Source: Propionibacteriales bacterium
Lineage (GTDB): Bacteria; Actinomycetota; Actinomycetes; Propionibacteriales; Nocardioidaceae
Reading direction: 5' to 3'
Length of the DNA stretch: 60,539 nt
NCBI GenBank assembly: GCA_025929075.1
Contig: JAICMS010000002.1
Span: forward strand, 1 to 60,539
The position numbers and the translations under genes are program-made. The notes beneath the pieces were generated by a model that saw only the letters and a list, made by a program, of their open reading frames with translations, was not told the origin of the DNA and searched no databases. Below, piece after piece: positions 1 through 60,539 of the stretch (its first letter is position 1; every line of letters starts with the position of its first letter).

Positions 1-131
1 CGATCCGGGGACGAGCGTCGGCGGGCGGAGATCGGCTCCTATGGACCTTCTACCACCTGGGGCCCGTCCCTGTCAGCATCCCCACCCGAGCAGAACTGGC
101 CGACCCAACTCATCACCTGGCGTGGCAAACC

Positions 132-169
132 TGCCCCGTAGTCAGCGGATTTGCGATGACTACGGGGCA
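132..169. terminator. Perfect 13-bp stem-loop downstream of the RCC1 gene
   Basis: Arms TGCCCCGTAGTCA (132-144) and its exact reverse complement (157-169) enclose a 12-nt loop. It lies 37-74 nt past the stop of the minus-strand RCC1 gene, where a terminator would be expected. Neither side has a U-tract, as is common for actinobacterial hairpins. I see nothing else in bases 1-205. A dispersed palindromic element is the alternative. Confidence 0.5.
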
Positions 170-205
170 AACGAGGAAGGCCGGATGAGGCAATGGCCGG
201 TCGCG

Positions 206-1396
206 CTAGGGCGACTTCCTGATCAACGTCGGGGTCGACCGATCGGTTGTGGTGCCGTCGCCGAGCTGGCCGTTGGCGTTGTCGCCCCAGCACCACAGGC
301 TGTTGTTGCGGCGGAGTGCGCAGGTGTGCCAGCTGCCGGCGCTGATGACCGTCCAGGACGAGGCGGCGCCGATCCGCTTCGGTCGAAGCCTCTTCCGGGC
401 GGTGCCGTCACCGAGCTGGCCGTGGTCGTTGAGACCCCAGCACCACAGCGATCCGGTGGTCCTGACCCCACAGGTGTGGGCACCGCCCCCGGCCAGCTGG
501 GACCAAGAGGTTGACCGTCCCACCCTGACTGGTGTCGTCCGCTCCGTCTTCGTCCCATCGCCGAGCTGGCCCTTGTTGTTGCCGCCCCAGCACCACGCCG
601 AGCCGTCGATCTGCAGGGCGCAGGAGTGGTAGTCACCGAGCGCGAGCGTCGACCATGTCGAGCCTGAGCCGATCTGTGTCGGCTGAGCCCGGTGAGTCTG
701 GTCGCCCGTGCCGAGCTGCCCGGCGTAGTTCGCCCCCCAGCACGACAGCGTGCCGTCGTCGCGAACGGCACACGAATGGGCATACCCCGCGTCGACGAGC
801 GACCAGTCGGCGTCCGGATCGATCTGGACCGGGTGGTGCCGGTTGATCTGCGTGCCATCACCCACCTGCCACTCTTCGTTGCGCCCCCAGCAGCGAAGAG
901 TGTGGTCGGCCCGGACTCCGCAGGTATGGAAGGCGCCAGCCACCACGTCGAGCCATTGTGCCCCGCGCACCTGGACCGGCCTCGTCCGCATGAAGTAGTG
1001 TCCGGCGATCCCGAGCTGCCCGTACCGGTTCCAACCCCAGCACCACAGCGTCATGTCGAGCCGGATGGCACACGTGTGCGCAACCCCAGCGGTCACCGTC
1101 GACCAGACGTCGAGGTGGCCGACCCGAGTGGGCCGGTCGGTGTCGACCGTGGTGCCGTTGCCGAGCTGGCCGCTGTCGTTGAGCCCCCAGCACCAAAGAC
1201 TGTGATCAAGGCGCACGGCACACGTGTGTGCTCGACCCGTCGCAATGTCTGCCCAGAAGTACGTCGACGGGCCGGCCGACGACCGCCGAGCCGCGCTTCC
1301 GGTTGCCGGCGTCACAACCCCCAGTCCGACAACCAGCGCCGCGAGGACGAGGGCGAAGAAGATCGACTTCAACGTTGTGCGTTGGCCTACCGCCAT
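206..1396 (-). CDS. Secreted seven-blade RCC1-repeat beta-propeller protein
   Basis: A 396-aa predicted exported protein. Residues 1-35 form a signal peptide: a basic start, then a Leu/Val/Ala-rich core, then a TGSA-type cleavage area. The rest is seven RCC1-type repeats of about 50 aa, each with H-[TS]-C followed by a CWG core and a GQLG-like turn, enough for one closed propeller. Every blade carries the same Cys pair (in HTC and in CWG). An open frame continues upstream to 1483, but the ATG at 1396 follows a GGGGGC run and begins the signal peptide. RCC1 propellers generally bind proteins; no partner or ligand can be named. It is the last gene on this strand before a strong hairpin. Confidence 0.85.
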   Translation of the reverse strand: MAVGQRTTLKSIFFALVLAALVVGLGVVTPATGSAARRSSAGPSTYFWADIATGRAHTCAVRLDHSLWCWGLNDSGQLGNGTTVDTDRPTRVGHLDVWSTVTAGVAHTCAIRLDMTLWCWGWNRYGQLGIAGHYFMRTRPVQVRGAQWLDVVAGAFHTCGVRADHTLRCWGRNEEWQVGDGTQINRHHPVQIDPDADWSLVDAGYAHSCAVRDDGTLSCWGANYAGQLGTGDQTHRAQPTQIGSGSTWSTLALGDYHSCALQIDGSAWCWGGNNKGQLGDGTKTERTTPVRVGRSTSWSQLAGGGAHTCGVRTTGSLWCWGLNDHGQLGDGTARKRLRPKRIGAASSWTVISAGSWHTCALRRNNSLWCWGDNANGQLGDGTTTDRSTPTLIRKSP

Positions 1397-1532
1397 GATG
1401 CCCCCTGTGAACCGAGACTCGAGTGCCACCAGCGCACCCATCACAACCGCTGGTGCGCCGGTGCTACCCGGTCTAGCACTCATTGGGTGTTCGTGTCAGC
1501 CCCCCGAACCAAGCGCGCCGATGGACGGCGGG

Positions 1533-3614
1533 TCAGGCGTCGATCGCGTCGCGGTCGAGCTGGTAGGCGCCCTGCACGATGAACTCGCGTCGCGGCCCCA
1601 CATCGTTGCCCATCAACAGCTCGAACACCGCCGCGGCGTCCCCGGCATCGTCCACGGTGATCCGCCGCAGCGTCCGGCGTCGGGGATCCATGGTGGTCTC
1701 GGCAAGCTGGTGGGCGTCCATCTCCCCCAGCCCCTTGTAGCGCTGCACGGGCTCCTTCCAGCGCAACCCCTTCTTGGACAGCTCGGCGAGCCGGCGCTGG
1801 AGCTCGTTGTCGCTGTAGGTGTAGAGGTAGCGCTCCATGCCATTCTTGGGGCTGGAGAGCTCGATCCGGTGAAGCGGGGGTACGGCGGCGTACACCCGCC
1901 CAGCTGCCAGCAGCGCCTGCATGTGCTTGTGAAAGAGCGTGGTCAAGAGGCAGCGGATATGTGCACCGTCGGTATCGGCGTCGGCCATGAAGATGACCTT
2001 GCCGTAGCGGATCTGAGACAGGTCGAAGGTGCGGCCGCTGCCGGCCCCGACGACCTGGATGATGGCGGCGCACTCGGCGTTCTGCAGCATCTCACCCGGC
2101 GACTTCTTCTGCGTGTTGAGGATCTTGCCGCGGATCGGCAGCAGTGCCTGGTACTCCGAGTCGCGCGCCAGCTTGGCGGTTCCGAGCGCCGAGTCACCCT
2201 CGACGATGAACAGCTCGCTGTTGTCGACGTCGTTGCTGCGACAGTCGGCAAGCTTGGCGGGCAGCGCGCTGGACTCCAGCGCGTTCTTGCGGCGCTGCGT
2301 GTCGCGATGCTGACGGGCGGCAACCCTGGTGCGGGCGGCGCTGACCACCTTCTCCAGCACGGCGCGCGCCTGGGTGCGCTCCGTGCGCCTCGTCGAGGTC
2401 AGGAACCTCTTGAGCTCTGCTGCCACGACCTTGGCGACGATGCGGGTGGCGGCAGGGGTGCCGAGCACCTCCTTGGTCTGTCCTTCGAACTGCGGTTCGG
2501 CCAGCCGGACGGTGACGACGGCGGTCATCCCCTCGAGCACGTCCTCCTTGACAACGTCCGGCTCGCCCGCCTTCAGCAGTCCGCGAGTGGAGCGGATCAC
2601 CTCGTTCAGAGTCTTACCGAGCGCGCGCTCGAATCCGGCCACGTGGGTCCCGCCCTTGGGGGTGGCGATCACGTTCACGAACGACCGGACCTCGGTGTCG
2701 AAGCCAGCCCCCCACCGGAGGGCCACGTCGACACCGAGCTCCCGTTCGACGTCCTGAGGCGTCATATGGCCGGCGTCATCGAGCATCGGCACGGTCTCGG
2801 TGAAGCTGTCAGAGCCCTGCAGCCGGACCACGTCCGTGACGGCCTCGTCGGTGGCCAAGAACTGGCAGAACTCCGCAATGCCGCCTTGGTGGACGAAGCT
2901 GTCTTCGACCACCTCGGCGCCCCGCTCGTCCCGGATCAAGATCTGGAGGCCGGGGACGATGAAGGAGGTCTGCCGGGCACGCGTGACGAGCTCGTCGTAG
3001 GAGAACGCTGCGTCCTTGGTGAAGATCTGCCGGTCGGGCCAGAACCGGATCCGGGTGCCGCTGACGCCTTTACGGACCCGGCCGTGCTTTGCCAGCCCGG
3101 AGGAGCCGCTGAAGCCGGCCTTCGGCCCCGACCCGTCGAACGAACCGGGTTCGCCGCGCCGAAACGACATCCCCCACGTGCTGGGGCTGCGGTCCACCTC
3201 GACGTCGAGCCGGGCGGAGAGGGCGTTGACGACGGAGGCGCCCACCCCGTGCAGGCCGCCGGTGGCGACGTACGACGTCCCCCCGAACTTGCCGCCGGCA
3301 TGGAGCCTGGTGAAGATCACCTCGACGCCCGACAACCCGGTCTTCGGCTCGATGTCGACGGGGATGCCGCGGCCGTTGTCCCTGACCTCGGCCGAGCCGT
3401 CGGCGTACAACAGCACGTCGATGCGAGTGCAGAAGCCGCCCAGCGCCTCGTCCACGCCGTTGTCGATGATCTCCCAGAGACAGTGCATGAGCCCGCGAGT
3501 GTCGGTCGAGCCGAGATACATGCCGGGCCGCTTGCGAACCGCCTCGAGCCCCTCGAGCACCAGCAGGTGCCGGGCGGTGTACGTCGACTCGGCGGCGGGA
3601 ACTCGCGTTGCCAC
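1533..3614 (-). CDS. parE: DNA topoisomerase IV subunit B (type IIA, GyrB/ParE family)
   Basis: A 693-aa ATPase and TOPRIM subunit of a type IIA topoisomerase, which with ParC decatenates and relaxes DNA. The GHKL ATPase motifs are present: DNGVDEA near residue 51, DNGRGIP near 79 and GGLHGVG near 119. The TOPRIM metal-binding residues are Glu in EGDSALG near 472 and DADTD near 545. The GTG start at 3614 follows AAGGAG at 4-nt spacing. No parC or gyrA lies in the window, which is not unusual for actinobacteria because parE and parC are often apart. It sits beside the principal sigma factor, as in Streptomyces. A second GyrB is the alternative name; length and position favour ParE. Confidence 0.93.
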   Translation of the reverse strand: MATRVPAAESTYTARHLLVLEGLEAVRKRPGMYLGSTDTRGLMHCLWEIIDNGVDEALGGFCTRIDVLLYADGSAEVRDNGRGIPVDIEPKTGLSGVEVIFTRLHAGGKFGGTSYVATGGLHGVGASVVNALSARLDVEVDRSPSTWGMSFRRGEPGSFDGSGPKAGFSGSSGLAKHGRVRKGVSGTRIRFWPDRQIFTKDAAFSYDELVTRARQTSFIVPGLQILIRDERGAEVVEDSFVHQGGIAEFCQFLATDEAVTDVVRLQGSDSFTETVPMLDDAGHMTPQDVERELGVDVALRWGAGFDTEVRSFVNVIATPKGGTHVAGFERALGKTLNEVIRSTRGLLKAGEPDVVKEDVLEGMTAVVTVRLAEPQFEGQTKEVLGTPAATRIVAKVVAAELKRFLTSTRRTERTQARAVLEKVVSAARTRVAARQHRDTQRRKNALESSALPAKLADCRSNDVDNSELFIVEGDSALGTAKLARDSEYQALLPIRGKILNTQKKSPGEMLQNAECAAIIQVVGAGSGRTFDLSQIRYGKVIFMADADTDGAHIRCLLTTLFHKHMQALLAAGRVYAAVPPLHRIELSSPKNGMERYLYTYSDNELQRRLAELSKKGLRWKEPVQRYKGLGEMDAHQLAETTMDPRRRTLRRITVDDAGDAAAVFELLMGNDVGPRREFIVQGAYQLDRDAIDA

Positions 3615-3852
3615 AAATCTCCTTGCCTGCAGTGGTTAGGATGGCCAGACCTTGTCCGGGTCTGCCCCGACACTACCCGGCACGAGCATCGGCACCGGTG
3701 CTCCACGCCGTGAGCGACACGCCCGGCTGGGTACTGAGCGAGCCAGAGCACCATCAGACGGAATGCTGAGCCCTGGAAGGCGGTTCCACCTGTAGTACGG
3801 CGTTGACCGACGAGCACGAGAACGAGCAGACGAGCACGGAGGAGAGGGCCAC

Positions 3853-4086
3853 GTGACGACAGCCGTTGCACCCACCAGGGAACTCACGGCCGCTGACCGT
3901 TGCGACCGGTGCGGGGCCCGCGCGTACGTCCGGGTGGAGCTACCGGGTGGCGGGGAGCTGCTGTTCTGCGCCCACCACGCGCGTCAACACGCCGATAAGC
4001 TGCAGCGGGCCGGGGCCGCCATTCACGACGAGAGCGGGGCGCTGGCCGACGTCGCGGCGAACGAGGACTCCGCCGGCCCGGTGTAG
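3853..4086 (+). CDS. Small DUF7455-like putative zinc-binding protein
   Basis: A 77-aa cytoplasmic protein from a GTG start preceded by GGAGAGGG. Cys17-x2-Cys20 (CDRCG) and Cys39-x2-His42 (FCAHH) could hold one zinc in a short beta-ribbon, and the tail is acidic. Small proteins of this pattern lie next to the principal sigma factor gene in many actinobacteria and match the family I know as DUF7455; the function is unknown. It is divergent from parE and convergent with sigA, with a 32-nt perfect palindrome after its stop. A role tied to transcription is only a guess from the neighbourhood. Confidence 0.8.
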   Translation: MTTAVAPTRELTAADRCDRCGARAYVRVELPGGGELLFCAHHARQHADKLQRAGAAIHDESGALADVAANEDSAGPV

Positions 4087-4109
4087 CCAGCAGCCAATTC
4101 AGCTTCTTC

Positions 4110-4141
4110 CAACGCCCGTCAGCGATCGCTGACGGGCGTTG
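4110..4141. terminator. 32-nt perfect palindrome between convergent genes
   Basis: CAACGCCCGTCAGCGA is followed at once by its reverse complement, giving a 16-bp arm with no spacer. It lies 24 nt past the stop of the DUF7455-like gene and downstream of sigA on the other strand. No U-tract follows on either strand. A two-way terminator is the simplest reading. Confidence 0.65.
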
Positions 4142-4152
4142 TGGCAGGAGAT

Positions 4153-4277
4153 GGCCCCGCCCGGATTGCACGCGCCGCGACGGGGCCCCCTCCTCGGTGA
4201 GTGCGGTGTCCGTTTGGACTTCCCCCCGGGAACTGCGCACCATCGTAACCCGATATGACGCCTTGTGAAGGGTTACG
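4153..4277 (-). terminator. Two further stem-loops downstream of sigA
   Basis: GGCCCCG at 4153-4159 pairs with CGGGGCC at 4181-4187. CGTAACCC at 4244-4251 pairs with GGGTTACG at 4270-4277. Both lie after the sigA stop on the minus strand, the second only 45 nt away. Either could end the sigA transcript. No other feature is seen between 4142 and 4321. Confidence 0.4.
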
Positions 4278-4321
4278 GCAGCATTTCTGGCCGAATCCCC
4301 TTGGGACCGGGTCCAGGCGCT

Positions 4322-5947
4322 CTAGTCGAGGTAGTCCCTCAGCACCTGCGAACGCGAGGGATGACGGAGCTTCGACATGGTCTTGGACTCGATCTGGCGG
4401 ATCCGCTCCCGCGTCACGCCGTACACCTTGCCGATCTCGTCCAAGGTCTTCGGCTGTCCGTCGGTGAGGCCGAACCGCATCGACACCACGCCCGCCTCGC
4501 GTTCGGACAGCGTGTCGAGGACGGCGTGCAACTGCTCCTGCAGCAGCGTGAAGCTGACAGCGTCGGCCGGCACGATCGCCTCTGAGTCTTCGATCAGATC
4601 GCCGAACTCCGAGTCGCCGTCCTCGCCCAGCGGCGTGTGCAACGAGATCGGCTCGCGGCCGTACTTCTGGACCTCGACGACCTTCTCCGGGGTCATGTCC
4701 AGCTCTCGCGCGAGCTCTTCGGGTGTCGGCTCCCGACCGAGGTCCTGCAGCATCTGCCGCTGCACCCTCGCGAGCTTGTTGATGACCTCGACCATGTGCA
4801 CCGGGATCCGGATGGTCCGTGCCTGATCGGCCATCGCCCGGGTGATCGCCTGCCTGATCCACCAGGTCGCGTACGTCGAGAACTTGAAGCCCTTGGTGTA
4901 GTCGAACTTCTCAACCGCCCTGATCAGACCGAGGTTGCCCTCCTGGATCAGGTCGAGGAACAGCATGCCGCGGCCGGTGTAGCGCTTCGCCAACGAGACG
5001 ACCAGACGGAGGTTGGCCTCGAGCAAGTGGTATTTGGCCCGGCGACCGTCTTCGGCTATCCACTCCAGCTCGTCGGTGAGCTTGGCGGAGAGCTTGTTGT
5101 CGCGCCCCAGCTTCTCTTCGGAGAAGAGCCCGGCCTCGATCCGCTTGGCGAGCTCGACCTCCTGCTCGGCATTGAGCAGCGGCACCTTGCCGATCTGCTT
5201 CAAGTAGTCCTTGACCGGGTCGGCTGTCGCACCGGCGACCGTGACGGTCTGCTCGGGCTCGTCGTTGTCGTCGGCCTCGGAGAGCACGAAGCCTTCGCGC
5301 TCGTCTTCCTTCAGGGTGGGGTCGGTCGCGAGGTCCTGCTCGAAGACGGAGTCGTCGATGTCGTCCAGCCGCCGCTTGGCCAGGACCTCCGGCTCCCCTT
5401 CCATCGCGTCGGTGGCGACGTCGGTGACGTCTACGGGCGCAGGGTCGGCCTGCGCGCTCTTGCTCGTGGCCTTCTTCGCAGCCCGCTTGTCAGTGCTCTG
5501 CTTCGCCGTCCGATTCGGCCCCGGCTGCTTCGCTGTCGCCGCCTTCTTGGTGGCCGACGGACTGCCCGAGCCTCGTTTGGTGTCGGCGGACTGCTTGGTG
5601 TCGGCGGACTGCTTGGCGCTCGCCTTCTTGGTCTTCGGCGCCACCTTCGCGACCGTCTCGTCGGCAGCGGACTTCTTGGCCGGCGCCTTCTTGGCGGTCC
5701 GGCTCTTGTCTGTCGGCGTCCCGTTGACCGACGAGCGAGTGGTGGTGCGCGATGTCGACGACTTCGCCGAGGTCTTCTTGCTCGACCGGCTAGTGGCCGC
5801 GGGAGGCTCGGCCACCTCAGCGGTGGCGACAGCCCGTCGCGACGACGAGGCAGCGAACGCACGCTGGGCGCGGTGGGTGTTTTGCTGCGGGACCGGAGGG
5901 GCTGTGCGGGGCGATTCTTGCCCTGCGGGGGACGTGCTCGACGACAC
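4322..5947 (-). CDS. sigA: Principal RNA polymerase sigma factor (RpoD/HrdB type)
   Basis: A 541-aa group 1 sigma factor that directs RNA polymerase to housekeeping promoters. Region 1.2 starts around [11 protein letters not shown]. Region 2 shows [11 protein letters not shown] and the -10-reading [17 protein letters not shown]. Region 4 ends in the helix-turn-helix with [11 protein letters not shown] and SKLRHPSRS. The first 200 or so residues are Lys/Ala/Ser-rich and low in complexity, including an 18-bp tandem repeat (QSADTK twice). The frame is open back to a GTG at 6001, but the GTG at 5947 has GAGAGG six bases upstream and is preferred. A TTGACA close to 6006-6011 has no matching -10. 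Confidence 0.95.
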
Positions 5948-6088
5948 GAACGACCTCTCGTTGGTGGCTGTCTGCTTCGGCTGAGGGCGCGGCCAGTTCA
6001 CGTCATGTCAAGCCGCCGCGCACCCATTGTGACACGCCTGCTCTGTCGCTCAACCCGAACCCGCCGTTGCGGCAGACGATGCGAAGGC

Positions 6089-6493
6089 TCACTCGGCCGC
6101 CTTCACCGCCAGCACCGGGCACGGCGCATCCAGAAGCACGCGCTGGGCATTGCTGCCGAGGATCAGCTTCCCGACCGGCGAGCGCCGGCGCAGCCCGATA
6201 ACGATGAAGTCCGCCCCTACCTCGGCCGCAACCCCGATCAGGTCCTCGGCCGGGTCCCTTCCTCTGACCAGCTGGCGAACCTCGTACTCCACCCCTGCAG
6301 AGCCCAGCTGCTCGCGAACCTCGTCCAGTTCTGACTCGGAGCTGTCAGCGGTGTCGGCGTCGAACTCGCGGCCGCCTCGATGGGAGTTGACGACGACGAG
6401 CTGGGCTCCGCGCAATGTGGCCTCTTCGGCAGCCAGCCGTAGGGCGGCGCGGCCCTCCGGCTTCGGGACGTAGCCCACGACGATCACGCCCAC
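6089..6493 (-). CDS. Universal stress protein (UspA fold)
   Basis: A 134-aa single-domain Usp protein, starting at a GTG preceded by GGAGGGG. The N-terminal VIVVGYVPKPEG strand-loop and the C-terminal IGLRRRSPVGKLILGS segment match the Usp ATP-binding region; the usual second Gly of G-x2-G is Arg here. Such proteins bind ATP and affect stress survival or dormancy in actinobacteria. It lies between the GCS2-type ligase and sigA on the same strand, 65 nt after the ligase, so co-transcription is possible. Confidence 0.9.
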   Translation of the reverse strand: MGVIVVGYVPKPEGRAALRLAAEEATLRGAQLVVVNSHRGGREFDADTADSSESELDEVREQLGSAGVEYEVRQLVRGRDPAEDLIGVAAEVGADFIVIGLRRRSPVGKLILGSNAQRVLLDAPCPVLAVKAAE

Positions 6494-6558
6494 GAATCGG
6501 CCCCTCCTCGTGCTCAGTGGCCTTCACCCGCCTTCGGGCCAGGGCAACCCGAAGCACG

Positions 6559-8049
6559 CTACCCGACCCCAGCGTCGACGGGCCACTCGTGCACCGGGAC
6601 GTTGGTGTGCATGTGACCTGAGTAGCGACGAACCACCTCGCGCAGGGCATCATGGCGGTCGGTGACACCGGCGGCGATCACGTCGTCGAGGCTGTCGGCC
6701 AGCCAGGTAGCGCCGTTCCGCCCGGTCAGGCAACGGCGCTCGACGATGCCCAGCAGGCGATCACGCTCGGTTGGGTCGATGCCCCAGGAGTCCAGCCCCT
6801 CGGCCGCTCTGGTGAGCAGCCGGCGCAGCACCAGCTCGGACGCGGAGAGGTTGCCGATGCCGGGCCAGTAGACCTGGGCAGCCATGCCGTCACGCGCAGC
6901 GCAGTGGAAGTTCTCCTCTGCGGCGCTGAACGACATCTGTGACCAGATCGGCCGCTCGTCATCAGCCAGCGCCTTGACGAGCCCGAAGTAGAAGGCGGCG
7001 TTGGCCATCATGTCGACGACTGTCGGGCCTGACGGCAACACGCGGTTCTCCACCCGCAGATGCGGCAGGCCCTGCACCACGTCGTACACAGGTCGGTTCC
7101 AGCGGTAGATCGTGCCGTTGTGGAGCCGCAGCTCGGCGAGCCGCGGAGTGGTTCCACCCTCCAGGCAGGCGACGGGGTCCTCGTCGTCGGTGATCGGGAG
7201 CAGGGCGGGGAAGTAGCGGACGTTCTCCTCGAAGAGGTCGAAGATCGACGTGATCCAGCGCTCGCCGAACCACACCCGCGGCCGGACGCCTTGCGCCTTC
7301 AGCTCCTCGCTCCTGGTGTCGGTCGCCTGCTCGAACAGGGCGATTCGGGTTTCAGCCCACAGCCGCTTCCCGAAGAGGAACGGGGAGTTGGCGCCGACGG
7401 CGAGCTGGATCCCGGCCACCGCCTGGGCCGCGTTCCAGTAGGCCGGGAACTCCTCCGGGCTTACTTGCAGGTGGAGCTGCATGGAGGTGCAGGCCGCCTC
7501 GGGGATGATCGAGTCGGCGGTCAGAACCAGCCGCTCAAGACCCGAGATGTCGATGGCGAGGTCCTCCCCGCGCGCCGCGAAGATCTGATCGTTCAGCAGT
7601 TGATACCGGGGGTTGGCCGAGATCGTGTCCTTACTCATATGGCCCACCTGGAGCGTCGGAAGGATGCCGACCATCACCATGTGGGCACCCACGCCGCGGG
7701 CCTTCTCCTCGGCGGCGTTGAGGCTGGCTCGGACGCTGTTCTCGAACTCCGACACTCCTGACCCGGACAACTGCCGCGGGGCCACGTTGATCTCGAGGTT
7801 GAACTGGCCGAGCTCGGTGACGAACGCGGGATCGGCGATCGCTTCCAGCGCTTCGGCGTTCTTCATCGCGGGGTCATAGCTCTCGTCGACGAGGTTGAGC
7901 TCGACCTCCAGTCCAGTCATCGGCCGCTCGAACTCGAACCGGGACTCGCTGAGCATCCTGGCGAACACGTCGAGGCAGCGCCGGACCTTCTCGCGGTACC
8001 GGGTGCGGTCCTCGCGGCTGAACTCCAGACGCTCGACGTCTTGACCCAT
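6559..8049 (-). CDS. GCS2-family glutamate-cysteine ligase-like enzyme
   Basis: A 496-aa ATP-dependent carboxylate-amine ligase of the GCS2 family, which joins the gamma-carboxyl of glutamate to an amine, classically cysteine. Family-like segments are the acidic GLEVELNLV near the N-terminus, FNLEINVAP, the TSMQLHLQV strand and RVENRVLPSGPT in the second half. The ATG at 8049 has AAGGG about nine bases upstream. Most actinobacteria use mycothiol rather than glutathione, so the substrate may not be cysteine; roles in ergothioneine or in unknown gamma-glutamyl metabolism are possible. It lies just after the DUF4192 gene. Confidence 0.85.
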   Translation of the reverse strand: MGQDVERLEFSREDRTRYREKVRRCLDVFARMLSESRFEFERPMTGLEVELNLVDESYDPAMKNAEALEAIADPAFVTELGQFNLEINVAPRQLSGSGVSEFENSVRASLNAAEEKARGVGAHMVMVGILPTLQVGHMSKDTISANPRYQLLNDQIFAARGEDLAIDISGLERLVLTADSIIPEAACTSMQLHLQVSPEEFPAYWNAAQAVAGIQLAVGANSPFLFGKRLWAETRIALFEQATDTRSEELKAQGVRPRVWFGERWITSIFDLFEENVRYFPALLPITDDEDPVACLEGGTTPRLAELRLHNGTIYRWNRPVYDVVQGLPHLRVENRVLPSGPTVVDMMANAAFYFGLVKALADDERPIWSQMSFSAAEENFHCAARDGMAAQVYWPGIGNLSASELVLRRLLTRAAEGLDSWGIDPTERDRLLGIVERRCLTGRNGATWLADSLDDVIAAGVTDRHDALREVVRRYSGHMHTNVPVHEWPVDAGVG

Positions 8050-8097
8050 CAGCCGATCCCTTCTCGAGCCTCGCCTCAGATCTGTGCGGTCCGCACC

Positions 8098-9123
8098 TCA
8101 AACCCTTCCATCGGTCATACTCGCGCGCATCGTGTCCCACTGCTCGGGGTTCATCGCCTGCTCCAGCACTTTGCCGATCAACCGGGCCAGGGAGTAGTCC
8201 GGGTCGACGGCGAGCACCCGATCCAGGGCGTGGGAGGCGAGCACCCCGCGCCCGGTGACCCAGGCGGCGAACGCGGCGAGTGACCCCACCGGCGCCAGCA
8301 GCCGGTCGGGCACCTGTCGCATGACCGTGCGCCAGAGCTCCAGATGGGCCTCGGCATTGGTGCGCGAGATCAGCAGCCAGGCTTCGTCGCGCTGGGTGAT
8401 CATCTGCACCGCCAACGCCAGCTCCGCGACCTCGTGCGCCGCCAGTCCGCCAGGGTCGCGCAGGCACCGTCTGACCAACCCTGGAACGTCGGCCGGTGGA
8501 CCTGCGGGCGACGTACCACTGAGCTCAACGGCGCACTCGTCCACGTCCCGCTGGCGCTCGGGGAGCGCAGCGAACTGCTGTCGGAGACTGTCTCGGTCGG
8601 GTGCCGTCGACATACCCTCGAAGACCGCCATCGCAGCTGCCGGGGAGGTCGTGACGTCGTACGGCGTCCCTGCCGGGTCGCAGCAGTCACTGTTGTGGCA
8701 CAGGTAGGACCACCAACGCGACCCATCGGCGACGACAGCCTCCTCGACCCGCACCTCCAAGCCGCCCAGTGCGACGAGCAGCGGCGCGACGACGGCATCG
8801 GCCCGCTCCCGATCGGCCGTCAGTGCGGCGATCAACACCCGATCGAACTGGTAGCGCGCGATGATGGTCAGCGCCTGGTCGGCCTGACCGAGGACATCCT
8901 CGGACTCCCCCACCAGGTCCAGCCGGAAAATCGGACCGAACCTCTTCCGCGGCCCTTCCAGCGCGATGACGACCAGGCTCTCGATCGGCTGGAAGCCGAG
9001 CAGGTACGGGACGATGGCGAGGACGTCGGCCGGGCCTTTGAGCCGGCTGATCGGTCGGCCGTCGGGTGTTCGCGGGCCGTCGACGGCACGCGCCTTCTTC
9101 AGTGCACGGTTCTTCTTCGACAT
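8098..9123 (-). CDS. DUF4192 family protein
   Basis: A 341-aa cytoplasmic protein of the actinobacterial DUF4192 family, recognised by the N-terminal LKGPADVLAIVPYLLGF, then PIESLVVIAL, the central DRVLIAALTADRERAD stretch and a Trp-rich YLCHNSDCC region. The function is not known. The longer open frame runs through the start of dinB on the other strand, so I chose the ATG at 9123 (MSKKNRALKK), which gives the expected family length. It is divergent from dinB and probably leads the transcript through the GCS2 and Usp genes. Confidence 0.85.
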   Translation of the reverse strand: MSKKNRALKKARAVDGPRTPDGRPISRLKGPADVLAIVPYLLGFQPIESLVVIALEGPRKRFGPIFRLDLVGESEDVLGQADQALTIIARYQFDRVLIAALTADRERADAVVAPLLVALGGLEVRVEEAVVADGSRWWSYLCHNSDCCDPAGTPYDVTTSPAAAMAVFEGMSTAPDRDSLRQQFAALPERQRDVDECAVELSGTSPAGPPADVPGLVRRCLRDPGGLAAHEVAELALAVQMITQRDEAWLLISRTNAEAHLELWRTVMRQVPDRLLAPVGSLAAFAAWVTGRGVLASHALDRVLAVDPDYSLARLIGKVLEQAMNPEQWDTMRASMTDGRV

Positions 9124-9196
9124 GCAGCCGACGTTGCGTGTCGCCACGGTGCGAGCCCAGCCCAGAAGCGCTGCCTGTGGATGGAGATCGGACAGG

Positions 9197-10537
9197 ATGG
9201 AGGCTGTGCGCGACACCGCCTCGGTGCTCCACCTCGACCTCGACGCCTTCTTCGCTGCAGTGGAGCAGCGCGACAAGCCGTCACTGCGCGGACGACCTGT
9301 CGTCGTGGGCGGACTCGGGCCCCGTGGCGTGGTCGCGACAGCGTCCTACGAGGCGCGCCAGTTCGGCGTCCGGTCCGCAATGTCGATGATGGAGGCCCGA
9401 TCTCGGTGCCCGCACGCCGCCTTCCTCGCCGGTCGCTTCGACGCGTACCGTCGCTGCAGTGCTGATGTGATGGCCGTGCTGCATGACCTGTCACCTCTCG
9501 TTGAGCCGCTCTCCCTGGACGAGGCGTACGTCGACCTCTCGGCCGCTGGGCAGCTGACGGATCTGTCGCCGGCCGTCTTGTTCGACGTCGCCGAGGGTCT
9601 CCGGCGAGAGGTGTCGAGGGTGACCGGCGGGCTCACCGCCTCGGTCGGGATCGGCTCCTCGAAGCTCGTGGCGAAGATCGCGAGCGAGCTGGACAAGCCG
9701 GATGGAGTCGTGGTGGTGATCCCAGGGACAGAGCGCGACCTGCTCCGCCCGATGCAGGTCACCGTGATCCCCGGCGTCGGACCGGCAACCGGGAACCGGC
9801 TGCGGATGCTCGGCGTGACGACGATCGACGACCTGGAGCGTCTCAGTGTCGAGGAGCTGGTCCGAGTGCTGGGTCAGGCTCACGGGCGCAGCCTCTTCGC
9901 GCTTGCGCGCGGGGAGGACGACCGGGCCGTGATGGCCGAGCGCGAGAGCAAGTCGATCTCGGTGGAGGACACGTTCGACACCGACCTGGTGGAGCCGGCA
10001 CTGCTGTCGGCCATCGTCGACAGGCACGCCCGAGCGGTGTGTGAGCGGCTGGTGGGGTCGGGTTTGAGCGGCCGAACAGTCACCATCAAGGTGCGACAGC
10101 ACGACTTCACCACCAACACCCGCTCCACGACGCTGGCAGGCCCGACCGACCGGGCGGCCGTGGTCAGCAGGGTTGCGCGGGAGCTGCTTCGCGAGATCGA
10201 CACCTCGGCCGGCGTCCGACTGCTCGGCGTCGGGGTCTCCGGACTGGCCGACTGGGTGCAAGACGACCTCTTCGTCGACGACGAACCGCCAGAGGAGCCG
10301 GTGGCAGCAGCGCCGACTCCCGTCGACGTTGCCGGCCGCTCCACCGCCACCGGCTGGGTCGCCGGGATGGACGTGGAACACGACGACTTCGGGCCGGGCT
10401 GGGTCTGGGGCGCCGGTCTCGGGCGCGTCACGGTGCGGTTCGAGACCGCAGAGACAGGCGTCGGGCCGGTCCGCACGCTTGCCGCCGACGACAACCGACT
10501 GCGTCGTCGGCCGCTGCCGGCGCCGGACCCGGCCTGA
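9197..10537 (+). CDS. dinB: DNA polymerase IV (Y-family translesion polymerase)
   Basis: A 446-aa Y-family DNA polymerase that copies across damaged template. The catalytic palm shows HLDLDAFFAAVEQ at the N-terminus and SLDEAYVDLS about 100 residues later, holding the acidic metal ligands; the helix-hairpin-helix IPGVGPATGNRL follows near residue 190. The little-finger domain is complete, and the C-terminus has an extra region typical of actinobacterial DinB. ATG 9197 and GTG 9206 are both possible starts. No LexA box (CGAAC-N4-GTTCG) is visible in the 73-bp divergent gap, so SOS control is not supported here. Confidence 0.93.
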   Translation: MEAVRDTASVLHLDLDAFFAAVEQRDKPSLRGRPVVVGGLGPRGVVATASYEARQFGVRSAMSMMEARSRCPHAAFLAGRFDAYRRCSADVMAVLHDLSPLVEPLSLDEAYVDLSAAGQLTDLSPAVLFDVAEGLRREVSRVTGGLTASVGIGSSKLVAKIASELDKPDGVVVVIPGTERDLLRPMQVTVIPGVGPATGNRLRMLGVTTIDDLERLSVEELVRVLGQAHGRSLFALARGEDDRAVMAERESKSISVEDTFDTDLVEPALLSAIVDRHARAVCERLVGSGLSGRTVTIKVRQHDFTTNTRSTTLAGPTDRAAVVSRVARELLREIDTSAGVRLLGVGVSGLADWVQDDLFVDDEPPEEPVAAAPTPVDVAGRSTATGWVAGMDVEHDDFGPGWVWGAGLGRVTVRFETAETGVGPVRTLAADDNRLRRRPLPAPDPA

Positions 10538-10594
10538 GCTCGATTCTGTCCGGAGTTGGAGAAGGGGCGGGTGGACGGCCGTCAAGCAGCCGCC

Positions 10595-10615
10595 GAAACG
10601 ATACGTAAACGTTTC
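10595..10615. promoter_or_regulatory. Operator-like inverted repeat upstream of sigB-like gene
   Basis: GAAACG and CGTTTC flank nine bases that contain a TACGTA palindrome. A second perfect palindrome, TTACCGGTAA, lies at 10750-10759, just before the gene's RBS. TAGTAC near 10679 could be a -10 box. The 261-bp gap after dinB therefore probably holds the promoter and a regulator site, but no regulator can be named. Confidence 0.35.
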
Positions 10616-10798
10616 CTGAGCGGGTGTAAGAAGCGAGTGAGAGGGGCAACTACCACGCAAGGACTCGCGTCTAACAGGTAGTACACAAGACGATCGGGGC
10701 GCCGGACATCGTCCACAGCCGCGGAATCTTCAGTCGCCATCGTTCGTTGTTACCGGTAAGTCGGAGGAGACGCAGGTCCGGCAAGGAAGGGAGCATCA

Positions 10799-11761
10799 GT
10801 GGCTACACGTCGCAGTTCGGTGGAGTCTCGCGACCACGGGATCGAGGGGCGCGACAGCGTCGGCCTCTACCTCGACGAGATCGCCCGCACACCGCTTCTC
10901 GACGCCGCCACCGAGGTGGAGCTGTCGAAGGCCATTGAGGCGGGCCTGGTCGCTGCGCACCTGCTGGAGACCGGCCGAGTCGGCAGCAAGAAGGGCGGTG
11001 CGCCGATGGCAGCCACCCGGGCCGAGCTCGAATGGCTCGTTGAGGACGGTCAGCGCGCCACCGAACGCTTCATCCAGGCCAACCTCCGTCTCGTCGTCTC
11101 GATCGCCCGCAAGTACGGCCGGTCGGCCATGCCGATGCTCGACCTGGTCCAGGAGGGCAACACCGGGCTGATCCGGGCCGTGGAGAAGTTCGACTACGCC
11201 AAGGGGTTCAAGTTCTCGACGTACGCCACCTGGTGGGTCCGCCAGGCCATCACCAGGGGCATCGCCCAGCAGGCGCGCGTGGTCCGGCTCCCGGTCCACG
11301 TCGTCGAGGAGCTCAACCAGATCGGGTCTGCTCGGCGCAGCCTCGAGCGGCACCTCGGGAGAGAACCGGAGCCGGAGGAGATCGCCGGCGAGCTCGACAT
11401 GCCCGTCGACCGGGTGCTCGACCTCATCGCCTGGGGTCGTGACCATGTCAGCCTCGACACACCGGTCGACGAGGACGGCGAGACCTCGCTCGGCGACTTG
11501 GTCGCCAGGGAGACGACCCCGGGCCCCGACGCCGCGGTGCTCGACGACGAGTCACGGCGTCGCCTCGACAACCTCGTCGAGCGGCTCGACGAGCGCTCCG
11601 CGGACGTCATCCGGTCGCGCTATGGGCTCGTCGACGGTCGCCAGGAGAAGCTGGCCGACATTGGAGCCCGCCACGGCGTCTCGGCTGAGCGGGTTCGCCA
11701 ACTGGAGCGCGAGGCCCTCGCGCAGCTGCGCAAGCTGGCCGATCCGGACCTGGCTGCCTAG
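10799..11761 (+). CDS. sigB: Group 2 RNA polymerase sigma factor (SigB/HrdD-like)
   Basis: A 320-aa non-essential-type relative of the principal sigma factor. It has a short region 1.2 (DSVGLYLDEIARTPLL), region 2 with LRLVVSIARKYG and [17 protein letters not shown], region 3 and a region 4 helix-turn-helix (GVSAERVRQLEREAL). It lacks the long N-terminal tail of the nearby sigA and the Lys-rich low-complexity part. The GTG at 10799 has AAGGGAG about six bases upstream. The family usually serves stationary phase and stress. The sigA...sigB neighbourhood resembles other actinobacteria. It is convergent with coaE. Confidence 0.9.
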   Translation: MATRRSSVESRDHGIEGRDSVGLYLDEIARTPLLDAATEVELSKAIEAGLVAAHLLETGRVGSKKGGAPMAATRAELEWLVEDGQRATERFIQANLRLVVSIARKYGRSAMPMLDLVQEGNTGLIRAVEKFDYAKGFKFSTYATWWVRQAITRGIAQQARVVRLPVHVVEELNQIGSARRSLERHLGREPEPEEIAGELDMPVDRVLDLIAWGRDHVSLDTPVDEDGETSLGDLVARETTPGPDAAVLDDESRRRLDNLVERLDERSADVIRSRYGLVDGRQEKLADIGARHGVSAERVRQLEREALAQLRKLADPDLAA

Positions 11762-11789
11762 CGCCACCCGAGCCACAGTCGCCATCGAC

Positions 11790-11826
11790 GTCGGCCCACT
11801 CCGGTCACTGCCGGTGGTGGGCCGAC
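11790..11826. terminator. Hairpin overlapping the 3' end of coaE
   Basis: GTCGGCCCAC at 11790-11799 pairs exactly with 11817-11826, and an inner CCGG/CCGG pair extends the helix. It spans the coaE stop codon and lies 29 nt after the sigB-like stop, so it could end both convergent transcripts. There is no U-tract. Confidence 0.55.
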
Positions 11827-12416
11827 TCTCGTTGCAGACTCGCCCACAACGCCGCCACCTGAGCACGTAGCGCGGGGAGATCGCGGTCGTTGTGCAGCAC
11901 GTGGTCGGCGACCGCGAGCCGCTGCTCCCGCGTCGCCTGGGCGGCCACACGGGCTCTGACGTCGCTCTCGTCGAGCCCTCGATCTGCCACGACCCGACGG
12001 ACAGCGATGTCCAGCGGACAGTCGACGACGACGACGGTGTCGAACCCGGCGGCCTGACCGGTCTCGACCAGTAGGGGGATGTCGTGCACGACGATGGCAC
12101 TGGCGGCGGCCTCGGCTTCGATCTCTGCGGCCCGCTGCCGGACCAAGGGGTGCACGATGGCCTCAAGCCGGGCCCGAGCTGCGGGGTCGGCGAAGACTCG
12201 CCGGCCCAACGCGTTCCGGTCCAGCCCGCCCGAACTGTCGACGATCCCGGGGCCGAAGGCTGCGACGACATCGGCAAGACCCGGGGTACCTGGCCCGACG
12301 ACCTCCCGTGCCAACAGGTCGGCATCGACCACCACGGCTCCGTGCTCGGCGAGCAGCCGCGCCACGGTGGACTTGCCCGAGCCGATCCCCCCGGTCAGCG
12401 CCACCCGATAGGTCAT
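11805..12416 (-). CDS. coaE: Dephospho-CoA kinase
   Basis: A 203-aa kinase that phosphorylates the 3'-OH of dephospho-CoA, the last step of coenzyme A synthesis. The P-loop GGIGSGKS is at residues 9-16, followed by DADLLARE, the HPLVRQRA segment and DIPLLVETG of the CoA-binding part. The open frame continues far upstream but overlaps rpsA; the ATG at 12416 gives the family length. It follows rpsA by 46 nt on the same strand, the same order as in Mycobacterium. Many actinobacterial CoaE proteins carry a C-terminal UPF0157 domain; this one does not. Confidence 0.95.
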   Translation of the reverse strand: MTYRVALTGGIGSGKSTVARLLAEHGAVVVDADLLAREVVGPGTPGLADVVAAFGPGIVDSSGGLDRNALGRRVFADPAARARLEAIVHPLVRQRAAEIEAEAAASAIVVHDIPLLVETGQAAGFDTVVVVDCPLDIAVRRVVADRGLDESDVRARVAAQATREQRLAVADHVLHNDRDLPALRAQVAALWASLQRESAHHRQ

Positions 12417-12462
12417 CGCCACACCGCCTGGCGCCCGACCGCCGATCCGGCGAGCTCTCCGG

Positions 12463-13986
12463 CTACTCCTCCGAGCCGCCGGTGAGCTTCTCGCGCAGCG
12501 CCTGCAGCGCCTCGTCGGAGGCCAGCGCCCCCTGCGAAGGCGTCGCTTCGCCGGTCTCTTCGTCGGCTGCCGCATCGGGGTCACTGGAGGTGTAGTTGGA
12601 CACCTCGCCGCTCTCGGCGTCGGCCTTGTGGGCCTCCTCGACCTGCTTGCGGTGCGCCTCCCAGCGAGCGTGCGCATCGGCGTACTGCCGCTCCCAGGTG
12701 GCCTTCTGCTCGTCGTACCCCTCGAGCCACTCGCCGGTCTCGGCGTCGAAGCCCTCTGGGTAGAGGTAGTTGCCCTGCTCGTCATAGGAAGCGGCCATGC
12801 CGTAGAGCGCCGGGTCGAACTCCTCAGACGTGTGGTCGATGCTCTCGTTGGCCTGCTTCAGCGACAGCGAGATGCGACGCCGGTCGAGGTCGATGTCGAT
12901 GATCTTGACCATCACGTCGTCGCCCACCTGGACGACCTGCTCGGGGATCTCCACGTGCCGCTCGGCAAGCTCGGAGATGTGGACGAGGCCCTCGATGCCC
13001 TCGTCGACGCGGACGAACGCGCCGAACGGCACGAGCTTGGTGACCTTGCCCGGCACGATCTGCCCCATCTGGTGGGTGCGCGCGAACTGCTGCCAGGGGT
13101 CCTCCTGGGTCGCCTTCAGCGACAGCGAGACCCGCTCGCGCTCCATGTCGACGTCGAGAACCTCGACGGTGACGTCCTGGCCGACCTCGACGACCTCGCC
13201 AGGGTGGTCGATGTGCTTCCAGGAGAGCTCGGACACGTGGACCAGGCCGTCGACGCCGCCGAGATCGACGAACGCGCCGAAGTTGACGATCGAGGACACC
13301 ACGCCGCTGCGGATCTGGCCCTTCTGCAACTGGGTCAGGAAGTTGTGACGGACCTCGGACTGGGTCTGCTCCAGCCACGCCCGCCGGGACAGCACGACGT
13401 TGTTGCGGTTCTTGTCGAGCTCGATGATCTTCGCCTCGAGCTCGCGGCCGACGTACGGCTGCAGATCGCGGACCCGCCGCATCTCCACGAGGGAGGCGGG
13501 AAGGAAGCCGCGCAGTCCGATGTCGACGATCAGGCCGCCCTTGACCACTTCGATGACAGTGCCGTTGACGACACCGTCCTCGTCTTTGAGCTTCTCGATC
13601 GTGCCCCATGCGCGCTCGTACTGGGCGCGCTTCTTGGACAGGATCAGCCGACCTTCCTTGTCCTCCTTCTGCAACACCAGGGCCTCGACCTTGTCGCCGA
13701 CCGCAACCACATCGGCCGGGTCGACATCGTGCTTGATCGACAGCTCTCGGGAGGGGATCACGCCCTCGGTCTTGTAGCCGATGTCGAGCAGGACCTCGTC
13801 GCGGTCGACCTTGACCACGGTGCCTTCGACGATGTCTCCGTCGTCGAAGTACTTGATCGTGGCGTCAATGGCGGCAAGGAAGTCGTCGGCAGAGCCGATG
13901 TCGTTGACAGCGACCTGCGGGGTGCTCGCGGTGGCTCCCTGGGCGGGGCCCTGCGCGGCGGGCGGTGCGTCGATGCTGCTGGTCAT
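12463..13986 (-). CDS. rpsA: 30S ribosomal protein S1
   Basis: A 507-aa protein with four S1 RNA-binding domains between about residues 45 and 385. The first is GDIVEGTVVKVDRDEVLLDI; the third and fourth have the classic FGAFVDLGGVDGLVHVSELS and FGAFVRVDEGIEGLVHISEL. The last 110 residues are acidic and less ordered, as in other actinobacteria. S1 helps mRNA bind the small subunit; four domains rather than six is normal here. The ATG at 13986 is preferred over upstream frames. It lies directly before coaE, probably in one operon. Confidence 0.95.
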   Translation of the reverse strand: MTSSIDAPPAAQGPAQGATASTPQVAVNDIGSADDFLAAIDATIKYFDDGDIVEGTVVKVDRDEVLLDIGYKTEGVIPSRELSIKHDVDPADVVAVGDKVEALVLQKEDKEGRLILSKKRAQYERAWGTIEKLKDEDGVVNGTVIEVVKGGLIVDIGLRGFLPASLVEMRRVRDLQPYVGRELEAKIIELDKNRNNVVLSRRAWLEQTQSEVRHNFLTQLQKGQIRSGVVSSIVNFGAFVDLGGVDGLVHVSELSWKHIDHPGEVVEVGQDVTVEVLDVDMERERVSLSLKATQEDPWQQFARTHQMGQIVPGKVTKLVPFGAFVRVDEGIEGLVHISELAERHVEIPEQVVQVGDDVMVKIIDIDLDRRRISLSLKQANESIDHTSEEFDPALYGMAASYDEQGNYLYPEGFDAETGEWLEGYDEQKATWERQYADAHARWEAHRKQVEEAHKADAESGEVSNYTSSDPDAAADEETGEATPSQGALASDEALQALREKLTGGSEE

Positions 13987-14153
13987 GAAGAGGGGACTCC
14001 GATGAGGGGTAGAAGGATCGTGCGTGCACGCCAAAGGCCCTTGGATCGCGATCCCACCGGTGACCGGGGCCGAACGACCTTGGCCTGGTCGATGAAAACT
14101 ACGAGCACACGCCTGCTCCGTCTGAGGCCGTGCAGGCCGATAGCGCAACGCTC

Positions 14154-14183
14154 AGGATACGTGTTCCGCGCCACGTGGAGCAA
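14154..14183 (-). promoter_or_regulatory. Candidate rpsA promoter
   Basis: On the minus strand TATCCT (14159-14154) follows TTGCTC (14183-14178) at 18-nt spacing, a moderate fit to a housekeeping promoter. Transcription from it would give an rpsA leader of about 160 nt that includes the palindrome GGATCGCGATCC at 14043-14054. A long leader is compatible with S1 autocontrol, which is inference. Confidence 0.35.
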
Positions 14184-14201
14184 CCGAGACGAGGCACGTT
14201 C

Positions 14202-15173
14202 TCAGCCAGTCACTCCAGGCGGCCGTCGCTGCTCCTCCCACGGCCACGCCAACGGGTCTGCGTCGCGAGCCTGTGCCAGCAACAGCTCGGTTGCCATCTC
14301 GGTGATCGCGTTGGTCCGTTGGCGACCTGCCAGCTCGACGAGCGCCCACAGATCCATGCACCGAGAGAGCCGCAGGACGTCTGGATGGAGAGCCGGCGCG
14401 GCCGCAAGGAAGGCGGACACGACAGCCTCCACGAACGCCGGTGCCCGCTCGAACCTGGTCAGATTCCCCAGGTCGGTGTACGGCGACCCGGCGTGGGCGA
14501 ACTCCCAGTCGAGCAGCCCCGTGACCTCGAGCGTGGCGGAGTCGACGAGCAGGTTCTTGGGATTGAAGTCGCTGTGCACGAGGACATTGCGGCGCGGCGA
14601 CCGCTCTGGCCCCGGCTGCTCGGCCTCGGCCAGCACAGTCTCCGCGTGGTCGAGCAGCGCGAGCAAGGCGGCCCAGTCAGGGTCCGGCCAGCCCGCCAGT
14701 CGGCCGTCCTGCCGAAACGTCTCCGCCCATGTCGGCAGGTCGTCGGCCGGGAGGCCATCGGACGAGACATGCAGCTCGGCATTGGCGAACATGCCGAAGG
14801 TGAGCATGGGGATGCCCGAGAGCCGGGCCAGTATGCGTCCCAGCGAGGTGCCGACCCGATGCAGCGCCGAGTCGTCCAGCGAGGGGATCAGCAGGTCCAG
14901 CCGCTGGCCAGGAAGCCGGCGGGTGACGAGCACGCCGGGCTTGCCGTCGGTCGCTGGGCGCTGGTCCACCACCTCCGGTACCGGGACGATGCCGTGGACC
15001 AGTCGCAGCAGGTTGGCATCGATGGCGGCGCGGTCGGGGTCGCGGGCATAGATGCGCAGCACCATCTGCTCGTCGCCGTCGCCCACGACGAACGTCTCGC
15101 CGCTGTAGCCGCCCGCGAGCGGCCGCATCGCGGCTTCGGTCCACCACCCGTCGGAGGCGTGCGGTTGGGTCAT
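14202..15173 (-). CDS. Aminoglycoside phosphotransferase-fold kinase
   Basis: A 323-aa APH/choline-kinase-family phosphotransferase. The nucleotide-binding N-lobe shows LAGGYSGETF near residue 19 and VLRIY. The catalytic loop is HSDFNPKN and the metal site DWEFAH about 20 residues later, so the active site looks complete. The substrate is unknown; such enzymes phosphorylate hydroxyl groups of sugars, alcohols or antibiotics. It overlaps the amidohydrolase gene by 4 nt (ATGA) and so is translationally coupled as the last gene of a four-gene minus-strand run. A true antibiotic-resistance role is not supported by context. Confidence 0.88.
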   Translation of the reverse strand: MTQPHASDGWWTEAAMRPLAGGYSGETFVVGDGDEQMVLRIYARDPDRAAIDANLLRLVHGIVPVPEVVDQRPATDGKPGVLVTRRLPGQRLDLLIPSLDDSALHRVGTSLGRILARLSGIPMLTFGMFANAELHVSSDGLPADDLPTWAETFRQDGRLAGWPDPDWAALLALLDHAETVLAEAEQPGPERSPRRNVLVHSDFNPKNLLVDSATLEVTGLLDWEFAHAGSPYTDLGNLTRFERAPAFVEAVVSAFLAAAPALHPDVLRLSRCMDLWALVELAGRQRTNAITEMATELLLAQARDADPLAWPWEEQRRPPGVTG

Positions 15174-16759
15174 CGGCTGCTCCCGCGGCGCAGCGCCCGG
15201 CCGGCCAACACACCGGTGGATTGGCCGTCCTGTACGGCGACCTGGCCGTTCACCACCACCGCAGAGATCCCGACGGCGAACCGATGCGGCTCGGTGAAGG
15301 TGGCCGTATCGGCCACCTTCACCGCGTCGAACGCCACGATGTCGGCGTACGAGCCGGGTGTCAGCCGACCGCGGTCGGTCAGACCGAGGGCCGACACCGG
15401 CTTCACCGTCATCCGGTCAATCGCGTCGGCGAGGTCGAGCACGTGCTCGTCGCGCACGTACCGGCCGAGCACGCGGGCGAAGGAGCCGTAGCCGCGCGGG
15501 TGTGTCGGTGTGCTGCCCAACGGTCCGGCGGGCGATATCGAGGCGGCATCGGAACAGACGCCTACCCACGGGCGGCAAAGCTCCTCACGAAGGTTGTCCT
15601 CCGACATCGTGAAGAACGCTGTGCCGACCCGTGACCGGTCGTCGGCGATCAGCTCCAAGGCAGCGTCGAGCGGGTCGACACCTTCGAGCTCGGCCACCTG
15701 TGCCAGTGTCCGTCCCTGGAACCGACGGTTGCGCGCCTTGCGGGTCGAGAGGATGAGGACATCCTCGGGCCGCTTGCCGCCTTCCCACCGATCGCCCTCG
15801 CCCATCGCCGCCCGGATCGCGGTCCTGCTGGCCGGGTCGGCGAGCCTGTCGTACAGAGCGTCGGGGCCGCCTTCGTGGAACTCGTCGGGGATGAGCGTGG
15901 TCAGACCGGTGCCACTGGCGGTATAGGGGTAGACGTCGGCAGTGACCGCTCGGCCCTGCTGGCGCGCCGCATCGATCCGGTCCAGCACCCGCGGCAGGGC
16001 TGGCCAGTTCGCCCGACCAGACGCCTTCAGGTGGTAGATCTCGGCAGGCACTTCCGCCTCGGCCGAGATGCACAGTAGCTCCTCGACAGCTTGCTCGAGG
16101 CCCGCGGACTCGTCGCGAATGTGAGAGATGTACATGCCGCCGGAGTCGGCGACCACTCGGCAGAGAGCGACGAGCTCCTGGGTGGAGGCGTACGACTCAG
16201 GCGGATAGATCAGCGCCGTCGACAGGCCCAGTGCCCCGTCCGCCATCTCCTCCGCCAGCAAACCACGCATCTGGTCCAGCTCGGCGGCGGTGACCGGCCT
16301 GTCGTCGTACCCGACGACGAACGGCCGCAGGGTGCCGTTGCCGACGAAGGATGCGACGTTCTGTGCGGTCCCGCGCTGTTCGAGCAGGGTGAGGAAATCC
16401 GACAGCCGGCCCCAGGTCACCTGCAGATCCAGCTCGGCGTTGTCGCGCTCGAGCCGACGGCTCATGTCGGCCGTCAGCGGTCCCATCGTGTCGCCCTCCC
16501 CGAACACCTGGGTGGTCACGCCTTGGTGCAGCTCGCTCAGTGATCGCGGGTCGTTCCAGATGCTGAAGTAGGAGTGGCTCAGAATGTTGATGAAGCCCGG
16601 CGCGACGACCAGCCCCGACACATCGAGGGTTCGGGCGGCGTCGGTTTGGTCGAGCGGGCCGACGGCAGCCACCCGGTCACCCGTCACCGCGAGATCGGCG
16701 ACCTCCGGATCACGGTCGGCGCCGTAGAGCGTGCCGCCACGAAGGATCAGGTCGTACAT
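15170..16759 (-). CDS. N-acyl-D-amino-acid deacylase-like amidohydrolase
   Basis: A 529-aa amidohydrolase-superfamily protein close to D-aminoacylases and N-acyl-D-glutamate deacylases. The N-terminal beta-sandwich is followed by GFINILSHS at 55-63; the standard metal motif GFID-x-H-x-H is altered, with Asn58 for Asp and Leu60 for the first His, while His62 remains. Further conserved parts are YISHIRDE, EIYHLKASG, the YPYTASGTGL loop and a late VCSDAASI. A single-metal mechanism is known in this family, so the protein need not be dead. The gene is between a flavin-binding protein and a kinase in one run. The substrate is not known. Confidence 0.85.
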   Translation of the reverse strand: MYDLILRGGTLYGADRDPEVADLAVTGDRVAAVGPLDQTDAARTLDVSGLVVAPGFINILSHSYFSIWNDPRSLSELHQGVTTQVFGEGDTMGPLTADMSRRLERDNAELDLQVTWGRLSDFLTLLEQRGTAQNVASFVGNGTLRPFVVGYDDRPVTAAELDQMRGLLAEEMADGALGLSTALIYPPESYASTQELVALCRVVADSGGMYISHIRDESAGLEQAVEELLCISAEAEVPAEIYHLKASGRANWPALPRVLDRIDAARQQGRAVTADVYPYTASGTGLTTLIPDEFHEGGPDALYDRLADPASRTAIRAAMGEGDRWEGGKRPEDVLILSTRKARNRRFQGRTLAQVAELEGVDPLDAALELIADDRSRVGTAFFTMSEDNLREELCRPWVGVCSDAASISPAGPLGSTPTHPRGYGSFARVLGRYVRDEHVLDLADAIDRMTVKPVSALGLTDRGRLTPGSYADIVAFDAVKVADTATFTEPHRFAVGISAVVVNGQVAVQDGQSTGVLAGRALRRGSSR

Positions 16760-16775
16760 CGAACGCGCGCCCGGC

Positions 16776-17309
16776 TCAGCCGGCCGGCGGCCGTTGGTAG
16801 CGCCCGCGTCGATGGACCAGCGGGGCGACCTGCGAGCCGATCTCGACTGTCTCGACGATGCAGTCGGCCAACAGCGACCAACCCACCTCGGGCGGCTCGG
16901 TGTCGACGAGGCGCACGCCGGCCCAGGCGCTCACGCCGTGCAGCAGCGGGCCCCACTCGGTCTCGGTCCACTCCCCCAGCCGGAAGGCGCCACCGGGCGC
17001 GGGAGCGACCCCCCCGAAAGCATCGGCGAGCGCGCGGTGCTGCCACTCCAACAGCTGTACGACAGCTGTCCGGCTGCGCACGAGCTCACCAACCAGATCG
17101 GAGTCCGGGTCGAGCAGCGCGAGCACATGGCCCGGCGTCCCTGCAGCCACCATCAACGAGGACACCGTCAGACCGCAGCGCCGTCCAGGCCCGTCGAGAC
17201 GCCCCGCGGTCCACAGGCTCACCGTGCCGCCGAGGCGGCTCCGCAATCGGCGTACGACGTCGCGCTCATCCTCCGGCGGCAGGAACGGATGCTCGGAGTG
17301 GATGGTCAC
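16776..17309 (-). CDS. Flavin reductase-like / FMN-binding split-barrel protein
   Basis: A 177-aa protein with a flavin reductase-like split beta-barrel: GGTVSLWTAG, then the FMN-loop-like GLTVSSLMVAAGTPGHVLAL, DPDSDLVGEL, and a C-terminal GRYQRPP tail. Homologues reduce flavin with NAD(P)H or use bound FMN in small oxidoreductions. The GTG start at 17309 has only a weak RBS, in keeping with close coupling to the gene 18 nt upstream. The upstream gene is an F420-type oxidoreductase, so a shared redox task is possible but unproven. Confidence 0.78.
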   Translation of the reverse strand: MTIHSEHPFLPPEDERDVVRRLRSRLGGTVSLWTAGRLDGPGRRCGLTVSSLMVAAGTPGHVLALLDPDSDLVGELVRSRTAVVQLLEWQHRALADAFGGVAPAPGGAFRLGEWTETEWGPLLHGVSAWAGVRLVDTEPPEVGWSLLADCIVETVEIGSQVAPLVHRRGRYQRPPAG

Positions 17310-17327
17310 CGGCTCAGGTTACGGTCC

Positions 17328-18335
17328 TCATCGGCGCAGCCCCGGCACGACCTCTCGACCGAAGACCTCCAGCCACTCCTGCTGGTTGCGGCCGACGTTG
17401 TGCAGGTAAACCTTGGTGACGCCGAGGTCGAGGAACCGCTGGATCTCGGCGCGGTGCTTGTCGGGGTCGGCGGAGATCACCATCCGGCCGGCAAAGTCGT
17501 CCTCGCGGACAAGAGCTGCCATCGCCTCGAAGTCGTACGGCGACCGGACGTCGGCCTTGGCGAACTTCATGCCGCCGTTGGGCCACTGGCTCATCGCGTT
17601 GCGCAGCGCCTCCTCGTCGGTCGGCGCCCAGGAGAGGTGCAGCTGCAGCAGCTTCGGCATGCCGTCGGCGTCCTTGTCGGCGGACCTGGCCCCCTCGGCG
17701 AACTTGTCGAGGATCCCGGCAACCTGGTCAATCGGGGCGCCGGGGGTGATGATGCCGTCGCATCGAGCGCCGGTACGCCGGGCGTTGAGAGGACCGGCCG
17801 TCGCGACGAGGATGGGCGGCGGCTCAGCCGGCATCGTCCAGAGCCGAGTGGTGTGGTGGCGGAAGTACTCACCGCGGTGCTTGACGTCCTTGCCGCTGAA
17901 GAGACGCTGGATGACCTCAACGGCTTCGAACAGCATCGTGCTGCGTTCGGCGCCCTCCGGCCAGTAGCCACCGAAGACGCTCTCGTTGAGTGCCTCCCCA
18001 GCGCCGAGCCCGAGCCAGGTGCGACCGGGGTACATCGCCTCGAGCGTCGCTGCCGCCTGGGCCACGAGCGCTGGATGGAACCGGAAGCTCGGACAGGTCA
18101 CGCCGGGGCCGAGGTCGCCGGTCGTCCGTTGCCCCAGCGCGCCCAGGACGTTCCAGACGAACGACGCCTGACCCTGCTCGGGCACCCAGGGCTGGAAGTG
18201 GTCGGCGGCCATCACGCCGCTGATGCCGTGCTGCTCGGCCGCCTCCGCCAGATCGATGATCTCGGTCGGCGCGAACTGCTCCAGCGCCGCCGCAAGCCCG
18301 ACCGGCGAAGTGCCGGACATGAGTCGATGAACCAC
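17328..18335 (-). CDS. LLM-class F420-dependent oxidoreductase (TIGR03557-like)
   Basis: A luciferase-like TIM-barrel enzyme of about 335 aa, of the type related to F420-dependent glucose-6-phosphate dehydrogenase. Marks are ADHFQPW near residue 45, FVWNVLGALGQRT, GLGAGEALNE near 115, the PPILVATAGP strand and the TKVYLHNVGRNQQEWLE C-terminus typical of the subfamily. Two GTG codons lie at 18341 and 18335; only 18335 has a proper spacing from GGGAGG. The substrate is unknown. It is the first gene of a minus-strand run with the split-barrel protein, amidohydrolase and kinase. The 143-bp gap to the divergent MFS gene must hold both promoters. Confidence 0.88.
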   Translation of the reverse strand: MVHRLMSGTSPVGLAAALEQFAPTEIIDLAEAAEQHGISGVMAADHFQPWVPEQGQASFVWNVLGALGQRTTGDLGPGVTCPSFRFHPALVAQAAATLEAMYPGRTWLGLGAGEALNESVFGGYWPEGAERSTMLFEAVEVIQRLFSGKDVKHRGEYFRHHTTRLWTMPAEPPPILVATAGPLNARRTGARCDGIITPGAPIDQVAGILDKFAEGARSADKDADGMPKLLQLHLSWAPTDEEALRNAMSQWPNGGMKFAKADVRSPYDFEAMAALVREDDFAGRMVISADPDKHRAEIQRFLDLGVTKVYLHNVGRNQQEWLEVFGREVVPGLRR

Positions 18336-18478
18336 CGTCACCTCCCGAAGTGGTCAGTATCCGACAGTGCATCGCCAGCGCAGCCGCGGCCCCCTCGCCG
18401 TGACTAGCCCGCTCCCTGTCCGTAGGCCTGGGCCGACGTGTCCGTTTGCCTGCCGAACAAGCCGGGTAGAGCCACGAG

Positions 18479-19753
18479 GTGGCGAACGGGCGGCTGGGAC
18501 ACCATCCATCGCCCGGGGGAAGGGTGCCGACCGGCGAGGGGTCGCCGCCCAGCAGTCTTCGGCCGATGCTTGTCGCTTGGGCCGCATGGCTGGCCTTGAT
18601 GGCCGGCGTCAACGTGGCGACTCCGCTGTATCCGGTGTACGCGTCGCAGTACGGCTTCTCAGAACTCGTCTTGACCGCCGTGTTCGCCGTCTACGCGATC
18701 GTGCTGGTGCCGGCACTTGTGCTGTTCGGTCGACTCTCGGACCGCTTCGGACGGCGCGCCGTCATGCTCGCGGGGCTGGCAACCGGCTGCGTCTCGTTGG
18801 TCGTCTTCGCCGCATCGCAAGGCACCGGCTGGCTGTTCGCTTCCCGCGCGCTGCAGGGCCTGGCGGTGGGCATGATCAGCGGGGCGGCGACGGCCGGACT
18901 TGTGGAGTGGGAGCCGACGGGTGGCGGCCAGCGCCCTGCATTCCTCGCCGGTCTGGCCCAAGCCGCCGGCAGCGGTACCGGGCCGCTTGTCGCCGGGATC
19001 CTCGCGCAATGGGCGCCGGCGCCGCTGCGGACGCCGTACCTGGTCTTCCTCGCGCTGACCCTGCTCGGCGGTGTCGCCACCGCGTGCCTGCTGCCGCGCC
19101 CCGCAGCTGACTTCCACCCCGAGCCGTGGCGGCTGCAGCGGCCCCGACTGCCGGAGGACCGGCCGCGATTCGCTCGGGTCAGCATCACCGCCGGCCTCTG
19201 CTGGGCGACCGTCGCCCTGTTCCTGTCGATCGTGCCGTCGTACGCCGCGCAGCTGTTGCACACCAGCAACCTGGCCCTCTTCGGCCTGCTCGCCGCGATG
19301 GCGCTGGCAGCATCGAGCGTTGCGCAAGTGGGCTTCCTCCGGCTCGGTGCGGATCGCGGCTGGGGCACTCGACGCAGCCAGGCGGCCGGGCTGGTCCTGT
19401 TGGCCGCGGGCTTGCTCGCCCTGGTCGCGGCTGCGCCCACCGGTTCACTTCCGCTGCTGCTGATCGCGGCCTGCGCTGCCGGCGTCGGGCATGGCGTCGG
19501 CTTCCTCAACGCGCAGCACGAGCTCAACCTGCTCGCCCCGGAGAACCGGCGTGGTGAGGTGACCGCTGCCTTCATCGCGTGCGTCTATGTGGCGGTGGCA
19601 ACCGCGACCCTTGCCACGGGGGCGCTCGCACAAGCTGTCTCGCTGACCACCGCGGTGGTGTCGGTCGGCGCTGTACTGGCTGCCGGATGTCTCTCGATGG
19701 CGCTCTGGCAGGCGGCCGAGGGCGGGGACCGGCGGTACGTTAGGCGTCGATGA
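18479..19753 (+). CDS. MFS transporter
   Basis: A 424-aa inner-membrane protein of the major facilitator superfamily with about 12 hydrophobic helices. The loop-2 signature GRLSDRFGRR lies near residue 83, and a weaker counterpart follows helix 8. The substrate is unknown; the family shape suits drug or small-molecule efflux. The start is uncertain: GTG 18479 lacks a clear RBS, whereas GTG 18524 follows GGGGGAAGG and still leaves the first helix intact. The stop overlaps the sirtuin start by 4 nt. Confidence 0.88.
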   Translation: MANGRLGHHPSPGGRVPTGEGSPPSSLRPMLVAWAAWLALMAGVNVATPLYPVYASQYGFSELVLTAVFAVYAIVLVPALVLFGRLSDRFGRRAVMLAGLATGCVSLVVFAASQGTGWLFASRALQGLAVGMISGAATAGLVEWEPTGGGQRPAFLAGLAQAAGSGTGPLVAGILAQWAPAPLRTPYLVFLALTLLGGVATACLLPRPAADFHPEPWRLQRPRLPEDRPRFARVSITAGLCWATVALFLSIVPSYAAQLLHTSNLALFGLLAAMALAASSVAQVGFLRLGADRGWGTRRSQAAGLVLLAAGLLALVAAAPTGSLPLLLIAACAAGVGHGVGFLNAQHELNLLAPENRRGEVTAAFIACVYVAVATATLATGALAQAVSLTTAVVSVGAVLAAGCLSMALWQAAEGGDRRYVRRR

Positions 19754-20670
19754 GTACGGCGACAACCACCGCGCCGGCGTTGCAGGTCGACGCCTACGAC
19801 CGGCTGCTCGACCTCGTCGCCGATCGCCGACTGATGGTGCTGACCGGTGCCGGAGTGAGCACGAACTCTGGGATCCCCGACTATCGCGATGCCGACGGCT
19901 GCTGGAAGCGGCAACGACCGATGGAGTTCCGCACCTTCGTGGGCGACCCCCGCGGTCGGGCGCGGTACTGGGCCCGCAGCCAGGTGGGCTGGCGGACCTT
20001 CGGCGCAGCGAAGCCCAACGCCGCCCACCACGCTTTGGCGCGACTGCAACGAGCCGGCCGGGTCGGACTGCTGGTCACTCAGAACGTCGACGGTCTCCAT
20101 CAGGCCGCGGGCTCGACGCGGGTGCTCGACCTGCACGGGCGGCTGGACCGCGTCGTCTGTCTCGGCTGCCGGTCGACCGGCTCCAGAGCCGGCTGGCAGC
20201 GGGTGCTCGACGACGCCAACCCCAGGTGGGGGTCGGTTGACGCTCCGGTCGCGCCCGACGGCGACGCCGACCTCGAGCCTGTACTCGAGGAGTACATCGT
20301 GCCGACCTGTCCGCGGTGCGGCGGCGTTGTCAAGCCGGACGTCGTCTTCTTCGGCGAAAGCGTGCCGAGCTGGCGGCACGCCCAGGCGATGGCGGCGCTC
20401 GGCACGGCCGGTGGGCTGCTCGTCGTCGGCTCGTCGCTGATGGTGTTCTCCGGCTTCCGCTACGCCCGAGCCGCCGCCCGCCTGGCGAGGCCGCTCGCGG
20501 CGGTCAACCACGGCCGCACGAGGGCCGACGACCTGCTCGACGTCAAGGTCGAGGCCGACTGCGGTGCGGTGCTGACGAGGCTTGCCGACGATCTCGGCCG
20601 CGCCGAGACGTCGTTACCGCACGGACCCGCCGACGAATCCGGTGCGTTGGCGCCGTCTCGGCGGGGATGA
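19750..20670 (+). CDS. Sir2-family NAD-dependent protein deacylase
   Basis: A 306-aa sirtuin that removes acyl groups from lysine using NAD. The NAD-binding GAGVSTNSGIPDYR is at 33-46, the catalytic region TQNVDGLH with its general base His just after in LDLHG, and the zinc site is CLGC plus CPRC. FFGESVP and VVGSSLMV complete the Rossmann part. It has an extra 20-residue insert between the two Cys pairs. It overlaps both neighbours (MFS transporter and methyltransferase) by 4 nt, so the three are translated together. The target is unknown. Confidence 0.93.
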   Translation: MSTATTTAPALQVDAYDRLLDLVADRRLMVLTGAGVSTNSGIPDYRDADGCWKRQRPMEFRTFVGDPRGRARYWARSQVGWRTFGAAKPNAAHHALARLQRAGRVGLLVTQNVDGLHQAAGSTRVLDLHGRLDRVVCLGCRSTGSRAGWQRVLDDANPRWGSVDAPVAPDGDADLEPVLEEYIVPTCPRCGGVVKPDVVFFGESVPSWRHAQAMAALGTAGGLLVVGSSLMVFSGFRYARAAARLARPLAAVNHGRTRADDLLDVKVEADCGAVLTRLADDLGRAETSLPHGPADESGALAPSRRG

Positions 20671-21479
20671 GCGAGCGCGAGCCAAGCGGCGGCGTCGTCG
20701 ACTACCGGGAAGTCGACGACGCGACGACGCAGCGGGTCAACCGCGGCGACTGGGACCGGATCTCCGATGACTATCAGCGCGAGCACGGAGACTTCCTGCG
20801 AGATGTGGGCTTCGTGTGGTCGCCGGAGGGGCTCGACGAGGCGGACGCGCACCTGCTCGGAGACGTGTCCGGCCGGCGCGTGCTGGAAGTCGGCTGTGGT
20901 GCCGGGCAATGCGGACGATGGCTGGTGGCCAGCGGAGCACGAGCAGTCGGCATCGACCTGTCCTTCCGCCAGCTACAACACGGTCGGCGCATCGATGCCG
21001 AGTCCGCTGTGCGCCTGCCCACCGCGTGCGGCACGATCACCGCCCTGCCGTTCGCCAGCGCCAGTGTCGACGTGGTCTGCTCGGCGTTCGGCGGGTTTCC
21101 CTTCGTCGTCGACATCGGTTCAGCGTTCGCAGAGGTACGGCGAGTGCTACGCCGTGGCGGCGTGTGCGTGTGCTCGCTCCCCCACCCCGTCAAGTGGATG
21201 TTCCCCGACGACCCCACGATGAGCGGGCTCACGGTCAGCCGGTCGTACTTCGACCGGCGCTCCTATGTCGAGCTCGACGAGGCCGGCCAGCCGTCGTACG
21301 CCGAGCCCCACCACACCGTCGGCGACTGGGTCGCAGCAGCGATGGGGGCGGGCTTCGTCCTCAGACGCCTGCTGGAGCCGGCCTGGCCTCCTGGGCACAC
21401 CGACGTCTGGGGTGGCTGGGGGCCGGAGCGGGGTCGCATGGTGCCGGGGACGCTGATCCTCGATCTCGTCAGCAGCTGA
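20667..21479 (+). CDS. Class I SAM-dependent methyltransferase
   Basis: A 270-aa Rossmann-fold methyltransferase. Motif I is VLEVGCGAGQ near residue 70, motif II GIDLS about 20 later, then LPFASASVDVV and VLRRGG (motif III-IV). The C-terminus ends in a WGGWGPERGRMVPGTLIL block that I have seen in actinobacterial methyltransferases of unknown substrate. The ATG overlaps the sirtuin stop (ATGA) and is preceded by GGCGGGG, so the longer frame inside the sirtuin was rejected. Confidence 0.9.
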   Translation: MSEREPSGGVVDYREVDDATTQRVNRGDWDRISDDYQREHGDFLRDVGFVWSPEGLDEADAHLLGDVSGRRVLEVGCGAGQCGRWLVASGARAVGIDLSFRQLQHGRRIDAESAVRLPTACGTITALPFASASVDVVCSAFGGFPFVVDIGSAFAEVRRVLRRGGVCVCSLPHPVKWMFPDDPTMSGLTVSRSYFDRRSYVELDEAGQPSYAEPHHTVGDWVAAAMGAGFVLRRLLEPAWPPGHTDVWGGWGPERGRMVPGTLILDLVSS

Positions 21480-21534
21480 GCCCTTGCCGGTGGCCACCTC
21501 GGAGGACGGGGACGTCTCGCCGAGTTGGAGCGTT

Positions 21535-21548
21535 CTCCTGCGCAGGAG
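21535..21548. terminator. 14-bp palindrome after the methyltransferase gene
   Basis: CTCCTGCGCAGGAG is a perfect palindrome 56 nt after the stop of the methyltransferase. It may end the three-gene transcript. A GATAAAG further on (about 21560) could be a -10 box for the FAD oxidase gene. Confidence 0.3.
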
Positions 21549-21617
21549 GCACCTGTTCCGATAAAGAGATTCAGCAAGCCGCAGCCGCCGCGACGACTGC
21601 CCATCGGGGAGGGACCA

Positions 21618-22961
21618 ATGACAACGACCGAGAGCACCCACGAAGGCATCCTCATCGAACCAGGCGACCCACGCTGGGACGAGGCCCGGGCCGCTTGGAA
21701 CCTGGCCCTCGACCAGCAGCCGGCGGCAGTCGTCGCCGCCGGAGACGTTGAGGACGTCGTCGCGGCGGTTGCGGTGGCCCGCGACCGCGGCTGGCAGATC
21801 GCCGCCCAGAGCACCGGTCACAACGCCACCCCCCTCGGGCACCTCGCCGACACGCTCCTCGTCAAGACGGCGCCGATCAATGCCGTGAGCGTCGACGTCG
21901 AGCGGCAGCGAGCGAGGGTCGGCGGCGGGGCGATCTGGGGCGATGTCGCGATCTCCGCTGCCGCGCACGGGCTTGCTCCGCTGGCCGGGTCGTCCGCGGA
22001 CGTCGGCGTGGTCGGCTACACCCTCGGCGGCGGCCTGTCGTGGCTCGGCCGGCGGCACGGGCTGGCCTGCACCAACGTGCACGGCGTCGAGATCGTCACT
22101 CCTGACGGGGTCGTTCGTTGGGCGGACGCCGACCACGAGCCCGACCTCTTCTGGGCACTCCGCGGCGGCGGCGGAAACTTCGGCATCGTCACCGCGATGG
22201 AGATCGCGCTCTTCCCGTTGGAGACGGTCTACTCCGGCCAGCTCTTCTGGCCGCTGGAGCGTGCCGCCGACGTTCTGCCTGCCTGGCGGGATTGGGCGGC
22301 CGGGCTCTCAACGGACACGTCGACGTGCATCCGGCTGCTCCGGATGCCGCCGATGGACGAGATCCCGGAGCCGCTGCGCGGCGGCTCCTTCTTCGCGATC
22401 GAGGTGGCGCACCTCGGATCTGCTGCCGATGGGGCCGCGCTCGTCGATCCGCTGCGGGCGCTCGGGCCGGCGATGGATCTGATCGCCGAAGGGCCGGCCA
22501 CCCGGCTGATGGAGCTGCACATGGACCCGCCGCATCCCGTTCCGTACGGCGGCGGTGGCGGGCTGCTGGCCGAGCTGCCCGACGAGGCGATCGGCTCACT
22601 GCTCGACGTTGCCGGCGCCGGCCGCGACAGCAGCCTGCTCAGCGTGGAGATCCGGGCTCTCGGCGGCGCGATCGCCGAGCCGGGTGACCACCCGGCCGCC
22701 CTCGATGCGATCACCGCGCCGTACGTCGTCTTCTGCGTCGGCATGGCGCCGCCTCCCCTGGTGCCCGGCGTGCTCGCCGACGTCGACCAGACGATGGCCT
22801 CGCTCGCGCCGTGGACCGCCCTGCCGTCATACGGCAACTTCGTCGAGCAGGTCGTCGACCCGGCAACTCTGTGGGGAGCCGAGGCGCTGGCCCGGCTGTG
22901 CCAGGTGGCCGAGACCTACGACCCGGACGGGATCATGCGGGCCAACCATCCCCTTCGCTGA
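21618..22961 (+). CDS. FAD-binding oxidase (PCMH/BBE type)
   Basis: A 447-aa flavoprotein with an N-terminal FAD-binding PCMH domain and a C-terminal BBE-like tail. QSTGHNATPLG supplies the His that in this family forms the 8-alpha-histidyl FAD link; GSSADVGVVGYTLGGGLSWLGR is the flavin-binding loop and the end YDPDGIMRANHP is typical of BBE. There is no Tat-type signal peptide, so it is cytoplasmic. Such enzymes oxidise sugars, alkaloids or phenolics; the substrate is unknown. The ATG at 21618 follows GGGGAGGGA. The stop codon runs directly into a 22-bp repeat array. Confidence 0.9.
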   Translation: MTTTESTHEGILIEPGDPRWDEARAAWNLALDQQPAAVVAAGDVEDVVAAVAVARDRGWQIAAQSTGHNATPLGHLADTLLVKTAPINAVSVDVERQRARVGGGAIWGDVAISAAAHGLAPLAGSSADVGVVGYTLGGGLSWLGRRHGLACTNVHGVEIVTPDGVVRWADADHEPDLFWALRGGGGNFGIVTAMEIALFPLETVYSGQLFWPLERAADVLPAWRDWAAGLSTDTSTCIRLLRMPPMDEIPEPLRGGSFFAIEVAHLGSAADGAALVDPLRALGPAMDLIAEGPATRLMELHMDPPHPVPYGGGGGLLAELPDEAIGSLLDVAGAGRDSSLLSVEIRALGGAIAEPGDHPAALDAITAPYVVFCVGMAPPPLVPGVLADVDQTMASLAPWTALPSYGNFVEQVVDPATLWGAEALARLCQVAETYDPDGIMRANHPLR

Positions 22962-22962
22962 C

Positions 22963-23056
22963 CGGCCAAGCTTGCACCGTTGAGTGGCCAAGCTTGCACC
23001 GTTGAGCGGCCAAGCTTGCACCGTTGAGCGGCCAAGCTTGCACCGTTGAGCGGCCA
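22963..23056 (+). repeat. Array A: four 22-bp tandem repeats plus a partial copy
   Basis: Four units start at 22963, 22985, 23007 and 23029, identical but for one base (unit 2 starts T, not C); six bases of a fifth follow. Each contains CGGCCAAGCTTGC then ACCGTTGAG. The array begins one base after the FAD oxidase stop, and that TGA matches the conserved TGA of the repeat. There are no unique spacers, so it is not CRISPR. It is related to array B in inverted orientation. Confidence 0.95.
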
Positions 23057-23260
23057 GTCCCGCCCGCCTATCACCGCCACACCTCGCAGGAGCGGCGGCG
23101 GCAGGCAGGCTCAGCACGATATGGAGCGGAGCGGGGCACCTGCTGGACATGATTGACCCGTTGCGCTCCCTATCGTGAGTGAACCCGACCGTCCCAGCTC
23201 GAGGGGCGCCGAGCCGGTCAGGCAAGGCCTGAGCCCTCGGCAGGTTGGAGCTGCCCAGCA
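23057..23260. other. Non-coding spacer between the two repeat arrays
   Basis: These 204 bp hold no credible gene. One short hairpin, TCAGGC-AAG-GCCTGA at 23218-23232, is visible. No good promoter was found. Confidence 0.5.
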
Positions 23261-23348
23261 GCAACCCTGGCCGGTCAACACCGCAACCCTGGCCGGTCAA
23301 CACCGCAACCCTGGCCGGTCAACACCGCAACCCTGGCCGGTCAACAGG
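23261..23348 (-). repeat. Array B: four 22-bp tandem repeats, inverted relative to array A
   Basis: Units start at 23261, 23283, 23305 and 23327; only the last two bases of unit 4 differ. Read on the minus strand each unit contains TTGC, GTTGA and CGGCCA in the same order and spacing as array A, with 16 of 22 positions identical. The array begins six bases after the stop of the minus-strand gene. Each unit can form a small CGGT-GTTG-ACCG hairpin. Confidence 0.95.
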
Positions 23349-23354
23349 TGGGGG

Positions 23355-25205
23355 CTAGCGGTGGAGGGTGAGCGGGACGGGGCCGAGGCGGACCTGCTCA
23401 CCGGCTGCCACGTCGATGGTTCGCGGGCGGCTGGTGAGGAAGTACGGCGTGCCGTCCTCGAACGGGTAGATCACGAAGAACTTCGGTGAGGTGATCTGGT
23501 CCAGGTTGGCACCCTCGGCGAGGGTGCCCGTGACCCGACCGGCCGCCAGCCGATCGATCCGGAAGAGGCCGGACGCGCCGAACGCGCGGTCGCGCGCCGG
23601 GTGCTCGTCGGTGGGGTTGGTCGGCGAGCCCGCCGGATAGGTCAGCTCATACGACAGTTGCGTGATCAGCGGCTTGCCGTTCGACGCGTAGACCATCCGA
23701 CCAGTGACAACTCCACCTGGCTTGAGCGGCAGATCGACCTGCTTGTCGGTGTGGATGGCGACCCCACTGCGGCAGTACGGCGCGTAGTTGCCCGGATAGG
23801 CGTCCGAGCCGAGCATGTAACGTCCCGGCACCAAGCCCGTCAGCACGTAGTGGCCGGTGGCGTCCGCGCGCTCGATCTCGTGGAAGGAGCCGACCCGGAC
23901 TCGGCCTCCCGGCGGGCACATGTCGCCGGTGGTGGCCTCGACGACCGCCCGAGGGGCGGTCGTGCCGCGAAGGGTCAACGTCGGCTTGTGGAGCACCCGT
24001 GTACCGAGGTCGTAGGTCTGATGCCGCGTCACGTCGACGTGGGCTACGGCGTAGTTGGTGTCGTTGCCGGCAACAACGGTGTACCGGCCAGGGGCCAGGC
24101 CCGGATAGGTCACCCGACCGTCGAGGTTGCGCTGCCCCATGATCGGACGACCCTTGGCGTTGCGCAGCTCGTCGTCGGCACGGAGGGCGGCATGCCCGTC
24201 GGTGCGCAAGGCCAGAGTCACGACGGCGCCCCTGACGAGGGTGATCGGGGCCGATACCTGCTGGTGCGGCGCGGTCACCGACACCGGCACCGACTTGCGG
24301 ACGAAGTCGCTGCCGAAGTAGGTGATGCCGACCTGGTAGTCGCCCGGCCGCAGCCCACTCGCCCGGTAGACACCCCGCGCGTCGGTGGTCGCAGCCGCCA
24401 CAATCTTTCCGGCCGAGGTTCGCACCAGGATGTCGGTGAACGTCACCGGCTTGCCCGCCGAGGTCACGGTCCCTTCGATCGTGGCTCCGCGGCTGACGGC
24501 CCCGTCGACCTGAGCGTCCTCGCCCGGTGCCAGCGAGACGATCGGTGACCGCCACGGCAGCCACCCTTCACCGCCGGCGCCGATCCGGTACCGACCCGGC
24601 GCCAGGCCTTGGAACCGGTAGCCGCCCTGCTCGTCGGTGAAGCCGTAGAACGCGACGGTGCCGTTGAGCCGCAGCAGCCGGATCGACTGGTTGGCCGCAC
24701 CCTGGATGGTGCCGTGCACGAAGCTCTGCGGCTTGACCGTCACGCGGCCAAGATCCCTGTCCTGCGCGGCGGTCCCGAACAGCGCGGTCTGGAGCACCCA
24801 GCTGTCAGTGACGCCGGTCGGGCCGACGTAGGTGATGACATGGTCGACGCCCTGCGCGGTTTCCTTGCAGGCCTTCGGGTACGACGGCTCGGGCTGGCAG
24901 ATCTGGATCAGGTAGCCGTTCGGGCTGGCCTGCCGGACGCGAAACCGCCCGTTGTCGTCGGTGAAGTCGCGGCGGTCGGTGCGATCGGCCACGATGCCGT
25001 GCTCGGGCACCTCACGAGGGCCGACGGAGTTGACGAGGTCGCCGACAACCGGGTTGCCGGCCGCGTCGACCACGACGCCGGTGACCCAGCCGGCGTCGGC
25101 TGGTGCGTCGGCCGCCGACGCAGGCTGGATCGCGGCCATGGTGGCGGCGAGAGCGGCCGCCGTCGCGACCGCAAGTGAACGTCTGACAAAGGTGCCCTGG
25201 CTCAT
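23355..25205 (-). CDS. Secreted multi-domain carboxypeptidase regulatory-like protein
   Basis: A 616-aa predicted exported protein. Residues 1-32 are a signal peptide ending ASAADA. After this come about five or six beta-sandwich modules of the carboxypeptidase regulatory-like/CnaB type, recognisable by G-x-V-x-D-x-x-G-x-P openings and repeated G-L-x-P-G-R-Y turns (GLAPGRYRIG, GLRPGDYQVG, GLAPGRYTVV, GLVPGRYMLG). There is no LPXTG or membrane anchor at the end, so it is probably released. The ATG at 25205 has AGGAG eight bases upstream. The function is unknown; adhesion or polysaccharide binding are guesses. Its 3' end runs into repeat array B. Confidence 0.85.
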   Translation of the reverse strand: MSQGTFVRRSLAVATAAALAATMAAIQPASAADAPADAGWVTGVVVDAAGNPVVGDLVNSVGPREVPEHGIVADRTDRRDFTDDNGRFRVRQASPNGYLIQICQPEPSYPKACKETAQGVDHVITYVGPTGVTDSWVLQTALFGTAAQDRDLGRVTVKPQSFVHGTIQGAANQSIRLLRLNGTVAFYGFTDEQGGYRFQGLAPGRYRIGAGGEGWLPWRSPIVSLAPGEDAQVDGAVSRGATIEGTVTSAGKPVTFTDILVRTSAGKIVAAATTDARGVYRASGLRPGDYQVGITYFGSDFVRKSVPVSVTAPHQQVSAPITLVRGAVVTLALRTDGHAALRADDELRNAKGRPIMGQRNLDGRVTYPGLAPGRYTVVAGNDTNYAVAHVDVTRHQTYDLGTRVLHKPTLTLRGTTAPRAVVEATTGDMCPPGGRVRVGSFHEIERADATGHYVLTGLVPGRYMLGSDAYPGNYAPYCRSGVAIHTDKQVDLPLKPGGVVTGRMVYASNGKPLITQLSYELTYPAGSPTNPTDEHPARDRAFGASGLFRIDRLAAGRVTGTLAEGANLDQITSPKFFVIYPFEDGTPYFLTSRPRTIDVAAGEQVRLGPVPLTLHR

Positions 25206-25305
25206 AAGTGATCTCCTAGAGGGCCACCCACCCACTGGGCGGCCGAGAAGGTCCGGAGAGCCTAGCCGACCGATCGCCTGAGACAAACCCGGTTGCCGGC
25301 CGGCC

Positions 25306-28029
25306 TCAGTGGCCCGCCTCGTGCCAGCTGCGGCCGACCCCAACAGAGACCTCCAGCGGCACCTGCAGGGACGCAGCCGCGCCCATCTCGCGGCGGACCA
25401 ACGCCTCTAGGGCGTCCCGCTCACCCGCAGCCACCTCGAACACGAGCTCGTCGTGGACCTGGAGCAGCATCCGCGACCGCATACCCTCCCCGCCCAGTGC
25501 AGCGGCTACCCGCAGCATCGCGACCTTGATGATGTCAGCCGCCGACCCTTGGATCGGCGCATTGAGCGCCATCCGCTCGGCCATCTCGCGACGCTGCCGG
25601 TTGTCGCTGGTGAGGTCGGGAAGGTAGCGGCGGCGGCCGAGGATCGTCTCGGTGAAGCCCGTCCGTCGGGCCTCCTCCACGACGCCGTACAGGTAGTCAC
25701 GCACCCCGCCGAACCGCTCGAAGTACTCGTCCATCAGCACCCGGGCCTCCGACGTCTCGATCCCCAGCTGCTGGCTCAGCCCGAAGGCCGACAGCCCGTA
25801 GGCGAGGCCGAAGTTCATCGCCTTGATCTTCGAGCGCTGGGGCCCGCTGACTTGCTCCGCCGGGATGGCGAAGACCCGCGACGCGGTGACGGAGTGGAAG
25901 TCCATCCCGCTGCGGAACGCCGCGATCAGTCCGGCATCGTCGGACAGGTGGGCCATGATCCGCATCTCGATCTGGCTGTAGTCGGCGGTCAGCAGGCAGT
26001 CGAAGCCCGCACCGACGACGAAGGCCTCACGGATGCGGCGGCCCTCGTCGGTGCGGATCGGGATGTTCTGCAAGTTGGGCTCGGTCGAGGACAGCCGGCC
26101 CGTGGCCGCGATCATCTGGTTGAACGTCGTGTGGATGCGGCCGTCATCCGAAACCGTCTTGAGCAGGCCCTCGACGGTCTGGCGCAGCCGGCTCGCGTCT
26201 CGATGGACAAGCAGGTGCTGCAGGAAGGGATGCTCGGTCTTGTCGTACAGCGCCTGCAGAGCATCAGCATCGGTGGTGTAGCCGGTCTTTGTGCGCTTGG
26301 TCTTCGGCATGGCGAGCTCGTCGAAAAGCACGACCTGCAGCTGCTTGGGCGAGCCGAGGTTGATCTGCTTTCCGATCACGGAGAACGCGTCGTCCTCGGC
26401 CTGCTTCACCCGGCCGGCGAACTGCGCCTCCAACGAGGTCAGATGGTCGACGTCGACGCCGATGCCGTGCTGCTCCATCTCGGCCAGCACCCCGACCAGC
26501 GGCAGCTCGACATCGGTGAGCAGCTGAGCTCCGCCGCGCACCTGCAGCTCGGTCCCCAGTGCCGCAGCCAGGTCGACCACTGCATGTGCCTTGGCCATCG
26601 CCTCCTCGGCTGCGGTCGAGCCGCCGTCGATGTCGAACGACAGCTGGTCGGGGGCCGAGGGCGCCCCGGACAGCTCGCGGTGGAGATAGCGCAACGTGAG
26701 GTCGGCCAGGTCGTAGGAGCGCTGGTCGGGATGAGACAGGTACGCCGACAGGGCGGTGTCTGCCGCGAGGCCGGCCAGCGGCAGACCGCGCGCCTCCAGA
26801 GCGAGCATCGGCCCCTTGGCATCGTGCAGCGCCTTGGGACGCTCGGGGTCGGCCAGCCAGTCGGCCAGCACCTGCTCGTCGGCCGGGTCGAGGTCGACGG
26901 CCGACACCCAACCGGCGACGCCGGCCCCGGATGCGAGCGCGATCAGGTCTACCGCCCCGGTGCCCGCCGCCCAGGTGCCCGCGACGTGCACCCCGGTCAG
27001 CTGACCGGCGCCGGCATGCTCGGCCAACCAGGCCGCCACCTCGCCGGTGCCGAGCCTGGCGCCCTCGACGGTCGCGGCGGGGGCGATCTCGGGCTCGTCA
27101 GCCGACAGAGTCGCGAACAGTCGGTCACGCAGCACCCTGAACTCGAGACTGTCGAAGACCTGGTGCACCTCGTCGCGGTCCCACGGCCGGATCTCGAGGT
27201 CGTCGACGCTGCAACCGAGATCCAGGTCGCGGACGAGTCCGTTGATCCGGCGGTTCCTGATCACGTCGGCAAGGTGCTCGCGCAGGGAGTCGCCGGCCTT
27301 GCCGGTGATTTCGTCGACGTGCGCGACGATCTCATCTAGCGTGTGGTAGGTGGCGATCCACTTCGCCGCCGTCTTGGGCCCCACCCCGGGCACTCCGGGC
27401 AGGTTGTCGCTGCTCTCACCGACCATGGCGGCCAGGTCGGGGTAGTCGGCCGGCGCGACGCCGTACCGTGCCTGCACTTCCGCCGGATCGATCCGGGCCA
27501 GGTCGGAGACGCCCTTGCGCGGGTAAAGGACCGTCACGGAGTCGCTGACGAGCTGGAATGCGTCGCGGTCACCGGTGCAGATCAGCACCTCGAAGCCGCC
27601 CTCGGCAGCCCGGGTCGCGAGCGTCCCGATCACGTCGTCCGCCTCGTAACCGTCCTTCTCGACGGTGGTCACCCGCAGCGCAGCGAGCACCTCCTTGACC
27701 AGCGAGACCTGGCCCTTGAACTCGTCGGGTGTCTTGGTCCGGTTCGCCTTGTAGTCGGAGTACTCGGCGGCCCGGAAGGTGTCTCGTGACACGTCGAACG
27801 CGACGGCGAGGTGGGTCGGCATCTCATCGCGGAGGACGTTGATCAGCATCGACGTGAAGCCGTACACGGCATTGGTCGGCTGACCGGTCGAGGTGGAGAA
27901 GTTCTCGACGGGCAGGGCGTAGAAGGCGCGGTACGCGAGCGAGTGGCCGTCGAGGAGCAGCAGCCGGCCGCGGGACTTCTCGTCGGTGATGGAAGGTGCC
28001 GCTGTGGCTGTCGAGGGCGCCGCTGCCAT
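25306..28029 (-). CDS. polA: DNA polymerase I
   Basis: A 907-aa family A polymerase for Okazaki fragment processing and repair. The N-terminal 5'-3' exonuclease shows LLLLDGHSLAYRAFYAL, FDVSRDTFR, ADDVIGTLA and the GVPGVGPKTAAKW hairpin. The middle exonuclease-like domain lacks the acidic 3'-5' exonuclease residues, as in other actinobacterial PolA. The polymerase core has DYSQIEMRIMAH, RSKIKAMNFGLAYG and LLQVHDELVFE. The ATG at 28029 has AAGG directly before it, an unusually short spacing, and may be read from a short leader. It is divergent from the thioesterase gene with only 89 bp between them. Confidence 0.96.
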   Translation of the reverse strand: MAAAPSTATAAPSITDEKSRGRLLLLDGHSLAYRAFYALPVENFSTSTGQPTNAVYGFTSMLINVLRDEMPTHLAVAFDVSRDTFRAAEYSDYKANRTKTPDEFKGQVSLVKEVLAALRVTTVEKDGYEADDVIGTLATRAAEGGFEVLICTGDRDAFQLVSDSVTVLYPRKGVSDLARIDPAEVQARYGVAPADYPDLAAMVGESSDNLPGVPGVGPKTAAKWIATYHTLDEIVAHVDEITGKAGDSLREHLADVIRNRRINGLVRDLDLGCSVDDLEIRPWDRDEVHQVFDSLEFRVLRDRLFATLSADEPEIAPAATVEGARLGTGEVAAWLAEHAGAGQLTGVHVAGTWAAGTGAVDLIALASGAGVAGWVSAVDLDPADEQVLADWLADPERPKALHDAKGPMLALEARGLPLAGLAADTALSAYLSHPDQRSYDLADLTLRYLHRELSGAPSAPDQLSFDIDGGSTAAEEAMAKAHAVVDLAAALGTELQVRGGAQLLTDVELPLVGVLAEMEQHGIGVDVDHLTSLEAQFAGRVKQAEDDAFSVIGKQINLGSPKQLQVVLFDELAMPKTKRTKTGYTTDADALQALYDKTEHPFLQHLLVHRDASRLRQTVEGLLKTVSDDGRIHTTFNQMIAATGRLSSTEPNLQNIPIRTDEGRRIREAFVVGAGFDCLLTADYSQIEMRIMAHLSDDAGLIAAFRSGMDFHSVTASRVFAIPAEQVSGPQRSKIKAMNFGLAYGLSAFGLSQQLGIETSEARVLMDEYFERFGGVRDYLYGVVEEARRTGFTETILGRRRYLPDLTSDNRQRREMAERMALNAPIQGSAADIIKVAMLRVAAALGGEGMRSRMLLQVHDELVFEVAAGERDALEALVRREMGAAASLQVPLEVSVGVGRSWHEAGH

Positions 28030-28118
28030 CCTTGAACTGTAGTGCCGGGCACCGACAGCGAGGACCGGTCCGGCTCCGCCCTCGGCGGCGTCCGGAGGCG
28101 GCGAGGAGGGCGAGGCCA

Positions 28119-28526
28119 GTGAGCGAAGCAGGAGACCAGACATCGGTGCTGCCGGTGGCACCACTGCACGAGCGGCTCGGGATCACGCTGCTCGAGGTGA
28201 CGCCGGAGCGGGTGGTCGGCACGATGCCGGTCGAGGGCAACACCCAGCCGTTCGGACTCCTGCACGGCGGCGCTTCCTGCGTGCTCGCGGAGGGGCTCGG
28301 CTCGATCGGGTCGGCCATGCATGGGCTGCCCGGCCGGCGCGCTGTCGGCGTCGACATCAACGCCACCCACCACCGGGCGGTGAGCTCGGGGACGGTCACC
28401 GGCGTGGCGACGGCGATCTACCTGGGGCGTACGACCACCAGCTACGAAGTCGTCATCACCGACGACAAGGACCGCCGGGTCTGCACCGCAAGATTGACGT
28501 GCCTACTGGTGCCGTTGACCGGCTGA
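28119..28526 (+). CDS. Hotdog-fold thioesterase (PaaI type)
   Basis: A 135-aa single hotdog domain. The PaaI-like signature is FGLLHGGASCVLAEGLGSIG near residue 45, and INATHH follows on the next strand. The family hydrolyses acyl-CoA thioesters, often aromatic or hydroxylated ones. The GTG at 28119 has GGAGGG eight bases upstream; the longer frame would overlap polA. A hairpin covers its stop codon. The neighbourhood polA-thioesterase is common in actinobacteria. Confidence 0.9.
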   Translation: MSEAGDQTSVLPVAPLHERLGITLLEVTPERVVGTMPVEGNTQPFGLLHGGASCVLAEGLGSIGSAMHGLPGRRAVGVDINATHHRAVSSGTVTGVATAIYLGRTTTSYEVVITDDKDRRVCTARLTCLLVPLTG

Positions 28527-28550
28527 GTCGGGGACCGACCCGGTCTCAGC
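28522..28550 (+). terminator. Stem-loop at the end of the thioesterase gene
   Basis: GCTGAG (28522-28527) pairs with CTCAGC (28545-28550), and CGGG (28529-28532) with CCCG (28539-28542). It starts on the stop codon itself and separates the thioesterase gene from the liv operon. No U-tract. Confidence 0.5.
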
Positions 28551-28586
28551 AGTCGCGGCATGCTCGCTCCCGCGCACTGGCGTCGC

Positions 28587-28592
28587 TATAGT
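28587..28592 (+). promoter_or_regulatory. Candidate -10 box of the liv operon
   Basis: TATAGT lies 60 nt before the livH start, a strong match to TANNNT in otherwise GC-rich DNA. No convincing -35 element is seen. The RBS AGGAGAG is at 28642-28648. Confidence 0.45.
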
Positions 28593-28651
28593 CCCCGGCA
28601 AACCCATCGAGGGGCACGCGGCACCGTCGCGTCGAGCCGACAGGAGAGCCA

Positions 28652-30043
28652 GTGCGGGTTCGGCTGACCGCCATTGCGGTCCTCGCGCTGGTCCTGCTCG
28701 GGTTCGTTCTCGCCGGTACGGCGACAGCCCAGGCCGCCACGCCGACAGTCGGCCCCGCACCGCGAGCCGCCACCCCGGCCCGAGCCGCTGCCGCCGCGCC
28801 GGCGACAGCCGACGACGTCATCCACATCAAGGGCAAGCTGATCGACACCAGGTTCACTCCCCCGCGGCCGGTGGCGGGGGTCAAGATCTCGGTGTCACAG
28901 GGCTCGAAGCTGGTCGGCACTGCGACCTCTGACAGCAAAGGCAGCTTCTCGATCCCGATCGGCAACGGCGCGACCGTTCTCGGCGAGACCTTCACCGTCA
29001 AGATCGACACCAGCACGCTCCCTAAGGGAACCGCGTTGCGCGATCCCAAAAAGGTCGAGCTGAAGCAGCGGATCCTGCTCAGCAGCGATGTCTTCATCAC
29101 GTTCCCGATCGGGAACAACCCCAACCCGCCGACGTCGACGGCCATCCAGGGTGTCCAGCTGTTCACCGACGGCATCGTGTTCTCGTTGCTGCTGGCAATG
29201 GCCTCGCTGGGACTCTCGATGATCTTCGGCACCACCGGACTGGTCAACTTCGCCCACGGAGAGCTGGTCACCTTCGGCGCCCTGATCGCCTTCGCCGTCG
29301 ACGATCTCCCGGGCACGATCCAGATTGCCGGAGCCAACATCACGATCTTCGTCGGCATCCTCGCTGCGATCGTGCTCTCCGCGCTGTTCGGCTGGTTCCA
29401 GGACCGCGTCCTCTGGCGGCCGCTGCGGCACCATGGCACCGGCGTGATCGCTGCCATGATCGTCACGATCGGGCTCGGAATCTTCCTGCGCAACCTCTAC
29501 CAGTACTTCGCCGGGGCAGACAACCACCAGTATTCGCAGTACGCCACTCCGACGCCGTGGCATTTCGGTCAGGTGCTGGTCACCCCGAAGGAGGTGGCCG
29601 TGGCCGCGTTCTCTGCTGTGGTGCTGGTGGCCGTTACCCTCGCGCTGTCGCGGACCAGGATCGGCAAGGCGACCCGAGCAGTCGCCGACAACCCCGCGCT
29701 GGCGGCATCGTCGGGCATCAATGTCGACAGCGTCATCTCGGTGGTGTGGGCCGGCGGCGCGGCGCTTGCCGGCCTGGCCGGGGTGCTGCTGGGCATGACC
29801 CAGGGATTCGACTACCAGCTCGGCTTCAAGATTCTGCTGCTGATCTTCGCCGCTGTGGTGCTCGGCGGTCTCGGCACCATCTGGGGAGCGGTCGTAGGAA
29901 GCTTCGTGATCGGCATTTTCATCAACGTGTCGACGTTGGTCGTCCCGGCCGAGCTGAAGTTCACCGGAGCGCTCGCCGTCCTCATCATCGTCCTCCTCGT
30001 GCGCCCACAGGGGCTGCTCGGACGCGCGGAACGAGTGGGCTAG
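28652..30043 (+). CDS. livH: Branched-chain amino acid ABC permease LivH with N-terminal exported domain
   Basis: A 463-aa inner-membrane permease, about 160 residues longer than an ordinary LivH (near 300). Residues 1-28 form a signal peptide. Residues about 55-150 form a beta-sandwich like a carboxypeptidase regulatory/CnaB module (PVAGVKISVSQG, then TSDSKGSFSIPIG). The permease proper starts near 165 and shows GLSMIFGTTGLVNFAHGEL and ARAVADNPALAASSGI-like loops. The added domain should lie outside the membrane, near the binding protein. The start GTG has AGGAGAG before it. It is the first gene of livHMGF. Confidence 0.92.
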   Translation: MRVRLTAIAVLALVLLGFVLAGTATAQAATPTVGPAPRAATPARAAAAAPATADDVIHIKGKLIDTRFTPPRPVAGVKISVSQGSKLVGTATSDSKGSFSIPIGNGATVLGETFTVKIDTSTLPKGTALRDPKKVELKQRILLSSDVFITFPIGNNPNPPTSTAIQGVQLFTDGIVFSLLLAMASLGLSMIFGTTGLVNFAHGELVTFGALIAFAVDDLPGTIQIAGANITIFVGILAAIVLSALFGWFQDRVLWRPLRHHGTGVIAAMIVTIGLGIFLRNLYQYFAGADNHQYSQYATPTPWHFGQVLVTPKEVAVAAFSAVVLVAVTLALSRTRIGKATRAVADNPALAASSGINVDSVISVVWAGGAALAGLAGVLLGMTQGFDYQLGFKILLLIFAAVVLGGLGTIWGAVVGSFVIGIFINVSTLVVPAELKFTGALAVLIIVLLVRPQGLLGRAERVG

Positions 30044-30056
30044 GCAGGAGCAGGGG

Positions 30057-31052
30057 ATGGACTGGTCAAGCATGGTGGGCGGCTCGTTGCAGCAGGCCCT
30101 GGGCGCACCGGCGATCATCTACTGCCTGGCGGCGATCGGGCTCAACGTGCACTTCGGCTACACCGGCCTGCTGAACTTCGGCCAGGCCGGCTTCATGGCG
30201 GTGGCCGGCTATGCCCTGGCGTCGCTGGTCGCGACCTGGGGCATGTCGTTCTGGGTCGGACTCGTCGTCGGCTTGGCCCTCAGCGTCGTCCTCGCGCTGT
30301 TGCTGGGCATCCCCACGCTGCGGCTGCGGGCGGACTATCTGGCGATCGTGACCATCGCCGCGGCAGAGATCATCCGGCAGACGATCGGCTCAGTCACCCT
30401 GCTCCGGTACTTCGGCGGCCAGGACGGGTTGCAGCAGTTCGTGGGCACCTTCCAGGGTCTCAACCCGTTCCACAACTCCGTCACCATCGGAATCACCACC
30501 TGGCGGCCGTACGACTTCTGGCTGCTCGTCGTCGGCTGGACCGTCGTCGCGCTGTGCTGCATCGTCGTCTACCTCCTGATGCGCAGTCCCTGGGGCCGGG
30601 TGCTCAAGGCGATCCGTGAGGACGAGGACGCCGTGCGGAGCCTGGGCAAGAACGTCTACGCCTACAAGATGCAGTCGCTGGTCATCGGTGGTCTGATCGG
30701 TGCTCTCGCCGGCTTCATGTCGGCCTTGCAGAACTCCTCGATCGTCCCCTCGCAGTTCGCCACCGACACGACGTTCTTCGCCTATACCGTGCTGCTGGTC
30801 GGCGGCGCGGCAAGGGTTCTCGGACCTGTCGTCGGCGCACTGATCTTCTGGTTCCTCATCACGTTCCTCGACGCGTTCTTCGGCGACGCGACCCAAGGCG
30901 CCCACCCGCTGATCCCCACGTGGATCATGAGCAACGACCAGGCCAGCGTCATGCGGCTCATCGTGATGGGCCTGGCATTGATGCTGCTGATGATCTTCCG
31001 TCCGCAGGGCATCTTCGGCGACCGGAGGGAGCTGGCGATCGATGCCCGCTGA
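30057..31052 (+). CDS. livM: Branched-chain amino acid ABC permease LivM
   Basis: A 331-aa membrane protein with 8-9 hydrophobic helices. GYTGLLNFGQAGFMAVAGYA near residue 35 is the LivM signature and the coupling loop contains GRVLKAIREDEDAVRSLGKN. It forms the transmembrane channel with LivH. It begins 13 nt after livH and its end overlaps livG by 11 nt, so the four genes are one transcript. Confidence 0.95.
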   Translation: MDWSSMVGGSLQQALGAPAIIYCLAAIGLNVHFGYTGLLNFGQAGFMAVAGYALASLVATWGMSFWVGLVVGLALSVVLALLLGIPTLRLRADYLAIVTIAAAEIIRQTIGSVTLLRYFGGQDGLQQFVGTFQGLNPFHNSVTIGITTWRPYDFWLLVVGWTVVALCCIVVYLLMRSPWGRVLKAIREDEDAVRSLGKNVYAYKMQSLVIGGLIGALAGFMSALQNSSIVPSQFATDTTFFAYTVLLVGGAARVLGPVVGALIFWFLITFLDAFFGDATQGAHPLIPTWIMSNDQASVMRLIVMGLALMLLMIFRPQGIFGDRRELAIDAR

Positions 31053-31959
31053 AACGACCCCGGCTGCCGCCGACGACGTGGATCCCCGGTCGCTCGCGGA
31101 GGTGCCGGCCGAGCCGGGAGCCGCCAAGCCCGACCCGATCCTCGTCGTCGACAGCGTGGTCCGTCGCTTCGGCGGCCTGCGGGCCGTCGACGTCGACCAC
31201 CTCGAGGTGCAGCGCGGCGTGATCACCGCACTGATCGGGCCGAACGGTGCAGGCAAGACCACACTGTTCAACCTGTTGACCGGCTTCGACAAGGCGTCGG
31301 CGGGATCCTGGTCGTTCGACGGGCACCCGACGCACTCGCTGCCGGCGTACAAGGTCGCCCGGCTGGGCATGGTGCGGACGTTCCAGCTGACCCGCGTGCT
31401 GGCGCGGCTGACCGTGCTGGAGAACATGCGGATAGCGGCGGTCGGCCAGCGCGGCGAGCGGCTCGCCAGGGCGATGGTGGCGCCGCTGTGGCGGGCGCAG
31501 GAGCGCGAGGTCACCGAGCGGGCGATGGCGTTGCTGGATCGCTTCGGGCTGGCCGCGATGTGCGACGAGTTCGCCGGATCGCTGTCCGGCGGCCAGCGCA
31601 AGCTGCTGGAGATGGCTCGAGCACTGATGGTCGAGCCCCGGCTGGTGATGCTCGACGAGCCGATGGCCGGCGTCAACCCGGCGCTGAAGCAGTCGCTGCT
31701 GGCCCACGTCAAGTCCCTGCGCGACGAGGGGATGAGCGTGCTCTTCGTCGAGCACGACATGGACATGGTTCGCGACATCTCCGACTGGGTGGTGGTGATG
31801 GCGCAGGGAGCGCTCGTCGCCGAGGGCCCGCCTGAGTCGGTGATGGCCGACGAGCGTGTCATCGATGCCTACCTCGGCGCCCACCACGACGTCTCGCTGG
31901 AGACTGTCGAAGCGGAGATCGCCGACGAGACCGATGAGGAGCTGGCAGCCGATGACTGA
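31042..31959 (+). CDS. livG: Branched-chain amino acid ABC ATPase LivG
   Basis: A 305-aa ATP-binding subunit. Walker A GPNGAGKTT lies near residue 67, the signature LSGGQRKLLEMARAL near 185, Walker B LVMLDEPMAGV follows, and the switch His is in VEHDMD. The first 30 or so residues and the last 30 are acidic extensions beyond a standard LivG of about 255 aa. The ATG overlaps the end of livM, and its own stop overlaps the livF start. Confidence 0.95.
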   Translation: MPAETTPAAADDVDPRSLAEVPAEPGAAKPDPILVVDSVVRRFGGLRAVDVDHLEVQRGVITALIGPNGAGKTTLFNLLTGFDKASAGSWSFDGHPTHSLPAYKVARLGMVRTFQLTRVLARLTVLENMRIAAVGQRGERLARAMVAPLWRAQEREVTERAMALLDRFGLAAMCDEFAGSLSGGQRKLLEMARALMVEPRLVMLDEPMAGVNPALKQSLLAHVKSLRDEGMSVLFVEHDMDMVRDISDWVVVMAQGALVAEGPPESVMADERVIDAYLGAHHDVSLETVEAEIADETDEELAADD

Positions 31960-32677
31960 CCCGGTCCTGAGCGCCGACTCGCTCGTCGCCGGCTACCTGC
32001 CTGGCGTCAACATCCTGAACGGCGCCGACCTCCACTGCCAGCCAGGAGAGCTCGTCGGGGTGATCGGCCCGAACGGTGCCGGCAAGTCCACGCTGCTCAA
32101 GGCGCTCTTCGGCCTGGTCCGGGTCCGCAGCGGCACGGTGAGACTGAAGGGCGAGGACGTGACCAACCACCGCGCGGACTCCCTGGTTGCACGCGGCATC
32201 GGTTTCGTGCCACAGACCAACAACGTGTTCCCCTCCCTGACGATCGAGGAGAACCTCCAGATGGGCGTCTACCAGCGGCCGGACAGCTTCCGGGCGAGGT
32301 TCGACGTGGTGGCCGAGCTCTTCCCCGCGCTCCGCGACCGGAGGAACCAGCGCGCCGGCTCGCTGTCCGGGGGCGAGCGGCAGATGGTCGCGATGGGGCG
32401 GGCGCTGATGATGGAGCCGTCGGTATTGCTGCTCGACGAGCCGTCAGCCGGCTTGTCACCGGTGATGCAGGACGAGGTCTTCCTGCAGACCCAACGCATC
32501 AACCGGGCCGGCGTCAGCGTCGTGATGGTGGAGCAGAACGCTCGGCGCTGCTTGCAGATTTGCGACCGCGGCTATGTGCTCGACCAGGGCCGCAATGCCT
32601 ACACAGCCACCGGCCGGGAGCTCGCCAACGACCCCAAGGTGATCCAGCTCTACCTGGGTACCTTGGCCAAGGCCTGA
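31952..32677 (+). CDS. livF: Branched-chain amino acid ABC ATPase LivF
   Basis: A 241-aa ATP-binding subunit that pairs with LivG. Walker A GPNGAGKST, signature LSGGERQMVAMGRALM, Walker B LLLDEPSAGLSP and VEQNARRCL are all present. The ATG at 31952 overlaps the livG stop by 8 nt; an upstream frame inside livG was rejected because the protein from 31952 has the usual family length. It is the last gene of the operon and is followed by a long hairpin. Confidence 0.95.
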   Translation: MTDPVLSADSLVAGYLPGVNILNGADLHCQPGELVGVIGPNGAGKSTLLKALFGLVRVRSGTVRLKGEDVTNHRADSLVARGIGFVPQTNNVFPSLTIEENLQMGVYQRPDSFRARFDVVAELFPALRDRRNQRAGSLSGGERQMVAMGRALMMEPSVLLLDEPSAGLSPVMQDEVFLQTQRINRAGVSVVMVEQNARRCLQICDRGYVLDQGRNAYTATGRELANDPKVIQLYLGTLAKA

Positions 32678-32691
32678 CCCGTGGCGTACGA

Positions 32692-32735
32692 CGAACGTCG
32701 GGGCCGACCACCCATGTGGCCGGTCCCGACGTTCG
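32692..32735. terminator. Long hairpin between convergent livF and livK
   Basis: CGAACGTCGGG at 32692-32702 pairs exactly with 32725-32735, and the inside (GCCGACCAC with GTGGCCGGT) adds a nearly complete second helix. It lies 14 nt after livF and 19 nt after livK on the other strand. No U-tract. A two-way terminator is likely. Confidence 0.65.
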
Positions 32736-32754
32736 GTGATTAAGGTGCGCGCGG

Positions 32755-34038
32755 CTACTTCAGGATGCCGGTCACGCTGTTGATCTGGTGGTACTTGTTG
32801 TCCTTGGTGTACTCCTGGATGCCGATCGTGGCCTTGCTCGGGCTGCCAGTGGAGTTGAAGTCCACCGGCCCGGAGACACCCTCGTAGTTGATGTCCTTGC
32901 CCTGCTTCAGCAGCGCCAGGCACGCCTTATAGGTCGTGCACTTGGTGCCGCCCTCGGAGACTTCGATCATCTTCCCGGCGATCGCCTTGCCGCTCACGCT
33001 TCCGGCGGCCGTTGCCGCAAGCGCCGACAGGATCACCGCGTCGTAGATCTGCGGCCCGTAGGTGAAGTCGGTCAGCTTCGGGTTGATCTGCAGCAGCCGC
33101 TTCTTGAACGCGTTGCCCAGCGCCGGCGGTGTCGGGAAGGTGGCCTTCACGCCGGTCAAGGTGCCGGGCTGGAAGTCCTTGGAGTAGTCGGCTGTGTCAC
33201 CGTCGACGAAGTAGGTCTGGACGTCTTGCGGCCCCACGCCGGCGGCGATCAGCGCCGGGATGATCTTGGTGGCCTCGCTGAACGAGATGAGGACGACAGC
33301 GTCGGGCTTGGCTGCTGCCACCTTGTTGGCCTCGGCGCTGAACTCCGTGGCGTCGGCGGAGTAGAGCTCGTTGAGGACGACGTTCCCGCCCTTCTGCTGA
33401 ATGGTCTTGGCCAGCTGCTTCGCCAGCCCCTCGCCGTACGAGTCCTGGCGGGCCAGGATCGCAACGTTGGAGAACCCGTCCTGGGTGATGAGGTTGCCCA
33501 GCACGGCGCCTTGCAGCGCGTCAGACGGCGCGGTACGGAAGTACAGGCCGTGGTCGGGGTAGGTGTCGAACGCGGGTGAGGTGTTCGACCCGGAGATCTC
33601 CATCACGCCGGCGCCGATGATCTTGTCGATCACGGTGAGCGAGACGCTCGATGCCGCAGCACCGACGACCACATCGACGTTCTTGTTGAGCAGCTTGTCG
33701 GTGTCCGGGCTGGCGATGTCGGGAGTGCCGTCGCCTTCGTCAGCGGTGTACTCCTTGACGGGCTTGCCGAGCACGCCGCCTGCTGCGTTGATGTCCTTGA
33801 CGGCCAAGGCCACTCCGGCGAACTGCGGGGGGCCGAGGAACGCGAGGTCGCCGCTCTGTGGCAGCAGGGCGCCGATCGTCAAGGGCTGGTTGGTGGTCTT
33901 GCCTGCCGGGTTGCTGCCGCCGGAGGACGGCGTCTTGGACCCGTTGTCTGTGTTGTTGGAGCTGCCGCAGGCGGAGATGACCAAGGCGGTGACGGCTAAC
34001 AGCGTCGCCGCCCGGGCGGTCCTGGATGGGCGGATCAT
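32755..34038 (-). CDS. livK: Branched-chain amino acid ABC substrate-binding lipoprotein
   Basis: A 427-aa type 1 periplasmic-binding-fold lipoprotein. The signal peptide ends in the lipobox VISAC with Cys24, followed by a Ser/Asn/Gly-rich linker to about residue 50. The binding domain starts LTIGALLPQSGDLAFLGPPQ and includes ADEGDGTP and VVGAAASSVSLTVIDKI, as in Leu/Ile/Val or amide-binding proteins. It faces livHMGF tail to tail and so has its own promoter; the RBS GGAGG is clear. The ligand may be an amino acid or another small amide. Confidence 0.92.
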   Translation of the reverse strand: MIRPSRTARAATLLAVTALVISACGSSNNTDNGSKTPSSGGSNPAGKTTNQPLTIGALLPQSGDLAFLGPPQFAGVALAVKDINAAGGVLGKPVKEYTADEGDGTPDIASPDTDKLLNKNVDVVVGAAASSVSLTVIDKIIGAGVMEISGSNTSPAFDTYPDHGLYFRTAPSDALQGAVLGNLITQDGFSNVAILARQDSYGEGLAKQLAKTIQQKGGNVVLNELYSADATEFSAEANKVAAAKPDAVVLISFSEATKIIPALIAAGVGPQDVQTYFVDGDTADYSKDFQPGTLTGVKATFPTPPALGNAFKKRLLQINPKLTDFTYGPQIYDAVILSALAATAAGSVSGKAIAGKMIEVSEGGTKCTTYKACLALLKQGKDINYEGVSGPVDFNSTGSPSKATIGIQEYTKDNKYHQINSVTGILK

Positions 34039-34240
34039 GGTGCCTCCACTAGTTGAGCAGGGCCCCCGTCTCGGCCCGGCGAAGTGATGACGGAAACCTA
34101 GCCCCTCGACGCTCAGAACATCCGGTGCCCACCCGCCATCCGGTGGGTCGTGGTCGTTTCGTGACGTCCGCCCTGGTCGTCGCGGGAACGAGGTTTCCGA
34201 TTCGGAGCATCGTACTCGACGTGAGGTGGAGCGACCGCCC

Positions 34241-34246
34241 TATGAT
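34241..34246 (+). promoter_or_regulatory. -10 box of the tRNA-Leu gene
   Basis: TATGAT lies nine nt before the mature tRNA 5' end. A loose -35 (TCGACG at 34216-34221) is 19 nt away. No other promoter candidate fits the tRNA. Confidence 0.55.
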
Positions 34247-34255
34247 GTGCCGAGC

Positions 34256-34339
34256 GCCGGGTTGGCGGAATCGGCAGACGCGATGGCCTCAAAAGTCATT
34301 GTCCGCAAGGGCGTGTGGGTTCGAGTCCCACACCCGGCA
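34256..34339 (+). tRNA. tRNA-Leu (anticodon CAA)
   Basis: The acceptor stem GCCGGGT pairs fully with ACCCGGC. The anticodon stem ATGGC/GTCAT (one G-U) holds the loop CTCAAAA, with anticodon CAA at 34290-34292, which reads UUG. A long class II variable arm (GTCC-GCAA-GGGC) and the T arm GTGGG-TTCGAGT-CCCAC are clear. The 3' CCA is not encoded. UUG is a rare codon in such GC-rich genomes. Confidence 0.97.
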
Positions 34340-34370
34340 CCCCACCCCCCACGGACCGGACACGCGCCGA

Positions 34371-34406
34371 GGCCGAATCCGGGCGGATCAGCAGTCGATT
34401 CGGGCC
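34371..34406. terminator. Imperfect hairpin between tRNA-Leu and nagZ
   Basis: GGCCGAATC at 34371-34379 pairs with GATTCGGGCC at 34397-34406 with one bulged base. It lies 31 nt past the tRNA and 24 nt past the nagZ stop on the other strand, so it may serve both. Confidence 0.4.
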
Positions 34407-34429
34407 GGCCGAGGTGTTCGGTCAGGGGT

Positions 34430-35683
34430 TTAGCACTGGGTGAGCCGCGGCTGGCCGCCGAAGAGGCCGAGCCTGGCCTTGAGGCTCAGGACGCGTTCGA
34501 CCGACGCGTTGAGCCGGGCCATGCTGATGCGGCCGTCCTGGACCGCAGCGACCACCGCATCGACGGCGGCATAGGGGTCGACGGGCATCAGCAGCATGTC
34601 GGATCCCGCTCCCAGCGACTCGACAGCCACGGTTCCCGAGGAGCCCCAGGACGTGATGCCACCCATGTTGAGCGCATCGGTCATCACGACACCCTTGAAG
34701 CGCAGCTGCTTGCGCAGCAGGTCCTCGTTGAGCAGCGGCGAGATGGTCGCCGGGCGGCCGCTGGGATCGAGAGCCGGTACGGCGAGATGGCCGACCAGGA
34801 TGACGTCGACGCCGGACCGCACAGCCTCCTCGAACGGGGGCAGGTCGACCCGTCGCCAGGTCGCGGCCGACTCGGTCACAACGGCTGTGCGCAGGTGGCT
34901 GTCGGTCGTGGTGCTGCCGTGGCCGGGGAAGTGCTTGGCGGTCGCTGCGACACCACCGGCGTGGTAGCCGCAGATCTGGGCGTGTACGAGTCGGGAGACG
35001 ACGCCCGGCTGGGAACCGAACGAGCGAGGACCGATGATCCCCCCGACCACGGTGTCGACGTCCGCGTCCGGCGCCAGGTCGGTGTTGATGCCGAGCCGCG
35101 ACATCAACCGGCCCGTTGACACCGCCGTTGCCCGGGCCGCGGTCGCGTCGCCGTGGAAGTCTGCGCCACCGGGCACTCCCTCTGTCCCCGGCAAGCGGGT
35201 GATCTCGCCGCCCTCCTGATCGGTGGTGATCAGCAGCGGCGGCCCCACTGCTCGGGCCGCCCGTTGTGCGGCCGCCGACAAGGCGGCGATCTGCGAGTCG
35301 GAGGCCAGGTTGTCGCTGAAGTAGATCAGCCCGCCCGGGTGCAGCGCGTCGATCAGCTGGACCGGCGCCTCGGTGCCGGAGAAGGCGACGACGAGCAGCT
35401 GACCGGCCTTCTCGCGCAGGCTCATTCGCGCCAGCGCCCGGCCAACCGGACCCGGACGATCGGTGGGCGGCGCCGTCGTTGATGGCCTCGTCGTCGATGG
35501 GGTGGGCGTCGTCGGCGTTGGATGGCCGGTGGGGCTGCCGGTCGAGGAGCGGGTCGGTGGCGACGGCGGCGGGGACGGGGACGTCCCGCTACAGCCGGCG
35601 AGCATGCCCACGCTCAGCGCCAGCCACCCAGCAACGACAACCGTGACGCTTGACCGGCCAGGGCTCGCCCGCCAGCGTCTCAC
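34430..35683 (-). CDS. nagZ: Beta-N-acetylhexosaminidase-like GH3 lipoprotein
   Basis: A 417-aa glycoside hydrolase family 3 protein, predicted lipoprotein: the lipobox MLAGC puts Cys at 31, followed by a Pro/Ser/Thr-rich linker of about 55 residues. The barrel shows GGLIYFSDN, TTDQEGGEITRL, KHFPGHGSTTTDSH with the general acid His, and the nucleophile Asp in VMTDALNMGG. NagZ enzymes cut GlcNAc from peptidoglycan fragments. The start GTG at 35683 overlaps the stop of the VIT1 gene (GTGA); a longer frame inside that gene was rejected. It is the last gene of the trp-to-envelope run. Confidence 0.9.
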   Translation of the reverse strand: MRRWRASPGRSSVTVVVAGWLALSVGMLAGCSGTSPSPPPSPPTRSSTGSPTGHPTPTTPTPSTTRPSTTAPPTDRPGPVGRALARMSLREKAGQLLVVAFSGTEAPVQLIDALHPGGLIYFSDNLASDSQIAALSAAAQRAARAVGPPLLITTDQEGGEITRLPGTEGVPGGADFHGDATAARATAVSTGRLMSRLGINTDLAPDADVDTVVGGIIGPRSFGSQPGVVSRLVHAQICGYHAGGVAATAKHFPGHGSTTTDSHLRTAVVTESAATWRRVDLPPFEEAVRSGVDVILVGHLAVPALDPSGRPATISPLLNEDLLRKQLRFKGVVMTDALNMGGITSWGSSGTVAVESLGAGSDMLLMPVDPYAAVDAVVAAVQDGRISMARLNASVERVLSLKARLGLFGGQPRLTQC

Positions 35684-36426
35684 CCGAGTGACGCTCCGAC
35701 CACATCGCCGATGAGGTAGGTGATCCCGGCAGCGGCACCACCGAGCACCGTTTGTCGAAGGCCGCCGAACCACCAGCTCCGCGTCGTCACCCTGGTGACC
35801 AGCGCCCCACAGCCGAACAGCGCGACCAGGCTGATGACGAGGGCGGGCAACAGTGTCGAGGCACCCAGGATGTAAGGAAGCACCGGCAGCGCGGCTCCGA
35901 CGGCGAACGACACGAACGACGACACCGCAGCGAGGAGCGGTTTCGGTAGGTGCTCGGGGTCGACACCGAACTCCTCGCGGGAGTGCACGGCGACGGCAAG
36001 GTCGGGGTCGGCATGGATCTGCTCCGACACCGCCTCGGCCAGCGCCCGGTCGAATCCCCGCTCGACGTACATCCGCGCGAGCTCGGCCTGCTCCGCCTTG
36101 GGGTTCGCCGCGATCTCACGGCGCTCGACCTCGATCTCCGCCTGGGTGTACTCCGCCTGGCTGGCCACTGACGTGTACTCCCCCGCAGCCATCGAGAAGG
36201 CACCTGCTGCGAGGCCGGCGAGGCCGGCGAGCACCACCGTGGACGAATGGTCTCCGTGCGTCCCGCCGACAACGCCCGCGATCAGCGCGAAGTTCGACAC
36301 CAGACCGTCCATGGCACCGAAGACGGCGGGCCGCAGCCAGCCACCGGTGACGTCGGGGTGCTCGTGGCCGATCTCGGGCTCGGCGGCCTGTCCCCCACCG
36401 GGACCAGCGTCAGGAAGGTTCGTCAT
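35680..36426 (-). CDS. VIT1/CCC1-family metal transporter
   Basis: A 248-aa membrane protein of the vacuolar iron transporter type. Five hydrophobic helices are visible; the first carries GAMDGLVSNFALIAGVVGG and the second AGAFSMAAGEYTSVASQAEYT, the family's conserved metal path. The middle cytoplasmic part is rich in Glu and Arg. The family moves Fe2+ or Mn2+ out of the cytoplasm. It overlaps lgt upstream by 17 nt and nagZ downstream by 4 nt. Confidence 0.92.
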   Translation of the reverse strand: MTNLPDAGPGGGQAAEPEIGHEHPDVTGGWLRPAVFGAMDGLVSNFALIAGVVGGTHGDHSSTVVLAGLAGLAAGAFSMAAGEYTSVASQAEYTQAEIEVERREIAANPKAEQAELARMYVERGFDRALAEAVSEQIHADPDLAVAVHSREEFGVDPEHLPKPLLAAVSSFVSFAVGAALPVLPYILGASTLLPALVISLVALFGCGALVTRVTTRSWWFGGLRQTVLGGAAAGITYLIGDVVGASLG

Positions 36427-37381
36427 CAGATCCTCGGGGTGGCGACGGATCGGCGGTCACCCCGCCGCCGTCGTCGCTACCATCCTGACCGATGTCGCCG
36501 GCCACCGGCGACGCGACTGGCTGCCGCTCGCCGGAGAAGTGGTTGTTCTCCGACGCTTCGGAGGTCTGTACGACGACCTCCCGGCCCGGATGCCGCCGCC
36601 CGACCACGACGAAGTAGGCAAGTGCCAGGAGGAACAGCCCGATCGACGTCCAGTCGTTCAGCCGCAGGCCGAGGAAGTGGTTGGCGGTGTCGATCCGCAT
36701 GTACTCGATCCAGCCACGCCCCGCGGTGTAGGCCATCACGTAGAGCGCGAAGGCCCGACCGAAGCCGAGCCGGAACCTGCGGTCCGCCCAGATCACGAAA
36801 CCGGCGGTGCCGAGATCCCACAGCGACTCGTAGAGGAACGTCGGCTGGTAGGTCGCATAGGCGTGGTAGCCGGGTTCCCGATGGGCGGGGTCGATCTTCA
36901 GCCCCCAGGGCAGCGTGGTCGGCTTCCCGTACAGCTCCTGGTTGAAGTAGTTGCCCCACCTGCCGATCGCCTGGGCCAGGGCGATCGCGGGTGCCAGCGC
37001 GTCGGCCATCGCCCGGAACCGCATCCCGTTGCGCCGGCAGGCGATGAGCGCGCCGACGGCACCGAGGCCGACAGCGCCCCAGACCCCCAATCCCCCACGC
37101 CAGATGAAGAACGCGTCCCACGGGTCCTTGCCAGCGGTGAAGTACAGCTCCGGATCGGTGATGACGTGGTAGAGCCTGGCCCCGACCAGCCCGAAAGGGA
37201 CCGCCCAGATCGCGATGTCGCCGACACCGCCCCGGCGACCACCCCGGGCCACCCAGCGGCGATCACCGAACCAGATCGCCACGAGGACCCCGGCGAGGAT
37301 GCACAGCGCGTACGCGCGGATCGGCAGGGGCCCGAGATGCCAGACTCCCTCGCCGGGGCTCGGGATGAACGCAAGTGTCAT
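36410..37381 (-). CDS. lgt: Prolipoprotein diacylglyceryl transferase
   Basis: A 323-aa polytopic membrane enzyme that adds diacylglycerol to the lipobox Cys of prolipoproteins. Conserved parts are the N-terminal GPLPIRAYAL, VGARLYHVITD, the signature GRWGNYFNQELYG near residue 140, and TFLYESLWDL. The last 50 residues are a charged tail not needed in the family. Together with several lipoproteins nearby (SCO1, NagZ, LivK) it serves the cell envelope. Its 3' end overlaps the transporter gene. Confidence 0.95.
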   Translation of the reverse strand: MTLAFIPSPGEGVWHLGPLPIRAYALCILAGVLVAIWFGDRRWVARGGRRGGVGDIAIWAVPFGLVGARLYHVITDPELYFTAGKDPWDAFFIWRGGLGVWGAVGLGAVGALIACRRNGMRFRAMADALAPAIALAQAIGRWGNYFNQELYGKPTTLPWGLKIDPAHREPGYHAYATYQPTFLYESLWDLGTAGFVIWADRRFRLGFGRAFALYVMAYTAGRGWIEYMRIDTANHFLGLRLNDWTSIGLFLLALAYFVVVGRRHPGREVVVQTSEASENNHFSGERQPVASPVAGDIGQDGSDDGGGVTADPSPPRGSDDEPS

Positions 37382-37428
37382 CGCGGGAGCAACTTACCCT
37401 CTGGACGGCTTGCGGCCCGGGGCCTGGG

Positions 37429-38088
37429 TCACCGGCGGAGCAGGGCGGTGATGTCGGCGGCCACCGCACGCGCCGGTGTACCCTCGGCCCACATGACCGG
37501 TGCCTCGTCTCCGCGGAAGCCGATGACCTGGATCCCGTGCCCGACCTCGTAGCCGCCGCCCGGCAGCTTGTGGCGGCCGGTGATGGCCACACCCATGCTC
37601 GTGGCGGCAGCGCGAATCTGGCCCATCGTCCCGGTGAGGCCGAGGAAGCGCGGGTCGAACTTGGCGAGGTAGTCGCGCAGCACCCCCGGCTTGTCGCGAG
37701 CGGGGTCGGTGGTGATGAAGAGCAGCTGGGTCTTGGCTCGGGTCGCCGGCGACAGCCGCTTCATCGCCGCTGCCATGTCACTGAGCACCAGGGGGCACTC
37801 ATCGGGGCAGTTGGTGTAGCCGAAGAACACCAGGGTCACGGGGTACGCCGTGTCAGTGACCAGGTTGAACGGCTCGCCGTTGTCGGCGGTCAGCGTGACA
37901 TCCGGCATCCGGTAGGGCTCGACCGGCTGCATCCCGTGAAATCTCCCCGCCGCGTCGGCCGCGTCCGCGAGCCGATGGACAGGCTCGGACTGGCCACCAC
38001 CCGTTGCCGCACAGCCGCCGAGCGTCCCGACCGCAAGACCCACGCAGAGGCAGAGCCTTAGACCCGCCGATCGCTGCCGCCACATCAT
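37429..38088 (-). CDS. SCO1/SenC-family copper chaperone lipoprotein
   Basis: A 219-aa protein from ATG 38088. The signal peptide ends LGGC, so it is probably a lipoprotein. The thioredoxin-like fold has the copper-binding Cys pair in TNCPDECP and the distant His in EVGHG, as in SCO1 proteins that load CuA of cytochrome c oxidase. A TTG at 38118 overlapping the trpA stop (TTGA) is an alternative start that would link it tightly to trpA but give a long n-region. It is placed between trpA and lgt, an uncommon setting. Confidence 0.88.
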   Translation of the reverse strand: MMWRQRSAGLRLCLCVGLAVGTLGGCAATGGGQSEPVHRLADAADAAGRFHGMQPVEPYRMPDVTLTADNGEPFNLVTDTAYPVTLVFFGYTNCPDECPLVLSDMAAAMKRLSPATRAKTQLLFITTDPARDKPGVLRDYLAKFDPRFLGLTGTMGQIRAAATSMGVAITGRHKLPGGGYEVGHGIQVIGFRGDEAPVMWAEGTPARAVAADITALLRR

Positions 38089-38114
38089 CTCTGGTTCAAC
38101 GCCGACGACGGCGG

Positions 38115-38912
38115 TCAAAGTTCCCCGCGGACCCCGCGCGCGAGCTCGGCGGCGAGGGCGGCGACCCGGTGCCGGGCATCGGCGGGATCCGCTGCCCGCT
38201 GGACCGCGGCGACCAGGGCGCTGCCCACGATCACGGCGTCGGCGTAGCCGGCCACTTCTGCGGCCTGCCTGCCGGTCGAGACGCCGAGACCGACCCCCAC
38301 CGGTAGGTCCGTCACTTCCTTGGCCCGAGCCACTAACCCGCTTGCCTCGGCCCCGACCGCTCCGCGGGCGCCGGTCACGCCCATCACAGCGGTGGCGTAG
38401 ACGAATCCGCGACAGGCGTCGGTAGCCGTTACCAGCCGCTCCCGGGTCGAGGACGGCGCGACCAGGAAAACGCGGTCGAGGTCGTGGCGCCGGCTAGCCG
38501 CCAGCCACTCCGGTGCCTCGTCAGGGATCAGGTCAGGCGTGATCAGGCCCGCCCCACCGGCGCTCGACAAGTCGCTGGCGAACCGCTCGACGCCGTACCT
38601 CTCAACGGGGTTCCAGTAGGTCATGACAAGGGTTGGCGCGAGGCCGGCGACTGCCTCGACCACCGCCAGGACGTGGCGGGTACGGGTGCCGCCGGCCAGC
38701 GCCACCTCGACGGCGTCCTGGATCGTCGCACCGTCCATCACGGGGTCGGAGTACGGCAGCCCGATCTCGACGACGTCGACGCCGGCGTCGACCATTGCCG
38801 ACACCAGCGAGACCGACTCGTCGACGGAGGGGAAGCCGGCGGGGAGGTAGCCGACCAGTGCGGCCCGGCCGCTGCTGGCGATCTCCGCGAGCCTCGGACC
38901 GACGCCGCTCAC
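38115..38912 (-). CDS. trpA: Tryptophan synthase alpha chain
   Basis: A 265-aa TIM barrel that splits indole-glycerol phosphate to indole. The catalytic Glu and Asp are in [15 protein letters not shown], about 45 and 56 residues in; [11 protein letters not shown] and the phosphate-binding [15 protein letters not shown] follow. The GTG at 38912 overlaps the trpB stop (GTGA), the usual coupling of the alpha and beta subunits; the longer frame is rejected. Confidence 0.96.
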
Positions 38913-40174
38913 AGCGGTCCTGGCTGCTCGGGTTGCTGTTGAGTGTTGCCTTCCGGCTCCGGCTCCGCACGGCCGGCGAACCCGAACCACCGGGCGGCGG
39001 TGTCGGCGTCCTTGTCACCGCGGCCGGACAGGCAGACGACCACCACGGCGTCCGGTCCAAGCTCCTGCACGACCGACGCGACGCCGGCCAGCGCGTGGGA
39101 ACTCTCGATCGCCGGCACGATGCCCTCGGTGCGGGCCAGGAGGACCATCGCCTCCATGGCCTCGGCATCGCTGACCGGGCGGTAGGTCGCCCGACCGGTG
39201 TCGGCCAGCCAGGCGTGCTCCGGTCCCACTCCCGGGTAGTCGAGGCCGGCGGAGATCGAGTGCGACTCGATGGTCTGGCCGTCGTCGTCCTGAAGCAGGA
39301 AAGAGCGAGTACCGTGCAACACTCCGACCTGCCCGGCGCTGATGGTCGCCGCGTGCCGGCCGGTCTCGAATCCGTCGCCGCCCGCCTCGAAGCCGAACAG
39401 CCGCACGTCGGCGTCGTCGACGAAGCCGGCGAAGAGACCGATCGCGTTCGAGCCCCCGCCGACACAGGCCAGCGCCGCGTCCGGGAGCCGCCCCAGCAGG
39501 GCGAGGCACTGTTCGCGTGCCTCGTCGCCGATGCCGCGAGCGAAGTCGCGGACCATCGCCGGGAACGGGTGGGCACCGGCGGCGGTCCCGAGCAGGTAGT
39601 GCGTGGAGTCGACGTTGGCGACCCAGTCACGCAGCGCCTCGTTGATGGCATCCTTCAGCGTCCGGCTGCCGGTGGTGACCGGCACCACCTCAGCACCGAG
39701 CATCTGCATCCGCGCCACGTTGAGCGACTGCCGCTCGGTGTCGACTTCACCCATATACACGACGCAGTCGAGACCGAAGTAGGCGCAGGCGGTCGCGGTC
39801 GCCACCCCGTGCTGGCCGGCGCCGGTCTCCGCGATCACGCGCTGCTTGCCCATCCGCCGGGTCAACAGGGCCTGCCCGAGCACGTTGCGGATCTTGTGCG
39901 CGCCCGTGTGGTTGAGGTCCTCGCGCTTGAGCAGCACCCGGCCACCCACCGCCGTGGAGAAGCGCTGGGCGTCGTAGAGCAGGCTCGGTAGGCCGGCGTA
40001 CGACGACAACAGACCTTGGAACTCGGCGACGAACGCCGGATCGGCCATCGCCTGACGCCAGTGCCGCTCCAGCTCGTCGAGCGGGGCGATCAGCGCCTCC
40101 GGCATGAATCTCCCGCCGAACCGGCCGAAGTGACCGCTGGCGTCAGGCAGCTCCGTTGTGCGCTGGTTGGTCAT
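38909..40174 (-). CDS. trpB: Tryptophan synthase beta chain
   Basis: A 421-aa PLP enzyme that joins indole and serine. [14 protein letters not shown] opens the protein; the PLP lysine is in [13 protein letters not shown] near residue 98, [10 protein letters not shown] marks TrpB1, and the phosphate loop is [12 protein letters not shown]. The C-terminus has a Gln/Pro/Glu-rich tail of about 20 residues. ATG 40174 lies 22 nt after trpC. Confidence 0.97.
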
Positions 40175-40196
40175 AGCGGTTCGCCTGTCGGCTCGC

Positions 40197-41003
40197 TCAG
40201 TGCCGCTGTCGGACGGCCGGGTGGGCCCCGGCGGCGACCATGTCGGCCACCGCGGCCCGCGGGTGCTTGCCGGTGACCAGCGACTCACCGACAAGGACGA
40301 CATCGGCGCCGTTGCGTGCATAGTCGAGGACGTCGCGCGCATCGCGGACGCCCGACTCGGCGACGCGGACGGCGCCGGTCGGAACGTGCGGAGCCAGCCG
40401 CGCGAACGTGTCCCTGTCGACCTCGAGCGTGTCGAGGTCGCGCGCATTGACTCCGATCAGGTCGGCTCCGGCGTCGACCGCGCGCTCAATCTCCTCGGCG
40501 GTGTGCACCTCGACCAGCGGAGTGAGCCCGATCGAGCGGGCTCGGTCGACCAGGCCGCTCAGCTCGTTGTCGGTGAGTGCCCGAACGATCAGCAGCACCA
40601 GGTCGGCGCCGCCGGCCCGCGCCTCCCAGAGCTGGTAGGAGCTGACGACGAAGTCCTTGCGCAGTACCGGAACGCTCACCCGGCCGCGCACCGCGCGAAG
40701 GTCGTCCATCGAGCCACCGAACCGCCGCGGCTCCGTCACGACACTGATCGTCGCGGCGCCACCTGCTTCGTACTCGGCGGCGAGTGCGCCGGGGTCGGCG
40801 ATGTCTGCCAGCTGACCACGACTGGGGCTGGCCCGCTTCACCTCCGCGATCACCGAGATCCCCTCGCGGCGGTAGCCGGGCATCGGGTCCAAAGCCGGAT
40901 TCTGCCGGTGGGCAAGCTGTTTGAGCTGCTCCAGAGGGACTGCTTGCTGACGTGCGGCGAGGTCGTCACGGACGCCGGCGAGGATGTCGTCGAGGACGGC
41001 CAT
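40197..41003 (-). CDS. trpC: Indole-3-glycerol phosphate synthase
   Basis: A 268-aa TIM-barrel enzyme that closes the indole ring. Key stretches are [15 protein letters not shown] near residue 50 (catalytic Lys), [40 protein letters not shown] and VAESGV. No PRAI (TrpF) domain is fused; PriA nearby supplies that step. It starts 2 nt after the HGxxPAAW gene stop. Confidence 0.96.
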
Positions 41004-41005
41004 CG

Positions 41006-41197
41006 TCAGCGCGCACCCAGCCCCATCGCCTGCATGATCTTGCCAATGATTGCTGCGACCACCAGGAGTCCGACCCCGCACCAGAAGACCACCCAGTTCA
41101 AGATGATCAGCCCGGCCGCCCCGACGAGGAACGCCACCAGCACCACCGTCACCGTGGTCCACGCCGCCGGCGTCGAACCGTGATGGGCCTCGGGCAT
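41006..41197 (-). CDS. HGxxPAAW family small membrane protein
   Basis: A 63-aa protein with the motif HGSTPAAW at residues 6-13 and two hydrophobic segments ([16 protein letters not shown] and [16 protein letters not shown]). This family is found in actinobacterial trp operons between the Trp-associated membrane protein and trpC, as here. Its role is unknown. Confidence 0.88.
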
Positions 41198-41242
41198 GAC
41201 CGCAGCTCCTCTCGTCGGGGCTCCTATTGTGACCCGACCCGG

Positions 41243-41869
41243 TCAGCCGGTCTGCGTCGGGTCGCGGCCCTGGTCGATCGCCTTCCAGACCTCCGCCTCG
41301 GTCAGGACGTCGGCGGCCTGGTCAGGCTGCGTCGCTCGGGTCGCTGCGGCCGGAGCGTCGTACCGGGCACCCATGCTCACCCAGCTGCCCCCGAAACGGG
41401 CCACGCCCGCACCGGCAACGCCTGCCGCCGCCGCCCCGGCGACCACGATCCAGCGCCATGGCTCGGTGCCGCTGCCGAATCCGCCGCCGGTCCAGCCCTT
41501 GGCAGACAGTTCCGCAGCCAGGGCATGCGTCGGGTCCGCCGGCGCGGTCGCAGCGAGGATGAGTACGACGATCGACCCGAGCACGATCGCTGCGCCGAGG
41601 CCGCGGCGCACCCAGCCGCGGGTCGCGAGCACCGCTCCGAAGGCGGCAAGCAATGCAAGACCGAGCGCCCCACAGGCCGGCTCGAGGTCCGTTCCGGTGA
41701 CGGAGACATGGATCGCCGGCAGTCCACGCGTGCCTGCCGCGGCCGAGGCCCAGGGCCGGGCGGTGCCGAGCACCGTCATCAGAGAGCCGACCAGGCCGAG
41801 AGTCAGGACCGTCGCATAGCCGCGGCGCCCGGCCAACCACCTACGCGGCGATGGTGCAGGAGGCGACAC
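41243..41869 (-). CDS. Trp biosynthesis-associated membrane protein (TIGR02234-like)
   Basis: A 208-aa membrane protein with four hydrophobic helices ([51 protein letters not shown] and [16 protein letters not shown]), and between the first two a short extracytoplasmic part with PWAS. It sits at the head of the trp operon as in many actinobacteria; the function is unknown. The GTG at 41869 is preferred because the longer frame invades the divergent gene's likely leader. The trpE gene that usually stands before it is missing. Confidence 0.82.
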
Positions 41870-41946
41870 CCGGCCATTGTCGCGAGAGGCCAGTCGTCGG
41901 CCCGCGGCAGGTACGCTGCCAACGCTTCGAGTCGACGTACGCTGAC

Positions 41947-42627
41947 GTGGTGGATGGCTCCCCCGCACCGGGGCTCGACTACCCCCAAGAGTCCGGTGAG
42001 ACGACGTTGGCCAGGCTGGAGCGGGAGCGGCTGTGCGACCTCCTCGACAGCGTGGGGCCCGCGGCGCCGACCCTCGATGAGGGCTGGACGACCCACCACC
42101 TGGCGGCCCACCTGGTGCTGCGCGACAGCGGAGTGCGCGGCATGCTGCAGGCGGTCCGGCCGTCGAACGGTGACAGCAAGGTCGACCAGATGGTCGCGAC
42201 GGAGGGCTTCGATTCGTTGGTCGCCACTCTGCGGCTGGGGCCGCCGCGACGCTCGCCGTTCGCTCTTCCGTACGCCGACCGACTGCTGAACCGGCTGGAG
42301 TTCCTGGTCCACCACGAGGACGTCCGCCGGGCGGCGGCGGACTGGCAGCCGCGAACGCTGCCCCGGTGGGTGCACGACCAGGTGTGGGGACAGCTGGGCT
42401 GGTTCGCCCGGACGTCGCTTCGCGGTTCCCCGGCCGGCGTGGTGCTCCACCGCACGGACACCGGTGATCGGAGCTTCGTGGTCAAGAAGATCGACCCGGT
42501 CGAGCTCGCCGGCGACCCGGTCGAACTGACGCTCTACGTCTTCGGTCGGCGGGCGGTGGCGAAGGTGGAGGTCCGGACACCCACCGGGGACTCCGCTCAC
42601 TTCACCCAGTGGCTGACGAGCCGCTGA
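41947..42627 (+). CDS. TIGR03085-like protein (maleylpyruvate isomerase/DinB-like fold)
   Basis: A protein of about 226 aa with the N-terminal LARLERERLCDLLDSVGP, TLDEGWTTHHLAAHLVLRD (the metal His pair of the fold), and a C-terminal half with VELTLYVFGRRAVAKVEV. This pattern marks the actinobacterial TIGR03085 family related to mycothiol-dependent isomerases; the substrate is unknown. The start is unsure: GTG 41947 or a TTG in TTLARLERE, which has GGTGAG before it. Its 3' end overlaps priA by 26 nt, tail to tail. Confidence 0.82.
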   Translation: MVDGSPAPGLDYPQESGETTLARLERERLCDLLDSVGPAAPTLDEGWTTHHLAAHLVLRDSGVRGMLQAVRPSNGDSKVDQMVATEGFDSLVATLRLGPPRRSPFALPYADRLLNRLEFLVHHEDVRRAAADWQPRTLPRWVHDQVWGQLGWFARTSLRGSPAGVVLHRTDTGDRSFVVKKIDPVELAGDPVELTLYVFGRRAVAKVEVRTPTGDSAHFTQWLTSR

Positions 42628-43348
42628 GGGCCGCCAGTCCCTCCTGGACCGAGAAGGCGCCGGTATGGAGGGCAGCTCCGACGATGGCGCCCGAAAGCCC
42701 CAGCGGTCGGAGGGCAGACAGCGCGCGGAGGTCATCGAGCGTCGACACTCCCCCGGAGGCGACGACGCCGGCATCGGTCTGGCCGCACACTGCGCGGAGC
42801 AGCCCGAGGTTGGGACCGGCCAAGGCGCCGTCGCGGTCGACATCAGTCACCACGTAGCAGCGGCAGCCGGCGGCGTCGAGCCAGTCGACAGCAGCGGCGA
42901 ACGGACCGCCCAGCCACCCGCTTCCCCTGGCGACGAGTTGGCCGCCCCGGACGTCGAGGGCGACGGCAATCCGATCCGGCCACTGGGCGACCACGTCAGA
43001 GCACCACTCTCGGTCGGCAAGTGCCGCCGTCGACAGCACCACTCGGCGGGCTCCCGTGGCCAGCGCACGCTCGAGCCCGGCCGCGTCACGGATGCCTCCC
43101 GACACCTCGACGTGGACGTCGACCGACCGCACCACCGCGGCGAGCAGCTCGGGCTGCCCGTCGCCGCCGAAGGCCGCGTCGAGGTCGACGAGATGGAGCC
43201 ACGACGCACCGGCGGACTGCCAGCGGCGTGCAACGTCGACCGGTTCCCCGACGACGTTCGCGCTGTCAGCTCGGCCGCGGACCAGGTGGACCGCCTTACG
43301 GCCCAGCACGTCGACTGCCGGCAGCAGAGCCAGCGGTTGCAGGCTCAC
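42602..43348 (-). CDS. priA: PriA: bifunctional HisA/TrpF isomerase
   Basis: A 248-aa TIM barrel that isomerises ProFAR in histidine synthesis and PRA in tryptophan synthesis. The catalytic Asp are in LLPAVDVLGRKAVHL near residue 13 and VVTDVDRDGALAGPN near 172; VDLDAAFGGDG and VEVSGGIRD bind phosphate. Dual function is inferred from the actinobacterial family and from the absence of trpF beside trpC. It overlaps the convergent TIGR03085-like gene, so it has no terminator between. Confidence 0.9.
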   Translation of the reverse strand: MSLQPLALLPAVDVLGRKAVHLVRGRADSANVVGEPVDVARRWQSAGASWLHLVDLDAAFGGDGQPELLAAVVRSVDVHVEVSGGIRDAAGLERALATGARRVVLSTAALADREWCSDVVAQWPDRIAVALDVRGGQLVARGSGWLGGPFAAAVDWLDAAGCRCYVVTDVDRDGALAGPNLGLLRAVCGQTDAGVVASGGVSTLDDLRALSALRPLGLSGAIVGAALHTGAFSVQEGLAALSGSSATG

Positions 43349-43407
43349 TGACAGCCCTCCCCGTCGAGGTCCGGCTCCGGCGAGGGATCCGGTGCTAGGT
43401 TCGGGCC

Positions 43408-44085
43408 GTGACCGACAGGTTGCCGCTGTTCCCCTTGAACACCGTGCTGTTCCCAGGGGTGGTGATGCCGCTGTACGTGTTCGAGGACAGGTACCGCTCG
43501 CTGGTCAACGACCTGATCTCGCTGCCGCCGGACGCTGACCGCGAGTTCGGAGTGGTGGCTATCACCATCGGCTACGAGGTCGGTGACACCGGGGTGCAGA
43601 CGATCCAGCGCGTTGGTTGCGCGGCCCTCGTCACCGACATCACGGCGAACCCCGACGGCAGCTTCGAGCTGCTCGTGGTGGGCAGGCGACGCTTCCACGT
43701 CCGCCACCTCGACCGCAGCCAGGACTACCTGAACGCCGACGTCGAGTGGCTCGCAGACCGCGGCGGGCCGGTGAACGCGGAGCTGGCGGCGACCGCCGCA
43801 CGTGCCGGCCGGCTGTTCGACCGCTATCGGGCCGAGGTGCGCGACCTGCGCGGTGATGACGTGCTCGACGGCGACACTCCCGACGACCCGGTCGACCTCT
43901 CGTACACGTTGGCAGCATCGCTCATCGTGCCGCTGGCCGACAGACAACGACTGCTGGAGAGTCCTGACCTCGGCAACCGGCTGCAGCTCGGCATCGCGAT
44001 GATGCGGTCGGAGCTGCAGGCGATCCGGGTGCTGCCCGCACTGCCGGCGACGTCGCTCGCCCGCACAGGCTGGTGCCCGAACTGA
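43408..44085 (+). CDS. LON substrate-binding-domain protein
   Basis: A 225-aa protein made of the N-terminal substrate-binding (PUA-like) domain of Lon peptidase without the ATPase or protease. LPLFPLNTVLFPGVVMPLYVFE at the N-terminus is the family mark; ELLVVGRRRFHV lies in the middle. The last part is helical. Its job is not known; an adaptor role is a guess. Start GTG 43408. It is divergent from priA and convergent with the DUF3352 gene 17 nt away. Confidence 0.9.
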   Translation: MTDRLPLFPLNTVLFPGVVMPLYVFEDRYRSLVNDLISLPPDADREFGVVAITIGYEVGDTGVQTIQRVGCAALVTDITANPDGSFELLVVGRRRFHVRHLDRSQDYLNADVEWLADRGGPVNAELAATAARAGRLFDRYRAEVRDLRGDDVLDGDTPDDPVDLSYTLAASLIVPLADRQRLLESPDLGNRLQLGIAMMRSELQAIRVLPALPATSLARTGWCPN

Positions 44086-44102
44086 CAGCACCCGCCGCGG
44101 CC

Positions 44103-45689
44103 TCAGTCCACCGACACCTGCAGCGACAAGCTCGTGTAGTTGCCGGTGACCGACTCCGACAACCCGAGGGCACGCAGCGGCTTGATGTTGTCGATGACGT
44201 CCTGGCCGACACCGCTTTGCTGGAGGGCCTGCACGATGGCGTCCTGCACGGCGTTGAAGTCGAAGTAGACGACCAGCTCGTCGTCGGCTGCGTCGGGCAG
44301 CACCGACAGGAAGTCGGGGGTCTTGCCGAGGTTCCCGTCGAGCTTGCCCAGCTCGTCGGCGTACGCCGAGGTGCTGGCCACCGCGATCCCGTCCGGGAAG
44401 TCGCGCTTGACAAGCGGAACACCACCGAGCTGGCTCTGCACCAGCCGCAGCACCTTGTCGTAGACCTGGTCGAGCTTGGCCGGGTCGTTGGTCAGCCGCA
44501 GCCCGATGCTGGGCGGGGACTCACTGGTGCCGCTGAGCAGCCCTGAGGTGAAGCCCGAGCCGTCGACCGCGAGCATCAGGTTCTTGCCGAACACCGTCTC
44601 GAGGTCCTGTGGCAGCTGGAGGCCGGTCTGGGTCTCGAACTGCTGGATGTTCTCGTCGATAGCGCTGTCACTGGTCCGCATCTGCTTGAGGATGTTCTGC
44701 CAGCTGGCGGCCACCCGCTGGGCCCCGCCGGCGTCGGAGATGGCGAACGCCGTCGAGTCGGGCAGGTCGACCACCTGGTTGGGGTCGTGGCTGATCTCCG
44801 TGCCGCCGTACACACTTGCTGCCAGCTGGGCCGAGCCACCTTCGAACCGGAACGTCGCCGCGACCCGGACCGGCTTGCCCGTCAGCAGCTGGGCGTTACC
44901 GAGAGTCTGTGCGTCCGTGCCGCCGACGGCGTGCACCAGCGCGTTGACGTCGACCCAGCCCGACAGCACCCCGAGGTCGCCGAGGGAGCGCATGTCAGCG
45001 GAGTAGGCGGGGTTGTCGGCCAGCGACGTCCGGTCGGCGGCAGCCGCATAGCGGGTCGCCTCCGCCTGGGTCTCGGCCAGCAGCACGTAGTTGCCGACGA
45101 ACGCGAAGCCGAACGCTGAGCCGCCGCTCGAGCAGTGCTGCAGCGCGTGGATGCCGTCCTTCGCGGCCGACTCGCTGATGATCTGCAGCGCGACGACCGC
45201 CACCGGCGAACCACCGGTGTGGGCGGGCGGCATGCCCGCGACACCGAACTTGTCCCCGATCCACGGCTTGATGTCGTGGTCGTAGCTGAGGCCCGGACAC
45301 GCCTGGCCGGCGATGGCCTTCTGGAAGATAACCCGCCGCAGGTCAGAGTTGGCGTTGAGCGAGCCTACCGAGCGGGCGAACCCGGGGAAATGGTCGAGGA
45401 AGCGTACGGCGTCGATCTTCTGCTTCGCCGCCGGGTTGAAATCCGCGCCGACATAGAACAAGGCGTTGTCCGGTACGGCGACGGCTGCCTGTGGCCCCGC
45501 CCGGAACAGGTGGAACGGGTCGGCCTTGTAGAAAGCCACTGCGCCGCCGGCGACGACAACAGCCAGCACGAGGGACAGGATCAGCGCACGCAGCCCCCGC
45601 CGGGCGTTGCTCGGTGGTTGGCCGTACGACACGTCGTCGTACGACGTCTCTTCGTAGGGCTGGCCGCCGCCGGGTGGGACGTCGGACAT
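44103..45689 (-). CDS. DUF3352 membrane-anchored protein
   Basis: A 528-aa protein with an acidic, Tyr/Gly/Pro-rich cytoplasmic head of about 30 residues, one helix (ALILSLVLAVVVAGGAVAF) and a large external domain. It matches DUF3352 from actinobacteria by the VPDNALFYVGADFNPAAKQK entry and the late FLSVLPDAADDELVVYFDF block. The function is unknown. ATG 45689 follows GAGGGGG. It lies 22 nt after the DUF2567-like gene. Confidence 0.82.
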   Translation of the reverse strand: MSDVPPGGGQPYEETSYDDVSYGQPPSNARRGLRALILSLVLAVVVAGGAVAFYKADPFHLFRAGPQAAVAVPDNALFYVGADFNPAAKQKIDAVRFLDHFPGFARSVGSLNANSDLRRVIFQKAIAGQACPGLSYDHDIKPWIGDKFGVAGMPPAHTGGSPVAVVALQIISESAAKDGIHALQHCSSGGSAFGFAFVGNYVLLAETQAEATRYAAAADRTSLADNPAYSADMRSLGDLGVLSGWVDVNALVHAVGGTDAQTLGNAQLLTGKPVRVAATFRFEGGSAQLAASVYGGTEISHDPNQVVDLPDSTAFAISDAGGAQRVAASWQNILKQMRTSDSAIDENIQQFETQTGLQLPQDLETVFGKNLMLAVDGSGFTSGLLSGTSESPPSIGLRLTNDPAKLDQVYDKVLRLVQSQLGGVPLVKRDFPDGIAVASTSAYADELGKLDGNLGKTPDFLSVLPDAADDELVVYFDFNAVQDAIVQALQQSGVGQDVIDNIKPLRALGLSESVTGNYTSLSLQVSVD

Positions 45690-45711
45690 GGGTGGGACCC
45701 CCTCAAGCTGG

Positions 45712-46305
45712 CTACACGTCAGCGACGACGGTACCCGACGGGCCTGCCTCTGCGGGCGGAGTTTGGTCCTTCGGCCACCCCAGCACGACCGCCAGCACGG
45801 CGGCTGCTCCACCGATCGGCCACCCCAGGTAGGCAACCCATGAGTCGACGTGCACCGCCAGCGTGACCAGCGTGCCCGTCGAGGCGTGCCGGAGCTCGGC
45901 CGCCGGGTCGGGTCCGAACAGGTGTTGGCCGGTCAGGCTGCTCCCCCAGGTGGCGATGCCGCAACAGACGAGCACCGCCACGACGGTCCCCCATCCGAAG
46001 CGGGCGCCGAACCAGCCGATCGCCAGCCCACAGATCGCACCCCCGACCACACCGACCAGGAAGAACCACAAGGTGACCCCGGACTGCTGGTCGAGCCCGG
46101 TCTCGCCGAGGACGACTCCACCGCTGGACTGCAACCGCACCGACGGAGGGTTGGCCAGCGTGGCCCAGACGAGACCGCCGACCAATGCCGCAACAACTCC
46201 GAGCCCGATTGTTGCTGCGGTCAGCCAGATCGGACCCGACCGACGGGAGGCGGTGCCGAGGCGGCCACGTCGTCCGTCGGGCGCCGGCGGTGCGTCGTAC
46301 GCCAC
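45712..46305 (-). CDS. DUF2567-like four-helix membrane protein
   Basis: A 197-aa membrane protein with four hydrophobic helices (IWLTAATIGLGVVAALVGGL, TLWFFLVGVVGGAICGLAIG, GTVVAVLVCCGIATW, AYLGWPIGGAAAVLAVVLGW) and an external loop after the first. It resembles DUF2567 proteins that stand beside dnaE or lspA regions in actinobacteria. Function unknown. It is downstream of dnaE by 34 nt and upstream of the DUF3352 gene, probably co-transcribed. Confidence 0.7.
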   Translation of the reverse strand: MAYDAPPAPDGRRGRLGTASRRSGPIWLTAATIGLGVVAALVGGLVWATLANPPSVRLQSSGGVVLGETGLDQQSGVTLWFFLVGVVGGAICGLAIGWFGARFGWGTVVAVLVCCGIATWGSSLTGQHLFGPDPAAELRHASTGTLVTLAVHVDSWVAYLGWPIGGAAAVLAVVLGWPKDQTPPAEAGPSGTVVADV

Positions 46306-46339
46306 CGGACGATCGTAGAGCGCCGACGACCGCTGCAGG

Positions 46340-49858
<3,519 letters not shown>

Positions 49859-50045
49859 CGCCTTCCCCGCCCCGACCCTGCGAACGGCCGGCTGGACATG
49901 CGCGAGCACTCCTCTTCGTCGGTGCGAACTGCGGCTGCGGCCCGCGTCGGGCCGGTCCTGCTGGGGAAGAGCCTCAGCCTACGACCCGGCGATCCTGCCG
50001 CAGCCAACCGACACTCCGGCACCTGCACCGCCGCCTCGGCGAGTG

Positions 50046-50975
50046 TCAGGGGGTGCGGATGGCGGTGAGGGCGTGGTCGAGATCAGGGGGGTACGGCGAG
50101 GAAAACTCGACCCACTCGCCGCTGTCGGGATGGGTGAAGCCGAGCCGGACCGCGTGCAGCCACTGGCGCTCGAGGCCCACCCGCCGCGCCAGCGTCGGGT
50201 CGGCGCCATAGGTCAGATCGCCTACGCACGGGTGGTGGAGAGCGCTCATGTGCACCCGGATCTGGTGGGTGCGGCCGGTCTCGAGCTTGACCTCGAGCAG
50301 CGACGCGAACCGGTGCGCCTCCAGCGTCGTGTAATGGGTCACACTCGGTCGGCCGCCCTCGCCGACGGCGTACTTGTAGTCGTGTCGCGGGTGCCGGTAG
50401 ATCGGCGCGTCGATGGTGCCGACGAGCGGGTCGAGATGCCCCTGCACCAGCGCGTGGTAGGTCTTGTCGACCGCGCGCCGCCGGAAGGCGTTCTTCAGTC
50501 GTGAGTAGGCAAGCTCGGACTTGGCCACGACCATCAGCCCGCTGGTGCCCACGTCGAGCCGCTGCACGATGCCTCGGCGCTCGGCGGCCCCGGAGGTGGA
50601 GATCCGAAAGCCCGCGCCGGCCAGGTGCCCCAGCACCGTCGGGCCGGTCCAGCCGACACTCGGATGGGCCGCCACCCCGACCGGCTTGTCGACGACCACG
50701 ACCGCTGCGTCGTCGTACACCACCCGAAGTCCTTCCACGGTCGACGGGACGACCGCCACCGGCTCGACCCCGGGCAGCGTCACCTCGAGGAATCCCCCCT
50801 CCTCGACCCGGTCGGACTTGGCCGGGGAGACGCCGTCGAGCCGCACCTGACCGCTGGCCACCAGGTCGGCGGCCCTGCTGCGCGACAGCCCGAACATCCT
50901 CGCGATGGCGGCGTCCACCCGCTCCCCGTCGAGGCCGCCGGGTACGTGCAGCACCCGGGTGTCGCCTTCTGCCAT
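50046..50975 (-). CDS. rluD: Ribosomal large subunit pseudouridine synthase (RluD type)
   Basis: A 309-aa enzyme that turns uridines in 23S rRNA to pseudouridine. An S4 domain ([21 protein letters not shown], then GQVRLDG) precedes the catalytic RluA-type domain with [18 protein letters not shown], where Asp is the nucleophile, and [14 protein letters not shown]. Its ATG overlaps the lspA stop (TAATG). The lspA-rluD pair is conserved widely. The 187 bp to dnaE show no gene. Confidence 0.93.
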
Positions 50976-51535
50976 TAGCTGTCGACTCTCGGGTCGTCGA
51001 CTTTCGAGCCGTCGAGGCGCCTTCCAAGGAGACTCAGCACGACGATGAGCACGGCGGCCACCGTGATGGCGGAGTCGGCCACGTTGAAGATCGGCCAGTG
51101 CGGCAGCTCGATGAAGTCGACGACATGGCCGCGGAAGGGCGCGGGGGCGCGGAAGATGCGGTCGGCGACGTTCCCGAGCGCTCCGCCGAAGAGCAGGCCG
51201 AGGGCGAGCGCCCAGCCGATGCTGCGGAGCCGCCCGGCCATCGAGACGATGACGATGAGCACGACGAGCGCGATCGCGGTCAGGGCGATCGTGTAGCCGG
51301 TTGCGACGCTGAAGGCAGCCCCGGCATTGTGCGTCAGCCGGAGCATCAGCAGATCGCCGATCAGGTGCCGCGGCCGGCCGTCCACCAGATGGCTTTGGGC
51401 CCACCACTTCGTTGCCTGGTCGAGGCCGAACGCGATGAGCGCGACGAGCGCCCAGAGGACGAAGGTGTGGCGGCGATGCGGGGCTGCCGGAGGGTCTGCC
51501 GCGTCGTTCAGCGACGTTCCTGGCGTTGCTTGCAT
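50975..51535 (-). CDS. lspA: Lipoprotein signal peptidase II
   Basis: A 186-aa membrane aspartic protease that cuts the signal of lipoproteins after Lgt has acted. Four helices are visible; the catalytic Asp are in ALGNVADRI and FNVADSAI, and [10 protein letters not shown] is the conserved second block. ATG 51535 is preferred to the upstream frame, which would overlap the zinc protein gene still further. It overlaps that gene by 28 nt and the rluD start by one base. Confidence 0.94.
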
Positions 51536-52314
51536 TCCAAGCACAGTGTCGCACGGGGAAACGCCTGCAGCCGCATCTTGCCGATCGGGCGTCCGCAGGA
51601 CTCGCACACGCCGTAGGTGCCGTCCTGAATGCGCTGCAGAGCCTCCTCGACCAGTACGAGGTTGTCCCGGGCGTTCTTCGCCATCGTCATCTCGTGGTCG
51701 CGCTCGAACGTGTTGGAGCCGACGTCGGCCTGGTCGTGTCCGGCCCCCTCGCCGCCCTCGCGGAGCAGGTGGCTGATCTCCTCCTCAGCGGCGGCGATCT
51801 CCTCACGCAGCCGGTTACGGTCGTGTTCGAGCATCTCGGTGACGTCGGCGACCTCGCGTGCGGTCCACGGCTTCTCGCCTTCCCGGACGGCGAGACGCGC
51901 CACGTTGCGCGGCGCCGAGGTCTTGGCCGCAGCCTTGGTCGAGGCAGGCTTGGTGGAGGCAGCCCGCTTTGCCGGCGCCGCCTTCGCAGGAGCCTTCTTG
52001 GCGGTTGGGGCCGGACCCTTCTTGGCCGGACCCTTCTTGACCGCAGCCTTCTTGGCCGGACTCTTCTTGGCCGCAGCCTTCGTGGCCGCAGCCTTCGTGG
52101 CGGGAGCCTTCTTGGTCGGGGCCTTCTTCGCCACAGCCTTCTTCGCTGCTGGCGCGGCCTTCTTCGCGGTCGCCTTCTGGGCTGGAGCCGCCGCGCGCTT
52201 GCTGCTGCTTGCCCGCTTGGCGCCGTCGCTGCCGACGGTCCGCGACCGACGGTCGGCGGCTGACACCACGGCATTCTCGACGACCGTCGCGGCCGACGTC
52301 TTCTTGGCAGCCAT
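51508..52314 (-). CDS. DksA/TraR zinc-finger protein with histone H1-like tail
   Basis: A 268-aa protein in two parts. Residues about 30-145 are very rich in Lys, Ala and Pro with many KKAPAKK-like units, like histone H1 or mycobacterial HupB tails. Residues about 150-268 form a coiled coil and a C4 zinc finger (CESC and CLEC) of the DksA/TraR type, which binds the RNA polymerase secondary channel. The tail should bind DNA. ATG 52314 has GGGAAGG eight bases upstream. It is the first gene before lspA and is divergent from ileS. Confidence 0.88.
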
Positions 52315-52457
52315 AACTGCGCCTTCCCTCAAGGTGGTGCCTGGTCGGTGCGGAGAGGATAGAGCCTGCCACCCTCGCCTTCAACGTCCCAAGGACACGC
52401 TGGGACGGCGGGAAACTGTACTGGAAAACTGCCGCGACCGCCCGGGCTCGCGACATC

Positions 52458-52463
52458 TAAACT
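52458..52463 (+). promoter_or_regulatory. Candidate -10 box of the ileS leader
   Basis: TAAACT is placed so that transcription would begin near 52470, just before the T-box. The -35 region is weak (CGACCG). Nothing else is seen in 52315-52457 except the divergent promoter expected for the zinc-protein gene. Confidence 0.35.
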
Positions 52464-52469
52464 GGACCA

Positions 52470-52695
52470 CGCCGCAGGCGACGATGAGGCCATCACCTCG
52501 GAGCCGCCGGAAGAACGGTCGTCATCGACTCACTAGAACCGGCAGCGGCGCGAAACGAAGCGGGTCGGACGGTGCTCTCGTCCGACCAAGGAGGGTGGTA
52601 CCGCGGGCCGGCCGCAGGACGCTGTCGGACTCGTCCCTTCATCGGTGCCCGCAGCGTCGGGCCCCGGGCAGCCGAGGAGACGAGGAGCGGAGCCG
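52470..52695 (+). promoter_or_regulatory. T-box riboswitch (isoleucine, translational type)
   Basis: The conserved T-box AGGGTGGTACCGCG is at 52592-52605, with TGGT to pair with the tRNA 3' end, and CCCT at 52635-52638 to close its helix. A specifier-like ATC (Ile) is at 52492-52494 inside a GAGG/CCTC-framed loop. Stem III is GGTCGGAC (52563-52570) with GTCCGACC (52580-52587). CTCGTC (52630-52635) is complementary to GACGAG (52679-52684), which abuts the ileS RBS AGGAG. No terminator with U-tract is present. This fits the actinobacterial T-box that frees the RBS when uncharged tRNA-Ile binds. Confidence 0.92.
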
Positions 52696-55887
<3,192 letters not shown>

Positions 55888-55897
55888 TCCGCTGCTG

Positions 55898-56644
55898 CTA
55901 GCTCTGCTGGCTGCCGGCGTCCTCGCCGAGCAGCTCGCGCAGCCGACGCGGTGTCTCACCATCGGCAGCCGGCGTGAGCGGCACGTCGCCATTGCCCTTG
56001 CCGTCGAGTGCAGCGAGCTGCGCCTCGAAGTAGCCCTTGAGCCGGCTGCGGTACTCGCGTTCAAATGACCGCAGCTCGTCGAGCTCACGGGCCAGGCTCT
56101 CGCGGTCGCGCTCGAGCTGGCCGAACAGCTGCTGGCGGCGGTTGCTGGTCTCGGAATCGAGCCGCTCAGCGCGGGTGCGGGCATCGGACTCCAGCCGCTC
56201 CGCCCGGGACTTCGACTCGCTGTCGAGCCGCTCGGACTTGGCCTTCGCCTCACCGATGATCTTGTCGGCGTCGTTCTTCGCTTCCGCCACCAGCTGGTCG
56301 GCGTTGTTGGTCGCGATCTCGAGCAGCCGGGCAGCTGCGCTGGAGGCCTCAGGCACCGTCTTGACCGCGGGCAGCGGCGGGGCCGCCGGCTCGGGCGCGG
56401 CTGCAGGCTGCTCCGGCTCGTGGGCGGCCACCACCGGTTCGGGCGCCGTCGGCTGCCCACTCGACGGTGTGGCCGTGGAGGCATCGGTGAGCTGGCGACG
56501 CAGCTCGTCGTTGTCCTGGTGCAATCGGATCAGCTCGGTCTCGACCTCGTCAAGGAACTGGTCGACCTCCCCCATGTCGTACCCCTCGCGAAGTCGGACC
56601 GGCGTGAAGGTCTTCTTCCGCACGTCCTCCGGCGTCAACGGCAT
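55898..56644 (-). CDS. divIVA: DivIVA/Wag31 polar growth protein
   Basis: A 248-aa coiled-coil protein that marks curved membrane at poles and septa. The membrane-binding head MPLTPEDVRKKTF and GYDMGEVDQFLDEVETEL is followed by a Pro/Ala-rich linker (about 55-95), then a long coiled coil with regular ERLDSE repeats. In actinobacteria this protein directs tip growth. It closes the ftsZ...divIVA group. The GAGGTGAG RBS is clear. Confidence 0.94.
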   Translation of the reverse strand: MPLTPEDVRKKTFTPVRLREGYDMGEVDQFLDEVETELIRLHQDNDELRRQLTDASTATPSSGQPTAPEPVVAAHEPEQPAAAPEPAAPPLPAVKTVPEASSAAARLLEIATNNADQLVAEAKNDADKIIGEAKAKSERLDSESKSRAERLESDARTRAERLDSETSNRRQQLFGQLERDRESLARELDELRSFEREYRSRLKGYFEAQLAALDGKGNGDVPLTPAADGETPRRLRELLGEDAGSQQS

Positions 56645-56737
56645 GAGCTCACCTCGAAGTCTTTGGCTGTCACGTCTGTCGCAACGGTACTCTGCGGGCC
56701 CCTGGCAGAAGCAGGCGTTGCGCGGATCAGCCTAGCG

Positions 56738-57034
56738 TCAGGCGATGGGTAGAAAGTGCCGATTCAAGAAGAGCAGGACGTAGCAGACGAGCAGCAGGAT
56801 CAGGATCGAGAGATCCAAGCCCACTCCGCCGAAGCGCAACGGCGGGACAATCTTGCGAAGCAGCCGCAGCGGCGGATCGGTGACGGAGTAGACGATCTCG
56901 AGGACGACGAGCACCGGTCCCCGGGGCTGCCAGGACCGGGCGAACATCTGGACCCACTCCGTGACGATCCTGGCGAGCAGCAGCAGGATGTAAACCCAGA
57001 GGACGACCTCGATGATGCTGCCGAGCACGACCAC
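56738..57034 (-). CDS. yggT: YggT family membrane protein
   Basis: A 98-aa membrane protein with two hydrophobic segments (SIIEVVLWVYILLLLARIV and LDLSILILLLVCYVLLFL) and the family's VYSVTDPPLRLLRKIVPPLRFG loop between them. YggT is conserved in division clusters between sepF and divIVA; a role in osmotic stress or septum assembly has been suggested. Confidence 0.92.
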   Translation of the reverse strand: MVVLGSIIEVVLWVYILLLLARIVTEWVQMFARSWQPRGPVLVVLEIVYSVTDPPLRLLRKIVPPLRFGGVGLDLSILILLLVCYVLLFLNRHFLPIA

Positions 57035-57051
57035 GACCGAAGCCTAGTGTC

Positions 57052-57116
57052 GCCGGCCAGTCGACCACCGACGTCGCCACACCACCTCGCGGTGACACCG
57101 GACACCACTGGCCGGC
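57052..57116. terminator. Wide inverted repeat between sepF and yggT
   Basis: GCCGGCCAGT at 57052-57061 is exactly matched by ACTGGCCGGC at 57107-57116, followed on the plus strand by TTTT. On the minus strand it lies between the sepF stop and the yggT start. The 45-nt loop holds GGTGTC-like short repeats. It may lower read-through into yggT or carry a regulator site. Confidence 0.35.
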
Positions 57117-57167
57117 TTTTCCGGCATTTCCGGGGCCTGATTCGCCGGATAGCGGGTGTCTGGTGTG

Positions 57168-57671
57168 TCAGCTCTGGTTGAAGAAGCCGCCTTCGGCGAT
57201 CCGCTGCTTGTCCTCGGCGGCGACAGCGACGTTGGGCGGGGACAGCAGGAACACCTTGCTGGTCACCCGCTCGATCGAACCGCGCACCGCAAACACCAGG
57301 CCGGCCGAGAAGTCGACGAGACGCTTGGCGTCGTTGTCGTCCATCTCGGTGAGGTTCATGATCACCGGGACACCCTCGCGGAAGTGCTCGCCGATGGTGC
57401 GGGCCTCGTTGTAGGTGCGCGGGTGCAACGTGGTGATCCGTGACAGCTCGGTGGTCGCCGGAGCCGGCGCCGGAGCGGCCACCGGGCGGCGCCGGTCGGA
57501 GAGCGAGGCAACCGCAAGCGGTCGGTCGGCGCGGACCGGCTGCACCGCGCGTGGCTGCGTCGGCGTGACCGCCGACGTCGTCTCTTCGTCGGCGTAGTAG
57601 TCGTCCTCGTAGCGATCGGTGTCCTCGAGCAGCCCGAGGTAGACACCCACCTTCCGCATCGCGCCCGCCAT
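57168..57671 (-). CDS. sepF: Cell division protein SepF
   Basis: A 167-aa protein that anchors FtsZ to the membrane. The amphipathic N-terminal helix [17 protein letters not shown], an acidic Tyr-rich linker, and the globular C-terminal domain with [24 protein letters not shown] and [20 protein letters not shown] are typical. Actinobacteria lack FtsA, so SepF is the main FtsZ anchor. ATG 57671 is the family start. Confidence 0.95.
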
Positions 57672-57749
57672 GACCGTTGTTGCCTCCGCTTCAGTCGGTA
57701 GATGCCGCCTGCGCTTGGTCGACGGCCTCCTCGGTCGCCGCTGCCGACA

Positions 57750-58457
57750 CTACCGGAGCACGGGTCGGCTACCGAGGATCGCGCTTCCGACACGCACGTG
57801 TGTCGCGCCGGCCGCGATGGCCGCCTCGAAGTCGCCGGTCATGCCTGCTGACATGGCCGTCGCCGTCGGATAGTGATCACAGACCTGCGCCCGTACGGCG
57901 GCCAGCCGCTCGAAGGCTCTGGCCGGCTCCTCTTCAAGCGGCGCAACGCCCATCACGCCGATCAGCCGGAGGCTTGGGGCTGCGTCGACAGCCGCGGCGA
58001 CCTCCTCGACGTCGGCAGGCGCGACGCCGCCGCGATGTCCGTGCCCCTCGGCGCCCGGGTCGAGATCAAGCTGCACGAAGCAGTCGACGACCCGTTCACG
58101 CCGGTGCGCACCGCTGTCCAGTCGACGGACGACGCGCACAGAGTCCACCGAATGCACGACGTCGGTATATCCGGCGATGGCCGCCGCCTTGTTGGACTGC
58201 ACCTGGCCGACGAAGTGCCATCGCAGATCGAGCCCGGCGAGCTCCCCGACCTTCGTCGCTGCCTCCTGATGTCGGTTCTCGCCGACGTCGGTCACGCCGA
58301 GCTCGTGCAGCAGCCGGACGTCGCTGGCCGGCCAGGTCTTCGTGACGACGACCAGCGTCACCTCTTCGACGCCGCCAGCCTGTGCTGCAGCGGCGATCCG
58401 GGAGCGTATGTCGGCGAGCCGTTCGGCGAGCTCGTCGCGTCGGGTCGGGTCAGCCAT
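57750..58457 (-). CDS. yggS: YggS-type PLP homeostasis protein
   Basis: A 235-aa PLP-binding TIM barrel of the alanine racemase N-terminal fold. The PLP lysine is in LVVVTKTWPASDVR, GENRHQEA and WHFVGQVQSNK follow, and MSAGMTGDFEAAIAAGATHVRVGSAILG ends it. It stores and balances vitamin B6 rather than racemising amino acids. The ATG at 58457 overlaps the pgeF stop by 8 nt. Confidence 0.93.
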   Translation of the reverse strand: MADPTRRDELAERLADIRSRIAAAAQAGGVEEVTLVVVTKTWPASDVRLLHELGVTDVGENRHQEAATKVGELAGLDLRWHFVGQVQSNKAAAIAGYTDVVHSVDSVRVVRRLDSGAHRRERVVDCFVQLDLDPGAEGHGHRGGVAPADVEEVAAAVDAAPSLRLIGVMGVAPLEEEPARAFERLAAVRAQVCDHYPTATAMSAGMTGDFEAAIAAGATHVRVGSAILGSRPVLR

Positions 58458-59202
58458 CGCCGGACCGGCGGAGCACGACGATCCCGGCGGTCCGACCCGA
58501 CCGGGCTGCGTCGCGTCGGTAGGAGAACAGGTCGGGCGACTCCAACGTGCACAGCGCCCTGTCGACGACCTGGGCACCAGCGGCCTGCAGCTGAGCGACG
58601 ACGGCGGCGCCGATGTCGACTGCGGGCGTTCCCCTCGTCGTACAGCCGAACGCGGCAGGCGCAACCACCGCCACCTCCGACCGCAACGCGGCCGGCACCT
58701 CGTAGCACCCCGCGCAGATGTGGGGTCCGACCCAGGCCGTGACCGAGGTGGCGCCGTGCCCCCGCATCGCCGTCACCGTCGCGTCGATGATGCCGGCGAC
58801 CACACCGCGCCGACCGGCGTGGGCGACGGCGACGACGCCCTGGTGGGCGTCGGCCAGCGCGATGGGGACACAGTCGCCGGCCCGCACGCACAGTGCCGTG
58901 TCGGGCCGGTCGGTGACGAGCGCGTCGCACTCCGGCCCGGCACCCGGAACCACGTCGTCGGCCGCATCGTCGCCTATAAACGCGACCACGTTCCCATGAC
59001 GCTGCCGCATCGTCACAAGGCCGGTGACCCGCAACTCCCTTGCCAGCAAGGCGAAATTCTCTCCGACATCCCTGCGGTCGGCACGGGCACCACCGAGATC
59101 GAGCGAGTCGTACGGCGATGGGCTGACCCCCCCATGCCGGTCGGTGAACGCCACCTCGACACGGCCCGCCCTGCCGTCGAGGTGGTCTCTGCTGGCAAAC
59201 AC
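58450..59202 (-). CDS. pgeF: PgeF peptidoglycan-editing factor (multicopper polyphenol-oxidase-like)
   Basis: A 250-aa CNF1/YfiH-fold protein. Zn/Cys-His active residues appear in RQRHGN near residue 67, AGDCVPIALAD near 108 and GPHICAGCYEV. The usual AHAGWRG reads AHAGRRG here, so Trp is replaced by Arg. Enzymes of this family were reported to remove L-Ser from wrongly built peptidoglycan stems, and others to act on purine nucleosides. It follows ftsZ by 40 nt; the GTG start lacks a clear RBS. Confidence 0.9.
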   Translation of the reverse strand: MFASRDHLDGRAGRVEVAFTDRHGGVSPSPYDSLDLGGARADRRDVGENFALLARELRVTGLVTMRQRHGNVVAFIGDDAADDVVPGAGPECDALVTDRPDTALCVRAGDCVPIALADAHQGVVAVAHAGRRGVVAGIIDATVTAMRGHGATSVTAWVGPHICAGCYEVPAALRSEVAVVAPAAFGCTTRGTPAVDIGAAVVAQLQAAGAQVVDRALCTLESPDLFSYRRDAARSGRTAGIVVLRRSGDG

Positions 59203-59242
59203 GGGCGGGCGGCTGGGCCGCTGGTTCTCGGCGCGGCCGCGG

Positions 59243-60421
59243 CTACTTCAGGAACTCGGGGACGTCGAGATCTTCGTCGTCGTCACCGGACGCCGGCCGC
59301 GGCTGCTGAGCCGGCGGCTGACCCGAGGCCGACTTGGCGGCCGGCCGGACCGGGGTCGCCTGCTGTCCGCCGGTGGTCGCGGAGTCCGCAGACGTGGCCG
59401 GGGGCGGCTCCTTGCCGGCAGCCGGCGTCGTGTCTCGCCGCAGGGCGGGCTGTGACTGGTCACGCCGCTTGGGCATCCCGCCGTCGAACCCGGCCGCGAT
59501 GACGGTCACCCTGACCTCGTCGCCGAGCGCGTCGTCGATCACGGCGCCGAAGATGATGTTGGCCTCGGCGTGCGCCGCCTGGGAGACCAGCGCCGCTGCC
59601 TCGTTGATCTCGAACAGCCCGAGGTCTGAGCCACCGGAGATCGACAGCAGCACGCCATGCGCTCCGTCGATCGACGCCTCGAGCAGCGGGCTGGACACGG
59701 CCATCTCAGCCGCCACGACGGCCCGGTCGTCGCCGTTGGCCCGGCCAATGCCCATGAGGGCGGATCCGGCGTTGGACATCACCGACTTGACGTCGGCGAA
59801 GTCGAGGTTGATCAGCCCTGGAGTGGTGATCAGGTCGGTGATCCCCGAGACGCCCTGCAGCAGCACTTGGTCGGCCTGCTTGAAGGCATCGAGAACGCTC
59901 ACCGTGCGGTCGGAGATCGACAGCAGTCGGTCGTTGGGGATCACGATCAGCGTGTCGACCTCTTCGCGCAGCCCGGCGATGCCCTCCTCCGCCTGGTTGG
60001 CCCGGCGCCGTCCTTCGAAGGAGAACGGCCGAGTCACCACGCCGATCGTCAGCGCACCCAGCGACCGGGCGATCCTGGCGACGACCGGAGCTCCGCCGGT
60101 GCCGGTGCCGCCGCCCTCGCCGGCGGTCACGAAGACCATGTCGGCGCCCTTGATCACCTCCTCGATCTCATCGGCGTGGTCGTCGGCCGCCTTGCCGCCG
60201 ACGTCGGGGTTGGCGCCCGCGCCGAGTCCGCGGGTGAGCTCGCGGCCGATGTCGAGCTTCACGTCGGCGTCGCTCATCAGGAGCGCCTGGGCATCGGTGT
60301 TGATGGCGATGAACTCGACCCCCTTGAGGCCGACCTCGATCATCCGGTTGACGGCGTTGACTCCACCTCCACCGATGCCCACGACCTTGATCACGGCCAG
60401 GTAGTTCTGCGGTGCTGCCAC
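59243..60421 (-). CDS. ftsZ: Cell division GTPase FtsZ
   Basis: A 392-aa tubulin-like GTPase that forms the division ring. The nucleotide loop GGGTGTG is at 103-109, the N-terminal [13 protein letters not shown] near 15, the T7 synergy part around [11 protein letters not shown], then a disordered linker rich in Pro, Ala and Gln and the C-terminal docking peptide DLDVPEFLK, which binds SepF. Start ATG 60421 follows a GAGAGGC. The window ends 118 nt upstream, before any ftsQ sequence could be confirmed. Confidence 0.97.
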
Positions 60422-60539
60422 GGCAGGTGCCTCTCGCTGCTCGGTTGCCCTGCCGGGTCCGGTCGGGCCGGGTGTCCTCGGCAGGGCGGGACGGGTGTCT
60501 GTCGGTGGGGAAGGGCCACGGGGCCGCCACTCCCGGTAA

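What the first reader, a model, noticed from the sequence alone, without database searches (positions are those of the whole stretch)
22963..23348. Two related 22-bp repeat arrays, each directly after a stop codon and in the same sense as its gene
Array A has four near-perfect 22-bp units starting one base after the FAD oxidase stop; its TGA even fits the repeat. Array B has four units of a different 22-mer starting six bases after the stop of the convergent secreted-protein gene. Read in the direction of its own gene, each unit has TTGC, GTTGA and CGGCCA in the same order and spacing, 16 of 22 positions agreeing. Both transcripts would thus carry the same kind of repeated 3'-UTR. Equal period, equal copy number and fixed orientation argue against chance. 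Possible roles: an unusual U-less terminator or RNA-processing element, a protein-binding array with two-turn phasing, or a repeat family that expands behind stop codons. Read-through RNA could fold A against B.
Basis: partly seen in the sequence, partly recalled or inferred. Interest (0 to 1): 0.75.

Follow-up and report, generated by a model that had tools for sequence, protein, structure and literature searches.

The report
Stop-anchored 22-bp repeat arrays
Two short repeat arrays behind two neighbouring genes belong to a genome-wide family of 22-base repeats that sits in a fixed direction right behind gene ends, and related actinobacteria carry the same architecture with different repeat letters, which suggests an undescribed kind of transcript-end element.

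Summary
Arrays A (22957-23056, +) and B (23268-23345, -) are two of 43 arrays (2-9 units, all period 22) in this 2.69-Mb MAG, probably Nocardioidaceae. The core motif has 140 matches, none for the reversed control. 'Directly behind the stop, in its gene's sense' holds for about half: when the 5' neighbour is co-oriented, its stop lies within 27 nt in 22/23 cases; 17 arrays are antisense or in divergent regions. Sense stop-anchoring exceeds random placement (20/35 against 9.4, P<0.0002). Arrays under 3 kb apart always point inward (10/10). The exact motif was absent from 396 other genomes of the order, but relatives in several other genera carry families with other unit sequences and the same architecture: mostly period 22, 1-12 nt behind stops, inward-pointing pairs. 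Core positions diverge 3.6% between arrays, variable ones 51%, so the core is under selection. Most of this genome's arrays have no pairing partner, so RNA hairpins are not the common basis. Best reading: polar 3'-end boundary elements recognised by an unidentified sequence-specific factor. Mechanism unproven; mobile-repeat and giant-hairpin readings remain open.

The parts
22957..23056 (+). Array A: five 22-bp units (first one partial, carrying the stop codon), unit GTTGAGCGGCCAAGCTTGCACC
23268..23345 (-). Array B: four 22-bp units GTTGACCGGCCAGGGTTGCGGT, read on the minus strand, pointing towards array A (TRF boundaries 23261-23346)
21525..22961 (+). ORF of FAD-binding oxidase (PF01565) whose stop TGA at 22959-22961 is part of array A
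23355..25343 (-). ORF of convergent secreted protein with carboxypeptidase-regulatory-like domains (PF13620); stop 9 nt before the first unit of array B
22947..22956 (+). C-rich, G-poor 5' flank of array A (coding 3' end of the oxidase)
23346..23354 (-). C-rich, G-poor 5' flank of array B between stop and first unit
23057..23260 (.). Spacer between the two inward-pointing arrays; holds a GC-rich inverted repeat (about 23208-23241) without a U tract
   Evidence: inverted repeat read from the sequence

Best explanation
The arrays are direction-dependent 3'-end boundary elements of transcription units. Shown here: one array is 2-9 units of a non-palindromic 22-bp unit behind a C-rich stretch; in about half the cases it lies in the sense of the upstream gene directly behind (or containing) its stop codon; neighbouring arrays point at each other; the core of the unit is under strong constraint while other positions drift; the same architecture with other unit sequences occurs in relatives. 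Inferred: an unidentified sequence-specific factor recognises the unit, on the DNA or on the nascent RNA of the sense strand, with several copies for avidity, and thereby ends, shields or processes transcripts coming from the 5' side. Inward-pointing pairs would then fence a stretch against transcription from both sides, including antisense transcription, which is the proposed reason for the arrays behind antisense or divergent neighbours. Where two arms lie close they can also pair into a long, periodically mismatched hairpin, but this cannot be the general basis in this genome.
For: Genome-wide family, 43 arrays. Sense arrays within 27 nt of a stop in 22/23, above random placement, P<0.0002; the same in G004 (26/27 between -42 and +12, one at 31; 23/40 against 13.7 expected, P=0.0002) and 6-7 nt in most G005 sense arrays. 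Inward-pointing neighbours 10/10 (<3 kb) and 16/16 (<300 bp, G004). Core divergence 3.6% against 51% at variable positions implies recognition. Positions 6 and 15 show no covariation, so no unit hairpin. Array-bearing gene ends lack strong hairpins within 200 nt of the stop (0/21) against 21/64 convergent controls, Fisher P=0.001. C-rich 5' flank in both classes, 56-60% C and 13-21% G, against 35-47% C in controls. Polar asymmetric sites that stop elongation only in one orientation exist: mycobacteriophage stoperators (PMC9283540).
Against: 17 of 43 arrays do not follow a co-oriented gene, and for these the blocked transcript is hypothetical. Only about 43 arrays for a genome of this size, so it is not the general terminator. 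No RNA data, no candidate protein identified. The hairpin-depletion result is partly a space effect, because the array occupies much of the tested 200 nt; in the first 80 nt it is weaker (1/21 against 18/64, P=0.03).
Confidence: 0.4

Rival explanations
1. A selfish, mobile or slippage-driven extragenic repeat family (MITE- or REP-like). It spreads or expands into intergenic space; every unit carries a TGA that reaches all three frames within three units, so in forward sense it can only be tolerated at ORF ends, which produces the stop-anchoring.
For: Rapid turnover: units are homogenised within arrays (76% against 49% at variable positions), and C3 and C103 look like two alleles of one array with 7 and 8 units. 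Unit sequence turns over between genera. Six sense arrays have supplied the gene's stop codon. The stop-in-all-frames argument was made for TAACTGA repeats (PMC4679880). Multiple 23-25-bp direct repeats do occur beside IS21-type genes in relatives.
Against: Constraint on the core while other positions are saturated is not expected of decaying insertions. No Y1/RAYT transposase in eight array-bearing genomes and no IstB in G000 or G004; direct repeats beside IS21-type genes in relatives have other sequences. Tolerance at ORF ends does not explain why sense arrays almost never lie 30-200 nt behind a stop. Partner arrays are not similar, as ends of one element would be.
Confidence: 0.33
2. A giant imperfect RNA hairpin: two inward-pointing arrays pair into a long stem that acts as a bidirectional terminator or as a 3'-end stabiliser, as proposed for REP pairs.
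For: Window A/B folds at -221.8 kcal/mol, z -7.3; a G004 pair at -156 kcal/mol, z -14.1, with a regular mismatch pattern. In G004, 15 pairs have an 18-31 bp centre, and convergent and after-stop sites dominate. Non-array convergent ends often have strong hairpins instead.
Against: In this genome only 6 of 40 testable arrays have a pairing partner within 400 nt. Partner arms are less complementary than random arms: G004 0.576 against 0.646, no shuffle as low, significant at positions 4, 7 and 8; own pairs 0.37 against 0.47, P=0.055. A hairpin would form equally with the arms the other way round, yet only one order is seen.
Confidence: 0.17
3. A DNA-level binding array for a nucleoid or topology protein (gyrase, a NAP, a segregation factor) that uses gene ends, where supercoils collect, as landing sites; 22 bp gives about two helical turns.
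For: Fixed 22-bp phasing in several genera and preference for convergent regions; BIMEs are known protein-binding arrays (abstract of PMC2817692).
Against: Does not require the sense polarity relative to stop codons. Other periods (21, 26 and longer) occur in some genomes. No binder identified.
Confidence: 0.08

Closest known systems
REP/BIME elements with RAYT (Y1) transposases
   Same: Extragenic, high copy, enriched between convergent and behind co-directional genes, units in opposite orientation that can fold into larger structures (PMC3733652)
   Different: Units here are not palindromic (no covariation), form head-to-tail 22-bp arrays, are oriented to stop codons and point inward, and no Y1/RAYT gene is present
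TAACTGA direct repeats of Beggiatoaceae, cyanobacteria and Bacteroidetes
   Same: Intergenic tandem direct repeats with fixed orientation to genes and stops in all frames (PMC4679880)
   Different: 7-bp unit, placed mostly just before start codons; here 22 bp, placed just behind stop codons, often in inward-pointing pairs
Stoperators of cluster A mycobacteriophages (L5 type)
   Same: Asymmetric sites in short intergenic gaps whose orientation follows transcription and is needed to stop elongation (PMC9283540)
   Different: Single 13-bp sites in phage genomes with a known repressor; here tandem 22-bp arrays on a chromosome beside ordinary metabolic genes, no binder known
IS21-family ends with multiple direct repeats
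   Same: Direct repeats of 23-25 bp occur beside IS21-type genes in relatives
   Different: Different repeat sequence, and no IstB gene in the window's genome or in G004

Membership tests
REP/BIME | 20-40 bp palindromic unit (stem-loop) | tested here: not met
   No covariation of the candidate pair 6/15; arrays at gene ends fold no better than shuffles
REP/BIME | Associated RAYT/Y1 transposase in the genome | tested here: not met
   PF01797 absent from G000, G004, G005, G136, G433, G419, G020, G012; MAGs are incomplete
REP/BIME | Extragenic, behind genes, opposite-orientation pairs | tested here: met
Intrinsic terminator | GC hairpin followed by U tract | tested here: not met
   Array RNA not more folded than shuffles in 21 cases; no U tract in the units
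Polar roadblock sites (stoperators) | Asymmetric site oriented with transcription in intergenic gaps | tested here: inconclusive
   22/23 arrays with a co-oriented 5' gene sit at its stop, but 17 arrays are not behind a co-oriented gene
Polar roadblock sites (stoperators) | Cognate DNA-binding protein that halts RNA polymerase | not testable with these tools
   No binding or expression data
IS21-derived MITE | Parent IstA/IstB element with the same end repeats | tested here: not met
   No IstB in G000 or G004; direct repeats beside IS21-type genes in relatives differ in sequence
Known structured RNA (Rfam) | Match to an Rfam family at array loci | tested here: not met
   Only tRNA in the window and a TPP riboswitch elsewhere in a G004 locus

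The most novel reading that the evidence does not exclude
A chromosomal, sequence-specific transcript-boundary system in Nocardioidaceae in which an unknown protein and its 22-bp site co-evolve: the site's letters change from genus to genus, while period, polarity, position behind the stop codon and inward-pointing pairing are kept, and paired arms are held mismatched at set positions.
Probability: 0.22. Interest if true: 0.85.

Novelty: new variant of a known kind. Interest (0 to 1): 0.62.

Why it matters
In the literature searched here, tandem extragenic repeats are described before start codons or as palindromes. A polar tandem family that marks the ends of genes, keeps its architecture while its sequence turns over between genera, and is found where hairpin-type gene ends are missing would point to an undescribed way of ending or protecting transcripts in high-GC actinobacteria, where U-tract terminators are rare (own knowledge). 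It gives a direct search key (22-nt period behind stop codons) and cultivable test organisms if G004-like genomes include isolates.

Tried and rejected
Unit hairpin: rejected, positions 6 and 15 independent. General A-with-B hairpin: only 6/40 testable arrays in this genome have a partner. Exclusive 3'-UTR position: rejected, neighbours of the exceptions verified by Pfam. Terminal inverted repeats of one element: partners not similar. IS21 MITE and REP/RAYT. Phage origin: two-unit pattern absent from viral contigs. Rfam: nothing. Survey of random stretches of 20 relatives found only G004 and G005, but sampling was thin. Phylum-wide pattern: one hit (L316) looks like a TetR-type operator before an MFS gene and was set aside (own reading of the sequence); the other (L315) has the C-rich tract and two-unit layout. 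R2 in a class-wide draw of 247 genomes found only family members. Sequence strings in the literature: no relevant paper. Common descent of this genome's unit with the GAGnGGTCACT group is only suggestive: P=0.012 to G136, 0.032 to G419, 0.073 to G004; G005 not related by this test except to G136, P=0.017.

Full report
CHECK OF THE OBSERVATION. Tandem Repeats Finder finds array A at 22959-23056 (period 22, 4.5 copies, 96%) and array B at 23261-23346 (period 22, 3.9 copies, 100%). Read in the sense of its own gene, the units are GTTGAGCGGCCAAGCTTGCACC (A) and GTTGACCGGCCAGGGTTGCGGT (B). Two details differ. The oxidase's stop codon TGA is itself part of the first, partial unit of A. The first unit of B begins 9 nt behind the stop of the convergent gene.

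A GENOME-WIDE FAMILY. The pattern TTGCNNNGTTGANCGGCCA has 79 exact and 140 one-mismatch matches in the window's own genome (2.69 Mb, 224 contigs, 94% complete); the reversed control has none. A sequence model built from the units gave the full list, and 43 arrays of 2-9 units were read in context. C3 and C103 probably hold two alleles of one array: identical flanks, 7 against 8 units, different unit order. Every array has period 22. The unit is GTTGA-S-CGGCCA-R-G-S-TTGC-NNN. Array-weighted, positions 5, 8-12 and 16-19 are 96-100% conserved, while positions 6, 13, 15 and 20-22 are free or two-valued. Between arrays, core positions differ in 3.6% of comparisons and variable positions in 51%. Units are alike within an array (76% at variable positions) but not between arrays (49%) or between neighbouring partners (37%). 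So arrays grow by local duplication, and the core is held by selection.

POSITION AND POLARITY. Genes were called with a codon model trained on this genome, and the neighbours of exceptional arrays were confirmed by Pfam matches on the predicted strand. Where the gene on the 5' side of an array has the same sense (23 arrays), its stop lies between -27 and +27 nt of the first unit in 22; in six the stop codon is a TGA of the array itself. Random placement of arrays in the same gaps gives 9.4 such cases among 35; 20 are seen (P<0.0002). But 17 arrays have an antisense 5' neighbour: antisense between co-directional genes, or in divergent promoter regions. Arrays less than 3 kb apart always point at each other (10 of 10). 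The 10 nt before the first unit are C-rich and G-poor in both classes (56-60% C, 13-21% G), against 44-47% C and 29-33% G behind ordinary stops and about 35% C before starts. Array-bearing gene ends have no strong hairpin within 200 nt of the stop (0 of 21), whereas 21 of 64 other convergent ends do (Fisher P=0.001); in the first 80 nt the contrast is weaker (1 of 21 against 18 of 64, P=0.03).

RELATIVES. The exact unit was not found in 396 other genomes of the order, even as two adjacent units with three mismatches, nor in viral contigs. However, tandem-repeat scans of stretches from relatives turned up other 22-bp families. In G004 the unit is GCCGAGAGGTCACTCCCTGACC; the 40 arrays read start 1-12 nt behind the stop or contain it in 26 of 27 sense cases, and 16 of 16 neighbouring arrays closer than 300 bp point inward. 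In G005 the unit is TCCGGCGGTTCTGCTGGTGCCG, mostly 6-7 nt behind stops, again in inward pairs. A model of the G004 family found related arrays in further genera (G433 17 matches, G419 8, also G012, G418, G009, G020, G136), most with a 22-nt period, some with longer periods. These share a sense core GAGnGGTCACT, with strong statistical similarity (mostly P<0.005). The window's unit resembles this group only weakly (P=0.012 to G136, 0.032 to G419, 0.073 to G004), so common descent is suggested, not shown. A class-wide draw of 247 genomes found the G004-type model only within the family. One genome outside the class has two such units behind a C-rich tract (L315).

HOW IT MIGHT WORK. The window pair folds A against B (z -7.3), and a G004 pair makes a long stem with a regular mismatch pattern (z -14.1). 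This cannot be the common basis here, because only 6 of 40 testable arrays have a pairing partner within 400 nt. Paired arms are also less complementary than shuffled arms in G004 (0.576 against 0.646, none of 2000 shuffles as low), mainly at positions 4, 7 and 8; own pairs lean the same way (P=0.055). This may reflect instability of long perfect palindromes (own knowledge). What all arrays share is a constrained, asymmetric unit, several copies, and, where a co-oriented gene precedes, a fixed place at its end. I therefore favour a polar boundary element bound by a sequence-specific factor, on DNA or nascent RNA, that ends or protects transcripts coming from its 5' side. Inward-pointing pairs would fence a stretch against both strands. 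The factor and the effect on transcription are inferred.

COMPARISON. REP/BIME elements share the extragenic 3' position and opposite-orientation pairs (PMC3733652), but their palindromic unit and RAYT gene are not found here. TAACTGA repeats are polar tandem repeats, but mostly before start codons (PMC4679880); their authors' argument that forward repeats with stops in all frames survive only at ORF ends also applies here and supports the mobile-repeat rival. Stoperators are the closest functional parallel (PMC9283540). No paper found in the held library describes this family.

LIMITS. The genome is a fragmented MAG, and several arrays lie at contig ends. Gene calls are simple. The G004 loci were chosen because they contain arrays. 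The search of relatives was partial. No expression data exist.

Noticed in passing
L104 62-205 and L118 9-174: Two contigs (C3, C103) share both flanks of one array but carry 7 and 8 units in different order: probably strain alleles in the metagenome, i.e. a fast-evolving VNTR.
   Followed up: partly
G004 loci L275-L293: Partner arms of inverted arrays are significantly anti-matched, chiefly at positions 4, 7 and 8 of the unit, giving regularly mismatched long stems.
   Followed up: partly
L302 (G064), L300 (G444), L301 (G020): Related repeats with longer periods (26 in G020, about 30 or more in the others) and, in G064, a very long intergenic array.
   Followed up: no
L315 around 1480-1550: Two 21-bp units CCGAGCGGTCACTTCTTGTTC (minus strand) behind a C-rich tract in a genome of another class of the phylum, same layout as the Nocardioidaceae arrays.
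   Followed up: partly
window 52009-52143: Coding-type 15-bp tandem repeat (9 copies, period a multiple of three), possibly a lysine/alanine-rich protein tail; unrelated to the arrays.
   Followed up: no
G288: The reversed control pattern matched five times in this one genome, which may hold an unrelated tandem repeat of similar make-up.
   Followed up: no
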